From a virus: a stretch of DNA of 47,376 bases. Positions within the stretch are counted from its first letter, which is position 1; each line of letters starts with the position of its first letter. The notes beneath the pieces were generated by a model, which was not told the DNA's origin, did no database searches, and saw nothing but the letters and a program-made list of their open reading frames with translations. Shown piece by piece: positions 1-47,376 of this stretch. The position numbers and the translations under genes are program-made. Location: the IMG/VR virus record IMGVR_UViG_3300005647_000002, positions 1-47,376 of that record; one strand, written 5' to 3'.

Positions 1-120
1 AGATTTCTCTAAATCATTTCTAATCAATCCCTCACGTCCATCAACAATCTGCTCTAAGACATCTCGTTTCTCTTTGTCAGATGGGTTTTTCTTGATATTG
101 AACTTTGTAATGATTTCTTC
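1..120. repeat. Direct terminal repeat, left copy (circular contig)
   Basis: Bases 1-120 are identical to 47257-47376. The repeat lies wholly inside one coding frame, which reads through the joint without interruption. It is therefore best explained as the overlap of a circular or circularly permuted genome, not a functional repeat. The unique unit is 47,256 bp. Confidence 0.95.
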
Positions 121-3100
121 TACCTTGTTGAAGTCTTTAAAGCTCTGGTTAGCGTCTTTATTATCTCCAGTAAGGTATCTTCTAATAGATTGGATATCAT
201 CTGATGATAGTTCCTCTGCGAATTGCTTTACTTTCTTTTGTGTTACACCTGCTGACTTTGTTACGAGACTGTCGAATCCGCCTTTAGCGTCTTTGCCGAA
301 TTGTACGAAGTCTGCGCTGCCTTTTGTTGTTTTAGATGTTGCTGCGTTTTTTAGCTGACCAAAAGCACCCTTTATTCTACTTTTTCTCTCAGAATCTTTG
401 CCAAAGACAAGTTTTTCAATGGCTTTTTCATAACGCAAGTCCGAGTTTAGCACCTTATTAGCTAAACTAGAAACAACCTTACCTAGTAGCCCTCCAGTCG
501 GATCACCGATGCCCATAGAAAATGCTGCATCCATAGTGCTATTCTTTATACCCTGCTCAAAAAGCGATTTCTGACTATCATTGCCAAACATCTTTGTAGC
601 AAGCCATGCGAAGGTAGCATCATCTTGTATATCGTAACCTGTAAGGTTTTTTAATGACTCTGCGTTTGTCAGTGCTTGACCATTTCTGTCACTGTACAGT
701 CTATTCATTAAGAAATTAGGATTATTTCTCGACTTATTCAAAATCGCAATTTCGTCCGCAGCGTTAGAATAGTCATCCAATAATTTAGCCTGATCTTTTG
801 GTATACTTTCACGATTTACTTTTGCAAGATCGGCTCTGATACTTTTTGCAATGCCATCAATATTTCCAGATACCTCCTGAGAACTTTTACCAAAATCGGC
901 TTTACTACCAACTCTAGATATTACATCAACTAATGATTCTAGTGTACCTGTAGTAGTTGCAAACTCAATATCATCAAAAAACTCACCAATCATTTTTCTC
1001 TCGGAGTCGCTATATACACCCCTTCTTCCATCAATATCTTCAACTTTGATTTTGCCATCTTGATCTTTACTCACTCTAACACCTTGTGACTCTAATTTGC
1101 TATTTAGTCCATTGATAACAGAAGCAAGTTTATTCTTATCAACTGTAGTTCCTCCATATTCTTTTCTAAATTTACCAATTTCTGATCCTATGTCATTTAG
1201 AATATCCTGAGCCATGTCAACAGTAGCGATATACTTGTCAGCAGCTACTTGAGGTGCTGCTCTCATTGTATCGCTATTATTTCTATTGATTGCTGCTGAT
1301 ACATAGAAGTTATAAGCGTCAGGCTTATTCTTGATACGTTCTTTTATGGATCGATCTATTTTAGGGTCTCCAAGTATTCTTTGTCTGATTCCATCAGCAG
1401 CTCTTGATTCTGTAAGGAGATTCATACCAGCAGTTATCCTACCAACCGCCCCAGGCTTATCCTTTTCAATTCCCTCAAGTACTAACTCTTCTATCTCTCT
1501 TTCGATTTGATCTTTTGCACTGTCTGTATTCAATAAGGTGCTGTTTGGCTTTACATCACTAAACCTGGAATTGTTTTCTCTATCATTGAAACCAAGACTG
1601 CTATCGCTTGAGCCTGTCTCTCTTTTATCTGTAATAACATCAACTATTTCATCTCCTGTTTTTGGCAATGTTACAACTTCATCAGCATTTTTTGTTGCGC
1701 TTCTTATACCGCTATCCACACCCTCTTGAATTGTTTGGGTTGCTGCCTTAAAAGCTGTTCTTGCTGCACCACCAGTTAAGACTGATATGATACCACCACC
1801 TATATTTGCTAAAGCCTCAAAGTTCTCTGCATTTACCTTGTTGTCAGTGCTACTATTTTTCCATGTACTATAAGTCTCTATTCCACGACTAGCAGCCTGT
1901 AATCCAGCAGCCACAGCAGGATTCTTCTTTATTTCTTCCCCAAGTTCTGCAAATTCTTTATCAGATGTTGCAAGGTCTGCTGTTTCTGCTACTGCTGCCT
2001 CTCCTAGATCGAATATAAAACCAAGCACATCACCTGTTACTTGTGTACCCGTATCACCTCTTAATTGTTCGCCTGAATCTAGTCTCTGAAATGACTCTGC
2101 AATGCTACCTCGTCTTTTTGTGTATGCCTCTGATACCCTTGAAAAGAGTGTATCTTCACCCTCTGTCCTTGAGAAGTCTTGACCAAAACCTGGAATTGGC
2201 AAACCTCCAACGATAGCACCATTTTCTGGTGTGTTTTCTCCTAATCCCTGTGATTGTGTCTCAGAAAGTCCTATATTAAAGCCAGATTCTGCATTATCTA
2301 CTTTTTTTTTACCAGTTTCAGGATCATAGCCTTGTGACTCGATATAAGCCCTAGCTTTAGGGTTGTTTGGGTTTGTGAGTGCTAATTGTAGCTTTCTGTC
2401 TGTGATTGGCTCGTCCCCTGTAGATGAATCTTGCACAGAGCCGCTCAAACCTTGCACTTTAGCAAGTCCGCTTTCTAATGCATCCTTTACTCTTTGCACC
2501 TCAGCTATAAATGCCTCCTCTGATATTTTTGGATCTGCAAGTATAGTCTCTGCATCTGCCAATGCTTTCTGCTCCGCATCAGTAATAGTACCTTGTCCAG
2601 CTAGTTTTTCACGAGCGTTTACGATCAAAGTTGATACAATTTGAGTTCTTTTAGCATTAAAATCAGCGGCTTCAGTTCCTGATACAAAATCTGTTGCTCC
2701 TCCTCCGAATGGCAATATTGATCTCACTGACTTCCCAAAACCTGCTCCGACTGCTGCCTTGAACCCTCTATTGTTAGTAATATCATCTTGTAATAATTTG
2801 ACTTTCTCTATATCACCAGTGAGTAAGTCGACTGTAGAGAGCCTATCATCTTCTTTTAGCTTCCTTTCTTCTCGAACCTCAAATTGCTTATCTGGGCTTA
2901 AACCTGCTAATGGGTCAACCTCTCCAGTTCCACCTCCGTATCTGTTCTGTAATTCAAAGAACTTTTCCATCTTATCAACATTTGCATCTGTAATTTCAAT
3001 TCCATTTATTTCACCATAAACATTACTGGAATCAGTAAAATTACTTTCAACATAAGCATTTACCTCACTCGGTTGTAGATTGAGTTTATACAAACCAGCT

Positions 3101-3183
3101 TTATACTTATTCTTATCATAGCCTTTCTGTAAAGCTATTGATGTGAAATCATTTGCTATTTGTAATTGTTTATCTGATGCCAT
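1..3183 (-). CDS. Large helical virion protein, probable internal/ejection protein (main part; continues at 47256-47227)
   Basis: The gene starts at ATG 3183, runs to base 1 and continues across the circular joint from 47256 to a TAA at 47229-47227, giving about 1070 residues. The predicted composition is largely alpha-helical and polar (rich in D, E, K, S and N). Two short Gly/Ala-rich stretches, near residues 135-150 and 455-475, could be weak membrane-interacting segments. I recognise no catalytic motif. It follows a 289-residue helical protein at the end of the head/tail-completion genes and precedes the fibre genes, where short-tailed phages keep internal virion or DNA-ejection proteins. 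That role is inferred from size, composition and position. A tape-measure role is less likely because no tube or sheath genes are seen. Confidence 0.85.
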   Translation of the reverse strand, partial: MASDKQLQIANDFTSIALQKGYDKNKYKAGLYKLNLQPSEVNAYVESNFTDSSNVYGEINGIEITDANVDKMEKFFELQNRYGGGTGEVDPLAGLSPDKQFEVREERKLKEDDRLSTVDLLTGDIEKVKLLQDDITNNRGFKAAVGAGFGKSVRSILPFGGGATDFVSGTEAADFNAKRTQIVSTLIVNAREKLAGQGTITDAEQKALADAETILADPKISEEAFIAEVQRVKDALESGLAKVQGLSGSVQDSSTGDEPITDRKLQLALTNPNNPKARAYIESQGYDPETGKKKVDNAESGFNIGLSETQSQGLGENTPENGAIVGGLPIPGFGQDFSRTEGEDTLFSRVSEAYTKRRGSIAESFQRLDSGEQLRGDTGTQVTGDVLGFIFDLGEAAVAETADLATSDKEFAELGEEIKKNPAVAAGLQAASRGIETYSTWKNSSTDNKVNAENFEALANIGGGIISVLTGGAARTAFKAATQTIQEGVDSGIRSATKNADEVVTLPKTGDEIVDVITDKRETGSSDSSLGFNDRENNSRFSDVKPNSTLLNTDSAKDQIEREIEELVLEGIEKDKPGAVGRITAGMNLLTESRAADGIRQRILGDPKIDRSIKERIKNKPDAYNFYVSAAINRNNSDTMRAAPQVAADKYIATVDMAQDILNDIGSEIGKFRKEYGGTTVDKNKLASVINGLNSKLESQGVRVSKDQDGKIKVEDIDGRRGVYSDSERKMIGEFFDDIEFATTTGTLESLVDVISRVGSKADFGKSSQEVSGNIDGIAKSIRADLAKVNRESIPKDQAKLLDDYSNAADEIAILNKSRNNPNFLMNRLYSDRNGQALTNAESLKNLTGYDIQDDATFAWLATKMFGNDSQKSLFEQGIKNSTMDAAFSMGIGDPTGGLLGKVVSSLANKVLNSDLRYEKAIEKLVFGKDSERKSRIKGAFGQLKNAATSKTTKGSADFVQFGKDAKGGFDSLVTKSAGVTQKKVKQFAEELSSDDIQSIRRYLTGDNKDANQSFKDFNKVEEIITKFNIKKNPSDKEKRDVLEQIVDGREGLIRNDLEKS

Positions 3184-3187
3184 AGTT

Positions 3188-4057
3188 TTATCCAAAATTT
3201 ATATCATACTCCTCTTCATCTGTGAGCCTTGGTCTTCCAGCAGCCTCCGCAGCGTTATTGATATCTGCTATAAGTTGGTCGTAATCCTCTCCTGGTAAAG
3301 CTAAGTCTTTTGCGTCTCTCAATGCCTTAATAGACTTCAGGTAAAGATCAACAGGATCTTCTTGCAATAATGTAGCCTGTATCTGATTGTTAGGGTTTTC
3401 TTCGTTTGATATTTCAGCACCATCCTCATCAGTGAAACTTCCGATTGATGTTGGCTTTTGTCCATCAGTCACATCACCATCTAGGCTATTTATGAGATCC
3501 TCTGCACTTCCAATATTTGTTCCGTCTGTTATTTCAAGTTTTTTGTTTGAAATTTCAAGGTTTCTCTCGGCAGTCCTCCCAAGAATATCATCAATGCTAC
3601 CAGAAAGATCACTAACACCTGCCTCTACAGCCAACCCCTTTGCATTTACCAGAGTCGCTGCGTCAGTATCAGCTAGTGTTTGCTCACGCAGTAAGTCTGT
3701 TGCATCTTTCTTTTCTCTATCACTTACAACATCTATAGCTCTATTCGCTTGTCCTATCAGTAATTCCCTATCTGCTCGCAGTACATCACTAAGTTCTCTC
3801 TCAAATCCTGCGATCTGATTTATAGAAAAGTTATTATTTCCTGTAATAAACTGGGTTTTCTCTTGTGAGTTCCTATCAAAAGCAGCTATTTCATTTGCTG
3901 CAAGTCGTGTAGCCTCTGCTGTATTTCTCAAGTCGTTGTTCTGTGCAATGTTATTGAAGTTTTTTGTAGCTGCGAAAACATCAAAATTCTGAACAGGTCG
4001 CTGTGCAGAAGCATCGAAGTTAAAACTCTTATCTAATCCTAGTGCTTGTTCAAACAT
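3188..4057 (-). CDS. Helical protein, possible ejection/internal virion protein
   Basis: This 289-residue protein is rich in Asn, Asp, Ala and Glu and is predicted to be mostly helical with coiled-coil character. It has no cysteine, unlike the neighbouring tail genes. The acidic C-terminal third (from about residue 200) looks disordered. It lies 4 bases after the preceding gene and 4 bases before the 1070-residue protein, so the pair is probably co-expressed and may work together in the virion. Role inferred from position; no family recognised. Confidence 0.8.
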   Translation of the reverse strand: MFEQALGLDKSFNFDASAQRPVQNFDVFAATKNFNNIAQNNDLRNTAEATRLAANEIAAFDRNSQEKTQFITGNNNFSINQIAGFERELSDVLRADRELLIGQANRAIDVVSDREKKDATDLLREQTLADTDAATLVNAKGLAVEAGVSDLSGSIDDILGRTAERNLEISNKKLEITDGTNIGSAEDLINSLDGDVTDGQKPTSIGSFTDEDGAEISNEENPNNQIQATLLQEDPVDLYLKSIKALRDAKDLALPGEDYDQLIADINNAAEAAGRPRLTDEEEYDINFG

Positions 4058-4061
4058 ATAT

Positions 4062-4541
4062 TTATGGGAGTGGTGTTATTGATCCTGCAAGCCTTAGTTC
4101 TTCCAACACATTACAAAGATCATAACGGAATCCATTACATTCTAGTATTATACCATTATTTGAGATTGTCATTATTTCCACGCCATTTTCATCACATATA
4201 GAAAAAACCCAATCGCCTGTATTGTTGATGTCTTGTGGTCGCTCATGACGTACCCAAAAGAAGGGTTTACCATCTCGATTTACTCTTCCTACGCCAAAAT
4301 CCCTTTCTATGTTTATTTTCCTGTATTTTCCATGAAGCATACCGACACGCTTCTGCAATTCTGGATCAGGCTTGAATATCTGATCTCCATAAGCGTCATG
4401 CTCCCTCTGTAGCTTCTTCTCGCTGTCTGAGAGCTGTCTTGACTGGTCTATGGTCGGTTTACCCCTATGAGTATGCAAAACGCCGTCCTGACCATGTAGG
4501 ACGCTCTTGTGATCTACCTGTGATTCTAAATCATTAGCCAT
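4062..4541 (-). CDS. Unknown tail-region protein
   Basis: This 159-residue protein is not recognised. The N-terminal 70 residues are polar and charged (many H, D, K and Q). The C-terminal half reads like a compact beta-rich domain: a run with PFFWVRHERP is followed by a segment resembling the generic pattern of a phage fibre or baseplate beta domain. The start codon shares a base with the stop of the upstream 497-residue gene, indicating translational coupling. Position suggests a virion or assembly role, which is unproven. Confidence 0.75.
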   Translation of the reverse strand: MANDLESQVDHKSVLHGQDGVLHTHRGKPTIDQSRQLSDSEKKLQREHDAYGDQIFKPDPELQKRVGMLHGKYRKINIERDFGVGRVNRDGKPFFWVRHERPQDINNTGDWVFSICDENGVEIMTISNNGIILECNGFRYDLCNVLEELRLAGSITPLP

Positions 4542-6034
4542 TATGTTGTGTATTGTATGAATGACCGCATAACTGGGGTATCAATGCCTAGTAGCCTCTT
4601 TTCATCTATGGAATTTTCATGCTTTCCGTTTCTGGTTTCTGTAATGAGCTTACCGCCTGTTGATGGGTTTAGCGTGATTCTGGTTTGCACATGAGTAGGC
4701 GTACATTCGTCAGGACAGATCAGATCTCCTTCGACTTCATAGATACTCAGTCCATCTTTTCTGTGAAATCCTGTAGAACTATCTCTATTCTCACCAAAAC
4801 CATCTTTATTGTCGTATTTGTTCCACCCTGTATTGTTTACATTGGTAAAACAGTCAAAGTCGTTTCGTGAGCGTGTAAGCCAGTAGTAAAGCTGTATGTT
4901 TCGTGGAGACATGCCTTGAATGGGTAAATTAAACTCAATCGCAGGGAACTCAATGAATCCCTGTGTAAACTTACTCTTATCAAGTCTCTCTACCCACGCA
5001 TTGCCTTTACCATCGCTAAATGAAGCTAGTAGTAGCTCTCCAGATGAATCAAAGTAGTATGGCGTGTCAAATGAAACACTATATGTACTCCATGTAGCCC
5101 TTAAATTAGGCGTGTATGGGCTTGCTAGTGATTCTAGCTTTACCTTCTCGCCTCGTGCGCTCTCAGCCCTCTGAAACAGAACTAACTCGTCTGACTCATC
5201 CTGCTTAATGATTGTCATAAGCCTTCCATCATATCCAAAAGTAGGCAAGTAGTCATGCGTTGTTTGATTGTACGAACTATTTATATATGTTCGTATTCGT
5301 GGTAATTGCTTACGAAAGAAGTCAGGGCCACCTGTTACCTGATTTATACGACCACAGTCATCACCATCAATAGCGTATATAAGGTTAGAGTTGTGAGATC
5401 GAAGATACATGTGCGTACCTCGTCCATTTCTTGCTGTACCATAGCTTACTTCATCACCGAATGGGATAATTGCGCTAATCGTATGATCGTCTCTCGTTTC
5501 ATGCTGATTTAAAGATACATTATATCCCTCGTCAACTCTACCGAGATATTGACCATGACCAAAGTATAAGAAACCAGCAGCAGCAGCCATTGGGTGTTCT
5601 TCTTGCTGTGTAACTTCCATCCTCTTAAAAACCTTCTTGTTTCCATTCTGCCACTCGAAGAAACCTAGCTGACAGCAACCAATAAAGTAAATTCTGTTTC
5701 TAAAGACATGTGCGCCAGTATGACCACCGCCATCTTCACATGCTGGATTGGTAAAGCAGAGATCCCATGTTCCATCTCTTTTTCGTACCCATATCTTACC
5801 TGTGATCTTTGAAAAAGCATAGGATACCTCTGTACCTGTCACAACGATATATGCTGGCTCGTTTGGTGCATTACCTTTTGTTTCTTCAACCATCGCATAA
5901 GGGCAACTAGCAAATCCTTGTTCTTCAACAATATTTGCAAATACCCAAGGGCAATAATCTTCTATAATTCTACTTTTTGTAATACCACGATCAGCGTGTG
6001 ACCTTCTGACTAATTGTTTGGTGACGCTCGCCAT
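4541..6034 (-). CDS. Beta-propeller-like tail/stabilisation protein
   Basis: This 497-residue protein is rich in aromatic and short beta-strand segments. Recurrent blade-like patterns such as GKIWVRKRDGTWDLC, NRIYFIG and GEVSYGTARNG are spaced along its length, as in beta-propellers. In short-tailed phages a propeller-like stabilisation or hub protein often sits between the connector genes and the ejection proteins, and this gene lies between the collar protein and two helical proteins. The fold is inferred from pattern and the role from position. A tail-hub or receptor-binding role is possible. Confidence 0.75.
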   Translation of the reverse strand: MASVTKQLVRRSHADRGITKSRIIEDYCPWVFANIVEEQGFASCPYAMVEETKGNAPNEPAYIVVTGTEVSYAFSKITGKIWVRKRDGTWDLCFTNPACEDGGGHTGAHVFRNRIYFIGCCQLGFFEWQNGNKKVFKRMEVTQQEEHPMAAAAGFLYFGHGQYLGRVDEGYNVSLNQHETRDDHTISAIIPFGDEVSYGTARNGRGTHMYLRSHNSNLIYAIDGDDCGRINQVTGGPDFFRKQLPRIRTYINSSYNQTTHDYLPTFGYDGRLMTIIKQDESDELVLFQRAESARGEKVKLESLASPYTPNLRATWSTYSVSFDTPYYFDSSGELLLASFSDGKGNAWVERLDKSKFTQGFIEFPAIEFNLPIQGMSPRNIQLYYWLTRSRNDFDCFTNVNNTGWNKYDNKDGFGENRDSSTGFHRKDGLSIYEVEGDLICPDECTPTHVQTRITLNPSTGGKLITETRNGKHENSIDEKRLLGIDTPVMRSFIQYTT

Positions 6035-6043
6035 ATTGTAAGT

Positions 6044-7000
6044 TTAAGGTTGTGGTACCCACCATGGATAATCGTTATTCTCTGCTTCTTCTCGGACTCC
6101 ATAATCGTCATAACATGCTGGCTTTGCTGGCTTTGACCCTTCATCTATTGAAGCACATAGCCCAGGCTTACAGATATACATGTAATAACTAACTGCCTTT
6201 GATGGCTGCATGTTGTTTGTAGGCTGTGTATCGGCCTCTGCACCTTTGATAAGATCCTGCTCAACACTGAAACATCCGTCTGGCGTTTCTGCTGTAGTGT
6301 ACTGGACATAATCTGTACCCTCTACTGCTGTATCTGAAACACATCCGCCATCAATATCAAGAATAAAGTGATAGTCATATCCGTCAGGAACTTCTAGTAT
6401 TGGATCTTCATTAGGATCTAACTGTTCATCGCCTCGTGGAACCCATATAGCCTTTGTAGGTACTTTAAAGCTCAAATCAAACTGATCTGTAATGTCACAA
6501 ACCCTGCTTTCTTCACATTGCATCGTATGCTTTGCCTCACCTGTACACATGCCAACGCTTGTAAGTCCATGACCATAGTAGTCTGTAGGATCCGCCATAA
6601 CTGGAACTTGACCTCGCATATCGCACATTGTATAGCACTCTACGAGATCACCTGATTTGTTGTAGTAATTGATTTTTCGTCCGTCCATCAAAGCCCAACA
6701 CTTATTACAGCATGGAGCGTCACTAGAAGTAATTGCATTGATTTTTACATCACCAAAGCACCAGTCAGTAAATTTATTGACCATATCTTCCATAAAGAAA
6801 CGGAAAGGGACATATCCACAGTTATCTCCTGGAACGAAACCAAGTAGCCACATGTTATTAGGGATTTCTCCATGCTCTTGGACATCCCATCTATCAAAGA
6901 TTGCTGCGTCTACTGCTGCTGGACACATATTGCCTCTGCAACTGTCATCTCCACAGAGACTTCCGCAACATCCATCTGAGTAGTCTAATTCTCCTGCCAT
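6044..7000 (-). CDS. Cysteine-rich phage tail collar-domain protein
   Basis: The 318-residue protein has the signature order of the phage tail collar domain: CWALMDGRKI at 101-110, DMRGQVPVM at 127-135 and GEAKHTM at 154-160, matching the family pattern W-x-x-x-DG, D-x-RG-x-x-P and G-x-x-x-H-x-(L/M). It contains about 20 cysteines (6%), several as CC or CxxC pairs, with five in the first 26 residues. Collar proteins sit where fibres join the tail. The cysteine load suggests disulfides or metal sites. It starts at ATG 7000 behind an A/T-rich leader with no Shine-Dalgarno site. Confidence 0.85.
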   Translation of the reverse strand: MAGELDYSDGCCGSLCGDDSCRGNMCPAAVDAAIFDRWDVQEHGEIPNNMWLLGFVPGDNCGYVPFRFFMEDMVNKFTDWCFGDVKINAITSSDAPCCNKCWALMDGRKINYYNKSGDLVECYTMCDMRGQVPVMADPTDYYGHGLTSVGMCTGEAKHTMQCEESRVCDITDQFDLSFKVPTKAIWVPRGDEQLDPNEDPILEVPDGYDYHFILDIDGGCVSDTAVEGTDYVQYTTAETPDGCFSVEQDLIKGAEADTQPTNNMQPSKAVSYYMYICKPGLCASIDEGSKPAKPACYDDYGVREEAENNDYPWWVPQP

Positions 7001-7004
7001 ATAT

Positions 7005-7196
7005 TTATGTTATTGATTGATCTGATCCACTAAAGGTAGCGCTGTATGGACGAAATGCGTTATATGGATTATACGGAACAACATCTTTATAGATAATTCT
7101 TTCCTGTACAACTGTTTTTGCTTCTTTCAACATTTCAATTTCTTTTTTCAGTAATTCTATCTCTTTTTCATACAATTCTTTTTCTTTATCGCTCAT
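7005..7196 (-). CDS. Small coiled-coil protein
   Basis: This 63-residue protein has an N-terminal half (about residues 3-35) that is a clear heptad-type coiled coil of E, K, L and I. It is followed by a Tyr/Pro/Asn-rich tail ending in ATFSGSDQSIT. It is tightly packed between two tail genes. It may be a small structural or fibre-trimerisation protein; the function is unknown. Confidence 0.75.
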   Translation of the reverse strand: MSDKEKELYEKEIELLKKEIEMLKEAKTVVQERIIYKDVVPYNPYNAFRPYSATFSGSDQSIT

Positions 7197-7200
7197 AATC

Positions 7201-7419
7201 TTAATATATTTTTCTTATTGGTGTTCGCACCTGTATCATTACTCGCTCTCCACAGTCATCAAAATATGATATTGGTTGACCGCAGATTGTCAGTACAGTT
7301 TTCATGTAAGTAGGTTTCTGTCTATCGTTATCTGGTAGTGATCCTTGTGGCTTTCTATTTACCAGAGAAGATGTGCATAATCCTTTACATTTACTGTTTT
7401 TACAACATTTATCACTCAT
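7201..7419 (-). CDS. Small cysteine-containing virion-region protein
   Basis: A 72-residue protein. I place the start at ATG 7419, giving MSDKCCKNSKCKG, 5 bases past the stop of the upstream gene; an upstream in-frame ATG at 7482 would overlap that gene by about 58 bases. The N-terminus has a CC-x3-C-x3-C cluster and the middle holds CGQPISYFDDCGER, which looks like a beta hairpin. Function unknown; the cysteine content matches its tail neighbours. Confidence 0.7.
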   Translation of the reverse strand: MSDKCCKNSKCKGLCTSSLVNRKPQGSLPDNDRQKPTYMKTVLTICGQPISYFDDCGERVMIQVRTPIRKIY

Positions 7420-7423
7420 ATTT

Positions 7424-8287
7424 TTACTTATACTGATAAATTGGGAGATCATCGTGCCATCTGACAGGTACTTCGTTCTCATCGCCTTTCTTGTAGGCTT
7501 TAATCATCTGTTGATAGAGTAACGTGTACATTTCTACTGTGCTGGCATGTGTGCCACCTTTTTGACCATCGTGCCTATTCAAGTAGCGTAACGCTGTGAA
7601 ATATGCCAAAACTCTGTACCACCGTGAAGGGAAATTAACGTTTTTCGTGTCTTTGGTGATAAATCCTGCACTTTGCCTATATGTTAGTCGCAATTCTCCG
7701 TACTGTGTGACCTTAAATGGCAGTATAATGCAGTTATTTTCCTTCAGATATACATCCTTGCACTTGAAACAGATTTTACACTTGTTAAACGCCATATCGT
7801 ACGCCTCAGAGCCTCTCTTGCAGCATTTACTCTGGTTAAACTGGTTATGCTTGATAGGTTTCATCTCCTTGAAGCAACAACATCCTGCGTCATACTCTAC
7901 TCGTATGATCTCTGCTGTATCTTTTGGGAGTGGATATTGATTGTAACGTCCCATCTCTCCATCGTCTTGTCCTTCCTCTACCATCACTGGAATGACTGTG
8001 GTACGTACAAAATCAGTAAGACACTTAGTCTCAGCGATGATTTCTTCCTGTAAAAAGCCTATAGAGAACTGTAGATCACGCAAAAAGGCATCAAACTTAT
8101 AGCTTTCACCTTGCGTATTGAGTACGTTCATCTTTATTTCCCTGTAAAGGAAGTGGACATCGTTGCCTTCTGGACATTCTGGATTGGCAAACTTAGAGAA
8201 GTCTTGGGTACATTTATCTGTACAACCTTGCAAGTTATCTGCACTGTTGTACTCGTTGTACTGATTGTAAGAATGATTTGCTGGCAT
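7424..8287 (-). CDS. Probable head-tail connector / tail tubular (ring) protein
   Basis: This 287-residue protein lies just after the major capsid gene. Its C-terminal part, FPSRWYRVLAYFTALRYL followed by a helical stretch to about residue 275, resembles the helical end of T7 gp11-like adaptor proteins of short-tailed phages. About 13 cysteines cluster in the middle: CCC near 134, CC near 154, then CKICFKC. That suggests a disulfide-linked or metal-binding insertion not usual in the family. An AAGGA site about 8 bases upstream is one of the few Shine-Dalgarno-like signals here. Assignment by position and pattern. Confidence 0.65.
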   Translation of the reverse strand: MPANHSYNQYNEYNSADNLQGCTDKCTQDFSKFANPECPEGNDVHFLYREIKMNVLNTQGESYKFDAFLRDLQFSIGFLQEEIIAETKCLTDFVRTTVIPVMVEEGQDDGEMGRYNQYPLPKDTAEIIRVEYDAGCCCFKEMKPIKHNQFNQSKCCKRGSEAYDMAFNKCKICFKCKDVYLKENNCIILPFKVTQYGELRLTYRQSAGFITKDTKNVNFPSRWYRVLAYFTALRYLNRHDGQKGGTHASTVEMYTLLYQQMIKAYKKGDENEVPVRWHDDLPIYQYK

Positions 8288-8337
8288 AATACTTTCCTTA
8301 TACTACCCACCCTAGAAAGAGTGAGTAAGTAAGGAGA

Positions 8338-9558
8338 TTATTTCTCCTCCGCAACTTTCTTTTCTCCGCTTCCTGGTACAACATTACCATCTTGGCATGT
8401 TGGCTTCTCGTCTGCCTCTGGACACATTTCGCCATCAATAGTGACGTCACATACCTCTTCAGCAGCAGGGAACTCGATACAGAACAAGTTACAGTAGCTC
8501 TGACATGATCGGCTAAAGCCATACTTGAATCCGAATGTATGTGTAGTCTGGAAACCACAATTTACATTCCCCATCGTGTACATCATGTAGCTATTTCGCA
8601 ACATCTTCACAGCATTTCGCTCACCAATCCAGATAACATTGTCTGGCATCTGGTTAAGGGTAATAAACTCAAATGTTCCTCCAAGTGCAGTACCTGCCTG
8701 ACCTGTTGACATGTTGTAGTTCATTGAAAGGATAGAGCTGTTTCCGTCATAGATCGTACTAGAGATAAATGACTTCATTGTACAAGCGTTACCCAAAGCA
8801 AGATATCGACTCGCTCGCCTTCCTGGGATCATCGCCAACTTCTTGTGAAGTTCTGCAAGGAAATCAGGGATCATGTGCTTAGTAAGTGGCTCTGAAACAG
8901 TAACCTTTGGAATACTGCCATCGTCCAACTGAGCTTGCATGAAAGCGTAAAAGTCCTTCTCAAACTTGCAAAGAAAAGCGTCACAAAGTGCAAGCATTTT
9001 CTGGTAACCAAGCTGTAGGTAGTCTGATACATCTTCATCACAGAACTCATCGAAACAAATGTCTGCTTTCGCTGTAAGATCCTTCTTGTGGTCGATTGGG
9101 TTATGATTAGCACCGCCTACGAAGTTACATGTTGGTACTTCACCACAAATGTATTCGATAGCTTCCTGCTCATTCGCTCGGTCGTAACATATTTCTGTAT
9201 ATACTCCCATGTCCCATACCTTGTCCTCGACAAGTCCACTGTTCATGATTGTATTACGTTCTGAAAAGTCTCGTGCGAGTAGTCCTACTGACTTACCTTT
9301 GATGAACTTGTGTACGTCATCAATGTTAGTACAGTCATAGTTTTCTCCCCAATGCTTCAAACAGTCACGCATAGCGTCTACAGTATCAAAACTCTTGACA
9401 TTGCTGATTGTGTTGTTAAAAGACTTTAGTTTGTGTGCGCCTTTACGTAGCGGATGATCTTCTCCGAAGAAAAGATTAAAGCTGATATAAGCAGCACCTT
9501 TTGATGGGTCTTGGTTCCTTCGTGAAAGATCCATTAGACCTCGTGGTAGTTTAGCCAT
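8338..9558 (-). CDS. Major capsid protein
   Basis: This 406-residue protein is encoded directly after an acidic scaffold-like gene and in the order portal, scaffold, capsid, connector. Length and composition fit an HK97-fold capsid protein: an N-terminal arm, a helical spine segment around residues 185-240, and a beta-rich C-terminal region with an FEFITLNQMPDNVIWIGER-type strand pattern. It has 17 cysteines (about 4%), several near the C-terminus, which is unusual for a capsid protein. Its last 30 residues are acidic and flexible. The identification rests on gene order and size, not a diagnostic motif. Confidence 0.8.
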   Translation of the reverse strand: MAKLPRGLMDLSRRNQDPSKGAAYISFNLFFGEDHPLRKGAHKLKSFNNTISNVKSFDTVDAMRDCLKHWGENYDCTNIDDVHKFIKGKSVGLLARDFSERNTIMNSGLVEDKVWDMGVYTEICYDRANEQEAIEYICGEVPTCNFVGGANHNPIDHKKDLTAKADICFDEFCDEDVSDYLQLGYQKMLALCDAFLCKFEKDFYAFMQAQLDDGSIPKVTVSEPLTKHMIPDFLAELHKKLAMIPGRRASRYLALGNACTMKSFISSTIYDGNSSILSMNYNMSTGQAGTALGGTFEFITLNQMPDNVIWIGERNAVKMLRNSYMMYTMGNVNCGFQTTHTFGFKYGFSRSCQSYCNLFCIEFPAAEEVCDVTIDGEMCPEADEKPTCQDGNVVPGSGEKKVAEEK

Positions 9559-9583
9559 CTTGGTGTGTAACTAACACCGCAAT

Positions 9584-10270
9584 CTACTGATTTACTCCCC
9601 ATCCTGAATTTGGGTCTGGTAGTTCGTCATCTGTCGCTTCCTGATTAGAGGTCGCTTCTTCTTGCAGTGTAGTTTCTTCGTTAGAATTATTACTTTCTGC
9701 AACTTCTTTTACGACAGTCAATTGCTCTTTATGAGCGTTGTAATAGGTTAGTGGGTCTACTCCCAATGCTACTGAGTTTTCTTGAACTTTCTTAGCAACT
9801 TCAGGATCTAATGTCGAGAAGAACTGCTTTTTCTTGTTATCGTTCAAGTATTCGTCATAAGGATCGGCTTTGACATCACTTTCCGTCTGCGTTGCCCCAA
9901 CGCTTTGCTCTGCTGCTTGTACAGTAGCTATATTTTGACCATTTATACTAACAACATTTCCGTTATCATCGAGAGCAATATTCTGCTCTTGAGCGGATTT
10001 CTTCATGTTGCCTTGCCAGACTGATACGTTTTTTGCATTATCGACTAGTTTTAGTACGTCATCAAATGATTTCAACTTAGCGTTATCATCACTGATTGTA
10101 CTATTAACTCTCTCTAATATTTCAGTTCGACCCTGTTCTTTCACAGGTTCGATCATAAACTTCTCTATCTGATCGTCATTATACGCACTCAACAAGTGGT
10201 TATACATCTGATCTGATTGTCCAGGAGTTTGAACATCACTGTTGTCTCCTTGGTTTGAACCAAAACTCAT
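9584..10270 (-). CDS. Probable scaffolding protein
   Basis: This 228-residue protein is acidic, low in aromatics and very rich in D, E, N, Q and S, with helical segments and disordered ends. Those are typical properties of internal scaffolding proteins, and it sits immediately upstream of the capsid gene, 25 bases away. The C-terminal 45 residues are almost wholly E, T, N, Q and D. It has no cysteine, in contrast to the capsid gene. A leader with two hairpins precedes it. Assignment by composition and position. Confidence 0.75.
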   Translation of the reverse strand: MSFGSNQGDNSDVQTPGQSDQMYNHLLSAYNDDQIEKFMIEPVKEQGRTEILERVNSTISDDNAKLKSFDDVLKLVDNAKNVSVWQGNMKKSAQEQNIALDDNGNVVSINGQNIATVQAAEQSVGATQTESDVKADPYDEYLNDNKKKQFFSTLDPEVAKKVQENSVALGVDPLTYYNAHKEQLTVVKEVAESNNSNEETTLQEEATSNQEATDDELPDPNSGWGVNQ

Positions 10271-10278
10271 AAGTGTAA

Positions 10279-10318
10279 CTATTAAATCTTAATAGTATCA
10301 GTACAAATGTATTGATAC
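10279..10318 (-). other. Two adjacent hairpins in the leader of the scaffold gene
   Basis: Bases 10279-10295 form a 7-bp hairpin (ctattaa/ttaatag, 3-base loop). Bases 10295-10318 form a second (gtatca/tgatac, extendable by three more pairs past one mismatch). Both lie in the 58-base gap between the 107-residue gene and the scaffold gene. They have no T tract, so they are more likely mRNA processing or stability elements than terminators. Confidence 0.45.
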
Positions 10319-10328
10319 ACAATAAGAT

Positions 10329-10652
10329 TCAATTTTTGCCAAATAAGTGTAGTAATTCTCTGATACCATCTATTTTGCCCTGATTATAGATAGCCTTATA
10401 AGCTACCTTATCACTGACATCTGTTACGCCTATTTCATAAATATCAATCTCTGCCAAGTCTATTTTTGACAGATCATCAATCTTTCTTTTCAATGGTCGT
10501 ACTACAGTATTTTCAAAACTTTCACTTTCCGATAGTCTTTTAAGATACTTTGTTTCTTCGTCAGCTTCTGTAACGACATTTTTAAGCTCATCAAGAACTT
10601 CAACGTCATCTTCAAGGCTGATCTTTTCTTTTATATCTAAAACTTTACCCAT
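10329..10652 (-). CDS. Small coiled-coil protein ahead of the scaffold gene
   Basis: This 107-residue protein is highly charged and helical over residues 5-75 (alternating E, D, K and L). Its C-terminal segment, KVAYKAIYNQGKIDGIRELLHLFG, looks like a single amphipathic helix. Such small helical proteins often precede scaffold and capsid genes, but I cannot assign a function. The predicted +1 of the TGGTATAAT promoter falls on or next to its ATG, so its mRNA may be leaderless. Confidence 0.75.
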   Translation of the reverse strand: MGKVLDIKEKISLEDDVEVLDELKNVVTEADEETKYLKRLSESESFENTVVRPLKRKIDDLSKIDLAEIDIYEIGVTDVSDKVAYKAIYNQGKIDGIRELLHLFGKN

Positions 10653-10658
10653 GTGGAT

Positions 10659-10667
10659 ATTATACCA
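10659..10667 (-). promoter_or_regulatory. Extended -10 promoter (TGGTATAAT) for the head genes
   Basis: The minus strand reads TGGTATAAT, a consensus extended -10. With standard spacing, transcription would begin at about 10652, the A of the next start codon. It lies between a terminator-like hairpin (10695-10718) and the gene, so it probably restarts transcription of the scaffold/capsid group. No good -35 is seen. Confidence 0.6.
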
Positions 10668-10694
10668 TAAATACTAAAAGCTATTTGAGTGACT

Positions 10695-10718
10695 AAAAAA
10701 ACCCTCGATAGAGAGTTT
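10695..10718 (-). terminator. Rho-independent terminator after the methyltransferase gene
   Basis: On the minus strand an 8-bp stem (AAACTCTC with GAGGGTTT, one G-T pair, 4-base loop) is followed directly by a run of T. It ends either methyltransferase read-through or the short structured RNA proposed just upstream. Confidence 0.7.
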
Positions 10719-10773
10719 CATTAGGCAGCTTTCCAAGATTGCTTATAAGGGGTGTAAGTTCGCCTGGAAGCCT
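10695..10773 (-). ncRNA. Candidate short structured RNA between methyltransferase and head genes
   Basis: A TATAAT at 10785-10780 would start an RNA near 10773. The following bases can fold as AGGCTTCCA with TGGAA(AGCT)GCCT, nine pairs with a 4-base bulge, and then run into the terminator at 10718-10695. The promoter overlaps the end of the methyltransferase gene and its -35 is weak. Evidence is promoter, fold and terminator in the right order; expression is untested. Confidence 0.35.
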
Positions 10774-10780
10774 GTTTGTA

Positions 10781-11689
10781 TTATACACTATTTATACGAT
10801 TCACTGCAATCTCATAATAAGAGCTTTCCAGTTCTATTCCTATAAAGTTTCTTTTGAGCTTTTTACATGCAACTCCTGTGCTACCGCTTCCCATCGTGAA
10901 ATCTAGTACTGTGTCGCCTTCATTTGTGTAAGTCTTTATGAGGTCTTCTAGTAATGCAACGGGCTTCTGTGTTGGATGATGTCCCGTGTAATCTTTCTTG
11001 TATTCGAGCACATTAGATTTATATTTCTTTCCTTCTGGTAAGTTGAATCGTCTGGAGAATCGTCTGTCGATTTCTTTCAGTTCCTCGTATTTCTTGAAAC
11101 CCTCCATTTTATCGACCTTGTACATTTCTATGATTTCATCATATGTCTCTTCTGTGCATAGTCCGAACTGAGTGGAATCAACGTAAAAGAAGTGCTCTGC
11201 TCTTCTGTGACCGAGATCGCTGTTTATCTCTTTTAAATCTCTTTTTGTGAATTGCATGATGCTCTTAACATAATCCCTCAATGGGTGTCCATTTAAAGTG
11301 TCGTATTTCTTGAAAAATACGCATATATCTTCCGTGTAGTTAACTGGAGCCTTTTTTGCTGATAGCGGGCTTGCAAAATGATCTTTTAACCATGTCAATG
11401 AATAGCTAAAAGGCAGGTTCCCATGCGATTGACTTATTAGCGTTGTTGTATATGGTTGTTGTGAGAATAATGAAACGCATCCATTCATCCTTAATATCCT
11501 GTTAATATGATGCATCATACTTTTCTGATCTACAGGACAATCCCATTCTGTATCAATTTTTTTATAACCGTCCAATTCTATGCCTTTTATAGTCCCATAA
11601 GGAGGATCAGTCAAAACCATATCCACTGATCCATCAGCGATATCCTTCATTTTCTCTAAACAATCGCCCTGTATTAGTTTTATGCTCAT
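10781..11689 (-). CDS. DNA adenine/cytosine-N4 methyltransferase (beta-type motif order)
   Basis: The 302-residue protein carries the catalytic DPPY motif at 28-31 and, near the C-terminus, HHPTQKP followed by DFTMGSGST (about 263-271), the AdoMet-binding motif. Catalytic motif first and AdoMet motif last is the beta-class order of N6-adenine or N4-cytosine methyltransferases. The ~170 residues between them hold the target-recognition region. No cognate nuclease is nearby, so it is probably a solitary phage enzyme protecting DNA from host restriction. Its place between portal and scaffold genes is unusual and suggests insertion into the head cluster. Confidence 0.93.
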   Translation of the reverse strand: MSIKLIQGDCLEKMKDIADGSVDMVLTDPPYGTIKGIELDGYKKIDTEWDCPVDQKSMMHHINRILRMNGCVSLFSQQPYTTTLISQSHGNLPFSYSLTWLKDHFASPLSAKKAPVNYTEDICVFFKKYDTLNGHPLRDYVKSIMQFTKRDLKEINSDLGHRRAEHFFYVDSTQFGLCTEETYDEIIEMYKVDKMEGFKKYEELKEIDRRFSRRFNLPEGKKYKSNVLEYKKDYTGHHPTQKPVALLEDLIKTYTNEGDTVLDFTMGSGSTGVACKKLKRNFIGIELESSYYEIAVNRINSV

Positions 11690-11698
11690 TTTTTAACT

Positions 11699-13894
11699 TT
11701 AATTTTGTACCGCTTCCTCTGCAAGTGTTGGCCTTGAGATAAGTTGGTCATTGATATCTGCATTTCCTGCTAGTGGATCTTGAACTTGTCCTACATTAGC
11801 GTTTTGAGCTTGTCCACTCTGTTGTGCTATAAGCTGTTGGGCTTGTGCTTGCCTTGCTTGCTGGATCAATGCTTGTTTCCTACGTTCTTCTAGTTCTTCT
11901 GGAGAATAGTCATACTGGGTGTCATTTCCATCAACAAAGTGGTAAAAGAGATCGTTCATAATCTTATTAGGATCTTTGCCAAGTGAGGGGTTTTGTATAG
12001 CAAGTTGTAGCATTTGGCTCAGTTCTTGGAATTTCTGTGCTGATTTGTTGTTTTCTATAGTGACATCTACCTCTGCCCAGAAGTCCATAGAGTCTATTGC
12101 TTTCTTCTTCATGTCTTTGAGACTGATCTTCCATGAAGTCTCACCATAAAACTCTTTCATGTGTTCTACAGAAAGTGAGATCATTTTATCTATTGTTGCT
12201 GCTGCTGGAACTCTAATCAAAGCGTTCTTTTTTGGTTTCCCCTTACCAATCCGTACGCCATCGACTATCTTAACGTCTGTGTACTTATCTGCATTTGTAA
12301 TCCTTGTAGCTTTATCTACAATGCTGTCAAAGTTTTTAATCCAGAACTCGTGCATAAGGAATTGTCGTACTGCTGACATTGTTCGTGGATCTCCATGTAG
12401 CCGCAAGTGATCTTCTTTTGTAGCCTTTCTGAGCCTACGTTTCATGAGTACCTGTGATTTACGTTCAATAGCCAACCCTTTAACCTCAGCAAAGTGAGAA
12501 TATGCTGTGTTATCTTCAAAAGCGTTCTGTGATACCTCTGTAGCAGTTCTTTTAAGGCCTTTATTGAGTCGTGAGAGGCCTGTACCAATCTTTTTCTTTG
12601 CTTGGGCTTCTAGGAGGGCTACTCTTTGAGCGTATTCGTTGATAGCTGTAGGGAAGTCTCCAAACTGGAACGTCTCATTAGGGCCAATCTGCATAAATCC
12701 TCCATCCTTGAAATCGTCCACATCCTTCTGTGTCATCTTAGAGTTACCCTGATATACCATGTAATGCTTTAAAGCCTGTCTGTCGGCTTGTGTGCGCTGT
12801 ATGGAGGCGTGTATAGCGGCTTCTTGCTCTGTTCTAATGATCTGTGGAGGTGCAACGCCTAGAATAGAGTTAGAATCATTAAGAAATGACGTAGCAAAGA
12901 TGTTATTTACTCGTCTAGTCTTACCAAAGATAACTTCCTTATCCCATGCTCTCTGCCGTCCGATCTCTATTTCACCATTAAGAGCGTTGATCTTCTCATC
13001 TTCACCATAATATCCTAAGAACTCTAGCTCTTTCTCTGTGTAGCTTTCGTTTTCATCGAATAAGTAAGATACATCGAGATAATCTATAAAGCCATTCTCG
13101 CATTTAGCGTTCTTTCCTTCTCCAAACTCATGCTGACCGAGGAAACGGATGATCTTAATAGTCTTATGCCCTTTGTATTTCTGTAGCTCTACATGACGTT
13201 TAATCAGCTTCCGTACATTCTTGTCGTTCGTTTTGACGTACTCACTCATCAAATCGTCTAAGCATACCTCCATACGATATGCCATACGAGCCTCTTGTAT
13301 ATCTGGCTTTGTCCATTCCACAAAGATAAGGTCGAACCAGTCGATAACCTTTTCTTGTGTTGAAATATCATCAATATATGTAAAAACAGTAGGGTATTTG
13401 AGTACCTGCCATTGCCATTTATTAAGAAACTCACCTTTACGATTGATTCTGTCGTAGTAGTTGTTTACTTCCCTAATGACAGTAAAAATGCCTTTGTGCA
13501 TGTCAGTAAAGCCCTCTCCTGGAACAACATTGACGTTTCTTGTGTCTATATCTGAGAAATACATGATGTCGCGCACTACTTCAAAGGTGAAGTTAGCGTA
13601 AAAGGCTTCTGTCCCATGACAGTCACGCCTCACTGCAAAATGATTAGAGAGAATACTATCTGAGTAATGGCACTCTTTCTTGTAATTCCTGCAAATGCCA
13701 GGATAAATGTAGACATCTTTATCTATACCAAAGTCCTCTTCTAGCTGCGTAAATTCTTCATGTGACTTGGCTTCTCTTTTATATTTCTTATCAGAGTCTT
13801 TTTTCAGCTCTGATGACATCTCTAGCGCTTGTTCTGTGAGGATAGACTGCATTTCTTCTACAGTAGAGCCGTCATCGTAATTTTCGTAAAACAT
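11699..13894 (-). CDS. Portal protein
   Basis: A 731-residue protein follows the large terminase with a one-base stop/start overlap, the usual portal position. It has the length and helical-beta pattern of portals of short-tailed phages, with a helix-rich region around residues 340-470 (KKKIGTGLSRLNKGLKRTATEV) that could be the stem and clip area, and a Gln/Ala-rich C-terminal barrel-like tail (about 660-710). It forms the dodecameric ring through which DNA enters and leaves the capsid. The assignment rests on position, size and architecture. Confidence 0.82.
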   Translation of the reverse strand: MFYENYDDGSTVEEMQSILTEQALEMSSELKKDSDKKYKREAKSHEEFTQLEEDFGIDKDVYIYPGICRNYKKECHYSDSILSNHFAVRRDCHGTEAFYANFTFEVVRDIMYFSDIDTRNVNVVPGEGFTDMHKGIFTVIREVNNYYDRINRKGEFLNKWQWQVLKYPTVFTYIDDISTQEKVIDWFDLIFVEWTKPDIQEARMAYRMEVCLDDLMSEYVKTNDKNVRKLIKRHVELQKYKGHKTIKIIRFLGQHEFGEGKNAKCENGFIDYLDVSYLFDENESYTEKELEFLGYYGEDEKINALNGEIEIGRQRAWDKEVIFGKTRRVNNIFATSFLNDSNSILGVAPPQIIRTEQEAAIHASIQRTQADRQALKHYMVYQGNSKMTQKDVDDFKDGGFMQIGPNETFQFGDFPTAINEYAQRVALLEAQAKKKIGTGLSRLNKGLKRTATEVSQNAFEDNTAYSHFAEVKGLAIERKSQVLMKRRLRKATKEDHLRLHGDPRTMSAVRQFLMHEFWIKNFDSIVDKATRITNADKYTDVKIVDGVRIGKGKPKKNALIRVPAAATIDKMISLSVEHMKEFYGETSWKISLKDMKKKAIDSMDFWAEVDVTIENNKSAQKFQELSQMLQLAIQNPSLGKDPNKIMNDLFYHFVDGNDTQYDYSPEELEERRKQALIQQARQAQAQQLIAQQSGQAQNANVGQVQDPLAGNADINDQLISRPTLAEEAVQN

Positions 13895-15345
13895 TATGTT
13901 TTGAATACCTGTACGTTTGATCTTTGTTGCTTATGCACTGATGGAGCGTGTATCACTGCATAACCTAATGCGTCAAAAGCATTTGATTCATCATCATGAA
14001 CCACCTTTTTGTCGTTGGCATTTCGTTTATGGACTTTTTTAATATGCGTAATGAGTTGATTGGTGTTCTCTTTGTGAAATGTCATCTGTTCAGCAAATGT
14101 AGCGATTGCTACGATTCTTTGCTGTTCACTGCTTGCTTCCATCACCCTATAATTGATTCCTGCCTTGCCATAGTAGTCTGCTACTGAATTTTCGCTGACC
14201 ATAGACTTATGCGTGGAGTCATGCGGTAAAAAGACGCAATCAACACGATAACCACGATTCTTTATAACATCTATGTAATGATCTGCAAGTAAGTGCCTGT
14301 TCTCGTAGTAATCAATAATACGGAACTCTTGACCGAGAACCTGAACCCACACAAGGCATGTTAAGTCAGAATATCCAATGTCCTGAAAGACGTATACTGG
14401 ATTGGTTTTATCACAGGGAAAGAACCCTATTCTACCCTTATTATACCATAAATCGATCTGATCTTTGAAAATAGCATCTTCATTGACTGCATTAAATGCT
14501 TCATGTATTGTTGTAGGATAGTTTTTGTACATTGAGTTAAGAGATTTATCCATCTCTCTGTACTTTGTATAGTAAAAAGCGATCTCTGCGTCAGAGAGTT
14601 CGTGCTTCCTCTGGTATTCGAGCATGATTTCAGGGATAAACTCATACTCAGGTGCTTTCGCTATCTCTTCATCATCCCATTGCCAGTTATAGAAAACAGG
14701 GTAATAATCGTTATCTGTGAGGTTTCCTTGCTCTAAGGCATCTGTAGAGCTTGTGTAGAGCGAGTGAAACAGGTCTCCTTCGCCATTTGGAGTAGATTCA
14801 ATGGTAACGTACCCTCCAAGCGGTACAGCCTGTGTAGTCCCATTTAAGACCTCCTGAGCCTTACCCTTCTGCATCTCTTCCATCTTTGGTAACTCTGAGA
14901 TATGCGCTCTCGTTGGTGTCATGCCTCTTGCGGACGTAACTACCTGAACGCTGGACTTTTCTATAGCCTTGCCTAGATTATGCTTAAAAGAGAAAGATGT
15001 GACAGTATCTTCTGCAATATCAATTCTTTCTTTTAGCTTTAGATTTAAGTTGTCAATGGCATATACAACTTTTGAAAAAATACTCTTTGAACTTGGGTGG
15101 TCATAAGAAACCAGAACGCCATGATAGCCAGGGTTAAATAAAGCCTCGTCTAGCTGATCTATAATCTCATACGTTGAGATACCATGCTTACGAGACTTAC
15201 AAATGATGATCTTATTATATTTTTTTCGTATGGCAAAATAATCCTTCTGGACTTTGTTGAGTTTCAGCTTTACTCGCTCACCCTTTTTATTCTCTATCCA
15301 GTAGAGGTTTTCTAGTCTCCATAGTTTGTCTTGGAATTTGCTCAT
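13894..15345 (-). CDS. terL: Terminase large subunit
   Basis: This 483-residue packaging motor has a Walker A variant KSRKHGIST at 50-58, a Walker B-type strand AHISELPKM at 147-155 and an STPNG coupling motif near 184-188. A C-terminal RNase H-like nuclease follows, with acidic residues in FQDIGYSD (D322), FLPHDS (D376) and DDESNAFDALGYAV (D451/D452 and D458). It converts ATP hydrolysis into DNA translocation and cuts concatemers. The start codon lies only 8 bases after the tRNA-Cys-like gene, behind AAAAAAT with no Shine-Dalgarno site. The portal start overlaps its stop. Confidence 0.95.
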   Translation of the reverse strand: MSKFQDKLWRLENLYWIENKKGERVKLKLNKVQKDYFAIRKKYNKIIICKSRKHGISTYEIIDQLDEALFNPGYHGVLVSYDHPSSKSIFSKVVYAIDNLNLKLKERIDIAEDTVTSFSFKHNLGKAIEKSSVQVVTSARGMTPTRAHISELPKMEEMQKGKAQEVLNGTTQAVPLGGYVTIESTPNGEGDLFHSLYTSSTDALEQGNLTDNDYYPVFYNWQWDDEEIAKAPEYEFIPEIMLEYQRKHELSDAEIAFYYTKYREMDKSLNSMYKNYPTTIHEAFNAVNEDAIFKDQIDLWYNKGRIGFFPCDKTNPVYVFQDIGYSDLTCLVWVQVLGQEFRIIDYYENRHLLADHYIDVIKNRGYRVDCVFLPHDSTHKSMVSENSVADYYGKAGINYRVMEASSEQQRIVAIATFAEQMTFHKENTNQLITHIKKVHKRNANDKKVVHDDESNAFDALGYAVIHAPSVHKQQRSNVQVFKT

Positions 15346-15353
15346 ATTTTTTG

Positions 15354-15439
15354 AGCTCGGTGGAGAAATTGCGTCTCTTGACAGCTTCCAACTTATTTTA
15401 TGTCAACGGTTTTGCAGACCGTCAGCTGGGACACCGAGC
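15354..15439 (-). tRNA. tRNA-Cys (anticodon GCA), non-canonical cloverleaf
   Basis: The minus strand has a perfect acceptor stem (GCTCGGTG with CACCGAGC), a perfect 5-bp anticodon stem (ACGGT/ACCGT) around the textbook tRNA-Cys loop CTGCAAA, and a T at the discriminator position, as tRNA-Cys requires. Departures from normal are strong. Only about 8 bases lie where the D arm belongs (at best GTC/GAC around 6 bases). The variable region is a 6-bp stem (TTGACA/TGTCAA) with a 17-base loop. The T loop reads CGCAATT, not TTC-x-A. CCA is not encoded. It sits between the HNH and terL genes and may instead be a tRNA-like leader element. Confidence 0.65.
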
Positions 15440-15442
15440 CTA

Positions 15443-15811
15443 CTATCTTTTTGCGTTTTGTATTCTTTTGAACTCTCTGCACTTGTCACACCTGCACTTG
15501 TATTTTGAATACATGCTACTAGATCCGTGCTTCACTTTTTTGAAATACCACAGGTTAGTTTTTTCCTGATGGCAACTACTACAAAGAACCTGACATTTTG
15601 ATAGCTCTTTTTCTCTGACTGAGAGCTTCCTACTCCATATAGCTGCTGGTTGCAACTCTTTTTCTTCTGGGACAATATGATCTACTTCTAAACTTTCACT
15701 ACTACCACAGTATACACACCTACCACCCTGACTGATTATCCATTCTTCCCTACGTTTCTTTACCCAATTCTTCTGGAACTCTCTCAAATAATTTTTTCTA
15801 TCTTCTGTCAT
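15443..15811 (-). CDS. HNH endonuclease
   Basis: A 122-residue HNH nuclease. Residues C32 and C35 form the first zinc pair, VDH at 43-45 gives the catalytic histidine, and C77-x2-C80-H81 completes the beta-beta-alpha-metal fold. An additional C106-x-C108-x2-C111 lies at the basic C-terminus and probably contacts DNA. I chose ATG 15811 over an upstream ATG (15868) because of its A/T-rich leader. HNH nucleases next to terminase genes often cooperate in genome cleavage and packaging; a free-standing homing enzyme is the alternative. Confidence 0.88.
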   Translation of the reverse strand: MTEDRKNYLREFQKNWVKKRREEWIISQGGRCVYCGSSESLEVDHIVPEEKELQPAAIWSRKLSVREKELSKCQVLCSSCHQEKTNLWYFKKVKHGSSSMYSKYKCRCDKCREFKRIQNAKR

Positions 15812-15912
15812 ATTTTTATAACAGAAAAGGTGTACCGCTTGGAAGAAGTACACCATCTCTGATTCCAAGCTATTTACTATATAAGTATAGCATATATCTT
15901 CTAATTGTCATG

Positions 15913-15984
15913 CTCCCCCAGTAGGATTTGAACCTACAACCCTTTGCTTAACAGGCAAATGCTCTACCATTGAGCTACAGGGGA
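15913..15984 (-). tRNA. tRNA-Asn (anticodon GTT)
   Basis: A complete 72-base cloverleaf on the minus strand: acceptor TCCCCTG with TGGGGGA (two G-T pairs), D arm GCTC/GAGC, anticodon arm TTTGC-CTGTTAA-GCAAA, 5-base variable loop, and T arm GTAGG-TTCAAAT-CCTAC. The discriminator is G, as expected for Asn. CCA is not fully encoded. It lies upstream of the HNH gene in the packaging cluster. Confidence 0.95.
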
Positions 15985-16018
15985 ATGACTGCCTCTTGCT
16001 TATGGGCTTTTTACTCCC

Positions 16019-16053
16019 ACCGCTATTGCCCTAGTATACGTCAGGGGTGCGGT
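16019..16053 (-). other. Imperfect two-part hairpin upstream of tRNA-Asn
   Basis: ACCGC (16019-16023) pairs with GCGGT (16049-16053), and inside it CCCT (16029-16032) pairs with AGGG (16043-16046) around a loop holding GTATAC. It overlaps the end of the small zinc-protein gene and precedes tRNA-Asn. It could be a processing signal; no T tract follows. Confidence 0.3.
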
Positions 16054-16199
16054 CTTGCATCGGCTAGTATTTTTTCTTTACTATAATCAATACCTAGACA
16101 CTCACACTCTCTTTGATCTTCTCCACATCCGTCTGGACAGATATGACATGTCCAATCTTTTTTTCTTTCACCACAATCTTCACACTTTTTATAGAACAT
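16041..16199 (-). CDS. Short zinc-ribbon-like protein (52 aa)
   Basis: Reading from ATG 16199 to TGA 16043-16041 gives 52 residues with C6-x2-C9, C18-x2-C21, C25 and C32-x-C34, a dense set of metal-binding pairs. The start lies 1 base after the stop of the preceding gene, as is usual in this operon. Function unknown; probably a small zinc-binding regulator or adaptor. Confidence 0.6.
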   Translation of the reverse strand: MFYKKCEDCGERKKDWTCHICPDGCGEDQRECECLGIDYSKEKILADARPHP

Positions 16200-16200
16200 A

Positions 16201-16401
16201 CTAATCTCTCTTTATTGCGAATAAAGCTATCCTCTTGCATGAACTACACTGCGCCAATATATTGGCGTACTCCATACCTCCATATTTACCATCTTCACTT
16301 ATCCATTGTTGCCTTTCTCCAACTGGCGCTACGTCAATATACTCTCCATTGCAAATATAGTCCCTCCCTCCGTCACATTTTCTTTCCTTTCTAATTTCCA
16401 T
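16201..16401 (-). CDS. Small cysteine-containing protein
   Basis: This 66-residue protein has cysteines at C9, C17, and a CSSC pair near residue 52, consistent with a zinc ribbon split by a short beta domain. The start is supported by an AAGGAG Shine-Dalgarno site 6 bases upstream, one of the few clear ones in this genome. It follows the small terminase gene immediately. Function unknown. Confidence 0.7.
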   Translation of the reverse strand: MEIRKERKCDGGRDYICNGEYIDVAPVGERQQWISEDGKYGGMEYANILAQCSSCKRIALFAIKRD

Positions 16402-16402
16402 A

Positions 16403-16888
16403 CTATTCTCCTTCTATTTCATTAGCTAACTCATGTAGTGATCCTTTTATCTCTACCTCTGTTTTGTTTTCAGTCTTATCTGAGTACCCATGATTGTGTA
16501 GCATCAACTTTCCTATTGTTGGATTCATGATGCCTGCTGCGGAATAATTTGATATCAATTCTTCTTGAGCTTTGTCGATTGCTACTAACGCCCTAGAAAA
16601 CTTTTCGTGTTTCCTTTTCCATTCAATGATTGTTGTAGGTGTTACCATTAAATAATTTGATAGTGCAGCTCTTGACGGAATCTTAAATAGATTGTGCGGT
16701 ATATGCTCTCCTTTTTGATCTATTGCTATTACTTCTTTCAATCCACAATCCTCTCTTAACCACCTATAGATATCATCTACTATGTCATCATGGTATTTTG
16801 TTGGTCTACCGCACTTACAACAAGCCTTAGTCTTACCTTTAGGCTTGTTGCATCTTCCACATAGTTTTTTAGTTTCCTCTTTGGGCAT
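16403..16888 (-). CDS. terS: Terminase small subunit
   Basis: A 161-residue protein whose central region (about 70-105, IPSRAALSNYL through TIIEWKRKHEKFSRAL) has the helix-turn-helix and EFsrAL pattern of phage DNA-packaging small subunits, followed by a helical oligomerisation region and LMLHNHGYSDK, also typical. The N-terminus carries a CGRCNKP ... CCKCG zinc ribbon, an extra not found in most TerS proteins. TerS recognises the packaging site and recruits TerL, encoded about 1 kb downstream. The start overlaps the end of the upstream gene by 20 bases. Confidence 0.8.
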   Translation of the reverse strand: MPKEETKKLCGRCNKPKGKTKACCKCGRPTKYHDDIVDDIYRWLREDCGLKEVIAIDQKGEHIPHNLFKIPSRAALSNYLMVTPTTIIEWKRKHEKFSRALVAIDKAQEELISNYSAAGIMNPTIGKLMLHNHGYSDKTENKTEVEIKGSLHELANEIEGE

Positions 16889-17141
16889 ATTTGTTCATTA
16901 CTGCCTCATTTATCTCAAAGCTGTATTCTTTTTGTAGTTCTTCTACATTCATGTTTCTTGCTTTTCCTATTTCTAGGAGCAATTTCTGGAAGTGTTTGTC
17001 TGCACATTCTCTCATGAACTCTGGGGGTATATACTCGTGTGCATCCAAGACCTCGTTTATACCTAAGTTGATATAGTGAGCCATGATACCATCTACATCT
17101 TTCTCTATTGCTCTTTCCCTTAGTTCTTCTAAAGATGCCAT
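16869..17141 (-). CDS. Unknown small helical protein
   Basis: This 90-residue protein is predicted to be helical throughout and acidic, without motifs I recognise. It ends inside the terS start region (20-base overlap) and begins 2 bases after the preceding stop, so it is translationally linked to terS. It may be a packaging accessory; unproven. Confidence 0.75.
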   Translation of the reverse strand: MASLEELRERAIEKDVDGIMAHYINLGINEVLDAHEYIPPEFMRECADKHFQKLLLEIGKARNMNVEELQKEYSFEINEAVMNKYAQRGN

Positions 17142-17143
17142 AG

Positions 17144-17350
17144 TTATTCTTTATCTTTTAACATGTCATCACTGAAATTATTAACCATATCATGAAATAC
17201 TTTATTTGCTTGTATGGCATTTTTTCTGAATTTACTATCTTCTGGCAAGGATCTATAATTTGTAACTGAGTTTATAGATGATACCGCAACACTCATCACC
17301 ATTGCTAATTTAGATAAATCCTCCTTTGTCGCAAACTTTTCTTTATCCAT
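17144..17350 (-). CDS. Unknown small protein
   Basis: This 68-residue protein is polar and helical. A middle segment of small residues (LAMVMSVAVSSIN, about 16-28) is too short and weak to be a convincing membrane segment. It lies between two other small genes in the operon leading to terS. No function can be assigned. Confidence 0.7.
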   Translation of the reverse strand: MDKEKFATKEDLSKLAMVMSVAVSSINSVTNYRSLPEDSKFRKNAIQANKVFHDMVNNFSDDMLKDKE

Positions 17351-17354
17351 AAAC

Positions 17355-17507
17355 CTATTTATCCTTAATAGTAATCTGACAAAATGGCTCTAGTGTTACT
17401 CCATATTTATCACAGAGGGCTATTAGTTCTTCATTAAATGCTTGGTGTTTCTTTACTTTAGCTTCTTCTGCTTCTTTTACTGGGTCTACTTTTTTTTCTT
17501 TTGGCAT
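17355..17507 (-). CDS. Short protein (50 aa)
   Basis: ATG 17507 to TAG 17357-17355 encodes 50 residues: a Lys/Glu/Ala-rich helical first half, then NEELIALCDKYGVTLEPF and a short beta end. It fills the 160-base gap between its neighbours with 4-5 base spacers, which supports its reality. Function unknown. Confidence 0.6.
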   Translation of the reverse strand: MPKEKKVDPVKEAEEAKVKKHQAFNEELIALCDKYGVTLEPFCQITIKDK

Positions 17508-17512
17508 AGGTT

Positions 17513-17908
17513 TTATTTACTCTTATCTGTTAACTGACAATCTTTTGAACACCAGTATTTGTTTTTTCCTTTTTCCTCTAAGCAACCATTCCGTTCACAT
17601 TTTACAGATATCGCCAAATCTGAAATATTTCTACCTGATTCCATCTTGCAAGCCTTCTTACACTTCTTCTCTGGACAAATGATTGCTAGATCGTGGTTGA
17701 TGTCATCTCGTAGACCTTCTACTTTTGTATCTATCTTGCAATTAAGGTCTATTTGCATTTCTTCATATTGTTGCTTTCTTACCTTCTTGAAACGAACCAT
17801 GTCATCCTCTCCTCGATAAAGTCTATTTGATAGCTTCATCATGTTTACTACTACGATGTACAGGGTCACTCCATAAATAAGGGTGATAATCCACATTAAA
17901 ATGCTCAT
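17513..17908 (-). CDS. Membrane-anchored cysteine-rich protein
   Basis: A 131-residue protein. I start it at ATG 17908 because this gives an ATGA overlap with the upstream stop. Residues 3-24 form one membrane segment. A charged region, probably coiled coil, follows to about residue 75. The C-terminus holds nine cysteines in a CxxxxCxxxC and CxxxxC ... CxxxC arrangement suggesting zinc fingers. The positive side after the membrane segment suggests a cytoplasmic C-terminal domain. Function unknown. Confidence 0.75.
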   Translation of the reverse strand: MSILMWIITLIYGVTLYIVVVNMMKLSNRLYRGEDDMVRFKKVRKQQYEEMQIDLNCKIDTKVEGLRDDINHDLAIICPEKKCKKACKMESGRNISDLAISVKCERNGCLEEKGKNKYWCSKDCQLTDKSK

Positions 17909-18105
17909 GATAATTTTTCTAAATAAGTTATTGCTTTCTCTACAGGCTCTTGCGCCCATTTTGATTTAAACTCCATTACGATCTCTTTGCCTTTTTTCAA
18001 ATTGACATGATAGAGATCATCTTTCATTGTCAAAGTCCATTTGTGGTTTTCTTTTTTACATCTGTACTGTAGTTCTTCCAGAGATGTGTGCTTTAAGTCA
18101 CTCAT
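17905..18105 (-). CDS. Unknown small protein
   Basis: This 66-residue protein has an apparent alpha-beta-beta-alpha pattern (KWTLTMKDDLYHVNLKKG then a C-terminal helix), resembling a small basic nucleic-acid- or protein-binding domain. Both ends overlap neighbours (TAATG upstream, ATGA downstream), indicating coupled translation. No family recognised. Confidence 0.75.
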   Translation of the reverse strand: MSDLKHTSLEELQYRCKKENHKWTLTMKDDLYHVNLKKGKEIVMEFKSKWAQEPVEKAITYLEKLS

Positions 18106-18530
18106 TACATTTTCTTAATGGTTACACCCATGTATGTAAAGTCATCTTCTGTTGTTTTTTCCTTAACTCCAAACTGGGTATTTAATAGATTTTGTCTTGC
18201 CTTCCGCAAGGTGTCAAAAATCTTCATATCACATTTAATAAATTCAAACTCTGTGCCTGATTCTGCTTCTGCTGATACTGACTGATTGAGGATATTTAGG
18301 AACTCTCCCTCTCTCATTTCTACATAACTGAGGTAGCCTTTAGGGTCATCATCCTGAAATCGAGTGATATGTACTGATGTTGTGATGATCTCTTTGTCCA
18401 CCTCAGCGATTCTAGGGGGTGTAGGTGCTTCTGTAATATAATATCTGACCTTAGGCATCTTTCGCGCGTTTTCTTGCTTCTGTACCTCTTCTAGTACGTC
18501 ACCTGTTTCTACTTTTTTTTCTTCGCTCAT
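18105..18530 (-). CDS. Unknown protein
   Basis: This 141-residue protein has a charged disordered N-terminus to about residue 25, then a mixed alpha/beta domain with TTSVHITRFQDDDPKGYLS and FEFIKCDMKIFDTLRKARQNL. Only one cysteine. No family recognised; it lies in the operon of small genes leading to terS. Confidence 0.75.
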   Translation of the reverse strand: MSEEKKVETGDVLEEVQKQENARKMPKVRYYITEAPTPPRIAEVDKEIITTSVHITRFQDDDPKGYLSYVEMREGEFLNILNQSVSAEAESGTEFEFIKCDMKIFDTLRKARQNLLNTQFGVKEKTTEDDFTYMGVTIKKM

Positions 18531-18534
18531 ATTT

Positions 18535-18834
18535 CTATTTAGTAAATATATGTGTCTTATTTGTTATAGAGTGTAGTTCAAATCCTTTATCTAACAAGAA
18601 ATTGGTCATTGCACTACACCAGCAACTGTATTTCTCTGGCATATCTCCATTGTTTCTTCCCTCATAAATGTCGTACCTTCCATTATGATCTTCTATAAAA
18701 CGCTCGAATAGACCCATTAGCGAGTTATGCTCTTTACCCTCAAACTTCAACTCATAATCATGGTAACGAGATATTTGTTCATCGTTTCTGTATTCTGTAA
18801 AGGTATTTTGGTTTATTGTTGCTATTGTTTTCAT
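18535..18834 (-). CDS. Unknown small protein
   Basis: This 99-residue acidic protein has a His/Tyr-rich middle (NGRYDIYEGRNNGDMPEKYSCWC). Its start overlaps the preceding stop as ATGA. No motif that I can assign. Confidence 0.72.
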   Translation of the reverse strand: MKTIATINQNTFTEYRNDEQISRYHDYELKFEGKEHNSLMGLFERFIEDHNGRYDIYEGRNNGDMPEKYSCWCSAMTNFLLDKGFELHSITNKTHIFTK

Positions 18835-19178
18835 ACTTGATTTTTAATTTTTTCTCTTACCTCCTTTTGCCTTTCCTCTGTGACCTTAGCTTTTTCGATC
18901 ACATCTTTTTGTTCTCTTTTTAATCTTCGCTCAGTCTTTATCCTATTTATTCTTAGTTTATAGGTATTAAGAAACACTTTCCATAAATAATATGCAAGAG
19001 GTCGTTTGGTTGCGTTAGATTCTAGTTCAATCATAACACTTTGGGATAACGGAAGCAATGATTTATCGCCTCGTATTTGTACTTCTGTTCTACCTGCTTT
19101 ACCTTCTGGGTGGTCTATCTTTACAGCAAAGGTACTAGCATGTAAGGTCTTGACACCTTTCTTCGCAAGTTTTGTCAT
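18831..19178 (-). CDS. Unknown basic protein with charged helical tail
   Basis: From ATG 19178 the protein has 115 residues; an upstream ATG at 19220 would add 14 residues but increase the overlap with the upstream gene from 44 to 86 bases. An AAGG lies just before 19178. Residues about 10-60 look beta-rich and the last 45 are a highly charged Lys/Arg/Glu helix. A nucleic-acid-binding role is possible but not shown. Confidence 0.65.
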   Translation of the reverse strand: MTKLAKKGVKTLHASTFAVKIDHPEGKAGRTEVQIRGDKSLLPLSQSVMIELESNATKRPLAYYLWKVFLNTYKLRINRIKTERRLKREQKDVIEKAKVTEERQKEVREKIKNQV

Positions 19179-19398
19179 AACACGCCTTATCGTTTTGAGT
19201 AACCTTAATGTGCTTTCCATGAAGATTGAAGTATTGGTCGAAGTCTTTTACAGCTCCGCCAGTGAACTCAATCTTTACGCAATCATCAATACATACAACT
19301 TCGCCACAATGACAATCTTTCATATTAAAAATACGAGTACCAATCGTGATGTCACGTCCGTACTTATCGCTTTTTAAAAATGTGCAACAATCTGCCAT
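19135..19398 (-). CDS. Cysteine-rich small protein
   Basis: An 87-residue protein with 11 cysteines: CC at 4-5, CHCG and VVCIDDC in the first half, and C-x4-C-x3-C-x4-C at the end. The first 65 residues look like a small beta barrel (ITIGTRIFN, GEVVCID, VKIEFTGG), followed by a metal-binding or disulfide tail. Its last 44 bases overlap the next gene. Function unknown. Confidence 0.72.
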   Translation of the reverse strand: MADCCTFLKSDKYGRDITIGTRIFNMKDCHCGEVVCIDDCVKIEFTGGAVKDFDQYFNLHGKHIKVTQNDKACYDKTCEERCQDLTC

Positions 19399-19427
19399 AT
19401 AATTATATTTATCGTACCTCTATTATA

Positions 19428-19703
19428 TCATAATAACTGTGAGTAGTCACTATCAAAAGAGTGTTCAGTTCCGTTTGATAGCTTTATTTCTTCTACTTCC
19501 ATGATGTCCATTTCTTCATCGTATTCATGCCCTGAAATGTCCGAACACATACTCATAGCTGTATCTCTGGCATTTTCGTAGTCGTACGCAAAAACAGTGA
19601 AGTTGATAATACGAACAGGGTTTAACCTATTCATGGTATATCTCTCAAAGTCGTTCTCGATCTTTGATGTCTCTATTTTTATTTTGTATTCTTTTGCATC
19701 CAT
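19428..19703 (-). CDS. Unknown small acidic protein
   Basis: I start this 91-residue protein at ATG 19703 (MDAKEYKIKIE). The frame stays open to 19793, but that extension would encode a strong terminator hairpin. The sequence suggests an alpha/beta fold (VRIINFTVFAYDYENARDTAMSMC) like proteins with an 'ENARDTAM' phage signature, and an acidic tail. The start codon follows the T tract of the terminator directly, so translation probably depends on processed or read-through RNA. Confidence 0.65.
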   Translation of the reverse strand: MDAKEYKIKIETSKIENDFERYTMNRLNPVRIINFTVFAYDYENARDTAMSMCSDISGHEYDEEMDIMEVEEIKLSNGTEHSFDSDYSQLL

Positions 19704-19740
19704 AAAAAAAGCAAGAAGCAACATCGCTGCTGCCTCTTGC
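19704..19740 (-). terminator. Strong rho-independent terminator / attenuator
   Basis: On the minus strand a 13-bp stem (GCAAGAGGCAGCA with TGTTGCTTCTTGC, two G-T pairs) closes a GCGA (GNRA) tetraloop and is followed by seven T. It separates the early block from the packaging operon. The next start codon comes immediately after the T run. Confidence 0.85.
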
Positions 19741-19801
19741 CGCAAAACGAGCGTTCCACTAAAAGCGAAACAGGGCGAAGTTTGCATGTACATTACTGTA
19801 C
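19704..19801 (-). ncRNA. Candidate short RNA or attenuated leader of the packaging operon
   Basis: The extended -10 TGGTATAAT (19816-19808) would start RNA near 19801; the strong terminator at 19740-19704 would end it after about 98 bases. Between them GCAAAC can pair with GTTTTGC. It could be a free small RNA or a leader in which termination controls the downstream genes. No ORF except an in-frame extension lies in it. Confidence 0.4.
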
Positions 19802-19807
19802 TTTTTT

Positions 19808-19816
19808 ATTATACCA
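19808..19816 (-). promoter_or_regulatory. Extended -10 promoter (TGGTATAAT)
   Basis: The minus strand carries a consensus extended -10 in the gap between early and packaging genes. No good -35 at 17-18 bases. It is the likely start of the packaging and head transcript. Confidence 0.55.
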
Positions 19817-19858
19817 CAATTAGTATTTCTCGTTTTGTCATAGAGTTATATGTATATG

Positions 19859-19927
19859 TTATTTACAGCAACAAGAATCGATTTTAGATCCGATACTTTT
19901 ATTGCACTCTTTACATTTTGGTAACAT
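19859..19927 (-). CDS. Possible 22-residue cysteine microprotein
   Basis: ATG 19927 to TAA 19861-19859 encodes MLPKCKECNKSIGSKIDSCC and then CK: a CxxC pair and a CCC run, like a minimal zinc knuckle. It starts 23 bases after the upstream gene. The size makes this uncertain; the metal-binding spacing is the only support. Confidence 0.35.
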   Translation of the reverse strand: MLPKCKECNKSIGSKIDSCCCK

Positions 19928-19950
19928 ATCTTTGTAATGTTATATGTGGT

Positions 19951-20157
19951 TTAGTTACCTCTAAACATACTTACTTCATCTGGTGTAACGATTTGGCATA
20001 CATCCTGTATCTTCCTATATTGTAATTCTTTCATATCCCAGTAAAAGAATAGTCTGTCGCAGTATTTACACCTACCTGTGTCATAATCAAAGTCATGACT
20101 TCCAGCATCTCTCTTACTTGCAGGGAAGTATTTTTCTATAATTTTTATTTTGTTCAT
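19951..20157 (-). CDS. Small zinc-knuckle-like protein
   Basis: This 68-residue protein has a central HDFDYDTGRCKYCDRLF, a CxxC preceded by His/Asp, a pattern seen in many small phage proteins, where a second pair may be supplied by His and Cys (C54). Helical N-terminus with PASKRDAG. Function unknown. Confidence 0.72.
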   Translation of the reverse strand: MNKIKIIEKYFPASKRDAGSHDFDYDTGRCKYCDRLFFYWDMKELQYRKIQDVCQIVTPDEVSMFRGN

Positions 20158-20176
20158 ATACTTTATATCTATTGAT

Positions 20177-20449
20177 TTACTTACAACCTCTCAACTTCCA
20201 CAGCACGAACCAAATCCAATCAATCACAGGATATCTATAGAACTGATACCATTTGTCTGTAGGATCGGGATAGTAGTGTATTTCGTAGTTAGGCTTGTAT
20301 TCTTCAGTTTTCTCGTTTGTATTTATGACAAGCCATTTCTTTAAGCACCTATCACATTCTGAACAGTAATATTTAGTAGGGTTATATCCTTGCATTTCCC
20401 AATAAACTTCTTTCTTACAGCACTTTGATATGTCGTAGCTGTATTTCAT
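20177..20449 (-). CDS. Small zinc-ribbon protein
   Basis: From ATG 20449 (4 bases after the preceding microprotein stop) the protein has 90 residues. It starts MKYSYDISKCCKKEVYW and has YYCSECDRCLKKW near 30-40, forming a probable zinc ribbon with the CC pair. The C-terminal region is very rich in Trp/Tyr, including WIWFVLWKL, which may be an amphipathic or membrane-associated segment. An upstream start at 20479 would overlap the microprotein. Confidence 0.68.
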   Translation of the reverse strand: MKYSYDISKCCKKEVYWEMQGYNPTKYYCSECDRCLKKWLVINTNEKTEEYKPNYEIHYYPDPTDKWYQFYRYPVIDWIWFVLWKLRGCK

Positions 20450-20453
20450 ATCT

Positions 20454-20549
20454 CTAGCTATAAATAATATACATACCAAAAGCCCATATAATAAAAGCTG
20501 ATAAAGGCATTAAAAGGATCATTTCTATAAATTCTTTTTTGTTTTCCAT
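20454..20549 (-). CDS. Membrane microprotein (31 aa)
   Basis: ATG 20549 to TAG 20456-20454 encodes 31 residues: a charged start MENKKEFIEM and then one hydrophobic segment LLMPLSAFIIWAFGMYIIY. The tight 4-base spacing to the next gene supports it. Such one-helix microproteins occur several times in this block. Function unknown. Confidence 0.5.
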   Translation of the reverse strand: MENKKEFIEMILLMPLSAFIIWAFGMYIIYS

Positions 20550-20591
20550 ATATTTTAAGAGAGCCACCTGTCACATGGCTCTATAAGTGAT

Positions 20592-21239
20592 TTATTTACG
20601 AAGTGTCACATAATCCTCTTTATCAAGGCAACGTCCACACGCAGTAGCCCACACCTCTCGGTCGCTCCATTTTTTCATGAACTTCGGCATTGATTCCTTT
20701 GGAAGTCCACATACTGCCTCATAGATCTCTCGCTTTGATAGCTTAGGATCTTTACTGCTACCACTAGACTTCTTTTTCTTCTCAACAACCTCAACTACAG
20801 GTGTAGGCGCGACATATACAGGCGTTGGGATAGCCCTAACTGGCTCTGTAACAGTTTTTTCTACTAATGGGGTAACTTCCTCTACTTCTTCGATAATAGG
20901 CTCTATAACCTCAATTTCAGGCTCAATGACTTCCTCGACTGGCATATTTGCATTACAAGTCTTATCTACCCAACCTGCGCTGTCGTAACATACCCATTGC
21001 CAACCTGCATCTGTTTGAGTTGGTGGTGTATTTCCTGCGCTTCCACTTTCGCAGAGATCAGATTCTGATACGCCTGTAAGAGTTTCTACAGTTTGATTAT
21101 TGAGACTTCCGCATTGTGCGTCTCCTACAAATGGGCTATCTGTTGCTTCTGCTTCTTTAGGGTTTAGGGCATTGATGATTACAACAACTGCTATTACTAG
21201 GGCTATTGTAAATAGTATTGATCCTGTTATTTGTTTCAT
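20592..21239 (-). CDS. Exported protein with Patescibacteria-like surface module
   Basis: A 215-residue protein with an N-terminal membrane segment or signal (residues 5-25). Residues about 36-100 contain C-GSLNNQTV, a DLCESGSAG block and WQWVCYDSAGW-x3-C. The pattern CGS...LC..G...W.W.C...GG...C is a repeat I know from exported proteins of CPR bacteria. A Pro/Glu/Val-rich linker (100-160) and a C-terminal domain with paired cysteines (VCGLPK ... TACGRC) follow. It probably sits on the host surface, perhaps altering adsorption or superinfection. The domain reading is from memory of the pattern. Confidence 0.72.
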   Translation of the reverse strand: MKQITGSILFTIALVIAVVVIINALNPKEAEATDSPFVGDAQCGSLNNQTVETLTGVSESDLCESGSAGNTPPTQTDAGWQWVCYDSAGWVDKTCNANMPVEEVIEPEIEVIEPIIEEVEEVTPLVEKTVTEPVRAIPTPVYVAPTPVVEVVEKKKKSSGSSKDPKLSKREIYEAVCGLPKESMPKFMKKWSDREVWATACGRCLDKEDYVTLRK

Positions 21240-21256
21240 AGTTTGCTTTTACTTTT

Positions 21257-21568
21257 TTAAAACCTATATTGACTTGTTTCTATATTTTGTATCTTAAGAG
21301 AGCCCATATAATCTGATTTATTGTACTCCTGAATCTCAAAATAATCTTTTAGCAGTTGCGACTTTTTGATACTAAACTGAGAATCAAATTCTGTCTCCCC
21401 CAATGTGAATACTAGGTTATCCCTAGAATCTATAGGAAATTCCCTATGATCTTGCATCGTTCCTTGCATGTCGTGAGATCCTACACTCTTTAAGAATATA
21501 TCTTCTTTATCCTGATAGACTATCCTGTAGTTAATGTTAGTTTCTTTGTTCTGCCAGTATGGTTTCAT
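21257..21568 (-). CDS. Unknown small protein
   Basis: This 103-residue protein looks beta-rich (INYRIVYQDKEDIFLKSVG, DNLVFTLGETEFDSQF). It starts within an ATGA overlap with the preceding gene. No family recognised. Confidence 0.7.
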   Translation of the reverse strand: MKPYWQNKETNINYRIVYQDKEDIFLKSVGSHDMQGTMQDHREFPIDSRDNLVFTLGETEFDSQFSIKKSQLLKDYFEIQEYNKSDYMGSLKIQNIETSQYRF

Positions 21569-21759
21569 ATGATTTGTGAAGCGATTGATTCGATCTGAGC
21601 GTCAATTTCGTTTATTCTATTTACATGCTGCTTTTTCTGCTTCATAAGTTCTATGATCTCATCCTCATGGTCTGACATCATTTTTTCTCTCAACCTATTG
21701 CCTAATGACTCTGGTAGCTTTGTTTCTTTTACTAAAACTTCTTGTTTGTTCTTTGGCAT
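21565..21759 (-). CDS. Small coiled-coil protein
   Basis: This 64-residue protein is basic at its N-terminus and forms a clear helix or coiled coil from about 20 to 62 (EIIELMKQKKQHVNRINEIDAQIESIA). Translationally coupled to the following gene. Function unknown. Confidence 0.72.
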   Translation of the reverse strand: MPKNKQEVLVKETKLPESLGNRLREKMMSDHEDEIIELMKQKKQHVNRINEIDAQIESIASQII

Positions 21760-21796
21760 ATTTATCTTTTACTTTTAATAAACGAATTTTCATACT

Positions 21797-21812
21797 CTAC
21801 ATACGTTCCTCC
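21797..21812 (-). promoter_or_regulatory. Strong Shine-Dalgarno site facing an ATG-TAG start-stop
   Basis: On the minus strand AAAGGAGG ends 5 bases before an ATG that is followed at once by TAG. A full-length gene starts only at 21759. In a genome that rarely uses Shine-Dalgarno sites, this strong site over a minimal ORF could hold ribosomes as a regulatory element, or could be a relic of a lost start. Confidence 0.35.
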
Positions 21813-21828
21813 TTTCTAGTTTTTAGAA

Positions 21829-22017
21829 TTATGCTATGCCTCTTTTCCTAATAATTGAATAAACGTCTACAATTCTCCACAGTCCATCGCCATGCTTTAC
21901 TCCTTTATCCTCAATTGGGTTAGTAGATATATCAAGCCACGTCATTGTAAAACATCTTTCATTCTCTTTTTCTGGTAGTCTTAGTAGTCTACATTGCTTT
22001 TCTTCAATCGTTTTCAT
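21829..22017 (-). CDS. Unknown small protein
   Basis: This 62-residue protein contains CFTMTWLDISTNPIEDKGVKHGDGLWRIVDVYSI, a pattern reading like a small beta domain. It lies 11 bases after the preceding gene. No function assigned. Confidence 0.65.
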   Translation of the reverse strand: MKTIEEKQCRLLRLPEKENERCFTMTWLDISTNPIEDKGVKHGDGLWRIVDVYSIIRKRGIA

Positions 22018-22028
22018 ACTGATTTTAA

Positions 22029-22604
22029 TTACTCAAATAAAATACCTTTCATCTGCGGATTTCTATCTTTGATCTCCTGTCCTTTTGTTGTGTAACTAAA
22101 TGCTATTGGTGCAAATACCATTGTGAGAAATAGTATAGCGAACAACATTTTACGCCATGTCCAGAATACTTTTTTTTCTTTCTTTTGGAAAGGGTTAGGT
22201 GGTATTTTGTTTTCCTGGAAATGATCATCTACAGTTTTACCTTCGCTATCTTTTACTGGGGTTATATTCTTTGTGTGGTATTCTCTAGCTATTTCTTTGT
22301 CGTAGGATTCCATCTCGTTTTCTTCTTCTTTTAAGTTCAAGTCTAGTGATCCGCTTGGGTGTATCTTTACTTCTATTTCTGGTTCTGATGATGACATTCC
22401 GCCAAATATTTGATCGTGGTGTACTTCTTCTTCCTGCTGAAACTTAATATCATCTATAGCCTCTTGATCGTTTGAGCCTATATGATAGTTGTTTGTAATA
22501 TGATTTGTTTGGTTTTCTACTTTGTTATTGTAGATTGGTCTTAGGTTTATTGTTTCTTTGCCTGTAATAACTTCAGACATGTTTTTGTCTATTTCTTTAT
22601 TCAT
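22029..22604 (-). CDS. Membrane-anchored acidic protein
   Basis: I start at ATG 22604 (191 residues); the frame extends to a TTG at 22682, but a consensus extended -10 promoter lies inside that stretch, so it is more likely the leader. Residues 1-145 are polar and acidic (Glu, Asn, His), probably disordered with short strands. FWTWRKMLFAILFLTMVFAPIAFSY (about 147-170) is a membrane segment near the C-terminus. This tail-anchor-like layout would place the acidic domain on one face of the membrane. Function unknown. Confidence 0.7.
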   Translation of the reverse strand: MNKEIDKNMSEVITGKETINLRPIYNNKVENQTNHITNNYHIGSNDQEAIDDIKFQQEEEVHHDQIFGGMSSSEPEIEVKIHPSGSLDLNLKEEENEMESYDKEIAREYHTKNITPVKDSEGKTVDDHFQENKIPPNPFQKKEKKVFWTWRKMLFAILFLTMVFAPIAFSYTTKGQEIKDRNPQMKGILFE

Positions 22605-22653
22605 ACTTTTATTTAATTTATACGCAGTGATTGTTTCCAATCTTGATATAGGG

Positions 22654-22662
22654 ATTATAGCA
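22654..22662 (-). promoter_or_regulatory. Extended -10 promoter (TGCTATAAT)
   Basis: TGCTATAAT on the minus strand would start RNA near 22647, giving a leader of about 43 bases before ATG 22604. It overlaps the end region of the RusA gene's operon. Confidence 0.5.
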
Positions 22663-22678
22663 GTTTTTGGAGTCAAAC

Positions 22679-23008
22679 TCAAGGTGTATAACTTGCTAAT
22701 TTAAACTTTATAGCCTCTTCACCTTTCTTAACAATCTCCTTTTCAGCAACTATTTTATAGATCTCTTTATCATCAAATTGGTACTTGTCCTGTAGAGCGT
22801 CTATAAAGGTTTTTAGAGCGTTATCAATATCAGAAGCCCTGCTAGAGAAGTAAAACGTAACGTAGAGTGTTTTAAGGCCTTCTGGGGGGTTTATTTTGGG
22901 TAGTAAGTATCTTAATGCTTCTCTGTACGCTTTATGCTCTGGTGTTTTGAACCTGCGCCCTCTCCATGCTTGATTTACTGATAGTGGCTTTATTTTAACT
23001 TTAATCAT
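22679..23008 (-). CDS. rusA: RusA-family Holliday junction resolvase
   Basis: The 109-residue length, the N-terminal basic RFKTPEHKAYR region and the acidic set D60, D62-N63, D70 and D79-D80 in SSRASDIDNALKTFIDALQ ... FDDKEIYKI match RusA resolvases, in which three aspartates bind the metal that cuts Holliday junctions. It probably resolves recombination and replication intermediates before packaging, working with the exonuclease encoded upstream. It overlaps the previous gene by 8 bases. Confidence 0.92.
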   Translation of the reverse strand: MIKVKIKPLSVNQAWRGRRFKTPEHKAYREALRYLLPKINPPEGLKTLYVTFYFSSRASDIDNALKTFIDALQDKYQFDDKEIYKIVAEKEIVKKGEEAIKFKLASYTP

Positions 23009-23306
23009 CTAGTTTGAACTTAGATTCTGCTAATTGGCTTATCCTAATGATAGCATTTGATATGATTGAGATATCTTCAGTCAGCTTGTTAAAAAAATCT
23101 TCGTCCATCTCAACGCTTTCAACAAGGGAATACTTTTGATCCATATATTTTATACCGCCAGCAGCGTGTGTTGGTCTGTAAACCCAGCCGCCACGATCAT
23201 CTCCTGAGATGTAATAATATAAATCATTATGGATAAAATAAATCATTCTTATCTCGCCTGACTCTGTCTTTGCTACATCACCTATCTTAAATTTTGGCTC
23301 TTTCAT
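23001..23306 (-). CDS. Unknown protein
   Basis: This 101-residue protein has a first half of beta strands (FKIGDVAKTESGEIRMIYFI ... YYYISGDDRGGWVYR) resembling small SH3-like barrels, then a helical second half. Common in phage early operons as an uncharacterised ORF type. Overlaps rusA by 8 bases. Confidence 0.72.
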   Translation of the reverse strand: MKEPKFKIGDVAKTESGEIRMIYFIHNDLYYYISGDDRGGWVYRPTHAAGGIKYMDQKYSLVESVEMDEDFFNKLTEDISIISNAIIRISQLAESKFKLDD

Positions 23307-23334
23307 ACTTTTAGTTTACCCAATAAACATAATA

Positions 23335-23610
23335 CTACCTAACTATCTCCCAAATATACTCTGATCTCCCATAAATACCCATAGCCTTAAAAGCTGTCTT
23401 TCGCAGTATATTTTGCTTTGTCAGATTTGTGATTGATCGTCTTACGGAAGTTATAGGGTATTTTTCACCTAACATTTTAAATACTTCTGATGGTGATAGC
23501 ATACCTCTTTCCTCAAAGAGTGTTGATATGGCATCGTCTTGATTATGAGCAGAATTTACGTTTAGTTGTAACTGTACGTCTTTTTCTTTTGTTGTGTTGT
23601 AGTATGTCAT
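23335..23610 (-). CDS. Winged-helix-type DNA-binding protein
   Basis: This 91-residue protein has helices followed by MLSPSEVFKMLGEKYPITSVRRSITNLTKQNILRKT, which is the helix-turn-helix and wing of a small winged-helix domain, with LR at the wing. It probably regulates early transcription or aids replication. Start overlaps upstream stop by 4 bases. Confidence 0.65.
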   Translation of the reverse strand: MTYYNTTKEKDVQLQLNVNSAHNQDDAISTLFEERGMLSPSEVFKMLGEKYPITSVRRSITNLTKQNILRKTAFKAMGIYGRSEYIWEIVR

Positions 23611-23789
23611 TTTTTTGTTTTTTTGAAATAAAATTTTAGGTATTCCTCTATCGAGTCGCAGTAACAGCCTTGATCTTCTAAGTAATCTCCTGTTTTTGCC
23701 CTTACGATGGTTGTTACTTTCTTACACGTCTCACATTCTACGTGCATTGCTAGTTTTACAGGGATTGATTCGTCTATCCATTTACACAT
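23607..23789 (-). CDS. Small zinc-ribbon protein
   Basis: This 60-residue protein has C19-x2-C22 and CYC near 42-44, with helical ends rich in Lys. It is likely a small zinc ribbon. Tightly packed between two genes. Function unknown. Confidence 0.68.
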   Translation of the reverse strand: MCKWIDESIPVKLAMHVECETCKKVTTIVRAKTGDYLEDQGCYCDSIEEYLKFYFKKTKK

Positions 23790-23801
23790 ACGCTTTTTTC
23801 T

Positions 23802-24269
23802 TTATTTTTTACGTGATTTTAATATCTCGATCATTTCATCAAAGCATTCATTTATTTCTTCTATCATTTTGATTCTTTCAGGCTCATCTTTCTTTTCTTC
23901 CTCTAGTACAGGTGCTACTGCCCAGTGAGGAACATCATAAGAATCATTCTTTATATCATTTAGCACTCTACAGATAGTGTAACCTCCTATATTTACCTTC
24001 TCAACAAAAAACCTTTCGCTATCTTTATACGCACACCTATCCCCAACCTCTAGCATAAGAGGTGGTTTTGTTACTATTTTGTATCCTGATTTAAACTGAT
24101 CCTCGATACCTTTTTTTGCCCAGAATACATTACGGCTAACAAACTGCTCATGAGGGTATTCATATGTTACATCGATAAATTCAGTAAAGATTTCTGTCAC
24201 TCCATCTACCGAAGTCAATTCAACCCTATGTCCCATCTCCAATAACTTCTTTAAGCGTTCTGCGTTCAT
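23802..24269 (-). CDS. Unknown protein, beta-rich
   Basis: This 155-residue protein has an alternating beta pattern (LTSVDGVTEIFTEFIDVTYEY, MLEVGDRCAYKDSERFFVEKVNIGGYTICRV) followed by an acidic helical tail (about 125-155). No family recognised. Confidence 0.7.
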   Translation of the reverse strand: MNAERLKKLLEMGHRVELTSVDGVTEIFTEFIDVTYEYPHEQFVSRNVFWAKKGIEDQFKSGYKIVTKPPLMLEVGDRCAYKDSERFFVEKVNIGGYTICRVLNDIKNDSYDVPHWAVAPVLEEEKKDEPERIKMIEEINECFDEMIEILKSRKK

Positions 24270-24286
24270 AGTTTTATTTTCTATTA

Positions 24287-24715
24287 TTACGATACATTGC
24301 TACTTACCTCAAATTTTTTAGCCAAGTCTATCCCAAACTGACTACTTTTCTGATCTTTGTAATCCTCACCAGTCTTTTCAATCTGCGCTATCCCATCCTC
24401 CCCTAGCATTTTAGCCCACTTATAATGCTTTTCGCTGTATTCTTCTGTCACCTGTGCAAAGTTATGTGGCTCTAGGTAGACTCTCACATCGTCTCTGAGG
24501 AAGCTATCCCCATTTTTTGATAGTTTCCATCCATTCCAGTAGGAAGATGTTGGTGGGTTCGCTATGGAAGCTATGGTTTTTACATTGACGATTGATCCAT
24601 CTTCCAGGCGTACAAAGTTATTATTCTTCATTTTTTCCTCAATGGTCTCGAAGAATACATCGCTGATAGGAAACTCTTGACCATCGAATGTGTTGATTAT
24701 CTTCATATTAGCCAA
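24287..24715 (-). CDS. Unknown protein
   Basis: This 142-residue protein resembles small phage proteins that carry an 'IVNVKTIASI' beta hairpin and a C-terminal helical tail. Starts 8 bases inside the replication initiator gene, hence co-translated. Function unknown; association with replication possible by position. Confidence 0.7.
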   Translation of the reverse strand: MANMKIINTFDGQEFPISDVFFETIEEKMKNNNFVRLEDGSIVNVKTIASIANPPTSSYWNGWKLSKNGDSFLRDDVRVYLEPHNFAQVTEEYSEKHYKWAKMLGEDGIAQIEKTGEDYKDQKSSQFGIDLAKKFEVSSNVS

Positions 24716-25433
24716 ATGTTACGTTATCCTTTTTATTTTGATTCTGCTCCACCCAAGCCTTAATCAGTCCTAGATTTCTTTGCATTTCTGTAGGCTTAGT
24801 AGATTTACCTTTTGAATATTTATCCGCGAGCATTTTGGGCAGAACAATTTCTACGATGGGCTTTAGTTTTTCTATGCCAAACTTCTGGATCATTTCCTCT
24901 GATGCTTTGCGTTCTGTCTTGTTCCTGAAAAGAGTTTCGTATGATGGGTTTACTTCTTCAAAAAAAGTAATGAACTCATTGATCTGATTCTTTGCAAAAG
25001 TTTCTTTTGCTATACTCTCTGTGTCATCTATGTGTACTCTATGTATAGACGAACTGACCTTTCGTCCTATGCCATGGGACTTTTCGTCCTGTGGCATAGG
25101 ACATTTCGTCCTATGCTCCTGATAGTAACTATCGACACATTCTTCATTAATAATGTAATATGTATCATGGTTTTTTCTATCATATTCATATGATATTACA
25201 CCAATGTTTTTCAGTTTTGGCTTGATTCTTTTTTGCTGCCTATATGACAAGCTAGTTTCTGATTCTATCTCACTAGCAGATTTTTTTATACCTTTTTCAG
25301 GGTTGCCTTCTTTACCTTTCCAGTAAAGCATTTGTCCTATGAACACAGATTCCTCTAGCCCAAATACCCTAGCCAATGATGGATAGAATTGTACTGGTCT
25401 ACCTACCTCTTTTATAGCTTCTGTTATCTTCAT
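24708..25433 (-). CDS. Replication initiator-like protein (helix-turn-helix)
   Basis: The 241-residue protein has an N-terminal winged-helix region (residues ~10-100, with FYPSLARVFGLEESVFIGQMLYW and SEIESETSLSYRQQKRIKPKL), the arrangement of phage replication-initiation proteins. A short linker follows, whose DNA carries iteron-like repeats, and a helical C-terminal domain similar to DnaD/loader-type tails. An AGGAG site precedes ATG 25433 by 5 bases. It probably binds its own origin and recruits host helicase. The assignment is by domain pattern and the repeats. Confidence 0.7.
   Translation of the reverse strand: MKITEAIKEVGRPVQFYPSLARVFGLEESVFIGQMLYWKGKEGNPEKGIKKSASEIESETSLSYRQQKRIKPKLKNIGVISYEYDRKNHDTYYIINEECVDSYYQEHRTKCPMPQDEKSHGIGRKVSSSIHRVHIDDTESIAKETFAKNQINEFITFFEEVNPSYETLFRNKTERKASEEMIQKFGIEKLKPIVEIVLPKMLADKYSKGKSTKPTEMQRNLGLIKAWVEQNQNKKDNVTFG
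25059..25120. repeat. Three 22-bp iteron-like repeats, candidate replication origin
   Basis: Units at 25059-25080, 25081-25102 and 25103-25120 (last one partial) share TTTCGTCCTATGCC, with one or two changes. The first two end in GGAC and are imperfect palindromes (GTCC-ATG-CAT-GGAC). A spacing of 22 bp is two helical turns. They lie inside the initiator gene, as origins do in lambda- and staphylococcal-type phages, and are next to an AT-rich stretch (about 25145-25205). Confidence 0.6.
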
Positions 25434-25434
25434 A

Positions 25435-25536
25435 TCATCTCCTAGAAATATTTATTTTGTTGTGTAATTCTTTGTGTACATGCCTTATTTCAAGGTGTAC
25501 AAATACCAAAATAATTATTATTACTACGTCCAACAT
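25435..25536 (-). CDS. Membrane microprotein (33 aa)
   Basis: ATG 25536 to TGA 25437-25435 encodes MLDVVIIIILVFVHLEIRHV and a basic tail, i.e. one membrane helix of 33 residues in all. It ends one base before the replication gene start, and its last codons contain that gene's Shine-Dalgarno site, which suggests coupling. Function unknown. Confidence 0.45.
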   Translation of the reverse strand: MLDVVIIIILVFVHLEIRHVHKELHNKINISRR

Positions 25537-25550
25537 TTTATTTTTTTAGC

Positions 25551-25743
25551 AAATTAAAACCACTCAACAGATGGCGTACTTGGCATAAATTGGTAGTGGA
25601 GTCAAGTGTCTCCTAGCCTATTTACGCCAATCTGATGAGTGGCTACTTGATATATTACATCTACCAAAATGTATTTGTTGAATGTTTGGCACAAGGGGAT
25701 CTCTGCATAGCAGATTTAGCACTCACGAAGAGTACGTCCTTGT
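25551..25743 (-). ncRNA. Candidate ~190-nt structured non-coding RNA
   Basis: The minus-strand transcript would fold into two parts. The first (25746-25688) is a three-way junction: a 9-bp outer stem (GGTACAAGG/CCTTGTGCC) with hairpins GTACTC/GAGTGC and TCTGC/GCAGA. The second (25642-25560) is a stem of 18 pairs in three blocks (CCACTCA, CAGAT and GGCGTA with their complements, one mismatch and one bulge), enclosing an inner GGAG/CTCC hairpin, and is followed by TTTTAATTT. Two pairs are G-U only on the minus strand, supporting that strand. A good promoter lies just upstream. I know no matching RNA family. Confidence 0.6.
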
Positions 25744-25749
25744 ACCAAC

Positions 25750-25779
25750 ATTATAGCATGGGTTATTTATTTTGGTCAA
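25750..25779 (-). promoter_or_regulatory. Sigma-70 promoter of the structured RNA
   Basis: On the minus strand TTGACC (25779-25774) is followed after 18 bases by TATAAT (25755-25750), with TGC before it as an extended -10. Predicted start about 25743. The -35 begins just after the stop of the surface-repeat gene. Confidence 0.7.
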
Positions 25780-25782
25780 GTC

Positions 25783-26895
25783 CTAGTAAGGCAACTGAGC
25801 AGGAACTACTGCAATATCTGTTTTGTAGTTGTATTTTATGCAACCATCTTCAATCATAAATGAGCCGCTAATTTCTAGCCATTTCTCCCATCTTGTTTCT
25901 GTAGGGAATCCTAGAAAGTTATCAAAGTATTCTGTATCAGATGTTCTTACGCTGTAGTGTCCGTTCTCTGTAGGCAGTTCTTGTCCGATATTGTAGTCAG
26001 TCCATCCGTTATGGTGTCCTACATACTGCCACTCCACGTTATCAGTGCTAAATCCTGTAGACCTTTGAATAAACTCACCTGTGTCCATGTAGCCATCATC
26101 GTTTCTATCCTCGTAGTAGTTAAACATTGGCACAGTGTCACATTCTTCTACCGCTTCGACTTCAACGTATTCTACAACTGTCTCTGTTACTGTCTCGTAG
26201 ATTGTTTCGTAGACTACTTCTGTGATGGTTTCCACTGGCAATTGTTCAGTAGTTGTATTATTATCTTGTTGTTCTTCGATTGAACTTTCTTGTTCTCCTC
26301 TTGTTGTTCCTGTATCAGTAACCGAGTCTCTTTGTGTCTCATCTCTATTTGAAACAGTGCTATCCGAATCAATAAAATCGTTGCCAACAAGCTCATCAGC
26401 CACATACCATGCAATTCCTTCATACCCCCAATTTTTATCGTTGTTTATAATTAAGTCTTTCTCACTTTCGCTCACAGTGTAGAAATGGTGCTTGTAAACA
26501 GGACTCCAGAAGCGATATACAGGGTCACCCTGCTCTCTGACGTAAAAAGCAATACCTTCGTATGTCCAGTTGTCATCATCGCCTAATCCTGCGCTTTCTG
26601 ATTCGCTGATTGTGTAGAAATGTCCTTTAAAATTCTCTGACCAGTGACGGAATACAGGCTTGTAATCTCCATCGTGTGATACATCATATGCTACACCCTC
26701 GTACTCCCAGTTATCGTCATTGTTGATGAGGTTGTCTTTTTCGTTCTCGCTTACTGTGTAAAAGTGTCCTTTAAATTGTGGGCTGTAAAACCTGTGGAGT
26801 TCTTTTGCGCTTGCACCTTTTGCTAGTGCAAAGAAGATGATTACCCATGTTATTGCTATGATTGATAGGATTGTGTAAAACTCTTTTTTTGTCAT
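25783..26895 (-). CDS. Exported protein with three DUF5648-like repeats
   Basis: The 370-residue protein has an N-terminal membrane segment or signal (about 8-28) and three ~40-residue repeats (34-73, 81-120, 126-166). Each reads like R/H-F/W-x-(S)P-x-x-K-(G/H)HFYT(V/I)SE-x-E followed by W-x-YEGxA, the DUF5648 pattern known from surface proteins of Patescibacteria and other bacteria. A Thr/Glu/Val-rich stalk (170-240) and a C-terminal domain with NYYEDRNDDGYMDTGEF, like a calcium-binding loop, follow. Probably displayed on the infected cell, or a virion surface protein; unusual in an early block. Confidence 0.8.
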   Translation of the reverse strand: MTKKEFYTILSIIAITWVIIFFALAKGASAKELHRFYSPQFKGHFYTVSENEKDNLINNDDNWEYEGVAYDVSHDGDYKPVFRHWSENFKGHFYTISESESAGLGDDDNWTYEGIAFYVREQGDPVYRFWSPVYKHHFYTVSESEKDLIINNDKNWGYEGIAWYVADELVGNDFIDSDSTVSNRDETQRDSVTDTGTTRGEQESSIEEQQDNNTTTEQLPVETITEVVYETIYETVTETVVEYVEVEAVEECDTVPMFNYYEDRNDDGYMDTGEFIQRSTGFSTDNVEWQYVGHHNGWTDYNIGQELPTENGHYSVRTSDTEYFDNFLGFPTETRWEKWLEISGSFMIEDGCIKYNYKTDIAVVPAQLPY

Positions 26896-26897
26896 AT

Positions 26898-27191
26898 CTA
26901 TTTTATTAGTTCATACAATTTACTTAGTGTCTCTTCTGACTGATCTTGTATTGGGAGGGTGAGGTCTATTACGAACGAATTGCCATCACCAACATTGTAA
27001 TGATGAACATGCAATTTCGATTCCAAATTTGAACAAAGTGATTTACCTGATTTACTGAGCATCAAAAGAATATCCTGTAGTGATATATCTGCTAATTGAT
27101 AACTATCTAAACACTTCTCCTGCTCTGCTCTGAGTGGAAAAATTTCATTCCTCTTCTCCCTTAGATTGTCTAGTGTTTCTTGTTTTTTCAT
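26898..27191 (-). CDS. Unknown protein
   Basis: This 97-residue protein is helical in its first 50 residues (ETLDNLREKRNEIFPLRAEQEKCLDSYQ) and has a beta-type end. Two bases from the next gene. No family recognised. Confidence 0.68.
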   Translation of the reverse strand: MKKQETLDNLREKRNEIFPLRAEQEKCLDSYQLADISLQDILLMLSKSGKSLCSNLESKLHVHHYNVGDGNSFVIDLTLPIQDQSEETLSKLYELIK

Positions 27192-27192
27192 A

Positions 27193-27420
27193 TTATTTCT
27201 TTATTCTTTTAAAACAAGTCTCACAATGATAGTACTTTACGTCTGATTTATGGATTAAATAGCTCTTTACGCCCTTTGGGAGATACTTGTGGCAGTGATT
27301 GCAGTGGGCTATTTCTGTTTGCGTGGCTACTGTCTCAGACTTGATATCCTTATTTATAATCAATCCACAGTTTGCACACATGTTTCCCATTTTCTTTTGA
27401 TTCTTTCTACATCTACACAT
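27193..27420 (-). CDS. Zinc-ribbon protein
   Basis: A 75-residue protein from ATG 27420, whose A-rich leader fits the local style; an upstream ATG at 27444 would add eight residues. It has MCANCG and HCNHCHKY pairs and YHCETCFK at the end, i.e. three CxxC motifs forming one or two zinc ribbons. Function unknown. Confidence 0.7.
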   Translation of the reverse strand: MCRCRKNQKKMGNMCANCGLIINKDIKSETVATQTEIAHCNHCHKYLPKGVKSYLIHKSDVKYYHCETCFKRIKK

Positions 27421-27448
27421 ATTTTTTTGTACACATTCGCACATTCCA

Positions 27449-27474
27449 GAAAAACAAAGGTGTAACCAAACACC
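27449..27474 (-). terminator. Rho-independent terminator
   Basis: On the minus strand GGTGT-TTGGTT-ACACC is followed by TTTGTTTTT. It lies between the 66-residue gene and the zinc-ribbon gene and could partly end the upstream transcript. The stem is only 5 bp, so efficiency may be moderate. Confidence 0.5.
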
Positions 27475-27512
27475 GAAAACTGAAATGTGCGGAGGTATAG
27501 TGGATTTATTAT

Positions 27513-27713
27513 TTAAGATACCTTACCATAACTTGATTCGATAGCATTTTTCTGCTTCTTTACTCTAATTTTTGCTTTTTTAAGCATCTTCATGAAGTAC
27601 ATTTTTTGAGCAGATTTTGTATTTTTAGACATGAAATCATAATGCCTTACGTCTCCTTCAAATGTTATTAAGTCATTATTCATAGCTTGAAAATGCTGGC
27701 TGTCTTTTTTCAT
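27513..27713 (-). CDS. Small basic protein
   Basis: This 66-residue basic protein (many Lys) has a probable C-terminal helix pair. It lies in the recombination gene cluster. No motif recognised. Confidence 0.65.
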   Translation of the reverse strand: MKKDSQHFQAMNNDLITFEGDVRHYDFMSKNTKSAQKMYFMKMLKKAKIRVKKQKNAIESSYGKVS

Positions 27714-27719
27714 ACGTTT

Positions 27720-28124
27720 TTAATTATCTAAGTCTTGCCTATTAGGGAATTGTACCACTGGTATATTATTGTTTCCTAGACCAGTTGATATGCTTTTGTG
27801 TACCTTTGATACCTCGTCTGTGTCGAGTCCTGTAGTACTTTCTTTCTGGAGGGTTGCTATTTGTACTTTGCGCCAGACTACTTCTTTAACGCTGTCAGAA
27901 CTCCATGATAAACCTAAAGCGTTTTTTAATACTGTCATCATGTCGTAACCTGATTCGTTCCATGCTTTAGCCTGTAGACCGCACCAGAGATGGATTGATC
28001 TGTTTTGAGCATCTGTTCTGGACTTGGCTACTTTTTTTATCTTGTAGACCTTTCCATGCAGATTGAGCATAGTTTCAACGTCTGTGGGATCTTCTGTTGT
28101 CTCGTATTCTATTTTGTATCTCAT
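27720..28124 (-). CDS. NinB-like recombination-region protein
   Basis: The 134-residue protein has KSRTDAQNRSIHLWCGLQA near residues 34-52, followed by MTVLKNALGLSWSSDSVKEVVWRKVQIATL and KEST-x-LDTDEV. This resembles the widespread phage protein type with 'RTxxQNxxLHxW...W/KE.WRxxQ' related to lambda NinB, found next to recombination genes. Likely DNA-binding in recombination; exact activity unknown. Assignment from pattern memory. Confidence 0.65.
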   Translation of the reverse strand: MRYKIEYETTEDPTDVETMLNLHGKVYKIKKVAKSRTDAQNRSIHLWCGLQAKAWNESGYDMMTVLKNALGLSWSSDSVKEVVWRKVQIATLQKESTTGLDTDEVSKVHKSISTGLGNNNIPVVQFPNRQDLDN

Positions 28125-28125
28125 T

Positions 28126-28335
28126 TCATTTCTTTTTTTTAATAAGAAAATCCTTATTTAGAGCGTAGACACTATTATCCTCGTAAATTTTATCATAATT
28201 GCCTTCAAAGATTTTTCCGTCTTTACTTAGCCACTGTCCGTACATTCCATCCATTCTTAAGAATCTAGCAAATTCTTTTTTAGATATCATGACATTTGTG
28301 CGGTTTGGGATATCCCACTGACTCAATTCTTTCAT
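28126..28335 (-). CDS. Unknown small protein
   Basis: This 69-residue protein reads as a compact alpha/beta unit (MISKKEFARFLRMDGMYGQWLSKDGKIFEGNYD). A run of eight C on the coding strand (28356-28349) lies 14 bases before its start codon. No function assigned. Confidence 0.65.
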   Translation of the reverse strand: MKELSQWDIPNRTNVMISKKEFARFLRMDGMYGQWLSKDGKIFEGNYDKIYEDNSVYALNKDFLIKKKK

Positions 28336-28348
28336 ACTCTTAATTTTA

Positions 28349-28410
28349 GGGGGGGGTTACATGCCACTGGATATTCACCTAAACAACATGATGAAACATT
28401 ATTGGTGAAT
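28349..28410 (-). other. 118-bp gap with G8 homopolymer and hairpin
   Basis: In the gap 28336-28453 there is an eight-base G run (28349-28356) and a 7-bp inverted repeat (attcacc 28373-28379, ggtgaat 28404-28410) with a 24-base loop. A frame with several cysteines crosses the gap but has no normal start codon. The G run could vary in length and change expression of the next gene. Confidence 0.35.
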
Positions 28411-28453
28411 AAGATACGCCTTGATTCATCGCATCTCGCATGGGGGATTACGC

Positions 28454-29143
28454 CTAGAAACTTGATTTTAATATAATAGGGCGAACTCTATTTACATCGC
28501 TTTCAAACATTTTTAGACCCTCTCTTTCTCTGATTAGTAGATTTTGCAATTCTTCGTCATCTCTCGTTATCTCTACAATATTCAACTGCCATTCTTCTGA
28601 AATAAACCTAGAGTCCCAAAAAAGAAAGTATAGTAATTCCTGTTTCTCGTTTACCAGAAATGAGTGTACAACCTGCCAGACATGTTCACTTGGTATTCCC
28701 ATGATGTTCCTTTGACCTTTTGGCAAAGAATCAGATATATCTGAGAAGTTATTTTTTATCATATTCATGACATGATTCTTGGAGTCGAGACTTTTAATCT
28801 CAACGCCTTCTGAGTAGTCATCATTGGTAAGTCCATCTGGCGAATAAGTCCATATCGGATTTTCGTCTGAGATACACATTGAAACAGTCTCTACATTCTT
28901 CCCTGTACGCTCTGTAAATGCCTCTAATGCGTATTTCTCCTCAGTATTGCCTCTATCCATCTCCTCGGTAGTTTTGAACGTCTTAGAGCGTCCTGTACCT
29001 TCCTCAGCGATAAATTCAGCTACTTGATTCCAATATGATGTCTTAGTACCCATGATATTCTTCACCTTAGTACCTGTGATTTTACCCATTCTGCTCTGTA
29101 GCCATTCTTCAGACCCTTGTTCCATGCTTTTTATAACCTGCAT
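28454..29143 (-). CDS. YqaJ/lambda-type alkaline exonuclease
   Basis: This 229-residue nuclease has the family motifs in order: GSEEWLQSRMGKITGT near 10-24, RGNTEE at 64-69, SPDGL at 101-105 (D103) and GVEIKS at 113-118 (E115, K117), the metal-binding residues of the YqaJ/lambda exonuclease fold. It degrades one strand of double-stranded DNA to give 3' overhangs for annealing. The neighbouring 174-residue gene is its usual companion. It supports genome recombination and concatemer formation. Confidence 0.93.
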   Translation of the reverse strand: MQVIKSMEQGSEEWLQSRMGKITGTKVKNIMGTKTSYWNQVAEFIAEEGTGRSKTFKTTEEMDRGNTEEKYALEAFTERTGKNVETVSMCISDENPIWTYSPDGLTNDDYSEGVEIKSLDSKNHVMNMIKNNFSDISDSLPKGQRNIMGIPSEHVWQVVHSFLVNEKQELLYFLFWDSRFISEEWQLNIVEITRDDEELQNLLIREREGLKMFESDVNRVRPIILKSSF

Positions 29144-29144
29144 A

Positions 29145-29669
29145 CTATTGAAGTTTAGTTTTTAGACTTTCTTTCAGTTCGATGATTTCTTTCATGTTCT
29201 GAAACTTTTTACCTAAAGCAATCCATGTTTTCTTTAGTGATTCAAGATTATCACACTTTTTGAGTAGTACCATAGCTTGAGCCTTTGTCATAGTTTTCTT
29301 TGGTACTACATCTCGAACTCTTAGAGCGTCATGTACTTTTCCAAAAGCCTTAACCTGTGCAGTCATAAGTTGTATCTGCTTACCTTCCCATTGTCCGATC
29401 TGATTTCCGTATAGCGTTGATATAGTACTTGCATTTGTGATATTCAGTATCATCTTAGGTATATCCTCTTTGAAATACAATACGATATGGGTACTACTCT
29501 CGTTCGTTTGGTGATTCTTTACATTCTCCTCACCTGCAACCTTTTCTATTGTGACGATCATATCCTCATCTTTCTCCAAGTTGTGTCCACCGAGGTAGTC
29601 ACGATCTAAAAAGTTTTTCCAATGCCGATCTCTACCTTTCTCGATCTTAGTTATGATCTTCTTGTTCAT
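29145..29669 (-). CDS. Exonuclease-associated phage protein of unknown activity
   Basis: A 174-residue protein started at ATG 29669, 11 bases after the microprotein stop. Its pattern DYLGGHNLEKDEDM ... VLYFKEDIPKMILN ... GNQIGQWEGKQIQLMTAQVKAFGK ... ALRVRDV is one I recall as a recurring phage protein next to YqaJ exonucleases; the first 120 residues look like an OB-type beta barrel, suggesting single-strand DNA binding or annealing help. The C-terminal 55 residues are helical. Function not established. Confidence 0.8.
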   Translation of the reverse strand: MNKKIITKIEKGRDRHWKNFLDRDYLGGHNLEKDEDMIVTIEKVAGEENVKNHQTNESSTHIVLYFKEDIPKMILNITNASTISTLYGNQIGQWEGKQIQLMTAQVKAFGKVHDALRVRDVVPKKTMTKAQAMVLLKKCDNLESLKKTWIALGKKFQNMKEIIELKESLKTKLQ

Positions 29670-29680
29670 ACTTCTTTTCT

Positions 29681-29746
29681 TTAATCTTGATAATCCATCC
29701 AATAATCAGGATGTATGCCTTCTTCTGTTAGTTCTTGACCTGTCAT
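29681..29746 (-). CDS. Possible 21-residue microprotein
   Basis: ATG 29746 to TAA 29683-29681 encodes 21 residues (MTGQELTEEGIHPDYWMDYQ then D). It fits neatly between two genes (2 and 11 bases) in a genome with little spare DNA. Evidence is spacing only. Confidence 0.3.
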   Translation of the reverse strand: MTGQELTEEGIHPDYWMDYQD

Positions 29747-29748
29747 AT

Positions 29749-29943
29749 CTATGTTACTTTGTTGTTAAAATCTTCCTTTATCCATTCAATCCACCATGTC
29801 GCACCTCTATCATTTGCGCAACTCTTACTGCAATAACTTGGGATTGATGCTTGCTGCGCACAATCGGCAACTTCTCCATCAAGATGCGATCCGCACATTT
29901 CACACATATATCCTTCCATCATCATTTCGCTAACTTCACTCAT
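29749..29943 (-). CDS. Small zinc-finger protein
   Basis: This 64-residue protein has YMCEMCGSHLDGEVADC and SYCSKSCAND: a treble-clef-like CxxC...C...CxxxC arrangement, followed by an aromatic helix (WWIEWIKEDF). Function unknown. Confidence 0.7.
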   Translation of the reverse strand: MSEVSEMMMEGYMCEMCGSHLDGEVADCAQQASIPSYCSKSCANDRGATWWIEWIKEDFNNKVT

Positions 29944-29946
29944 ACT

Positions 29947-30654
29947 TTATCTTTTCAACAATTTAACAATCTTTGTCTTTTTACCAAACTTCTTAGCTTC
30001 CTCATGCGCTTCCTGTCCATAACCGAAGAATACATCAAATGTCATTCCGTTTCGCTTCTGTACCCATTCTGCTGTACGATCTTCACATACATATCGTGTA
30101 CCATCTATTTCTACTATTGAGTGCATCTTGATCCACTTAGGACATGCTATAGTACCTTCTCGTGCTACTTTGTTTGCAGCATTGAGGCAACCACCCTTTC
30201 CATCTGGATAATGGCATGAGTCAACGTCTGTGTATGCTGTGACTGCTGCTGTGTATTCTGCTACTACGTCCTTGTCATCTTTTGGTGTCTCGATTGTAAC
30301 CTCTTTCTTATCTTCTTTTTCCTCAACGATAAATGTTTGTGTCTCGATCATGTTAGGCTGATCGTCCATAAACTTTTTGAAGTCGTACCCTGCGTATACT
30401 GCAAGTCCTAGAATGAAGATTGTAGCGATTGCAAGTGCTTTCTTCATCTTCTTTTTTTGCAGGTTCTTTTTCTTTGTAATTTGTCCTTTTTGACTTGGGG
30501 TCAGTCCTTTTTGTACTTTCTTCATACGATTTCCTTTTCCTGGTACTAGTTCTACTTGTGCTTTCTTTTGCTCTTTAATGGCTTTCTTTTGTCGTGCGAT
30601 ACCTTCAAACTCTTTCTGGATATCTGCTCGCTGGTTTATTTCTTTATTAGACAT
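29947..30654 (-). CDS. Membrane-anchored 3D-domain (RlpA/MltA-like barrel) cell-wall enzyme
   Basis: This 235-residue protein has a basic N-terminus to residue 70, one membrane segment (73-90) and a charged linker. The C-terminal domain (about 137-228) has TAYTDVDSC, GTIACPKW, GTRYVCEDRT and TFDVFFGYGQEA, following the 3D/double-psi barrel pattern with its aspartates (D142 or D145, D192, D207) seen in lytic transglycosylase-type enzymes. Cysteines at 147, 156, 171 and 190 could form disulfides outside the cell. Being far from the lysis block, it may act early, e.g. in wall remodelling. Activity inferred from family. Confidence 0.78.
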   Translation of the reverse strand: MSNKEINQRADIQKEFEGIARQKKAIKEQKKAQVELVPGKGNRMKKVQKGLTPSQKGQITKKKNLQKKKMKKALAIATIFILGLAVYAGYDFKKFMDDQPNMIETQTFIVEEKEDKKEVTIETPKDDKDVVAEYTAAVTAYTDVDSCHYPDGKGGCLNAANKVAREGTIACPKWIKMHSIVEIDGTRYVCEDRTAEWVQKRNGMTFDVFFGYGQEAHEEAKKFGKKTKIVKLLKR

Positions 30655-30676
30655 ATTTTTGTTTTTGTTTTTTATT

Positions 30677-30937
30677 TTACTGTTTTTCTACTTTATCAAT
30701 TACTAGTTTTGTCTTTATAACTGCTAGTGCTATAAGTGCCTTTGCCATTTTTTGTTGATCTTCTGGTATAAGATGCTTATAATCAGACATCAACTGATCT
30801 GCTATTTCATCTAATTTTATTGTTTTCATAATTTTAACCTTTTCCGATTTACCATATTCTTTATCTCTATGCACACAAAAGATTTGTGAACGCCAACCAG
30901 AAACCGTTTCTGGATATGATTTGTGGTTTTCTCGCAT
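30677..30937 (-). CDS. Unknown small protein
   Basis: An 86-residue protein; I keep ATG 30937 because it is 4 bases after the preceding microprotein stop and has the AAAAGT leader common here. An internal ATG at 30829 gives 50 residues. The C-terminal helix pair (IADQLMSDYKHLIPEDQQKMAKALIALAVIK) resembles a small four-helix dimer. Function unknown. Confidence 0.62.
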   Translation of the reverse strand: MRENHKSYPETVSGWRSQIFCVHRDKEYGKSEKVKIMKTIKLDEIADQLMSDYKHLIPEDQQKMAKALIALAVIKTKLVIDKVEKQ

Positions 30938-30941
30938 ACTT

Positions 30942-31025
30942 TTACTTTAAAAATTCTATTGCTATGAATATCAGAGTAAAGCTCGGAAGGAGAAATACTG
31001 ATGATAGTGTTATTTTGTTAATCAT
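30942..31025 (-). CDS. Membrane microprotein (27 aa)
   Basis: ATG 31025, in an ATGA overlap with the previous stop, to TAA 30944-30942 encodes 27 residues, mostly one hydrophobic segment (SSVFLLPSFTLIFIAIEFL). The overlap and 4-base gap to the next gene support it. Function unknown. Confidence 0.48.
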   Translation of the reverse strand: MINKITLSSVFLLPSFTLIFIAIEFLK

Positions 31026-31306
31026 ACTCGGTCGTTATCGCTATCTGCCCACTCATGGTCTATTTCTACTTGGCATAGACATGAGATTGTTTCTTCTACA
31101 TGCTCTCCGTCATATCGATCGTATGTATTGGTTACTGTTCCTGTATCGCCACACTCATCACAACTGATCTCTTTTGCTTTCGCCATTCGCAGGTTATGAA
31201 ATTGTGTTGTTGCCTCTCTTAGGAACTCGTTTGTATTCACTATTGTCTTACTTGCTAGGATCATACTTTTGTTTGTAAGTGGTATATCCTCAATGATTGA
31301 GTGCAT
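31022..31306 (-). CDS. First early gene, DnaJ-type zinc-motif protein
   Basis: This 94-residue protein has a helical first half, then CDECGDTGT (CxxCxGxG, as in DnaJ zinc repeats) and CLC near the end, likely one zinc site. It is the first gene after the strongest promoter (31413-31385). A second ATG at 31264 has the more usual AAAAGT leader and would give 80 residues. Probably an early regulatory or accessory protein; function unknown. Confidence 0.68.
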   Translation of the reverse strand: MHSIIEDIPLTNKSMILASKTIVNTNEFLREATTQFHNLRMAKAKEISCDECGDTGTVTNTYDRYDGEHVEETISCLCQVEIDHEWADSDNDRV

Positions 31307-31384
31307 ATCACTAATGGTTATATTTATGTTTACGAGGCTTTGAGTCAGACACTAATATTTTGCCGCTCTCAACCTTGTAATACA

Positions 31385-31413
31385 ATAATAGCATGCCTAA
31401 TTTTTTTTGTCAA
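31385..31413 (-). promoter_or_regulatory. Canonical sigma-70 promoter for the early block
   Basis: On the minus strand TTGACA (31413-31408), 17 bases, TGC-TATTAT (-10 at 31390-31385). Predicted start about 31378, leader of about 70 bases. The -35 is overlapped by the operator-like repeat 31408-31424. It probably drives the long early transcript. Confidence 0.82.
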
Positions 31414-31424
31414 CCCCTGTGTCA
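31408..31424. promoter_or_regulatory. Operator-like repeat at the early promoter
   Basis: TGTCA-N7-TGTCA on the plus strand overlaps the -35. The same arrangement, sharing TGTCA-n-CC-nnnn-G-type spacing, recurs at 31562-31578. Candidate binding site for the 44-residue helix-turn-helix protein encoded between them. Confidence 0.45.
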
Positions 31425-31559
31425 CTACTTCCTTTTATACTTATACACAGTTTCCCTTGATATATTCATGATCTTTGCAATATCTGTAGTGTTTATATTA
31501 CTTTTAATGAGCAACTTTACTATAACGAGCCTATATTTTGATATATCTTTCTGTGTCAT
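31425..31559 (-). CDS. Minimal helix-turn-helix protein (candidate early regulator)
   Basis: Started at ATG 31559, the protein has 44 residues, of which about 8-44 (ISKYRLVIVKLLIKSNINTTDIAKIMNISRETVYKYKR) form a resolvase-type (Hin/HTH_7) DNA-binding domain without a catalytic domain. The longer frame up to 31631 crosses the promoter and is unlikely. It is bracketed by two TGTCA-N7-TGTCA sites, one near its start and one over the early promoter, so it probably represses both. A role as lysis-lysogeny repressor is less likely because no integrase is present. Confidence 0.7.
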   Translation of the reverse strand: MTQKDISKYRLVIVKLLIKSNINTTDIAKIMNISRETVYKYKRK

Positions 31560-31561
31560 TT

Positions 31562-31578
31562 TGTCACCCTTAGTGTCA
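31562..31578. promoter_or_regulatory. Operator-like repeat before the HTH gene
   Basis: TGTCA-N7-TGTCA with CC at the same offset as the copy at 31408-31424. It lies just downstream of the predicted transcription start of the HTH gene and 3 bases before its ATG, where a bound protein could block its own synthesis. Confidence 0.45.
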
Positions 31579-31590
31579 ATTACATTTCTA

Positions 31591-31619
31591 ATTATACGCC
31601 CATAAAGAAATAAAGTCAA
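31591..31619 (-). promoter_or_regulatory. Sigma-70 promoter of the HTH gene
   Basis: TTGACT (31619-31614), 17 bases, TATAAT (31596-31591) on the minus strand. The predicted start is about 31584, so the leader to ATG 31559 is about 25 bases. Confidence 0.8.
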
Positions 31620-31658
31620 CAAAAAGAGCATACAACGATATGTATGCCCTTAATAGAC

Positions 31659-31844
31659 TTAATCACCCCCTTTGAGGACTTTAGTATGTGGACTGGTATT
31701 AGCCCTGACTTGTTCAGCTCTATGACTATACCTCTTTGGATTCTCTGTATGCAATCTCTTTGCACCACATACACCGCAATCCCAAATATCATCTTTTTCA
31801 AGAGATTTAGTCATGGGTGTTTGGCATTTCCAGCACTGTATCAT
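31659..31844 (-). CDS. Zinc-ribbon protein
   Basis: This 61-residue protein has C4-x2-C7 and C23-x2-C26 in a classic zinc-ribbon arrangement (WKCQTPM ... WDCGVCGAKR), with a basic, disordered C-terminal half. Start overlaps the previous stop as ATGA. Probably nucleic-acid or protein binding; function unknown. Confidence 0.75.
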   Translation of the reverse strand: MIQCWKCQTPMTKSLEKDDIWDCGVCGAKRLHTENPKRYSHRAEQVRANTSPHTKVLKGGD

Positions 31845-32146
31845 ATCGACTTCCCCAGTTGTTTTTCACTAATGATCTCTTTTACTTGATCTTTAGTAAC
31901 GATGACAGGATCGCCACCTTCTGGATAGTAGACAATAGATATCTGCTCACTGTCATCAATACGATAACTTGTAGAGAATTTCAGATCATCCATTGTGAAA
32001 TACACGCACATTGCTGGAATTGGCTCTGGTGTTGTTACATCCACGCATTGAACTGGTGGCTGTACCTGAACGACTACCTGCGGATCTTGTGCGTTTGCGA
32101 GCGTTACGAACAGTAACATTGTTATTGCCACGTATAATTTTTTCAT
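31841..32146 (-). CDS. Secreted or periplasmic small protein
   Basis: A 101-residue protein with a convincing signal peptide (MKKLYVAITMLLFVTLANAQ, cleavage expected after ANA or AQ). Two cysteines may form a disulfide. The mature part looks beta-rich. A GGAG site precedes the ATG, unlike most genes here. Possible roles: superinfection exclusion or spanin-like activity; no motif supports either. Confidence 0.72.
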   Translation of the reverse strand: MKKLYVAITMLLFVTLANAQDPQVVVQVQPPVQCVDVTTPEPIPAMCVYFTMDDLKFSTSYRIDDSEQISIVYYPEGGDPVIVTKDQVKEIISEKQLGKSI

Positions 32147-32156
32147 GTTTCATCTC

Positions 32157-32339
32157 CTACTCCGATTGAGTGAGTTTATCTACAAGTATCTCGTAGAGTG
32201 TGAAAACGCAATAAACTACTATTGCGATAATGAGACTTGGTACAAAAAAAGCTATAAAAGCAGCTATAAGCGTAAATATGATTGATCCAAAAACGAGGAT
32301 CAAAGCCCATAATGCAGCATTAAACAGTATATTATACAT
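32157..32339 (-). CDS. Small membrane protein (two membrane segments)
   Basis: This 60-residue protein is almost entirely hydrophobic, with segments at about 8-30 and 34-52 and an acidic C-terminus. A GGAGG site 6 bases upstream and the promoter at 32374-32366 indicate separate expression from the lysis block. It could be a holin-like or superinfection-exclusion protein; not determined. Confidence 0.72.
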   Translation of the reverse strand: MYNILFNAALWALILVFGSIIFTLIAAFIAFFVPSLIIAIVVYCVFTLYEILVDKLTQSE

Positions 32340-32365
32340 ATATCCTCCTTTAAGGTGCTACTTAC

Positions 32366-32374
32366 ATTATATCA
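32366..32374 (-). promoter_or_regulatory. Extended -10 promoter (TGATATAAT)
   Basis: TGATATAAT on the minus strand predicts a start near 32359, 20 bases before the ATG of the two-segment membrane protein and just before its GGAGG site. Confidence 0.55.
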
Positions 32375-32383
32375 TGTAAAGTA

Positions 32384-32407
32384 AAAACTCCTGGGTAAAG
32401 GAGTTTT
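32384..32407 (-). terminator. Rho-independent terminator (third of three)
   Basis: 8-bp stem AAAACTCC/GGAGTTTT with 8-base loop, T-rich 3' side on the minus strand. Confidence 0.65.
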
Positions 32408-32434
32408 AAAAAAACTAGAAACAAAAACGTTTCT
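32408..32434 (-). terminator. Rho-independent terminator (second of three)
   Basis: 6-bp stem AGAAAC/GTTTCT, then AG and seven T on the minus strand. Short stem but good T tract. Confidence 0.5.
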
Positions 32435-32455
32435 TGTATATATTATATCACAAAA

Positions 32456-32525
32456 CAAAAAACCCACCTATTAAGGGGGTTTCTTGCAAAAGAAAAGTTG
32501 CGTATGTGTAGTGTATGAAAACTAC
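32456..32525 (-). ncRNA. Candidate ~70-nt RNA after the lysis block
   Basis: The extended -10 TGGTATAAT (32540-32532) inside the end of the 78-residue gene predicts a start near 32525. The RNA can form TGTAG/CTACA and GCAA/TTGC hairpins and ends in the terminator at 32482-32457. Order and spacing resemble an independent small RNA; untested. Confidence 0.42.
32457..32482 (-). terminator. Rho-independent terminator (first of three) after the lysis block
   Basis: Stem AAACCC/GGGTTT extended by CCT/AGG past one bulged base, 4-base loop, followed by six T on the minus strand. Likely the main end of the late transcript. Confidence 0.75.
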
Positions 32526-32758
32526 ATACCTATTATACCACATTTCTTTAATCTGTTTTTTTCTGATTCGCAGGTGCTTTTAGTGTCTATGCTATTTGTA
32601 TATATGTAATCAAGGCATTTGGTACATTGGCTTGTTGTTAGGTAGCCACCAGAGGTGACTTCGACTGAATACTTTATCTTCTCCCAATCCTCACGCCTTT
32701 CTTCAAATTCTACTATATACCTGAAACCCTCTGTTTTAGCTTTTCTGTTCTTTTTCAT
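32522..32758 (-). CDS. Unknown small protein at the end of the late block
   Basis: This 78-residue basic protein has a beta hairpin-like KYSVEVTSGGYLTTSQCTKCLDYIY (CxxC) and CESEKNRLKKCG near the end: four cysteines that could bind zinc. 51 bases separate it from the M23 gene. Function unknown. Confidence 0.68.
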   Translation of the reverse strand: MKKNRKAKTEGFRYIVEFEERREDWEKIKYSVEVTSGGYLTTSQCTKCLDYIYTNSIDTKSTCESEKNRLKKCGIIGM

Positions 32759-32809
32759 TTCTTCTTTTATCTCGTTTACGCTTTTTCTTCTGCGACTTCT
32801 TTCTCTTTT

Positions 32810-33358
32810 TCATATTTGACCAAATTTCTCTTTATAAAGTTTTAATTCTTCTTCACATGTGATTGGAATCTCCTCTATAGCCATTGTATTACCCCAGCCA
32901 CCACCTCTACCCCATGTAGCCCTAGAATGAACCACAATGCCGTCTACAGGGCTTGTAAACGACCATCCGAAGTCTTGGTTACCGTATGTATTAGATCCGT
33001 TTATGTCCAAACCAGGGTGGAAACTGTTGGAAGCTCCACTAATTTGATCCAAAAAGTCATAGCCTTTAATGCCTACGTCCATTCTCCTGCCAAACATTTT
33101 ATCATAGTTTGTAGATTGTCGAGGGTTTATGTAGTTCTTTTTGACGTAGCTTCGCCCTTTTCTTATAACATACCGAAGCATTGTCTGATATGTAAGATTA
33201 TCGCTTATCTCATGATGTAAATGAGCGTACATCTGGTTTGAAGATGTTTTACTGTTTCCATCCCCTATAGTACCTAATTTTGTCTTATAAGCATAAACAC
33301 GATCACCGACTTTAGCGGTATTTTCGCTCATGTGGCCAAATAGGTGTATTCTTGCCAT
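32810..33358 (-). CDS. M23-type peptidoglycan endopeptidase, circularly permuted
   Basis: The 182-residue protein carries all M23 (LytM/lysostaphin) elements in swapped order. First comes the usual C-terminal half: HLFGHMSENTAKVGDRV (H9), a GTIGDGN turn, then the HLH motif H46-L-H48 in YAHLHHEIS and INP at 77-79. After a ~30-residue linker comes the usual N-terminal half: FHPGLDI (H114, D118), SPVDGIVVHS and GWGNTMAIEE. H114, D118 and H48 would bind zinc; H46 and H9 would be catalytic. It follows two holin-like genes, so it is the probable endolysin. No signal peptide, consistent with holin-dependent release. Confidence 0.8.
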   Translation of the reverse strand: MARIHLFGHMSENTAKVGDRVYAYKTKLGTIGDGNSKTSSNQMYAHLHHEISDNLTYQTMLRYVIRKGRSYVKKNYINPRQSTNYDKMFGRRMDVGIKGYDFLDQISGASNSFHPGLDINGSNTYGNQDFGWSFTSPVDGIVVHSRATWGRGGGWGNTMAIEEIPITCEEELKLYKEKFGQI

Positions 33359-33363
33359 TTTAT

Positions 33364-33654
33364 TTATTCATACATTTTAACATCGTCCAAGCTACTGTTA
33401 CTCTCTCCGCCTATTGCCTTCGCGCCCTCCCAGAGGCCAGTAGCAGCCAATCCTGACATTCCAAAGAGAATACCGCCTACAAGTCCTGATAAGCCTTCCG
33501 TCTGAAGCCCTGTGATGCCTCCTATGAGCATACCAGTGCCTAAAGCTACCAAAGGTACTCTATGGTTCTCAACGATCCTTGCTCGCTTAAATATGGCCGC
33601 AACCATAAATGAGATACTAACAATTTGTGATAGTTCTACTACTGAATCAATCAT
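33364..33654 (-). CDS. Holin-like membrane protein (second holin or antiholin)
   Basis: This 96-residue protein has two to three membrane segments (about 10-24, 33-50 and 57-80) with Gly-rich VPLVALGTGMLIGGI and LVGGILFGMSGLAATGLWEGAK, a pattern shared with small phage holins, and a short acidic cytoplasmic tail. It sits between another holin-like gene and the M23 gene. Whether it opens or inhibits the hole cannot be told from sequence. Confidence 0.75.
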   Translation of the reverse strand: MIDSVVELSQIVSISFMVAAIFKRARIVENHRVPLVALGTGMLIGGITGLQTEGLSGLVGGILFGMSGLAATGLWEGAKAIGGESNSSLDDVKMYE

Positions 33655-33962
33655 TGCTTTTTGTTACCAAGTGAATTAAGTTTATCCACAATCAATTTAC
33701 TGATTGCGTTTCCAATAGATATAAGTATAGGTGGGCCAACATGACCTGAGACTCCAGTGATGGCGTAAGCAAGGTATGGATAGCTCTCACCCATAAAGCC
33801 GAAGGCTATCAAGCCGACAATTACACCTGCAAAAGAAGCCATGAATAGATTACTGAAAAATGAAATCATATCTTTTTTATCTTGCTTCAATGCGTAGGTT
33901 ATCCCTCCTCCTATTGCCAGTAAAGCGTGTGCCAGTAATTCTTTGAAACCTACCTCAAACAT
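33651..33962 (-). CDS. Holin-like membrane protein
   Basis: This 103-residue protein has an N-terminal helix (HALLAIGGGITYAL), a charged LKQDKKD loop and membrane segments at about 37-56 and 64-84, ending in a Lys-rich tail. Layout and KQDKKD loop resemble LydA-type phage holins. It overlaps the second holin-like gene by 4 bases. Probably forms the pores that release the M23 enzyme. Confidence 0.75.
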   Translation of the reverse strand: MFEVGFKELLAHALLAIGGGITYALKQDKKDMISFFSNLFMASFAGVIVGLIAFGFMGESYPYLAYAITGVSGHVGPPILISIGNAISKLIVDKLNSLGNKKQ

Positions 33963-33966
33963 ATTA

Positions 33967-34785
33967 TTATTTTACGTTATATCTTTCTTTGGTGTAACCT
34001 TTTTCCAATAGACCACCTATCTCTAATCCAGCTAAATTATCGGGACTCCAATGCACACAGGCAAAAGTTCTCCACTGCGAGAATAGATATGCACAGTTTT
34101 TAACAACCATTTCCTGCTCTTCTGTGAGCCTATAATAATCTATAATCGCTTTTGCTGCTGATCCTGCAAGGCATCCATGCCCTGCTGGGAAAGACGGATG
34201 TGAGGGGCAGCCTTCCTCATAAGCAGTCATCTCCGCCCCACCACTGTATTCTTCTGGTCGAATGACACCAAAGTAGTATTTAGACTGGAAACCACGCTCT
34301 ACGGCCATATCCTGCTTCCTAGTGATGTATCTAGTGGCCTTTGGTATTGTGCCGATAAACTCCTTCAAAAACTTTGTCCGTTTTGATCGTGGCTTTACGC
34401 CCTGTGAAACGAGCCAGTCCTGAATAGCAAGTGGTAAATCTGCACTGTGATCCATATGCACAATATCAGCACACCCTTTAGGGTCGCTATACATCAGTCC
34501 CATAGCATAAAGAGGCCCTGGCATTAATTCTTCTGGGTAGTGCTTTTGATCCCAAGGATAATGCTGTCGCATAAACTCATGAGGGTATTCGCCTTTCTGT
34601 AACATTTCTCGTACTTCCATCACTTCTTGGTGGTACTGTGGCAAGTTCTTTTCGGTATAAGGGTTTTCTAGTCCGTTCTTTTTACCACGCCTCACTGAAA
34701 CAACTTGTGTGCCTTCTACATCAAGTTTCCTGATACTACGAACTGGATATGATATTTCCTCTGGATGTCCTTTTGAAAAGTGCAT
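33967..34785 (-). CDS. Vanadium haloperoxidase / PAP2-superfamily enzyme
   Basis: The 272-residue protein has the three binding motifs of the vanadium-haloperoxidase/PAP2 fold: K169-x6-R176-P177, HPSFPAGHG (196-204, G202 and H203), and R239-x5-H245-x3-D249. RPEEYSGG and VHWSPDNLAG resemble haloperoxidases more than lipid phosphatases. The usual Ser of PSGH is Ala201, which would weaken oxyanion binding. About 12 further helices fit the fold. It precedes the holins. It might oxidise halides or dephosphorylate lipid carriers such as undecaprenyl pyrophosphate; neither is proven. Confidence 0.82.
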   Translation of the reverse strand: MHFSKGHPEEISYPVRSIRKLDVEGTQVVSVRRGKKNGLENPYTEKNLPQYHQEVMEVREMLQKGEYPHEFMRQHYPWDQKHYPEELMPGPLYAMGLMYSDPKGCADIVHMDHSADLPLAIQDWLVSQGVKPRSKRTKFLKEFIGTIPKATRYITRKQDMAVERGFQSKYYFGVIRPEEYSGGAEMTAYEEGCPSHPSFPAGHGCLAGSAAKAIIDYYRLTEEQEMVVKNCAYLFSQWRTFACVHWSPDNLAGLEIGGLLEKGYTKERYNVK

Positions 34786-34786
34786 A

Positions 34787-35044
34787 CTAAGCGTTTAATA
34801 CTTTGATTAGTTCCGCCTCTTTCATCTTACTGTAACCCTTTACCCCTAGCATCTTTGCCTCAGCTTTCATGTCTTTAACGAGATCATCAGTAGACCATAC
34901 CCTATCCTGCTTATTTCCAAGTAATGCGATTTCCTCCGCAACAGAAGCCATAGCCTCTGCATTTTCCTCAGCTTGCTTATCTGTTGTGTAATCCTCATCA
35001 ATGAGAGCATCCATCTTTTTTTGTAGTGATTCTAATGTGTTCAT
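34787..35044 (-). CDS. Small protein with Rho-N/SAP-like C-terminal domain
   Basis: This 85-residue protein has an acidic helical first half and a C-terminal (50-85) LVKDMKAEAKMLGVKGYSKMKEAELIKVL, which fits the helix-extended-helix pattern of Rho N-terminal/SAP-type domains that bind nucleic acids. In phages such modules often end structural or accessory proteins. One-base overlap with the fibre gene. Function unknown. Confidence 0.72.
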   Translation of the reverse strand: MNTLESLQKKMDALIDEDYTTDKQAEENAEAMASVAEEIALLGNKQDRVWSTDDLVKDMKAEAKMLGVKGYSKMKEAELIKVLNA

Positions 35045-36507
35045 TACGATATTGTTACATCGGTTAGTTCATTTCTTGTGTGATACACAAATGTAGCCTG
35101 TGAACGCAATCCCTGAATCAACCTACCATAAGCAGATGTCTGTGCGCCATTAAAGTTATATCTGTATCGTACCTCTACTTGTAGAGTCGCAGATGCTGGT
35201 ACGTTAAGTCGAATAGCATTACTGTGTCCCATTGTATGAGATCTTACATCAAGTGGTCTAATGACATCTGGGTTGGTATCTTCTCTCTGTGAAGCGTAGT
35301 TATACTCATCGTATGTTTCTGTGAGTACTGCTGCACCATTGACCAATAGTCTCCAGTCTGCCCATTGATACATTCTCATGCGTCGTAGTTGGTAGTAGAG
35401 TACACCGAAGTCTACAGATACGTGTACGTCTGTTGCACATGATGGTGATGTCTCTGCTGTTGAAAGTGGAATCCAGTCACCTGTAATCGTACCTGTATTT
35501 GTTGTTACTGGAGCGATCCAAGTCTGTAGCCATCCAGTCCTGTTGGTCTGATCCATGAAAGGCCCAACACATTCTGTCTTAGTGAGTGTTTGTGGTGCTG
35601 GTATAACTGGAATAGCTGGGTGGTTTAATGGATAAGAAACGCCATTATGTACAACTTCTGTAGTCACACCTGCAACCTCTGTAGTATCAAATGTAGATGT
35701 TTGTGCAGGAGCTGTAGGTGCTGGATCTACTGGCCCAGAAGTACAAGGCTTTGGAGCGCATATTTCATATCCCTCTGGTATTTCGTCACATCCATCTACT
35801 TCAAGGCACTCTACTTCACGTTTATCTGTTGTCAGAGTTGCTCCTGCTGGTAGTGTGTTGGCAAATGTTGTTCCGTCTGTTGAGTATGAAACAGTGTGAG
35901 CAGAGCTTGTTCCGCCACTATCAATGTTCCATGCTCGGAAGTTGTGCTGTCCTTCTGGTAGGAAGACTGGGCCAACTTCAGCAATATTGCTAGTTCTATC
36001 TTGGTATCCTAGTTCGTCAATCAGTTGTAGTTGGCCACAACAGAATCCAACTTCAATAGCCCAGTAGCCTTCAGAGCCACCAGTATACCGAATCCATATA
36101 CCTCCTGCTGGCACAGTAATAACAGTATCAAGAACTTGAACATCTAACTCTCCTGCTGTATTGTCTGTGTCGTTCAGGTTAAGGTTTGTGTTGACTGAAC
36201 TTGTAGTCGTTGGCAATGAGAAATCATGTGCCAATCGAAATGCTCGCCCAGCTGCTGTCGTTGAGTCAGCGATGGGGATAGTTGGTGCGGTGTCATGCCA
36301 TTCTCGGTTAATCACGCCTGGAGTACCATCTGATAGCTTGTAGACTGGATAGCTATTAAGTGGAAGTGGTACAGTATTTCCGTTTGAGATCGTTAAGTCA
36401 CATCCTTCAACTGATAGGATTTGCTCGTCTTTGTCTGTCTGATTTTCTACTGCCTTTTTGAGCTTGCATACGCAGTCCCAAATAGCATGCATTGATGGTA
36501 GTGCCAT
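35044..36507 (-). CDS. Tail fibre / receptor-binding protein (487 aa)
   Basis: A 487-residue beta-rich protein with a helical N-terminus (about 5-28, containing CVC) and a Thr/Pro/Gly-rich body. Segments such as GGIWIRYTGGSEGYWAIEVG and LQVEVRYRYNFNGAQTSAYGR read as jelly-roll or fibre-tip domains. About a dozen cysteines, several paired (GFCCGQ, APKPC). It shares its N-terminal style (VEGCDLTISNGNTV) with other fibre genes here. Role by context; no family recognised. Confidence 0.75.
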   Translation of the reverse strand: MALPSMHAIWDCVCKLKKAVENQTDKDEQILSVEGCDLTISNGNTVPLPLNSYPVYKLSDGTPGVINREWHDTAPTIPIADSTTAAGRAFRLAHDFSLPTTTSSVNTNLNLNDTDNTAGELDVQVLDTVITVPAGGIWIRYTGGSEGYWAIEVGFCCGQLQLIDELGYQDRTSNIAEVGPVFLPEGQHNFRAWNIDSGGTSSAHTVSYSTDGTTFANTLPAGATLTTDKREVECLEVDGCDEIPEGYEICAPKPCTSGPVDPAPTAPAQTSTFDTTEVAGVTTEVVHNGVSYPLNHPAIPVIPAPQTLTKTECVGPFMDQTNRTGWLQTWIAPVTTNTGTITGDWIPLSTAETSPSCATDVHVSVDFGVLYYQLRRMRMYQWADWRLLVNGAAVLTETYDEYNYASQREDTNPDVIRPLDVRSHTMGHSNAIRLNVPASATLQVEVRYRYNFNGAQTSAYGRLIQGLRSQATFVYHTRNELTDVTIS

Positions 36508-36511
36508 AGTT

Positions 36512-38617
36512 TTATTGTACTACGAAGTTAGCTGAAATTAGTTTATCAGTTACAGGACACTGATAATCTACTCCATCCGTGGTGTGCGCAATTGTTCCTG
36601 TGAATGATACTGCTGTTGTTGATCCGCTTGCCATTCCTGTGACAGTTTGTCCATCAGTGAACGTATGTGTCGTTCCTGCTGAATCTGTTACTGTGAATGT
36701 TCCACTCCATGAGGTTAGCGGTGCAGTCCCTGTAAAGAAGCTACCTGCTGTATGTGTTCCACTTCCTGCTGCTGTTGAGTTGAAGTCTGCTCCCATCTTT
36801 TGTGATGCACATATTACTTGATCCCCTATAGGCTCTCCATTTTCATCACCGATTGGACAAGGACATTCGTCTGTGGGATCTCCGATAAGTTCGCACATTT
36901 TATCTGTTAGCGATTCTATAGCATCGGTTACTGAATCTGTGTTACTTGTGTCGCAAGGGTCACAACACGCTGTACATGAACCGTCTGTTACGATTGTCCA
37001 GTCATCAACGCTGTCAAGAATTTCTCCTGTTGTTGCATTGATAAAGATGACTGTGCCATCGCTCATCGCTTGTGCTTGTACACAGATTTGCTCCTTGATT
37101 AGAATGATACATTCGTCAAAGTCTGCGTTGTTATCTACGTTACCAATGAAGTCAATGTCAGATGGTGAAGCATCTACTTCCCATTCGATGTGTCCACTGT
37201 TCTCACCCCATGAGAAATTAGATAGTACAGAGTGTAGTTCGGGTGTTCCTGCTGCTGCAAGTGCTGCATCTACTGCTGCTTGTACGTCTGCTAGTGTGAC
37301 TGTTTCTGTTGGGCTGTTTGGTAGTGTGTATGGGTAAGCTGTTCCGCCAAGGATAACGCTGATTGCTGTGATGTCCCAAGTGTCTTCGTTCTTGTCTGGG
37401 TTACTTTCAAGGCATGTTACTGTTTTTTCAGTTCCTTTGTTTGCTTCATAGCATACGTCCTTTGGATTTCCTACTGGGAATACTGGCGTTTCTGGATCTG
37501 GTTCTGGTATCGGCTCTCCTGTAGCACAGTCAACAAATATTCCTACCATTGTGTAGTCAACTAATGCTCCGTCAGCATCTTCTTGTAGATATGATACTTC
37601 TGGGCCGTCCCCACAATCTGTAATTGCTCGTACTACTGGTATAAAGTCTGTAAGTTCTGTTGAGTTTACGTTGTCACAACCATCTGTATATTCTGTTGTA
37701 CATGCAGTTAGCGGTGTTTCAGCAAAATCTTCAACACAAGGGATCGCACATACTGGCTCGTACGGTGTGCCATCATCAAGAGTCGTGCTAACGATGTTTC
37801 CATCACAATCAAAACATTTACGGAAGTAGATTGTTTCTGTTTCAACATACTGGACTACAAGTTTCTTTGGTGCTTTTACTTGTTCAGATGTGTATTGGAT
37901 AAGTACAGGGACTTTATCACCTGGACAAACTCGGAAACCAACGTAACGTGCAAACATCTTGTTCAATACTACAAATGGTGCTGGTAGACCTCCACAACCA
38001 TTCGGTAGGAAGTTACAAAAAGGCTCTACTGTTTGCGCCCATGGCATAATGCCATCAAGTCCTGTTGCCATTTGACTTACTTGGTCTGTCCATCCTGTAG
38101 CACTTGGTACTGTAAATGAATCTACATCACCATTATCAAATTTAACTGTATACACTTGGTTAGTATGTGTGAAGCTAGTGAAAGTATTGTCTAGTCCACC
38201 TTCGATAAACTTATCTTTCCAACATTCGCAATCAAGACATTCCTTTTTCGTACAAGGAATATCTGTAGGTGTAATAACTGGATCACCTGGAGTACCATCT
38301 TCATTGATTGGTGTAACAATCTGATCGTAGTTTCCAGTATCTTGATTACACAAAAATTCGATATCTGGTGCTATTGGCATTGGCTCATCACAAGATATGC
38401 CACTATCTAAGGTTGTGCTGTTTATTAGGACACCATCCTCAAAGAACTCAGTGACATAAATCCATGTGCCATCAGGCCCACAAATAGTACGAGGGGTAGA
38501 CTCGTAATCCTTTTTCGCAATCAATTCTTCTAGTTTTTCACAGATTGCCTCTAGCTCTTCTGTATTTCCAGTCAGGTCAATAGGGCAATTATTTTTGTCT
38601 ACTAATACTACTTGCAT
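36512..38617 (-). CDS. Cysteine-rich tail fibre protein (701 aa)
   Basis: A 701-residue acidic protein made of repeated beta modules with short Cys-containing loops, e.g. TPRTICGPDGTWIYVTEFFEDG, RKCFDCDGNIVSTTLDDGTPYEPVC and ECPCPIGDENGEPIG. The C-terminal ~110 residues (FNSTAAGSGTHTAGSF onward) are Thr/Gly-rich and resemble an immunoglobulin-like fibre tip. Many cysteines suggest extensive disulfides. It is one of a run of five surface-exposed proteins and is likely part of the adsorption apparatus. Confidence 0.72.
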   Translation of the reverse strand: MQVVLVDKNNCPIDLTGNTEELEAICEKLEELIAKKDYESTPRTICGPDGTWIYVTEFFEDGVLINSTTLDSGISCDEPMPIAPDIEFLCNQDTGNYDQIVTPINEDGTPGDPVITPTDIPCTKKECLDCECWKDKFIEGGLDNTFTSFTHTNQVYTVKFDNGDVDSFTVPSATGWTDQVSQMATGLDGIMPWAQTVEPFCNFLPNGCGGLPAPFVVLNKMFARYVGFRVCPGDKVPVLIQYTSEQVKAPKKLVVQYVETETIYFRKCFDCDGNIVSTTLDDGTPYEPVCAIPCVEDFAETPLTACTTEYTDGCDNVNSTELTDFIPVVRAITDCGDGPEVSYLQEDADGALVDYTMVGIFVDCATGEPIPEPDPETPVFPVGNPKDVCYEANKGTEKTVTCLESNPDKNEDTWDITAISVILGGTAYPYTLPNSPTETVTLADVQAAVDAALAAAGTPELHSVLSNFSWGENSGHIEWEVDASPSDIDFIGNVDNNADFDECIILIKEQICVQAQAMSDGTVIFINATTGEILDSVDDWTIVTDGSCTACCDPCDTSNTDSVTDAIESLTDKMCELIGDPTDECPCPIGDENGEPIGDQVICASQKMGADFNSTAAGSGTHTAGSFFTGTAPLTSWSGTFTVTDSAGTTHTFTDGQTVTGMASGSTTAVSFTGTIAHTTDGVDYQCPVTDKLISANFVVQ

Positions 38618-38648
38618 ATATTTTCATTATTACTCTTATCGTCTAAGA

Positions 38649-39428
38649 TTAGCACTCGCACTTACTTGTCATGTGGTAGTTTAGACCAATACCATTTTTG
38701 TGCCAGATGTTATTACCGCCTGAGTCCTCAATAGAAATAACCATTCTAAATGCATAATTCCTTGTAGTTTCTGCTGGAATACAGATTGGAACGTCTTTAT
38801 CCATGTCCTCACTAATAAACCTGTCTGCATCAACTCTTTCACCACGCCTCTTGAAATCTTCCCATCCTGCGCCATCTATATTTATCTGTATGTTTCTTCG
38901 TACAAAAGTACCTGCTGATATTGTGTACTCGTAAGGAACGTCAATATGCAGGAAACCGCACATAGTACAGCATGTGTCGTTTACAATGTCCACGCTATGA
39001 TCTGCGCCAACGTACCACGTATCATTGAATACACCGCCATCTGGATTAGCTGTATTAGCTGAAACGTCTTGATCAAAGGTGTTTTCTGATGGTGTGGTAG
39101 CGTCCTGACCGTTTCTTGTGACTGGATTGCAAGGCATAATCAGCTTTTTACCAGCTTTTATGTTTTCATCGTCTATTTGGATAAGATTGCTGCCTGTAAT
39201 GTCTTTCTGAACTCCACAGTTATCCTGTAAACATGCTTGATTAATGATCTCAGATCGTATTTCGTCAAAAAAGGCTGCTTGCTCATCTTTAATCTCTTGA
39301 AGTTTAGGCTCTAAAATCCCACATACTTCTTCTGATCGTACAAAAGAGTTGTTGCCACAAAAACACTCCTCGACTGCGTTTCCACAGCAAGATTGCATAC
39401 TTGTAGTTGAGTTAAGTGTTTGCGTCAT
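38649..39428 (-). CDS. Cysteine-rich virion surface protein (259 aa)
   Basis: This 259-residue protein has about 16 cysteines, six within the first 34 residues (CCGNAVEECFCGN). A helical neck follows (35-68), then a beta-rich body with NDTCCTMCGFLHIDVPYEYTISAGTFVRRNIQINIDG, resembling a trimeric fibre-tip or C1q-like jelly roll, and it ends CECstop. The promoter at 39445-39437 puts its start near +3. Probably a short fibre or base attachment. Confidence 0.72.
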   Translation of the reverse strand: MTQTLNSTTSMQSCCGNAVEECFCGNNSFVRSEEVCGILEPKLQEIKDEQAAFFDEIRSEIINQACLQDNCGVQKDITGSNLIQIDDENIKAGKKLIMPCNPVTRNGQDATTPSENTFDQDVSANTANPDGGVFNDTWYVGADHSVDIVNDTCCTMCGFLHIDVPYEYTISAGTFVRRNIQINIDGAGWEDFKRRGERVDADRFISEDMDKDVPICIPAETTRNYAFRMVISIEDSGGNNIWHKNGIGLNYHMTSKCEC

Positions 39429-39436
39429 ATATTTAC

Positions 39437-39445
39437 ATTATACCA
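39437..39445 (-). promoter_or_regulatory. Extended -10 promoter (TGGTATAAT), near-leaderless
   Basis: The predicted start near 39430 is only 2 bases before the ATG at 39428. No Shine-Dalgarno is possible in such a leader. Confidence 0.55.
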
Positions 39446-39448
39446 TGA

Positions 39449-42034
39449 TTAGTCTTCTTGCTGTGGTACGTTATTTGGATCAAACCAACACTCACCAGTT
39501 CCATTCCAACCTACGACACAAGGATTTCCGTCTGCGTCCGTTGCGCCTGTCTCTCTATGCCATCCTGCGAGGTTTACTGGACAGATTGGATATCCTGCTG
39601 GTCGTTCGCATGAAACGTATGTAGTGCCGCCTCCAGTGTTACCGCCTCCGTTATCCACAGGGCAAGTACATGAATTTAAGCCTGAAACGTCTGTAATTAC
39701 GCCATTTTCATTTTTGTAACGTGTACCGCCACATATTTCAAATGGTGCGTCAGTATATCGTTCTACTTCTTTGGTGTATTTCTCACAAGAAGCAACATCT
39801 GCTGTAAGACACTCATAATCATCTACACTCCAGTTTCCACCATTAGGGCTAGATACTAAGTCTAAGTTCTCCTGGTAAGTATCCATAGGCTGATCGTATA
39901 GACCTGCGTTGTTTCGATCTGGGTAGTAGTGACCTGCATAGAAGAAGTTAGGGTCATTAGAAACACCTGCAAAGTCGAAACAGTTGTGGCCACCTGCCGC
40001 ATTACTATCTGCTAGTCCATGAGCATTTCCCCAACGTGCAGGAGATACATATAATACTTTGTCAGCAGTCAATCCTACTGTATTTCGATACCAAGGCATA
40101 ATCATTGCTACGAAAGTCTCCCATGCTTGTACTGTAGTGTGTACTGGGTCTGCTGTATTTCCTCCTGGTGCTTCATGTGGCTCATTTACGATATCTACAC
40201 CTAACAATGCTGGGTGATTCTTAACCTGTACTGTATTTCCATTGATATCAGTAAATGTATGATTCATCAATGAAAGGATATAGTTCTTGTAATGCGCTTC
40301 ACCAGGGCTATTTGGAACTGTAACATTTTGTCCACAAATAGTAGCGTATTTCTTATCACCTTGACCTGGGTGCAATACGTCCAGCACTACTTGTATACCT
40401 GCTGTTTGTGCGTTATTTAGGAGATTAGATACATGACCGATCAATGCTGGATCTACTGCATTTGTATTACAGTCATATAGCCATGTTGTATCTCCTGCTA
40501 CACCGCCTCCTGCTGGCTCTCCTAGAGGATATCGTATCGCTGTTATACAACGTCCATTTTGTGTAAGTTGCTGTAATGTTGAAGCAGATGGTGCATTTTG
40601 TGGAAGCTGATTGTTTTGGCTAAACTCATGTCCTGCAAGATTTATAAAACTAATCCCTGCCATATTACAGTGGTAGTCTTTCATTGGAATTGAGATACAA
40701 GTGTCGTTTTGAATATCTCCATTACTGTCCATCTCGTAAGGGTTTAGTCCATAACCACACTGATTACATCCTGGTAGTTCTGACCATCCCCATCCTTCAC
40801 CTGTAGCCCAAGGTGCTATATCAACGCCATAACAAGCTGCTTGCTTGTAAACTAACTCATCAAGTGCGTTCCATTTTGCACAATCTCCTGGGATAACTGT
40901 CTTATCGTGTTCTGACATCCATATTGTCGCATATTCAAAGATCACGCCACGCTGTCCCATTGTTTTAAGACATTCATAGTATGACTGCATTTGTGTCAAA
41001 GCTCGTGCCTGTAGAGCGTCTGTAGGCTCTAAGCACTCACAGAGATTGTTTGGGTCAGTTCCTTCAAAGCACTCCTCACCATCTTCTACCCATTCACATG
41101 TTCTCATGGGATCTACAATAATTGTGCCATCTTCACAGACAGTACAGCAATCACATGGCGTGTAAGTTGTAAGGACGTTGCCATCTTTATCATAGAATCG
41201 AGTAGCTACGACTGTATCAGTATTTGGGTTTTTATCAATCCTCTTTTCACCTTTATTGCATTTTCCGTCTGCATCCTCGTAACAGATATATCCATCAAAG
41301 ATATCTGTAATTGTTGGTAGTGTGTTTGTTTCAGTAACACAAGCCACAATTAAGTTAGGGTCTAATACATCCCCATTCTTATCAAAATATAGCTGTGCGA
41401 CTGTACTTGTATTTGTTGTTTCGTTTGTGGTCACTTGCTCCATACATGTACCCTGACTCTGAGATGCTCCATCTGTGTAACAAACAATCCTAAACTTCCT
41501 GTAGGATATCGTTGTATTGGTGTCTGTAGTGCCGCCTGTGCCGATTAAATCTTCAGCGCATACCCAAGCACCATTTATGTACTTTGCCACCTGTCCCTCG
41601 CCACAATCAAGGTCTGCGAGTACGTCTGTATTTGGGATTGTAGTATCAGGAATTGTTGTGTCAGTGTCAGTATCTATATCATCTGCACATTCCCATGAAG
41701 TTCCGTTCCATTTTGGTAGTTGACCAACGCCACAAGAAAGAGACGCAAGGGTATCAGTCCCTCCAACGCCTACGTTATCGTCTCCACACTCCCATTCGCC
41801 AGAAGTGACGTTATACTTCATTACTTGACCATCTCCACAGTCTGGTGGGGTAAATCCTCCACAATCGTCACAGTTAGCTTGTAAAGAGTCTAAGAACTCC
41901 TGCTCTGTGCCTGTATTTCCCTGTTCGAGCCATGCTTCATAGAGAGCTTGCATGATCTGATCGTTTGTAAGGTCTATTTCGACATTACAACCGCATCCTT
42001 TATAAGTTTGTGACCAAAAGTTGTGACCTGGCAT
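39449..42034 (-). CDS. Tail fibre with GH5-like glycosidase domain
   Basis: An 861-residue protein. The N-terminus has three repeats of about 45 residues (56-90, 96-120, 140-165) with CG-x-GQ-x-x-K-(W/Y)-x-G-x-W-x-C, typical of bacterial and phage fibre stalks. A cysteine-rich middle follows. The C-terminal part (about 450-760) reads as a glycoside hydrolase family 5-like barrel: AGISFINLAGHEF, ITAIRYPLGEP, LDVLHPGQGD, GVDIVNEPHE with the acid/base E618, and FYAGHYYPD. I see no clear nucleophile motif after it, so activity may be altered. Such a domain would digest host surface polysaccharide. Confidence 0.8.
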   Translation of the reverse strand: MPGHNFWSQTYKGCGCNVEIDLTNDQIMQALYEAWLEQGNTGTEQEFLDSLQANCDDCGGFTPPDCGDGQVMKYNVTSGEWECGDDNVGVGGTDTLASLSCGVGQLPKWNGTSWECADDIDTDTDTTIPDTTIPNTDVLADLDCGEGQVAKYINGAWVCAEDLIGTGGTTDTNTTISYRKFRIVCYTDGASQSQGTCMEQVTTNETTNTSTVAQLYFDKNGDVLDPNLIVACVTETNTLPTITDIFDGYICYEDADGKCNKGEKRIDKNPNTDTVVATRFYDKDGNVLTTYTPCDCCTVCEDGTIIVDPMRTCEWVEDGEECFEGTDPNNLCECLEPTDALQARALTQMQSYYECLKTMGQRGVIFEYATIWMSEHDKTVIPGDCAKWNALDELVYKQAACYGVDIAPWATGEGWGWSELPGCNQCGYGLNPYEMDSNGDIQNDTCISIPMKDYHCNMAGISFINLAGHEFSQNNQLPQNAPSASTLQQLTQNGRCITAIRYPLGEPAGGGVAGDTTWLYDCNTNAVDPALIGHVSNLLNNAQTAGIQVVLDVLHPGQGDKKYATICGQNVTVPNSPGEAHYKNYILSLMNHTFTDINGNTVQVKNHPALLGVDIVNEPHEAPGGNTADPVHTTVQAWETFVAMIMPWYRNTVGLTADKVLYVSPARWGNAHGLADSNAAGGHNCFDFAGVSNDPNFFYAGHYYPDRNNAGLYDQPMDTYQENLDLVSSPNGGNWSVDDYECLTADVASCEKYTKEVERYTDAPFEICGGTRYKNENGVITDVSGLNSCTCPVDNGGGNTGGGTTYVSCERPAGYPICPVNLAGWHRETGATDADGNPCVVGWNGTGECWFDPNNVPQQED

Positions 42035-42061
42035 ATATTTGTTTAAGATAATTTATCTTAT

Positions 42062-42086
42062 AAGAGAGTGGGTTTTCCACTCCCTT
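42062..42086 (-). other. 10-bp hairpin in the leader of the glycosidase fibre gene
   Basis: AAGGGAGTGG pairs with CCACTCTCTT (one G-T pair) around AAAAC on the minus strand. It has no T run, so it may be an RNA stability or processing element; weak termination is possible. Confidence 0.5.
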
Positions 42087-42095
42087 AAAGGTAAA

Positions 42096-42266
42096 CTATT
42101 TACCTGCATTACTAGGGTGTAGCTTCTTTCCTAGTTTCTTGTGCATCTTTTCGATTGCTTGTGCGCCTTTTTCCAGTTCTGCCACTGTTGGCTTTTCTGA
42201 AAGTTTAGCGAAAAGCATAGTCTTATATGTGATTTCGTAGAGACTCCCTACCTTTTTTGCTTCCAT
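42096..42266 (-). CDS. Short basic protein (56 aa)
   Basis: ATG 42266 to TAG 42098-42096. 56 residues, Lys-rich and helical (LEKGAQAIEKMHKKLGKKLH). It forms a TAATG overlap with the preceding small gene, good evidence that both are translated. It may be a fibre assembly chaperone by position; not proven. Confidence 0.62.
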   Translation of the reverse strand: MEAKKVGSLYEITYKTMLFAKLSEKPTVAELEKGAQAIEKMHKKLGKKLHPSNAGK

Positions 42267-42436
42267 TATTTTTTCTTATAACTTTTTACAAAATCCTCAG
42301 CCATCTTCTTTGCGTCAGCTTTCTTAATATCTACCTCCTCAGACTTTCCCCAAAAGAAACGAGCTATTATTTCTTTCTGGTTTGTTATAAGGAAGTGTTT
42401 TGCGTCTTTGTCTTTTGTGATTTCCTCAGTTTTCAT
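42266..42436 (-). CDS. Short basic protein (56 aa)
   Basis: ATG 42436 to TAA 42268-42266. 56 residues, helical, Lys/Glu-rich, with a central AGRFFWGKSEEV-like aromatic patch (read as IIARFFWGKSEEV). Overlaps the next small gene. Possibly a fibre chaperone pair; function unknown. Confidence 0.6.
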   Translation of the reverse strand: MKTEEITKDKDAKHFLITNQKEIIARFFWGKSEEVDIKKADAKKMAEDFVKSYKKK

Positions 42437-42452
42437 AATTCTTTTAAAACAT

Positions 42453-43505
42453 TTAATTAGGTACGTTGTCAGTTACGATAAGTGTTGAGGTGGAGTTGTC
42501 AGTAACTTTATTTGCTGTATTTGAGTTGATATTCAGGTATGTATTGTTTGCTGGAGCGTCAACCTGAATATATGTACCATAAGCACGTGTAGACGTAGAG
42601 CTTTCTGTGAATACTGGCTTATTGATAACCACGTTCTCGCCATCGTTGACATGAATACCTATCGCTGGTCGATTTCCTGCACCATAAGTAGGACTGTTCA
42701 TGTGGTGATATGTGTCGTTAATAGAGATACCACTTGAAGCACTGCCACCAGTACCATCTCCAATTAAGATGTCTCCACCACCATTACTTTCAAAGTAAAG
42801 TGAGTTTAACTGCTTTCCCAATCCCCACTCAAATTGCATCCCAACTCCTTCGCAAACTGATGCGTTAAGACCATTTCCGATTAAGCCAGCTCCAGCGTCA
42901 AAGAAGAATCCTCTAGCACCAGCATTGATAACGGAAACATGCGAAAGATTCAGTTGATGATTAGCGAATGTTGAAGCAACAAAGCCATCGCCCTCAACAT
43001 TTCTCACCTCAACATTTTTCCACAGAGAACTCCATGACCATTCCAGATATACGCCTCTTGCGCCTCCAAGTATAAACACATTTTCCACTCGTGATTGTCG
43101 TGCAAATCCTTTCAAATGAAGTGCGTCTCCAGACTGAGGGTTACCAACGATGTGCATGTCTTTAATAGCACAGTTTCTCAATACTGTAGCCTCTACCTTG
43201 TTTACTGTAAATGTGTGTTCTCCTGTAGTACTTTCATTTTCGATGATCGTTGCTATACCCTCGCCCTCAATGATCGTTCCATCAACTAAAAGTTCATTCT
43301 CTTTACTTTTTTTGTAATGACCATGATTGACATGAACAATACCGCCATTAGGCAAAGCATCGAGGGCCTCTTTTATCTGAACATCTGCTGTAGTTGATCC
43401 TGCTGGCACGATAAATTCAGCATTGGAGTAACCGACAGTCTTATGTCCTGACATCGCTCCGATTACTCCTGCATCATCGTAGAGTGAAATTAAATCTGGT
43501 GGCAT
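42453..43505 (-). CDS. Beta-helix tailspike (pectate-lyase-like fold)
   Basis: This 350-residue protein has an N-terminal region with IKEALDALPNGGIVHVNHGHY (about 45-65), the usual entry of right-handed beta-helix spikes (…A…. G.V.lp.G.Y). Then come many short turns with N/G/D at regular spacing (VLRNCAIKDMHIVG, SRVENVFILGGARGV, WKNVEVRNVEGDGFV, LSHVSVINAGARGF). This is the pectate-lyase fold. It probably binds or cuts a surface polysaccharide. No catalytic residues can be identified with confidence. Confidence 0.8.
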   Translation of the reverse strand: MPPDLISLYDDAGVIGAMSGHKTVGYSNAEFIVPAGSTTADVQIKEALDALPNGGIVHVNHGHYKKSKENELLVDGTIIEGEGIATIIENESTTGEHTFTVNKVEATVLRNCAIKDMHIVGNPQSGDALHLKGFARQSRVENVFILGGARGVYLEWSWSSLWKNVEVRNVEGDGFVASTFANHQLNLSHVSVINAGARGFFFDAGAGLIGNGLNASVCEGVGMQFEWGLGKQLNSLYFESNGGGDILIGDGTGGSASSGISINDTYHHMNSPTYGAGNRPAIGIHVNDGENVVINKPVFTESSTSTRAYGTYIQVDAPANNTYLNINSNTANKVTDNSTSTLIVTDNVPN

Positions 43506-43524
43506 AACTTTGATTTGTTTTTGA

Positions 43525-46500
43525 TTACATCTGTCTCCATATAGCAGCTACTGCATCGTAGTAAGTCATACGTCCAGTTGCGCTGTTATAGTACTGTTCT
43601 CCACCTACGAGCGGAGTACCATTTGCTGCGACTGTTGGGTTTGCTGTTAGATTAAGAAGTCCTGCGTGGAAGCTGTGTACACCATTGTAAGTCACTGCGT
43701 AGGCGTTGCTTCTTGCTGCTGGCCCTGTAAGACCATTACCAATGATAAATGCGTAGTCATCGTTTGCTGCTGCTGTTAGCACTGCACCCTGTTGGATGTT
43801 ATGCAAACCAATTGCTGTCTGTGCTCGACAACCTGTAATTGTTCCATGTCCCATTGCTACAGAAGTGATACCTTCTGTGAGAGTTCTAAAACCCTGTGCG
43901 AATGAGATATCTGCGTCTGCTACTGATTCTTGACCAATAGCGGTTGAGTTTACGTTGTTTGCTCTTGTGTCTCCACCTGTTGCAAATGCGCTCTGTGCTG
44001 TTGCTTCTGATCGTTGACCAGATGTGAATGAGCTTTGTCCTGAAGCAATTGTAAATGATCCAAATGAGCTTGCTGCTGATCCTGTAGCTTGCGTTGTGAC
44101 GTTAGCTGACAGTGATGAGAAACCACTTGCTATTGTATTTGATCCTGTTGCAAATGCCTGACTGTTAGATGCAAGGTTGTTAGCTCCCTGTGTTGCTGAA
44201 GCAAATGCAGTAGCGTTACCACCTGAGCCTAAGTTGGATGAGATGAATCCACTCGCTGTATTTCCATTACCTGTTGAAAAGCTGTATGTGCCTGAAGCTA
44301 CGTTTGCACCATTGAATGATGCTGATCGTGCGCCTGAAGCAAGTCCTCCAAGTCCATGTACAAGCGACTGATTTCCTGTAGCTGTACCATTAAATGTACT
44401 GATCGCTACTCGGCTGTGTCGTGTTGTAATTCCATTTACTGCTGTTTCGTCTGAGTCAGCGTGAGAAACTCCTATAACTGTTGGGCCAACTGATCCACCA
44501 TGTAGGTTGTTTACATGCAGTGTCCTGTGAAGAATCTGTGGTGTACACCCAAATAGTGCAGTACGTCCATCTTCATCTTTAATGATTGTTCCTTCACACC
44601 AAGGCTCTAAGTTTCCATTTCCATCATCGTGAGTAATTGTCCTTTCTCCGTCTACACCTGTTGATACAGTAATAGATGAAGTTGATCCAACACCTCCCTG
44701 AATGTCACCCTGAATATCAGCGATTATAGTATTGAACTCTGTTTTTTCTACAACTCGTGGACAATCTACAATTTCTGGGTCTACAAGCTCTACTCCCTCT
44801 GAATCTACTGGTACTGGGGGTACACTTGAGTCTACGTTTCCATCACAGTCTAGTACATATCGGTATGCGCCTTTTAGTGTTTGTGGCTTTGTACCTGAAC
44901 AAACTACCTCTGTCCAGTTGATAAATACATCGTTTCCATTTGTTTCAGCGTTGTTTGAGATAAATGCGATCTCGACTGTTCCTGTAGTATCTGCAATCCA
45001 TGAAACAGTGTATACATTTCCATCGTCAGTATTGAGTCCTGCACCGATTGGGCCTGTATTATCTACAATCACGCCATTTACTACCATTCCAATGTCAGCG
45101 AGTGATACGTTATTTGCGTCATTGTAATCTGGTGTGTGTGTATCTTTGATCTTTAGCTTCAATGAGTAACACTTGCCTTCCTCAACGTCAATATCTCGGT
45201 AAAGCATCCTTTGTCCTGATGCGCCTGTTGATGGTTGTAGGTTAAATGCTGCATATCCACTAGCAAAAGGTGCGTATTCTATCCAGTTACCATGAATGTC
45301 TGGCTGTGCGCCACCATTTGATACTGGTACGAATCCTGCTGGCATAACCATGTAAATACCCTCTGCATAAAGCTGTGCAAAGTAAGGTGCGCCAGAAGTG
45401 GCTAGTGTAAAGTCTGTATTCCATGAACCAAGTCCGTCTGGTGCAAGTGTTCCTGCTGTCTGATCGCTTGGTGTTTCAAAATCTTCTCGGAAAAGAGTAA
45501 CTTCATTTGTACAATCACAGATTTCTTCCTCACCAACGTAACAGAACTCGCCATGAATAGCGTGATCTGGACATGCTGGGCTTTCTGTATTAGTTACAAC
45601 ACCATTTGAGTCTTGATTCCACACATAATCTGGGTTTCCTGTTGTTCCATCGCCTACAAGTATTAGGATTCCAGGATCAACAATGTTATTTGTTGTGATA
45701 TATGTGCTTACTTCCGCTTCTGTAGGATTTTCTGGGTCTGCAAAAGCACTAGCTGGGATTTCAGTAGTAATAGGGCAACATTTATCAGGACTTTCTGTGT
45801 TGATGATAACGCCATTGTGATCTACATACCATGTGTAGTCTGGATCTTCTGCTGTTCCGTCTCCGATGTAGTAAAGGTATGTGTTTGTAACGCTGTTATT
45901 TGCTACATAGGTAGCTACACCGCTATCTGGATCACCTGCTGTAGTCAAATCCGCGTCAGTAACTGGTGCAACTTCTACACAGCAATCCTTTTTAACTGTA
46001 GTAAGGCTCCAAGATGTTCCGTCCCATTCGTAAAATACGATACAGTCTCTATAGATCTGATCGTGAGTTGATCCTGCTGCTGCTACATTGGCTGGGGGAT
46101 CTACTGGTGTTGCTGGAACTGGGTCTGGACAATTCTCTTCTACTGTACTTCCACTAACTGTTCGACAACACAAAAGATCTGTAAGGTCTACAGGGTGTGT
46201 TGTGCCATTACTATCTGTAATGGTCAAAATAAGTGTATCTGGGTCAAAATCGAAGTTTGTTACTTCAACATCAACAGTGTAATCGAGTTCTTTTACGCTA
46301 CATCCGCCATTTGCGTCTATAACGAGTACTTTATCACCATTAATTGCTGCTGTAGTACCTTCTGGAACTCCTGCCATCATTTCACAAATAGATGGGAGTG
46401 TGATCTTTTCACATGTACCATCTTGCTTGCAAACGACAAATTCGTCTGTTGGGTCGAATGTTCCGTCACCAATCATCTTATAAGCAGCACAAAGCTCCTC

Positions 46501-46629
46501 TGGTGTTAGTGGTGCGCCTCCTAGATCGCACATCTTGCAATCTCGTCCGTCTACTGTTAGTTTCCAACAGCCATCTTTCCAGACTGCTTCAACTAAACGC
46601 TTCCCTATTCCTTGACTTGTTCTTGACAT
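43525..46629 (-). CDS. Long tail fibre with YadA-like head repeats
   Basis: Started at ATG 46629, the protein has 1034 residues. The N-terminus (about 1-120) has CWKLTVDGRDCKMCDLGGAPLTPEELC and probably attaches to the virion. The middle has repeats such as IPASAFADPENPTEAEVSTYITTNNIVD and YTWYVDHNGVI-type blocks and an Ig-like module. The C-terminal ~300 residues have many ~14-residue units with S-x-A-x-G-x-x-x-x-A-S-G (SQAFATGSNTIASGFSS, SAASSFGSFTIASGQSS), as in the left-handed beta-roll heads of YadA-type trimeric adhesins. It ends in a short knob. Likely the main adhesion fibre. Confidence 0.85.
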   Translation of the reverse strand: MSRTSQGIGKRLVEAVWKDGCWKLTVDGRDCKMCDLGGAPLTPEELCAAYKMIGDGTFDPTDEFVVCKQDGTCEKITLPSICEMMAGVPEGTTAAINGDKVLVIDANGGCSVKELDYTVDVEVTNFDFDPDTLILTITDSNGTTHPVDLTDLLCCRTVSGSTVEENCPDPVPATPVDPPANVAAAGSTHDQIYRDCIVFYEWDGTSWSLTTVKKDCCVEVAPVTDADLTTAGDPDSGVATYVANNSVTNTYLYYIGDGTAEDPDYTWYVDHNGVIINTESPDKCCPITTEIPASAFADPENPTEAEVSTYITTNNIVDPGILILVGDGTTGNPDYVWNQDSNGVVTNTESPACPDHAIHGEFCYVGEEEICDCTNEVTLFREDFETPSDQTAGTLAPDGLGSWNTDFTLATSGAPYFAQLYAEGIYMVMPAGFVPVSNGGAQPDIHGNWIEYAPFASGYAAFNLQPSTGASGQRMLYRDIDVEEGKCYSLKLKIKDTHTPDYNDANNVSLADIGMVVNGVIVDNTGPIGAGLNTDDGNVYTVSWIADTTGTVEIAFISNNAETNGNDVFINWTEVVCSGTKPQTLKGAYRYVLDCDGNVDSSVPPVPVDSEGVELVDPEIVDCPRVVEKTEFNTIIADIQGDIQGGVGSTSSITVSTGVDGERTITHDDGNGNLEPWCEGTIIKDEDGRTALFGCTPQILHRTLHVNNLHGGSVGPTVIGVSHADSDETAVNGITTRHSRVAISTFNGTATGNQSLVHGLGGLASGARSASFNGANVASGTYSFSTGNGNTASGFISSNLGSGGNATAFASATQGANNLASNSQAFATGSNTIASGFSSLSANVTTQATGSAASSFGSFTIASGQSSFTSGQRSEATAQSAFATGGDTRANNVNSTAIGQESVADADISFAQGFRTLTEGITSVAMGHGTITGCRAQTAIGLHNIQQGAVLTAAANDDYAFIIGNGLTGPAARSNAYAVTYNGVHSFHAGLLNLTANPTVAANGTPLVGGEQYYNSATGRMTYYDAVAAIWRQM

Positions 46630-46638
46630 ATAATTTTT

Positions 46639-46692
46639 ATTATACGCAGAACGCTCTATAATTCGCCCAAATGAATTATTTACATTATACCA
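46639..46692 (-). promoter_or_regulatory. Two tandem promoters before the long fibre gene
   Basis: TGGTATAAT (46692-46684) with a start near 46677 gives a ~48-base leader. A second TATAAT (46644-46639, preceded by GCG) with a start near 46632 lies 3 bases before ATG 46629. The frame is open above 46629, so a longer protein is possible but improbable. Confidence 0.5.
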
Positions 46693-46704
46693 CAATCACG
46701 ATTT

Positions 46705-47217
46705 TTAATTTAAGAAATCATTTAGCACATTATATGCTTCTGTGATTTTCTTGAACTCTTTTGTGGTGTGATCTTTATGCTGTGTTTGTAATCTCCTAAA
46801 ATAGTATCTGACATCTGCGAGATTGGCTGATAATGGGAGATTTAGTATCTCGTAGTATTCTGCCTTCTCTTGGATGTTCTTAGACTTGATGAGAGGCGTG
46901 TGCTTGCCCTCTAAGGCTTGTCTGACGTTATTGTGACCTGTTACGAGTCTATCGTCTGGAAAAGCCAGTAAAGGGATCTGTACGTTGCCAAATAGCTTTA
47001 CCATCTCTTGATAGTTTAGTGCCATTTGCTTATTTCTCTTACACGATCCATTCTTACAGTCATTTTCAGGGTTGATCTTGCAAGCGTGACACGTTACTGC
47101 TGTCTTGGTTGCATTTACGATCCTAAAAGGCTTTGATTGCTGCCTAATAAGTGACATGAGCTTCTTATTTGAGCAACATGCCGCACAGTATAGGGTTAAA
47201 ACTTCTACTTTTGCCAT
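46705..47217 (-). CDS. Glutaredoxin-like domain fused to a J-domain
   Basis: The 170-residue protein combines two folds. Residues 1-105 look like a thioredoxin/glutaredoxin fold: an initial strand VEVLTLY leading to C11-A-A-C14, and IPLLAFPDDRLVTGHNNVRQAL (81-102) with the cis-proline and closing helix. An inserted C43-x2-C46 ... C54 ... C59 set could bind zinc. Residues 119-168 match a J-domain (YYEILNLPLSANLADVRYYFRRL ... EFKKITEAYNVLND), but HPD is H147-K-D149. The J-domain would recruit Hsp70 and the first domain act on thiols, perhaps during assembly of the cysteine-rich fibres encoded downstream. Confidence 0.78.
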   Translation of the reverse strand: MAKVEVLTLYCAACCSNKKLMSLIRQQSKPFRIVNATKTAVTCHACKINPENDCKNGSCKRNKQMALNYQEMVKLFGNVQIPLLAFPDDRLVTGHNNVRQALEGKHTPLIKSKNIQEKAEYYEILNLPLSANLADVRYYFRRLQTQHKDHTTKEFKKITEAYNVLNDFLN

Positions 47218-47226
47218 ATTTATACT

Positions 47227-47376
47227 TTATTTTATATCCGTATCAGAACCAGCCTTAGATTTCTCTAAATCATTTCTAATCAATCCCTCACGTCCATCAA
47301 CAATCTGCTCTAAGACATCTCGTTTCTCTTTGTCAGATGGGTTTTTCTTGATATTGAACTTTGTAATGATTTCTTC
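47227..47376 (-). CDS. C-terminal end of the large ejection-type protein (joins 1-3183)
   Basis: The frame enters from the right edge and continues to TAA 47229-47227. Bases 47257-47376 duplicate 1-120, so only 47227-47256 are unique (nine residues plus stop). Confidence 0.85.
   Translation of the reverse strand, partial: EEIITKFNIKKNPSDKEKRDVLEQIVDGREGLIRNDLEKSKAGSDTDIK
47257..47376. repeat. Direct terminal repeat, right copy (circular contig)
   Basis: Identical to 1-120; see the left copy. It should be removed before circular analysis. Confidence 0.95.

Follow-up and report, generated by a model that had tools for sequence, protein, structure and literature searches.

A probable phage endolysin built on a naturally circularly permuted M23 peptidase

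The gene at 32810-33358 of virus record IMGVR_UViG_3300005647_000002 most probably codes for a phage endolysin, an M23 zinc peptidase with a natural circular permutation (probability ∼0.85). The record is 47,376 bases long and was analyzed in full; this whole stretch is referred to as the window. The gene was the sole M23 match within the window and lies on the minus strand (reading 33358-32810), a detail that the original prediction had not given. In its product the C-terminal half of an M23 domain (GHMS...HLHHE...YINP) stands before the N-terminal half (FHPGLDI...SPVDGIVV...GWGNTMAIEE), and both halves are present in the order that had been predicted. The gene and its upstream neighbors are as follows:

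32810..33358, minus strand: permuted M23 peptidase gene, candidate endolysin, 182 aa
33364..33654, minus strand: holin-like gene, 96 aa (PHROG 1299 holin, E 1.5e-10; Pfam Phage_holin_5_2, E 0.0041)
33651..33962, minus strand: holin-like gene, 103 aa (Pfam Phage_holin_3_3, 31.0 bits, cut-off 28.4; PHROG 785 holin)
33967..34785, minus strand: PAP2-superfamily gene immediately preceding the holin pair (Pfam PAP2, 27.9 bits, cut-off 27.2)

The motifs of the protein run in the order GH9M, KVGDRV, H46LH48, YINP, FH114PGLD118, GNQDFG, SPVDGIVV, GWGNTMAIEE. HxH is located at residues 46-48 and HxxxD at residues 114-118, the reverse of the usual M23 order of HxxxD then HxH. The chain was divided into four parts:

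33119..33358, minus strand: residues 1-80, ancestral C-terminal half (GH9 strand, KVGDRV, H46LH48, helix, YINP), matching Pfam M23 profile positions 46-90 and phiLo gp72 residues 101-173
33020..33118, minus strand: residues 81-113, joint of the old termini, with residues 92-113 (RMDVG...) corresponding to an N-terminal extension native to ordinary relatives
32864..33019, minus strand: residues 114-165, ancestral N-terminal half (H114PGLD118, GNQDFG, SPVDGIVV, GWGNTMAIEE), matching phiLo gp72 residues 15-78 and PDB 8s3m residues 102-144
32813..32863, minus strand: residues 166-182, C-terminal tail with a predicted helix at 168-179, not common to relatives

In alignments H9, H46, H48, H114 and D118 occupy the expected M23 active-site positions, and we take them to be the counterparts of the catalytic and zinc residues of LytM. 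The protein shares its motifs, these five active-site residues and a similar domain size with the PF01551 family (LytM, lysostaphin), but its halves are swapped and it has its new termini in the hairpin that connects the GNxxxIE and xHL strands.

The window carries a 120 base exact direct terminal repeat (1-120 and 47257-47376) and is therefore probably a complete genome. Shine-Dalgarno-like motifs were rare before the start codons of window 1-47376 (5 of 54 ORFs; background 16%) and the regions upstream of the ORFs were A-rich with T at −1, which suggests that the host, for example one of the Bacteroidota, initiates translation independently of Shine-Dalgarno motifs. Also encoded on the minus strand are a single tRNA-Asn (15912-15984), a DUF5648 protein that has a hydrophobic N-terminus and contains repeated HFYTVSE-type units (25783-26895) and, among structural-looking genes, a large protein bearing a glycosyl hydrolase family 5 (cellulase) domain (39449-42034). 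Membrane-anchored proteins with a C-terminal part that resembles a 3D/RlpA-type domain by eye are encoded at 29947-30654 (minus strand) of the window and at 6936-7511 (plus strand) of the related contig L048. Neither had a significant match in Pfam or NCBIfam; they are perhaps a second wall-active protein. The PAP2-superfamily gene gave weak matches to undecaprenyl-diphosphate phosphatases and possibly belongs to the lysis cassette.

Relatives with the same order of halves were obtained from scans of viral contigs (L004/L012, L005/L013 and L014/L048). A DNA pattern for HPGxDxNG then gave L049, L052, L054, L055, L056, L062, L063 and L064, and every M23 so found was permuted. The set comprises 12 contigs including the window and 11 distinct permuted proteins (those of L054 and L062 are identical), the relatives being ten further distinct proteins on eleven other IMG/VR contigs of uncultivated phages. 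Identity to the window protein is 48% for L014/L048 and 32-47% for the remaining relatives. H9, H46, H48, H114 and D118 are invariant across the 11 proteins, in keeping with the prediction that all metal and catalytic residues remain. All ten relatives exceed the PF01551 cut-off in their natural order (31.7 to 59.6 bits), unlike the window protein. The closest pair, L012/L013, has a dN/dS of 0.12 at a dS of 1.27, which shows purifying selection on this pair; many other pairs are synonymously saturated.

Several members, 153-182 residues long, are small and stand alone. Others carry C-terminal additions: in L049 (9115-9954, plus strand) the permuted M23 is followed by a coiled coil and, at the C-terminus, by a membrane segment, and the protein is possibly a tethered lysin; behind its permuted M23, L056 has an extra C-terminal domain of ∼130 residues (at 1619-2014, minus strand), which matches tape-measure and endolysin PHROGs and gave only implausible weak matches in the PDB; L012 and L013 carry a long C-terminal tail.

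In a tree calculated with all sequences set in the same order, the permuted proteins formed one group (support 93/90), adjacent to the Thermus-phage-type and L008/L009 proteins (84/85). The exact sister is unsure because some branches are long. Permuted M23 was not found in 395 genomes from the phylum of a Flavobacterium MAG with a profile that recovers all 12 virus records, nor in 295 genomes from the phylum of an uncultured Bacilli MAG, and no permuted relative was found in the annotated phages or plasmids searched. A scan of genome contigs gave only ordinary-order M23 among the loci with motif order checked. A linker-specific DNA pattern, used to seek an unpermuted ancestor, returned permuted members and, apart from these, only two loci lacking any M23 match.

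The nearest ordinary-order relatives found were the Thermus phage M23 proteins phiLo gp72, Lalka8 gp27 and the TSPphg lysin of TSP4. phiLo gp72 has the RxDxG N-terminal and YxDP C-terminal extensions in common with the window protein and is ∼31% identical to it after rotation. TSPphg is a bactericidal lysin, experimentally lytic (PMC7077265), and its gene adjoins a holin gene. The original prediction placed the window gene directly after two holin-like genes, and both of these match holin families (Pfam, PHROG), with the 96 aa gene stopping 5 bases short of the M23 start codon. A Phage_holin_4_1 protein is encoded upstream of the permuted M23 in L012 and a weak holin match just downstream of it in L054; most loci have short hydrophobic or small membrane proteins next to the gene. 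Simple hydropathy gave no hydrophobic segment in the window protein, and signal and membrane segments are likewise absent. Because of the holin neighbors, the missing hydrophobic segment and the lytic relative TSPphg, a holin-dependent endolysin is the best reading, with a putative catalytic activity and substrate, and the predicted endolysin role gains support from the same neighbors and canonical relatives. The protein would accumulate in the cytoplasm, as expected from the absence of signal and membrane segments. The upstream holins would open the membrane, and the protein would then pass through and cut peptide cross-links of peptidoglycan.

Some M23 proteins, such as EnvC and NlpD, are inactive activators, and a non-catalytic (binding or regulatory) protein, or one acting from the virion instead of as an endolysin, has to be weighed here. 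Structural-looking genes occur within a few kilobases in several loci, and both tape-measure profiles and an endolysin profile match the extra domain of L056. We consider this reading unlikely, although the most probable of the alternatives. Unlike in degenerate activators, the five catalytic and zinc residues are unchanged in 11 divergent members. Two holins immediately precede the window gene and the L012 gene follows a holin, and several members are small and stand alone.

The order of the halves was examined by rotation. In its natural order the window protein scored 21.3 bits against PF01551, over profile positions 46-90 only and below the cut-off of 28.7. With the halves swapped it scored 33.3 bits, above the same cut-off, over profile positions 2-90 of 96. 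BLASTP aligned the natural chain to phiLo gp72 as two inverted pieces (query 92-151 to 15-78 and query 7-84 to 101-173) and the rotated chain as one continuous alignment of 166 columns (31% identity, 57.8 bits, E 2e-15). The lytic endopeptidase of PDB 8s3m, which shares the FHPGxDIN...NQDFG motif and matches in both halves but is longer and of ordinary order, likewise gave inverted pieces with the natural chain and a continuous alignment after rotation.

A profile of 38 ordinary M23 domains was run on four permuted proteins, scanning rotations. The window protein gave two inverted hits of 25.5 and 21.1 bits (positions 70-117 then 19-64). Rotation raised the best single hit of the four proteins from 25.5 (window protein), 27.3, 46.0 and 39.9 bits to 50.6, 57.1, 83.4 and 76.4 bits respectively, ∼1.8- to 2-fold, with a common breakpoint between profile positions 64-66 and 68-71 of 131. 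Chance motif matches were considered and rejected, as 800 shuffled sequences reached at most 7.5 bits with this profile.

In the window protein the breakpoint falls in the hairpin that links GNTMAIEE to RIHLFGHM. In phiLo-type ordinary relatives RxDxG precedes the HPG motif and YxDP follows HxH, and the counterparts in the window protein are RMDVG and YINP. These extensions are native to the ordinary relatives and therefore only ∼11 residues of the joint are new. A linker of ∼30 residues had been proposed; residues 81-113 do join the old termini, but 92-113 are native and the truly new joint is shorter. The ancestral chain would have been opened in the hairpin between strand GNxxxIE and strand xHLFxHM, with the old C- and N-terminal extensions linked through the ∼11 new residues. 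A likely origin would be that an ordinary M23 lysin gene was duplicated and the outer halves were then lost.

The same arrangement could have arisen by fusion of halves from two different M23 genes in swapped order. The C half gives scores against a wide range of M23 proteins and the N half is closest to Thermus-phage-type M23, but the C-half comparison is biased, since C-half patterns were used to select most of the loci. In the rotated order the homology to phiLo gp72 runs without a break and reaches both terminal extensions, and a two-gene origin is accordingly given a low probability, below that of a non-catalytic or virion protein.

A first AlphaFold2 model from four full-length permuted rows had a pLDDT of 35.0 and a pTM of 0.26. 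A second model, for which 39 half-length rows of ordinary M23 domains were added to 11 permuted rows, was confident (pLDDT 90.1, pTM 0.86); the half-length rows inform each half separately, and how the halves pack against each other depends on the predictor and the 11 full rows. Strands 116-121, 133-135, 140-146, 157-163, 4-13, 27-32 and 46-52 fall on the M23 strand motifs in rotated order. Foldseek searches of the PDB and of viral models with this model found nothing at E 0.001 or better and no M23 chain; the aligner is sequential and may miss a permuted chain. VIA-align, also sequential and run on Foldseek candidates only, gave weak barrel-sandwich hybrid matches (NqrA, Z 4.5, 64 residues, 2.8 Å) and no M23 chain. 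The structural check that had been proposed was thus only partly borne out: it yielded a confident model with strands in rotated M23 order, and no M23 entry from sequential searches. An M23 protein has been aligned with HABAS / barrel-sandwich hybrid domains, in a work where topologies are related by circular permutation (PMC11515920). The model superposes in sequence order on the 64 residues of NqrA, a member of these domains together with biotin and lipoyl carriers, but they are not peptidases and the match is weak.

On the alignment, the chain would fold as one M23 domain, with H114, D118 and H48 predicted to hold zinc and H9 and H46 as the putative catalytic histidines. A domain-swapped dimer, in which each site is formed from halves of two chains, might be favored by the short joint, but the monomer model is confident at the pTM given above and we regard the dimer as very improbable.

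All 12 contigs encode proteins that match a profile of permuted proteins over nearly the whole length of the profile. When this profile was built without the window protein, the natural order of the window protein gave one unbroken hit of 153.9 bits; the rotated window protein and the best-scoring ordinary M23 proteins gave two inverted pieces or one half only. Mis-joining of two neighboring gene fragments by an assembly or sequencing error, named beforehand as grounds for rejecting the permutation and favored by nothing found except the metagenomic origin of the contig, is excluded by the same order on eleven other contigs at 32-48% protein identity and by this unbroken hit. Because the rotation tests and the independent contigs agree, the exchange of halves is read as a circular permutation, as originally predicted.

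Natural circular permutation has a precedent in a peptidoglycan peptidase superfamily: permuted NlpC/P60 proteins (YaeF/G6R, LRAT-like) are mentioned in a passage of PMC6403190 citing Anantharaman and Aravind 2003. These differ from permuted M23 in fold and in catalytic chemistry. No report of natural circular permutation in M23 was found in the literature searched, which included only a minority of subscription papers, and this absence is not proof. Judged by sequence, the window protein and its relatives would constitute a new permuted variant of M23.

Endolysins of this kind can escape detection: the window protein in its natural order falls below the Pfam cut-off and the sequential structure search missed M23. 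The permuted branch has accessory parts attached at a different end. As a tentative and rather doubtful explanation of why a whole phage lineage uses permuted M23, the permutation may free the C-terminus at a new place on the domain for C-terminal attachments, as which the coiled coil and membrane segment of L049, the extra domain of L056 and the long tails of L012 and L013 can be read. If so, the L049 protein would be a membrane-tethered, possibly holin-fused endopeptidase. The conserved permuted branch marks where the M23 fold tolerates new termini and offers a natural test of how far M23 folding and catalysis depend on chain order.
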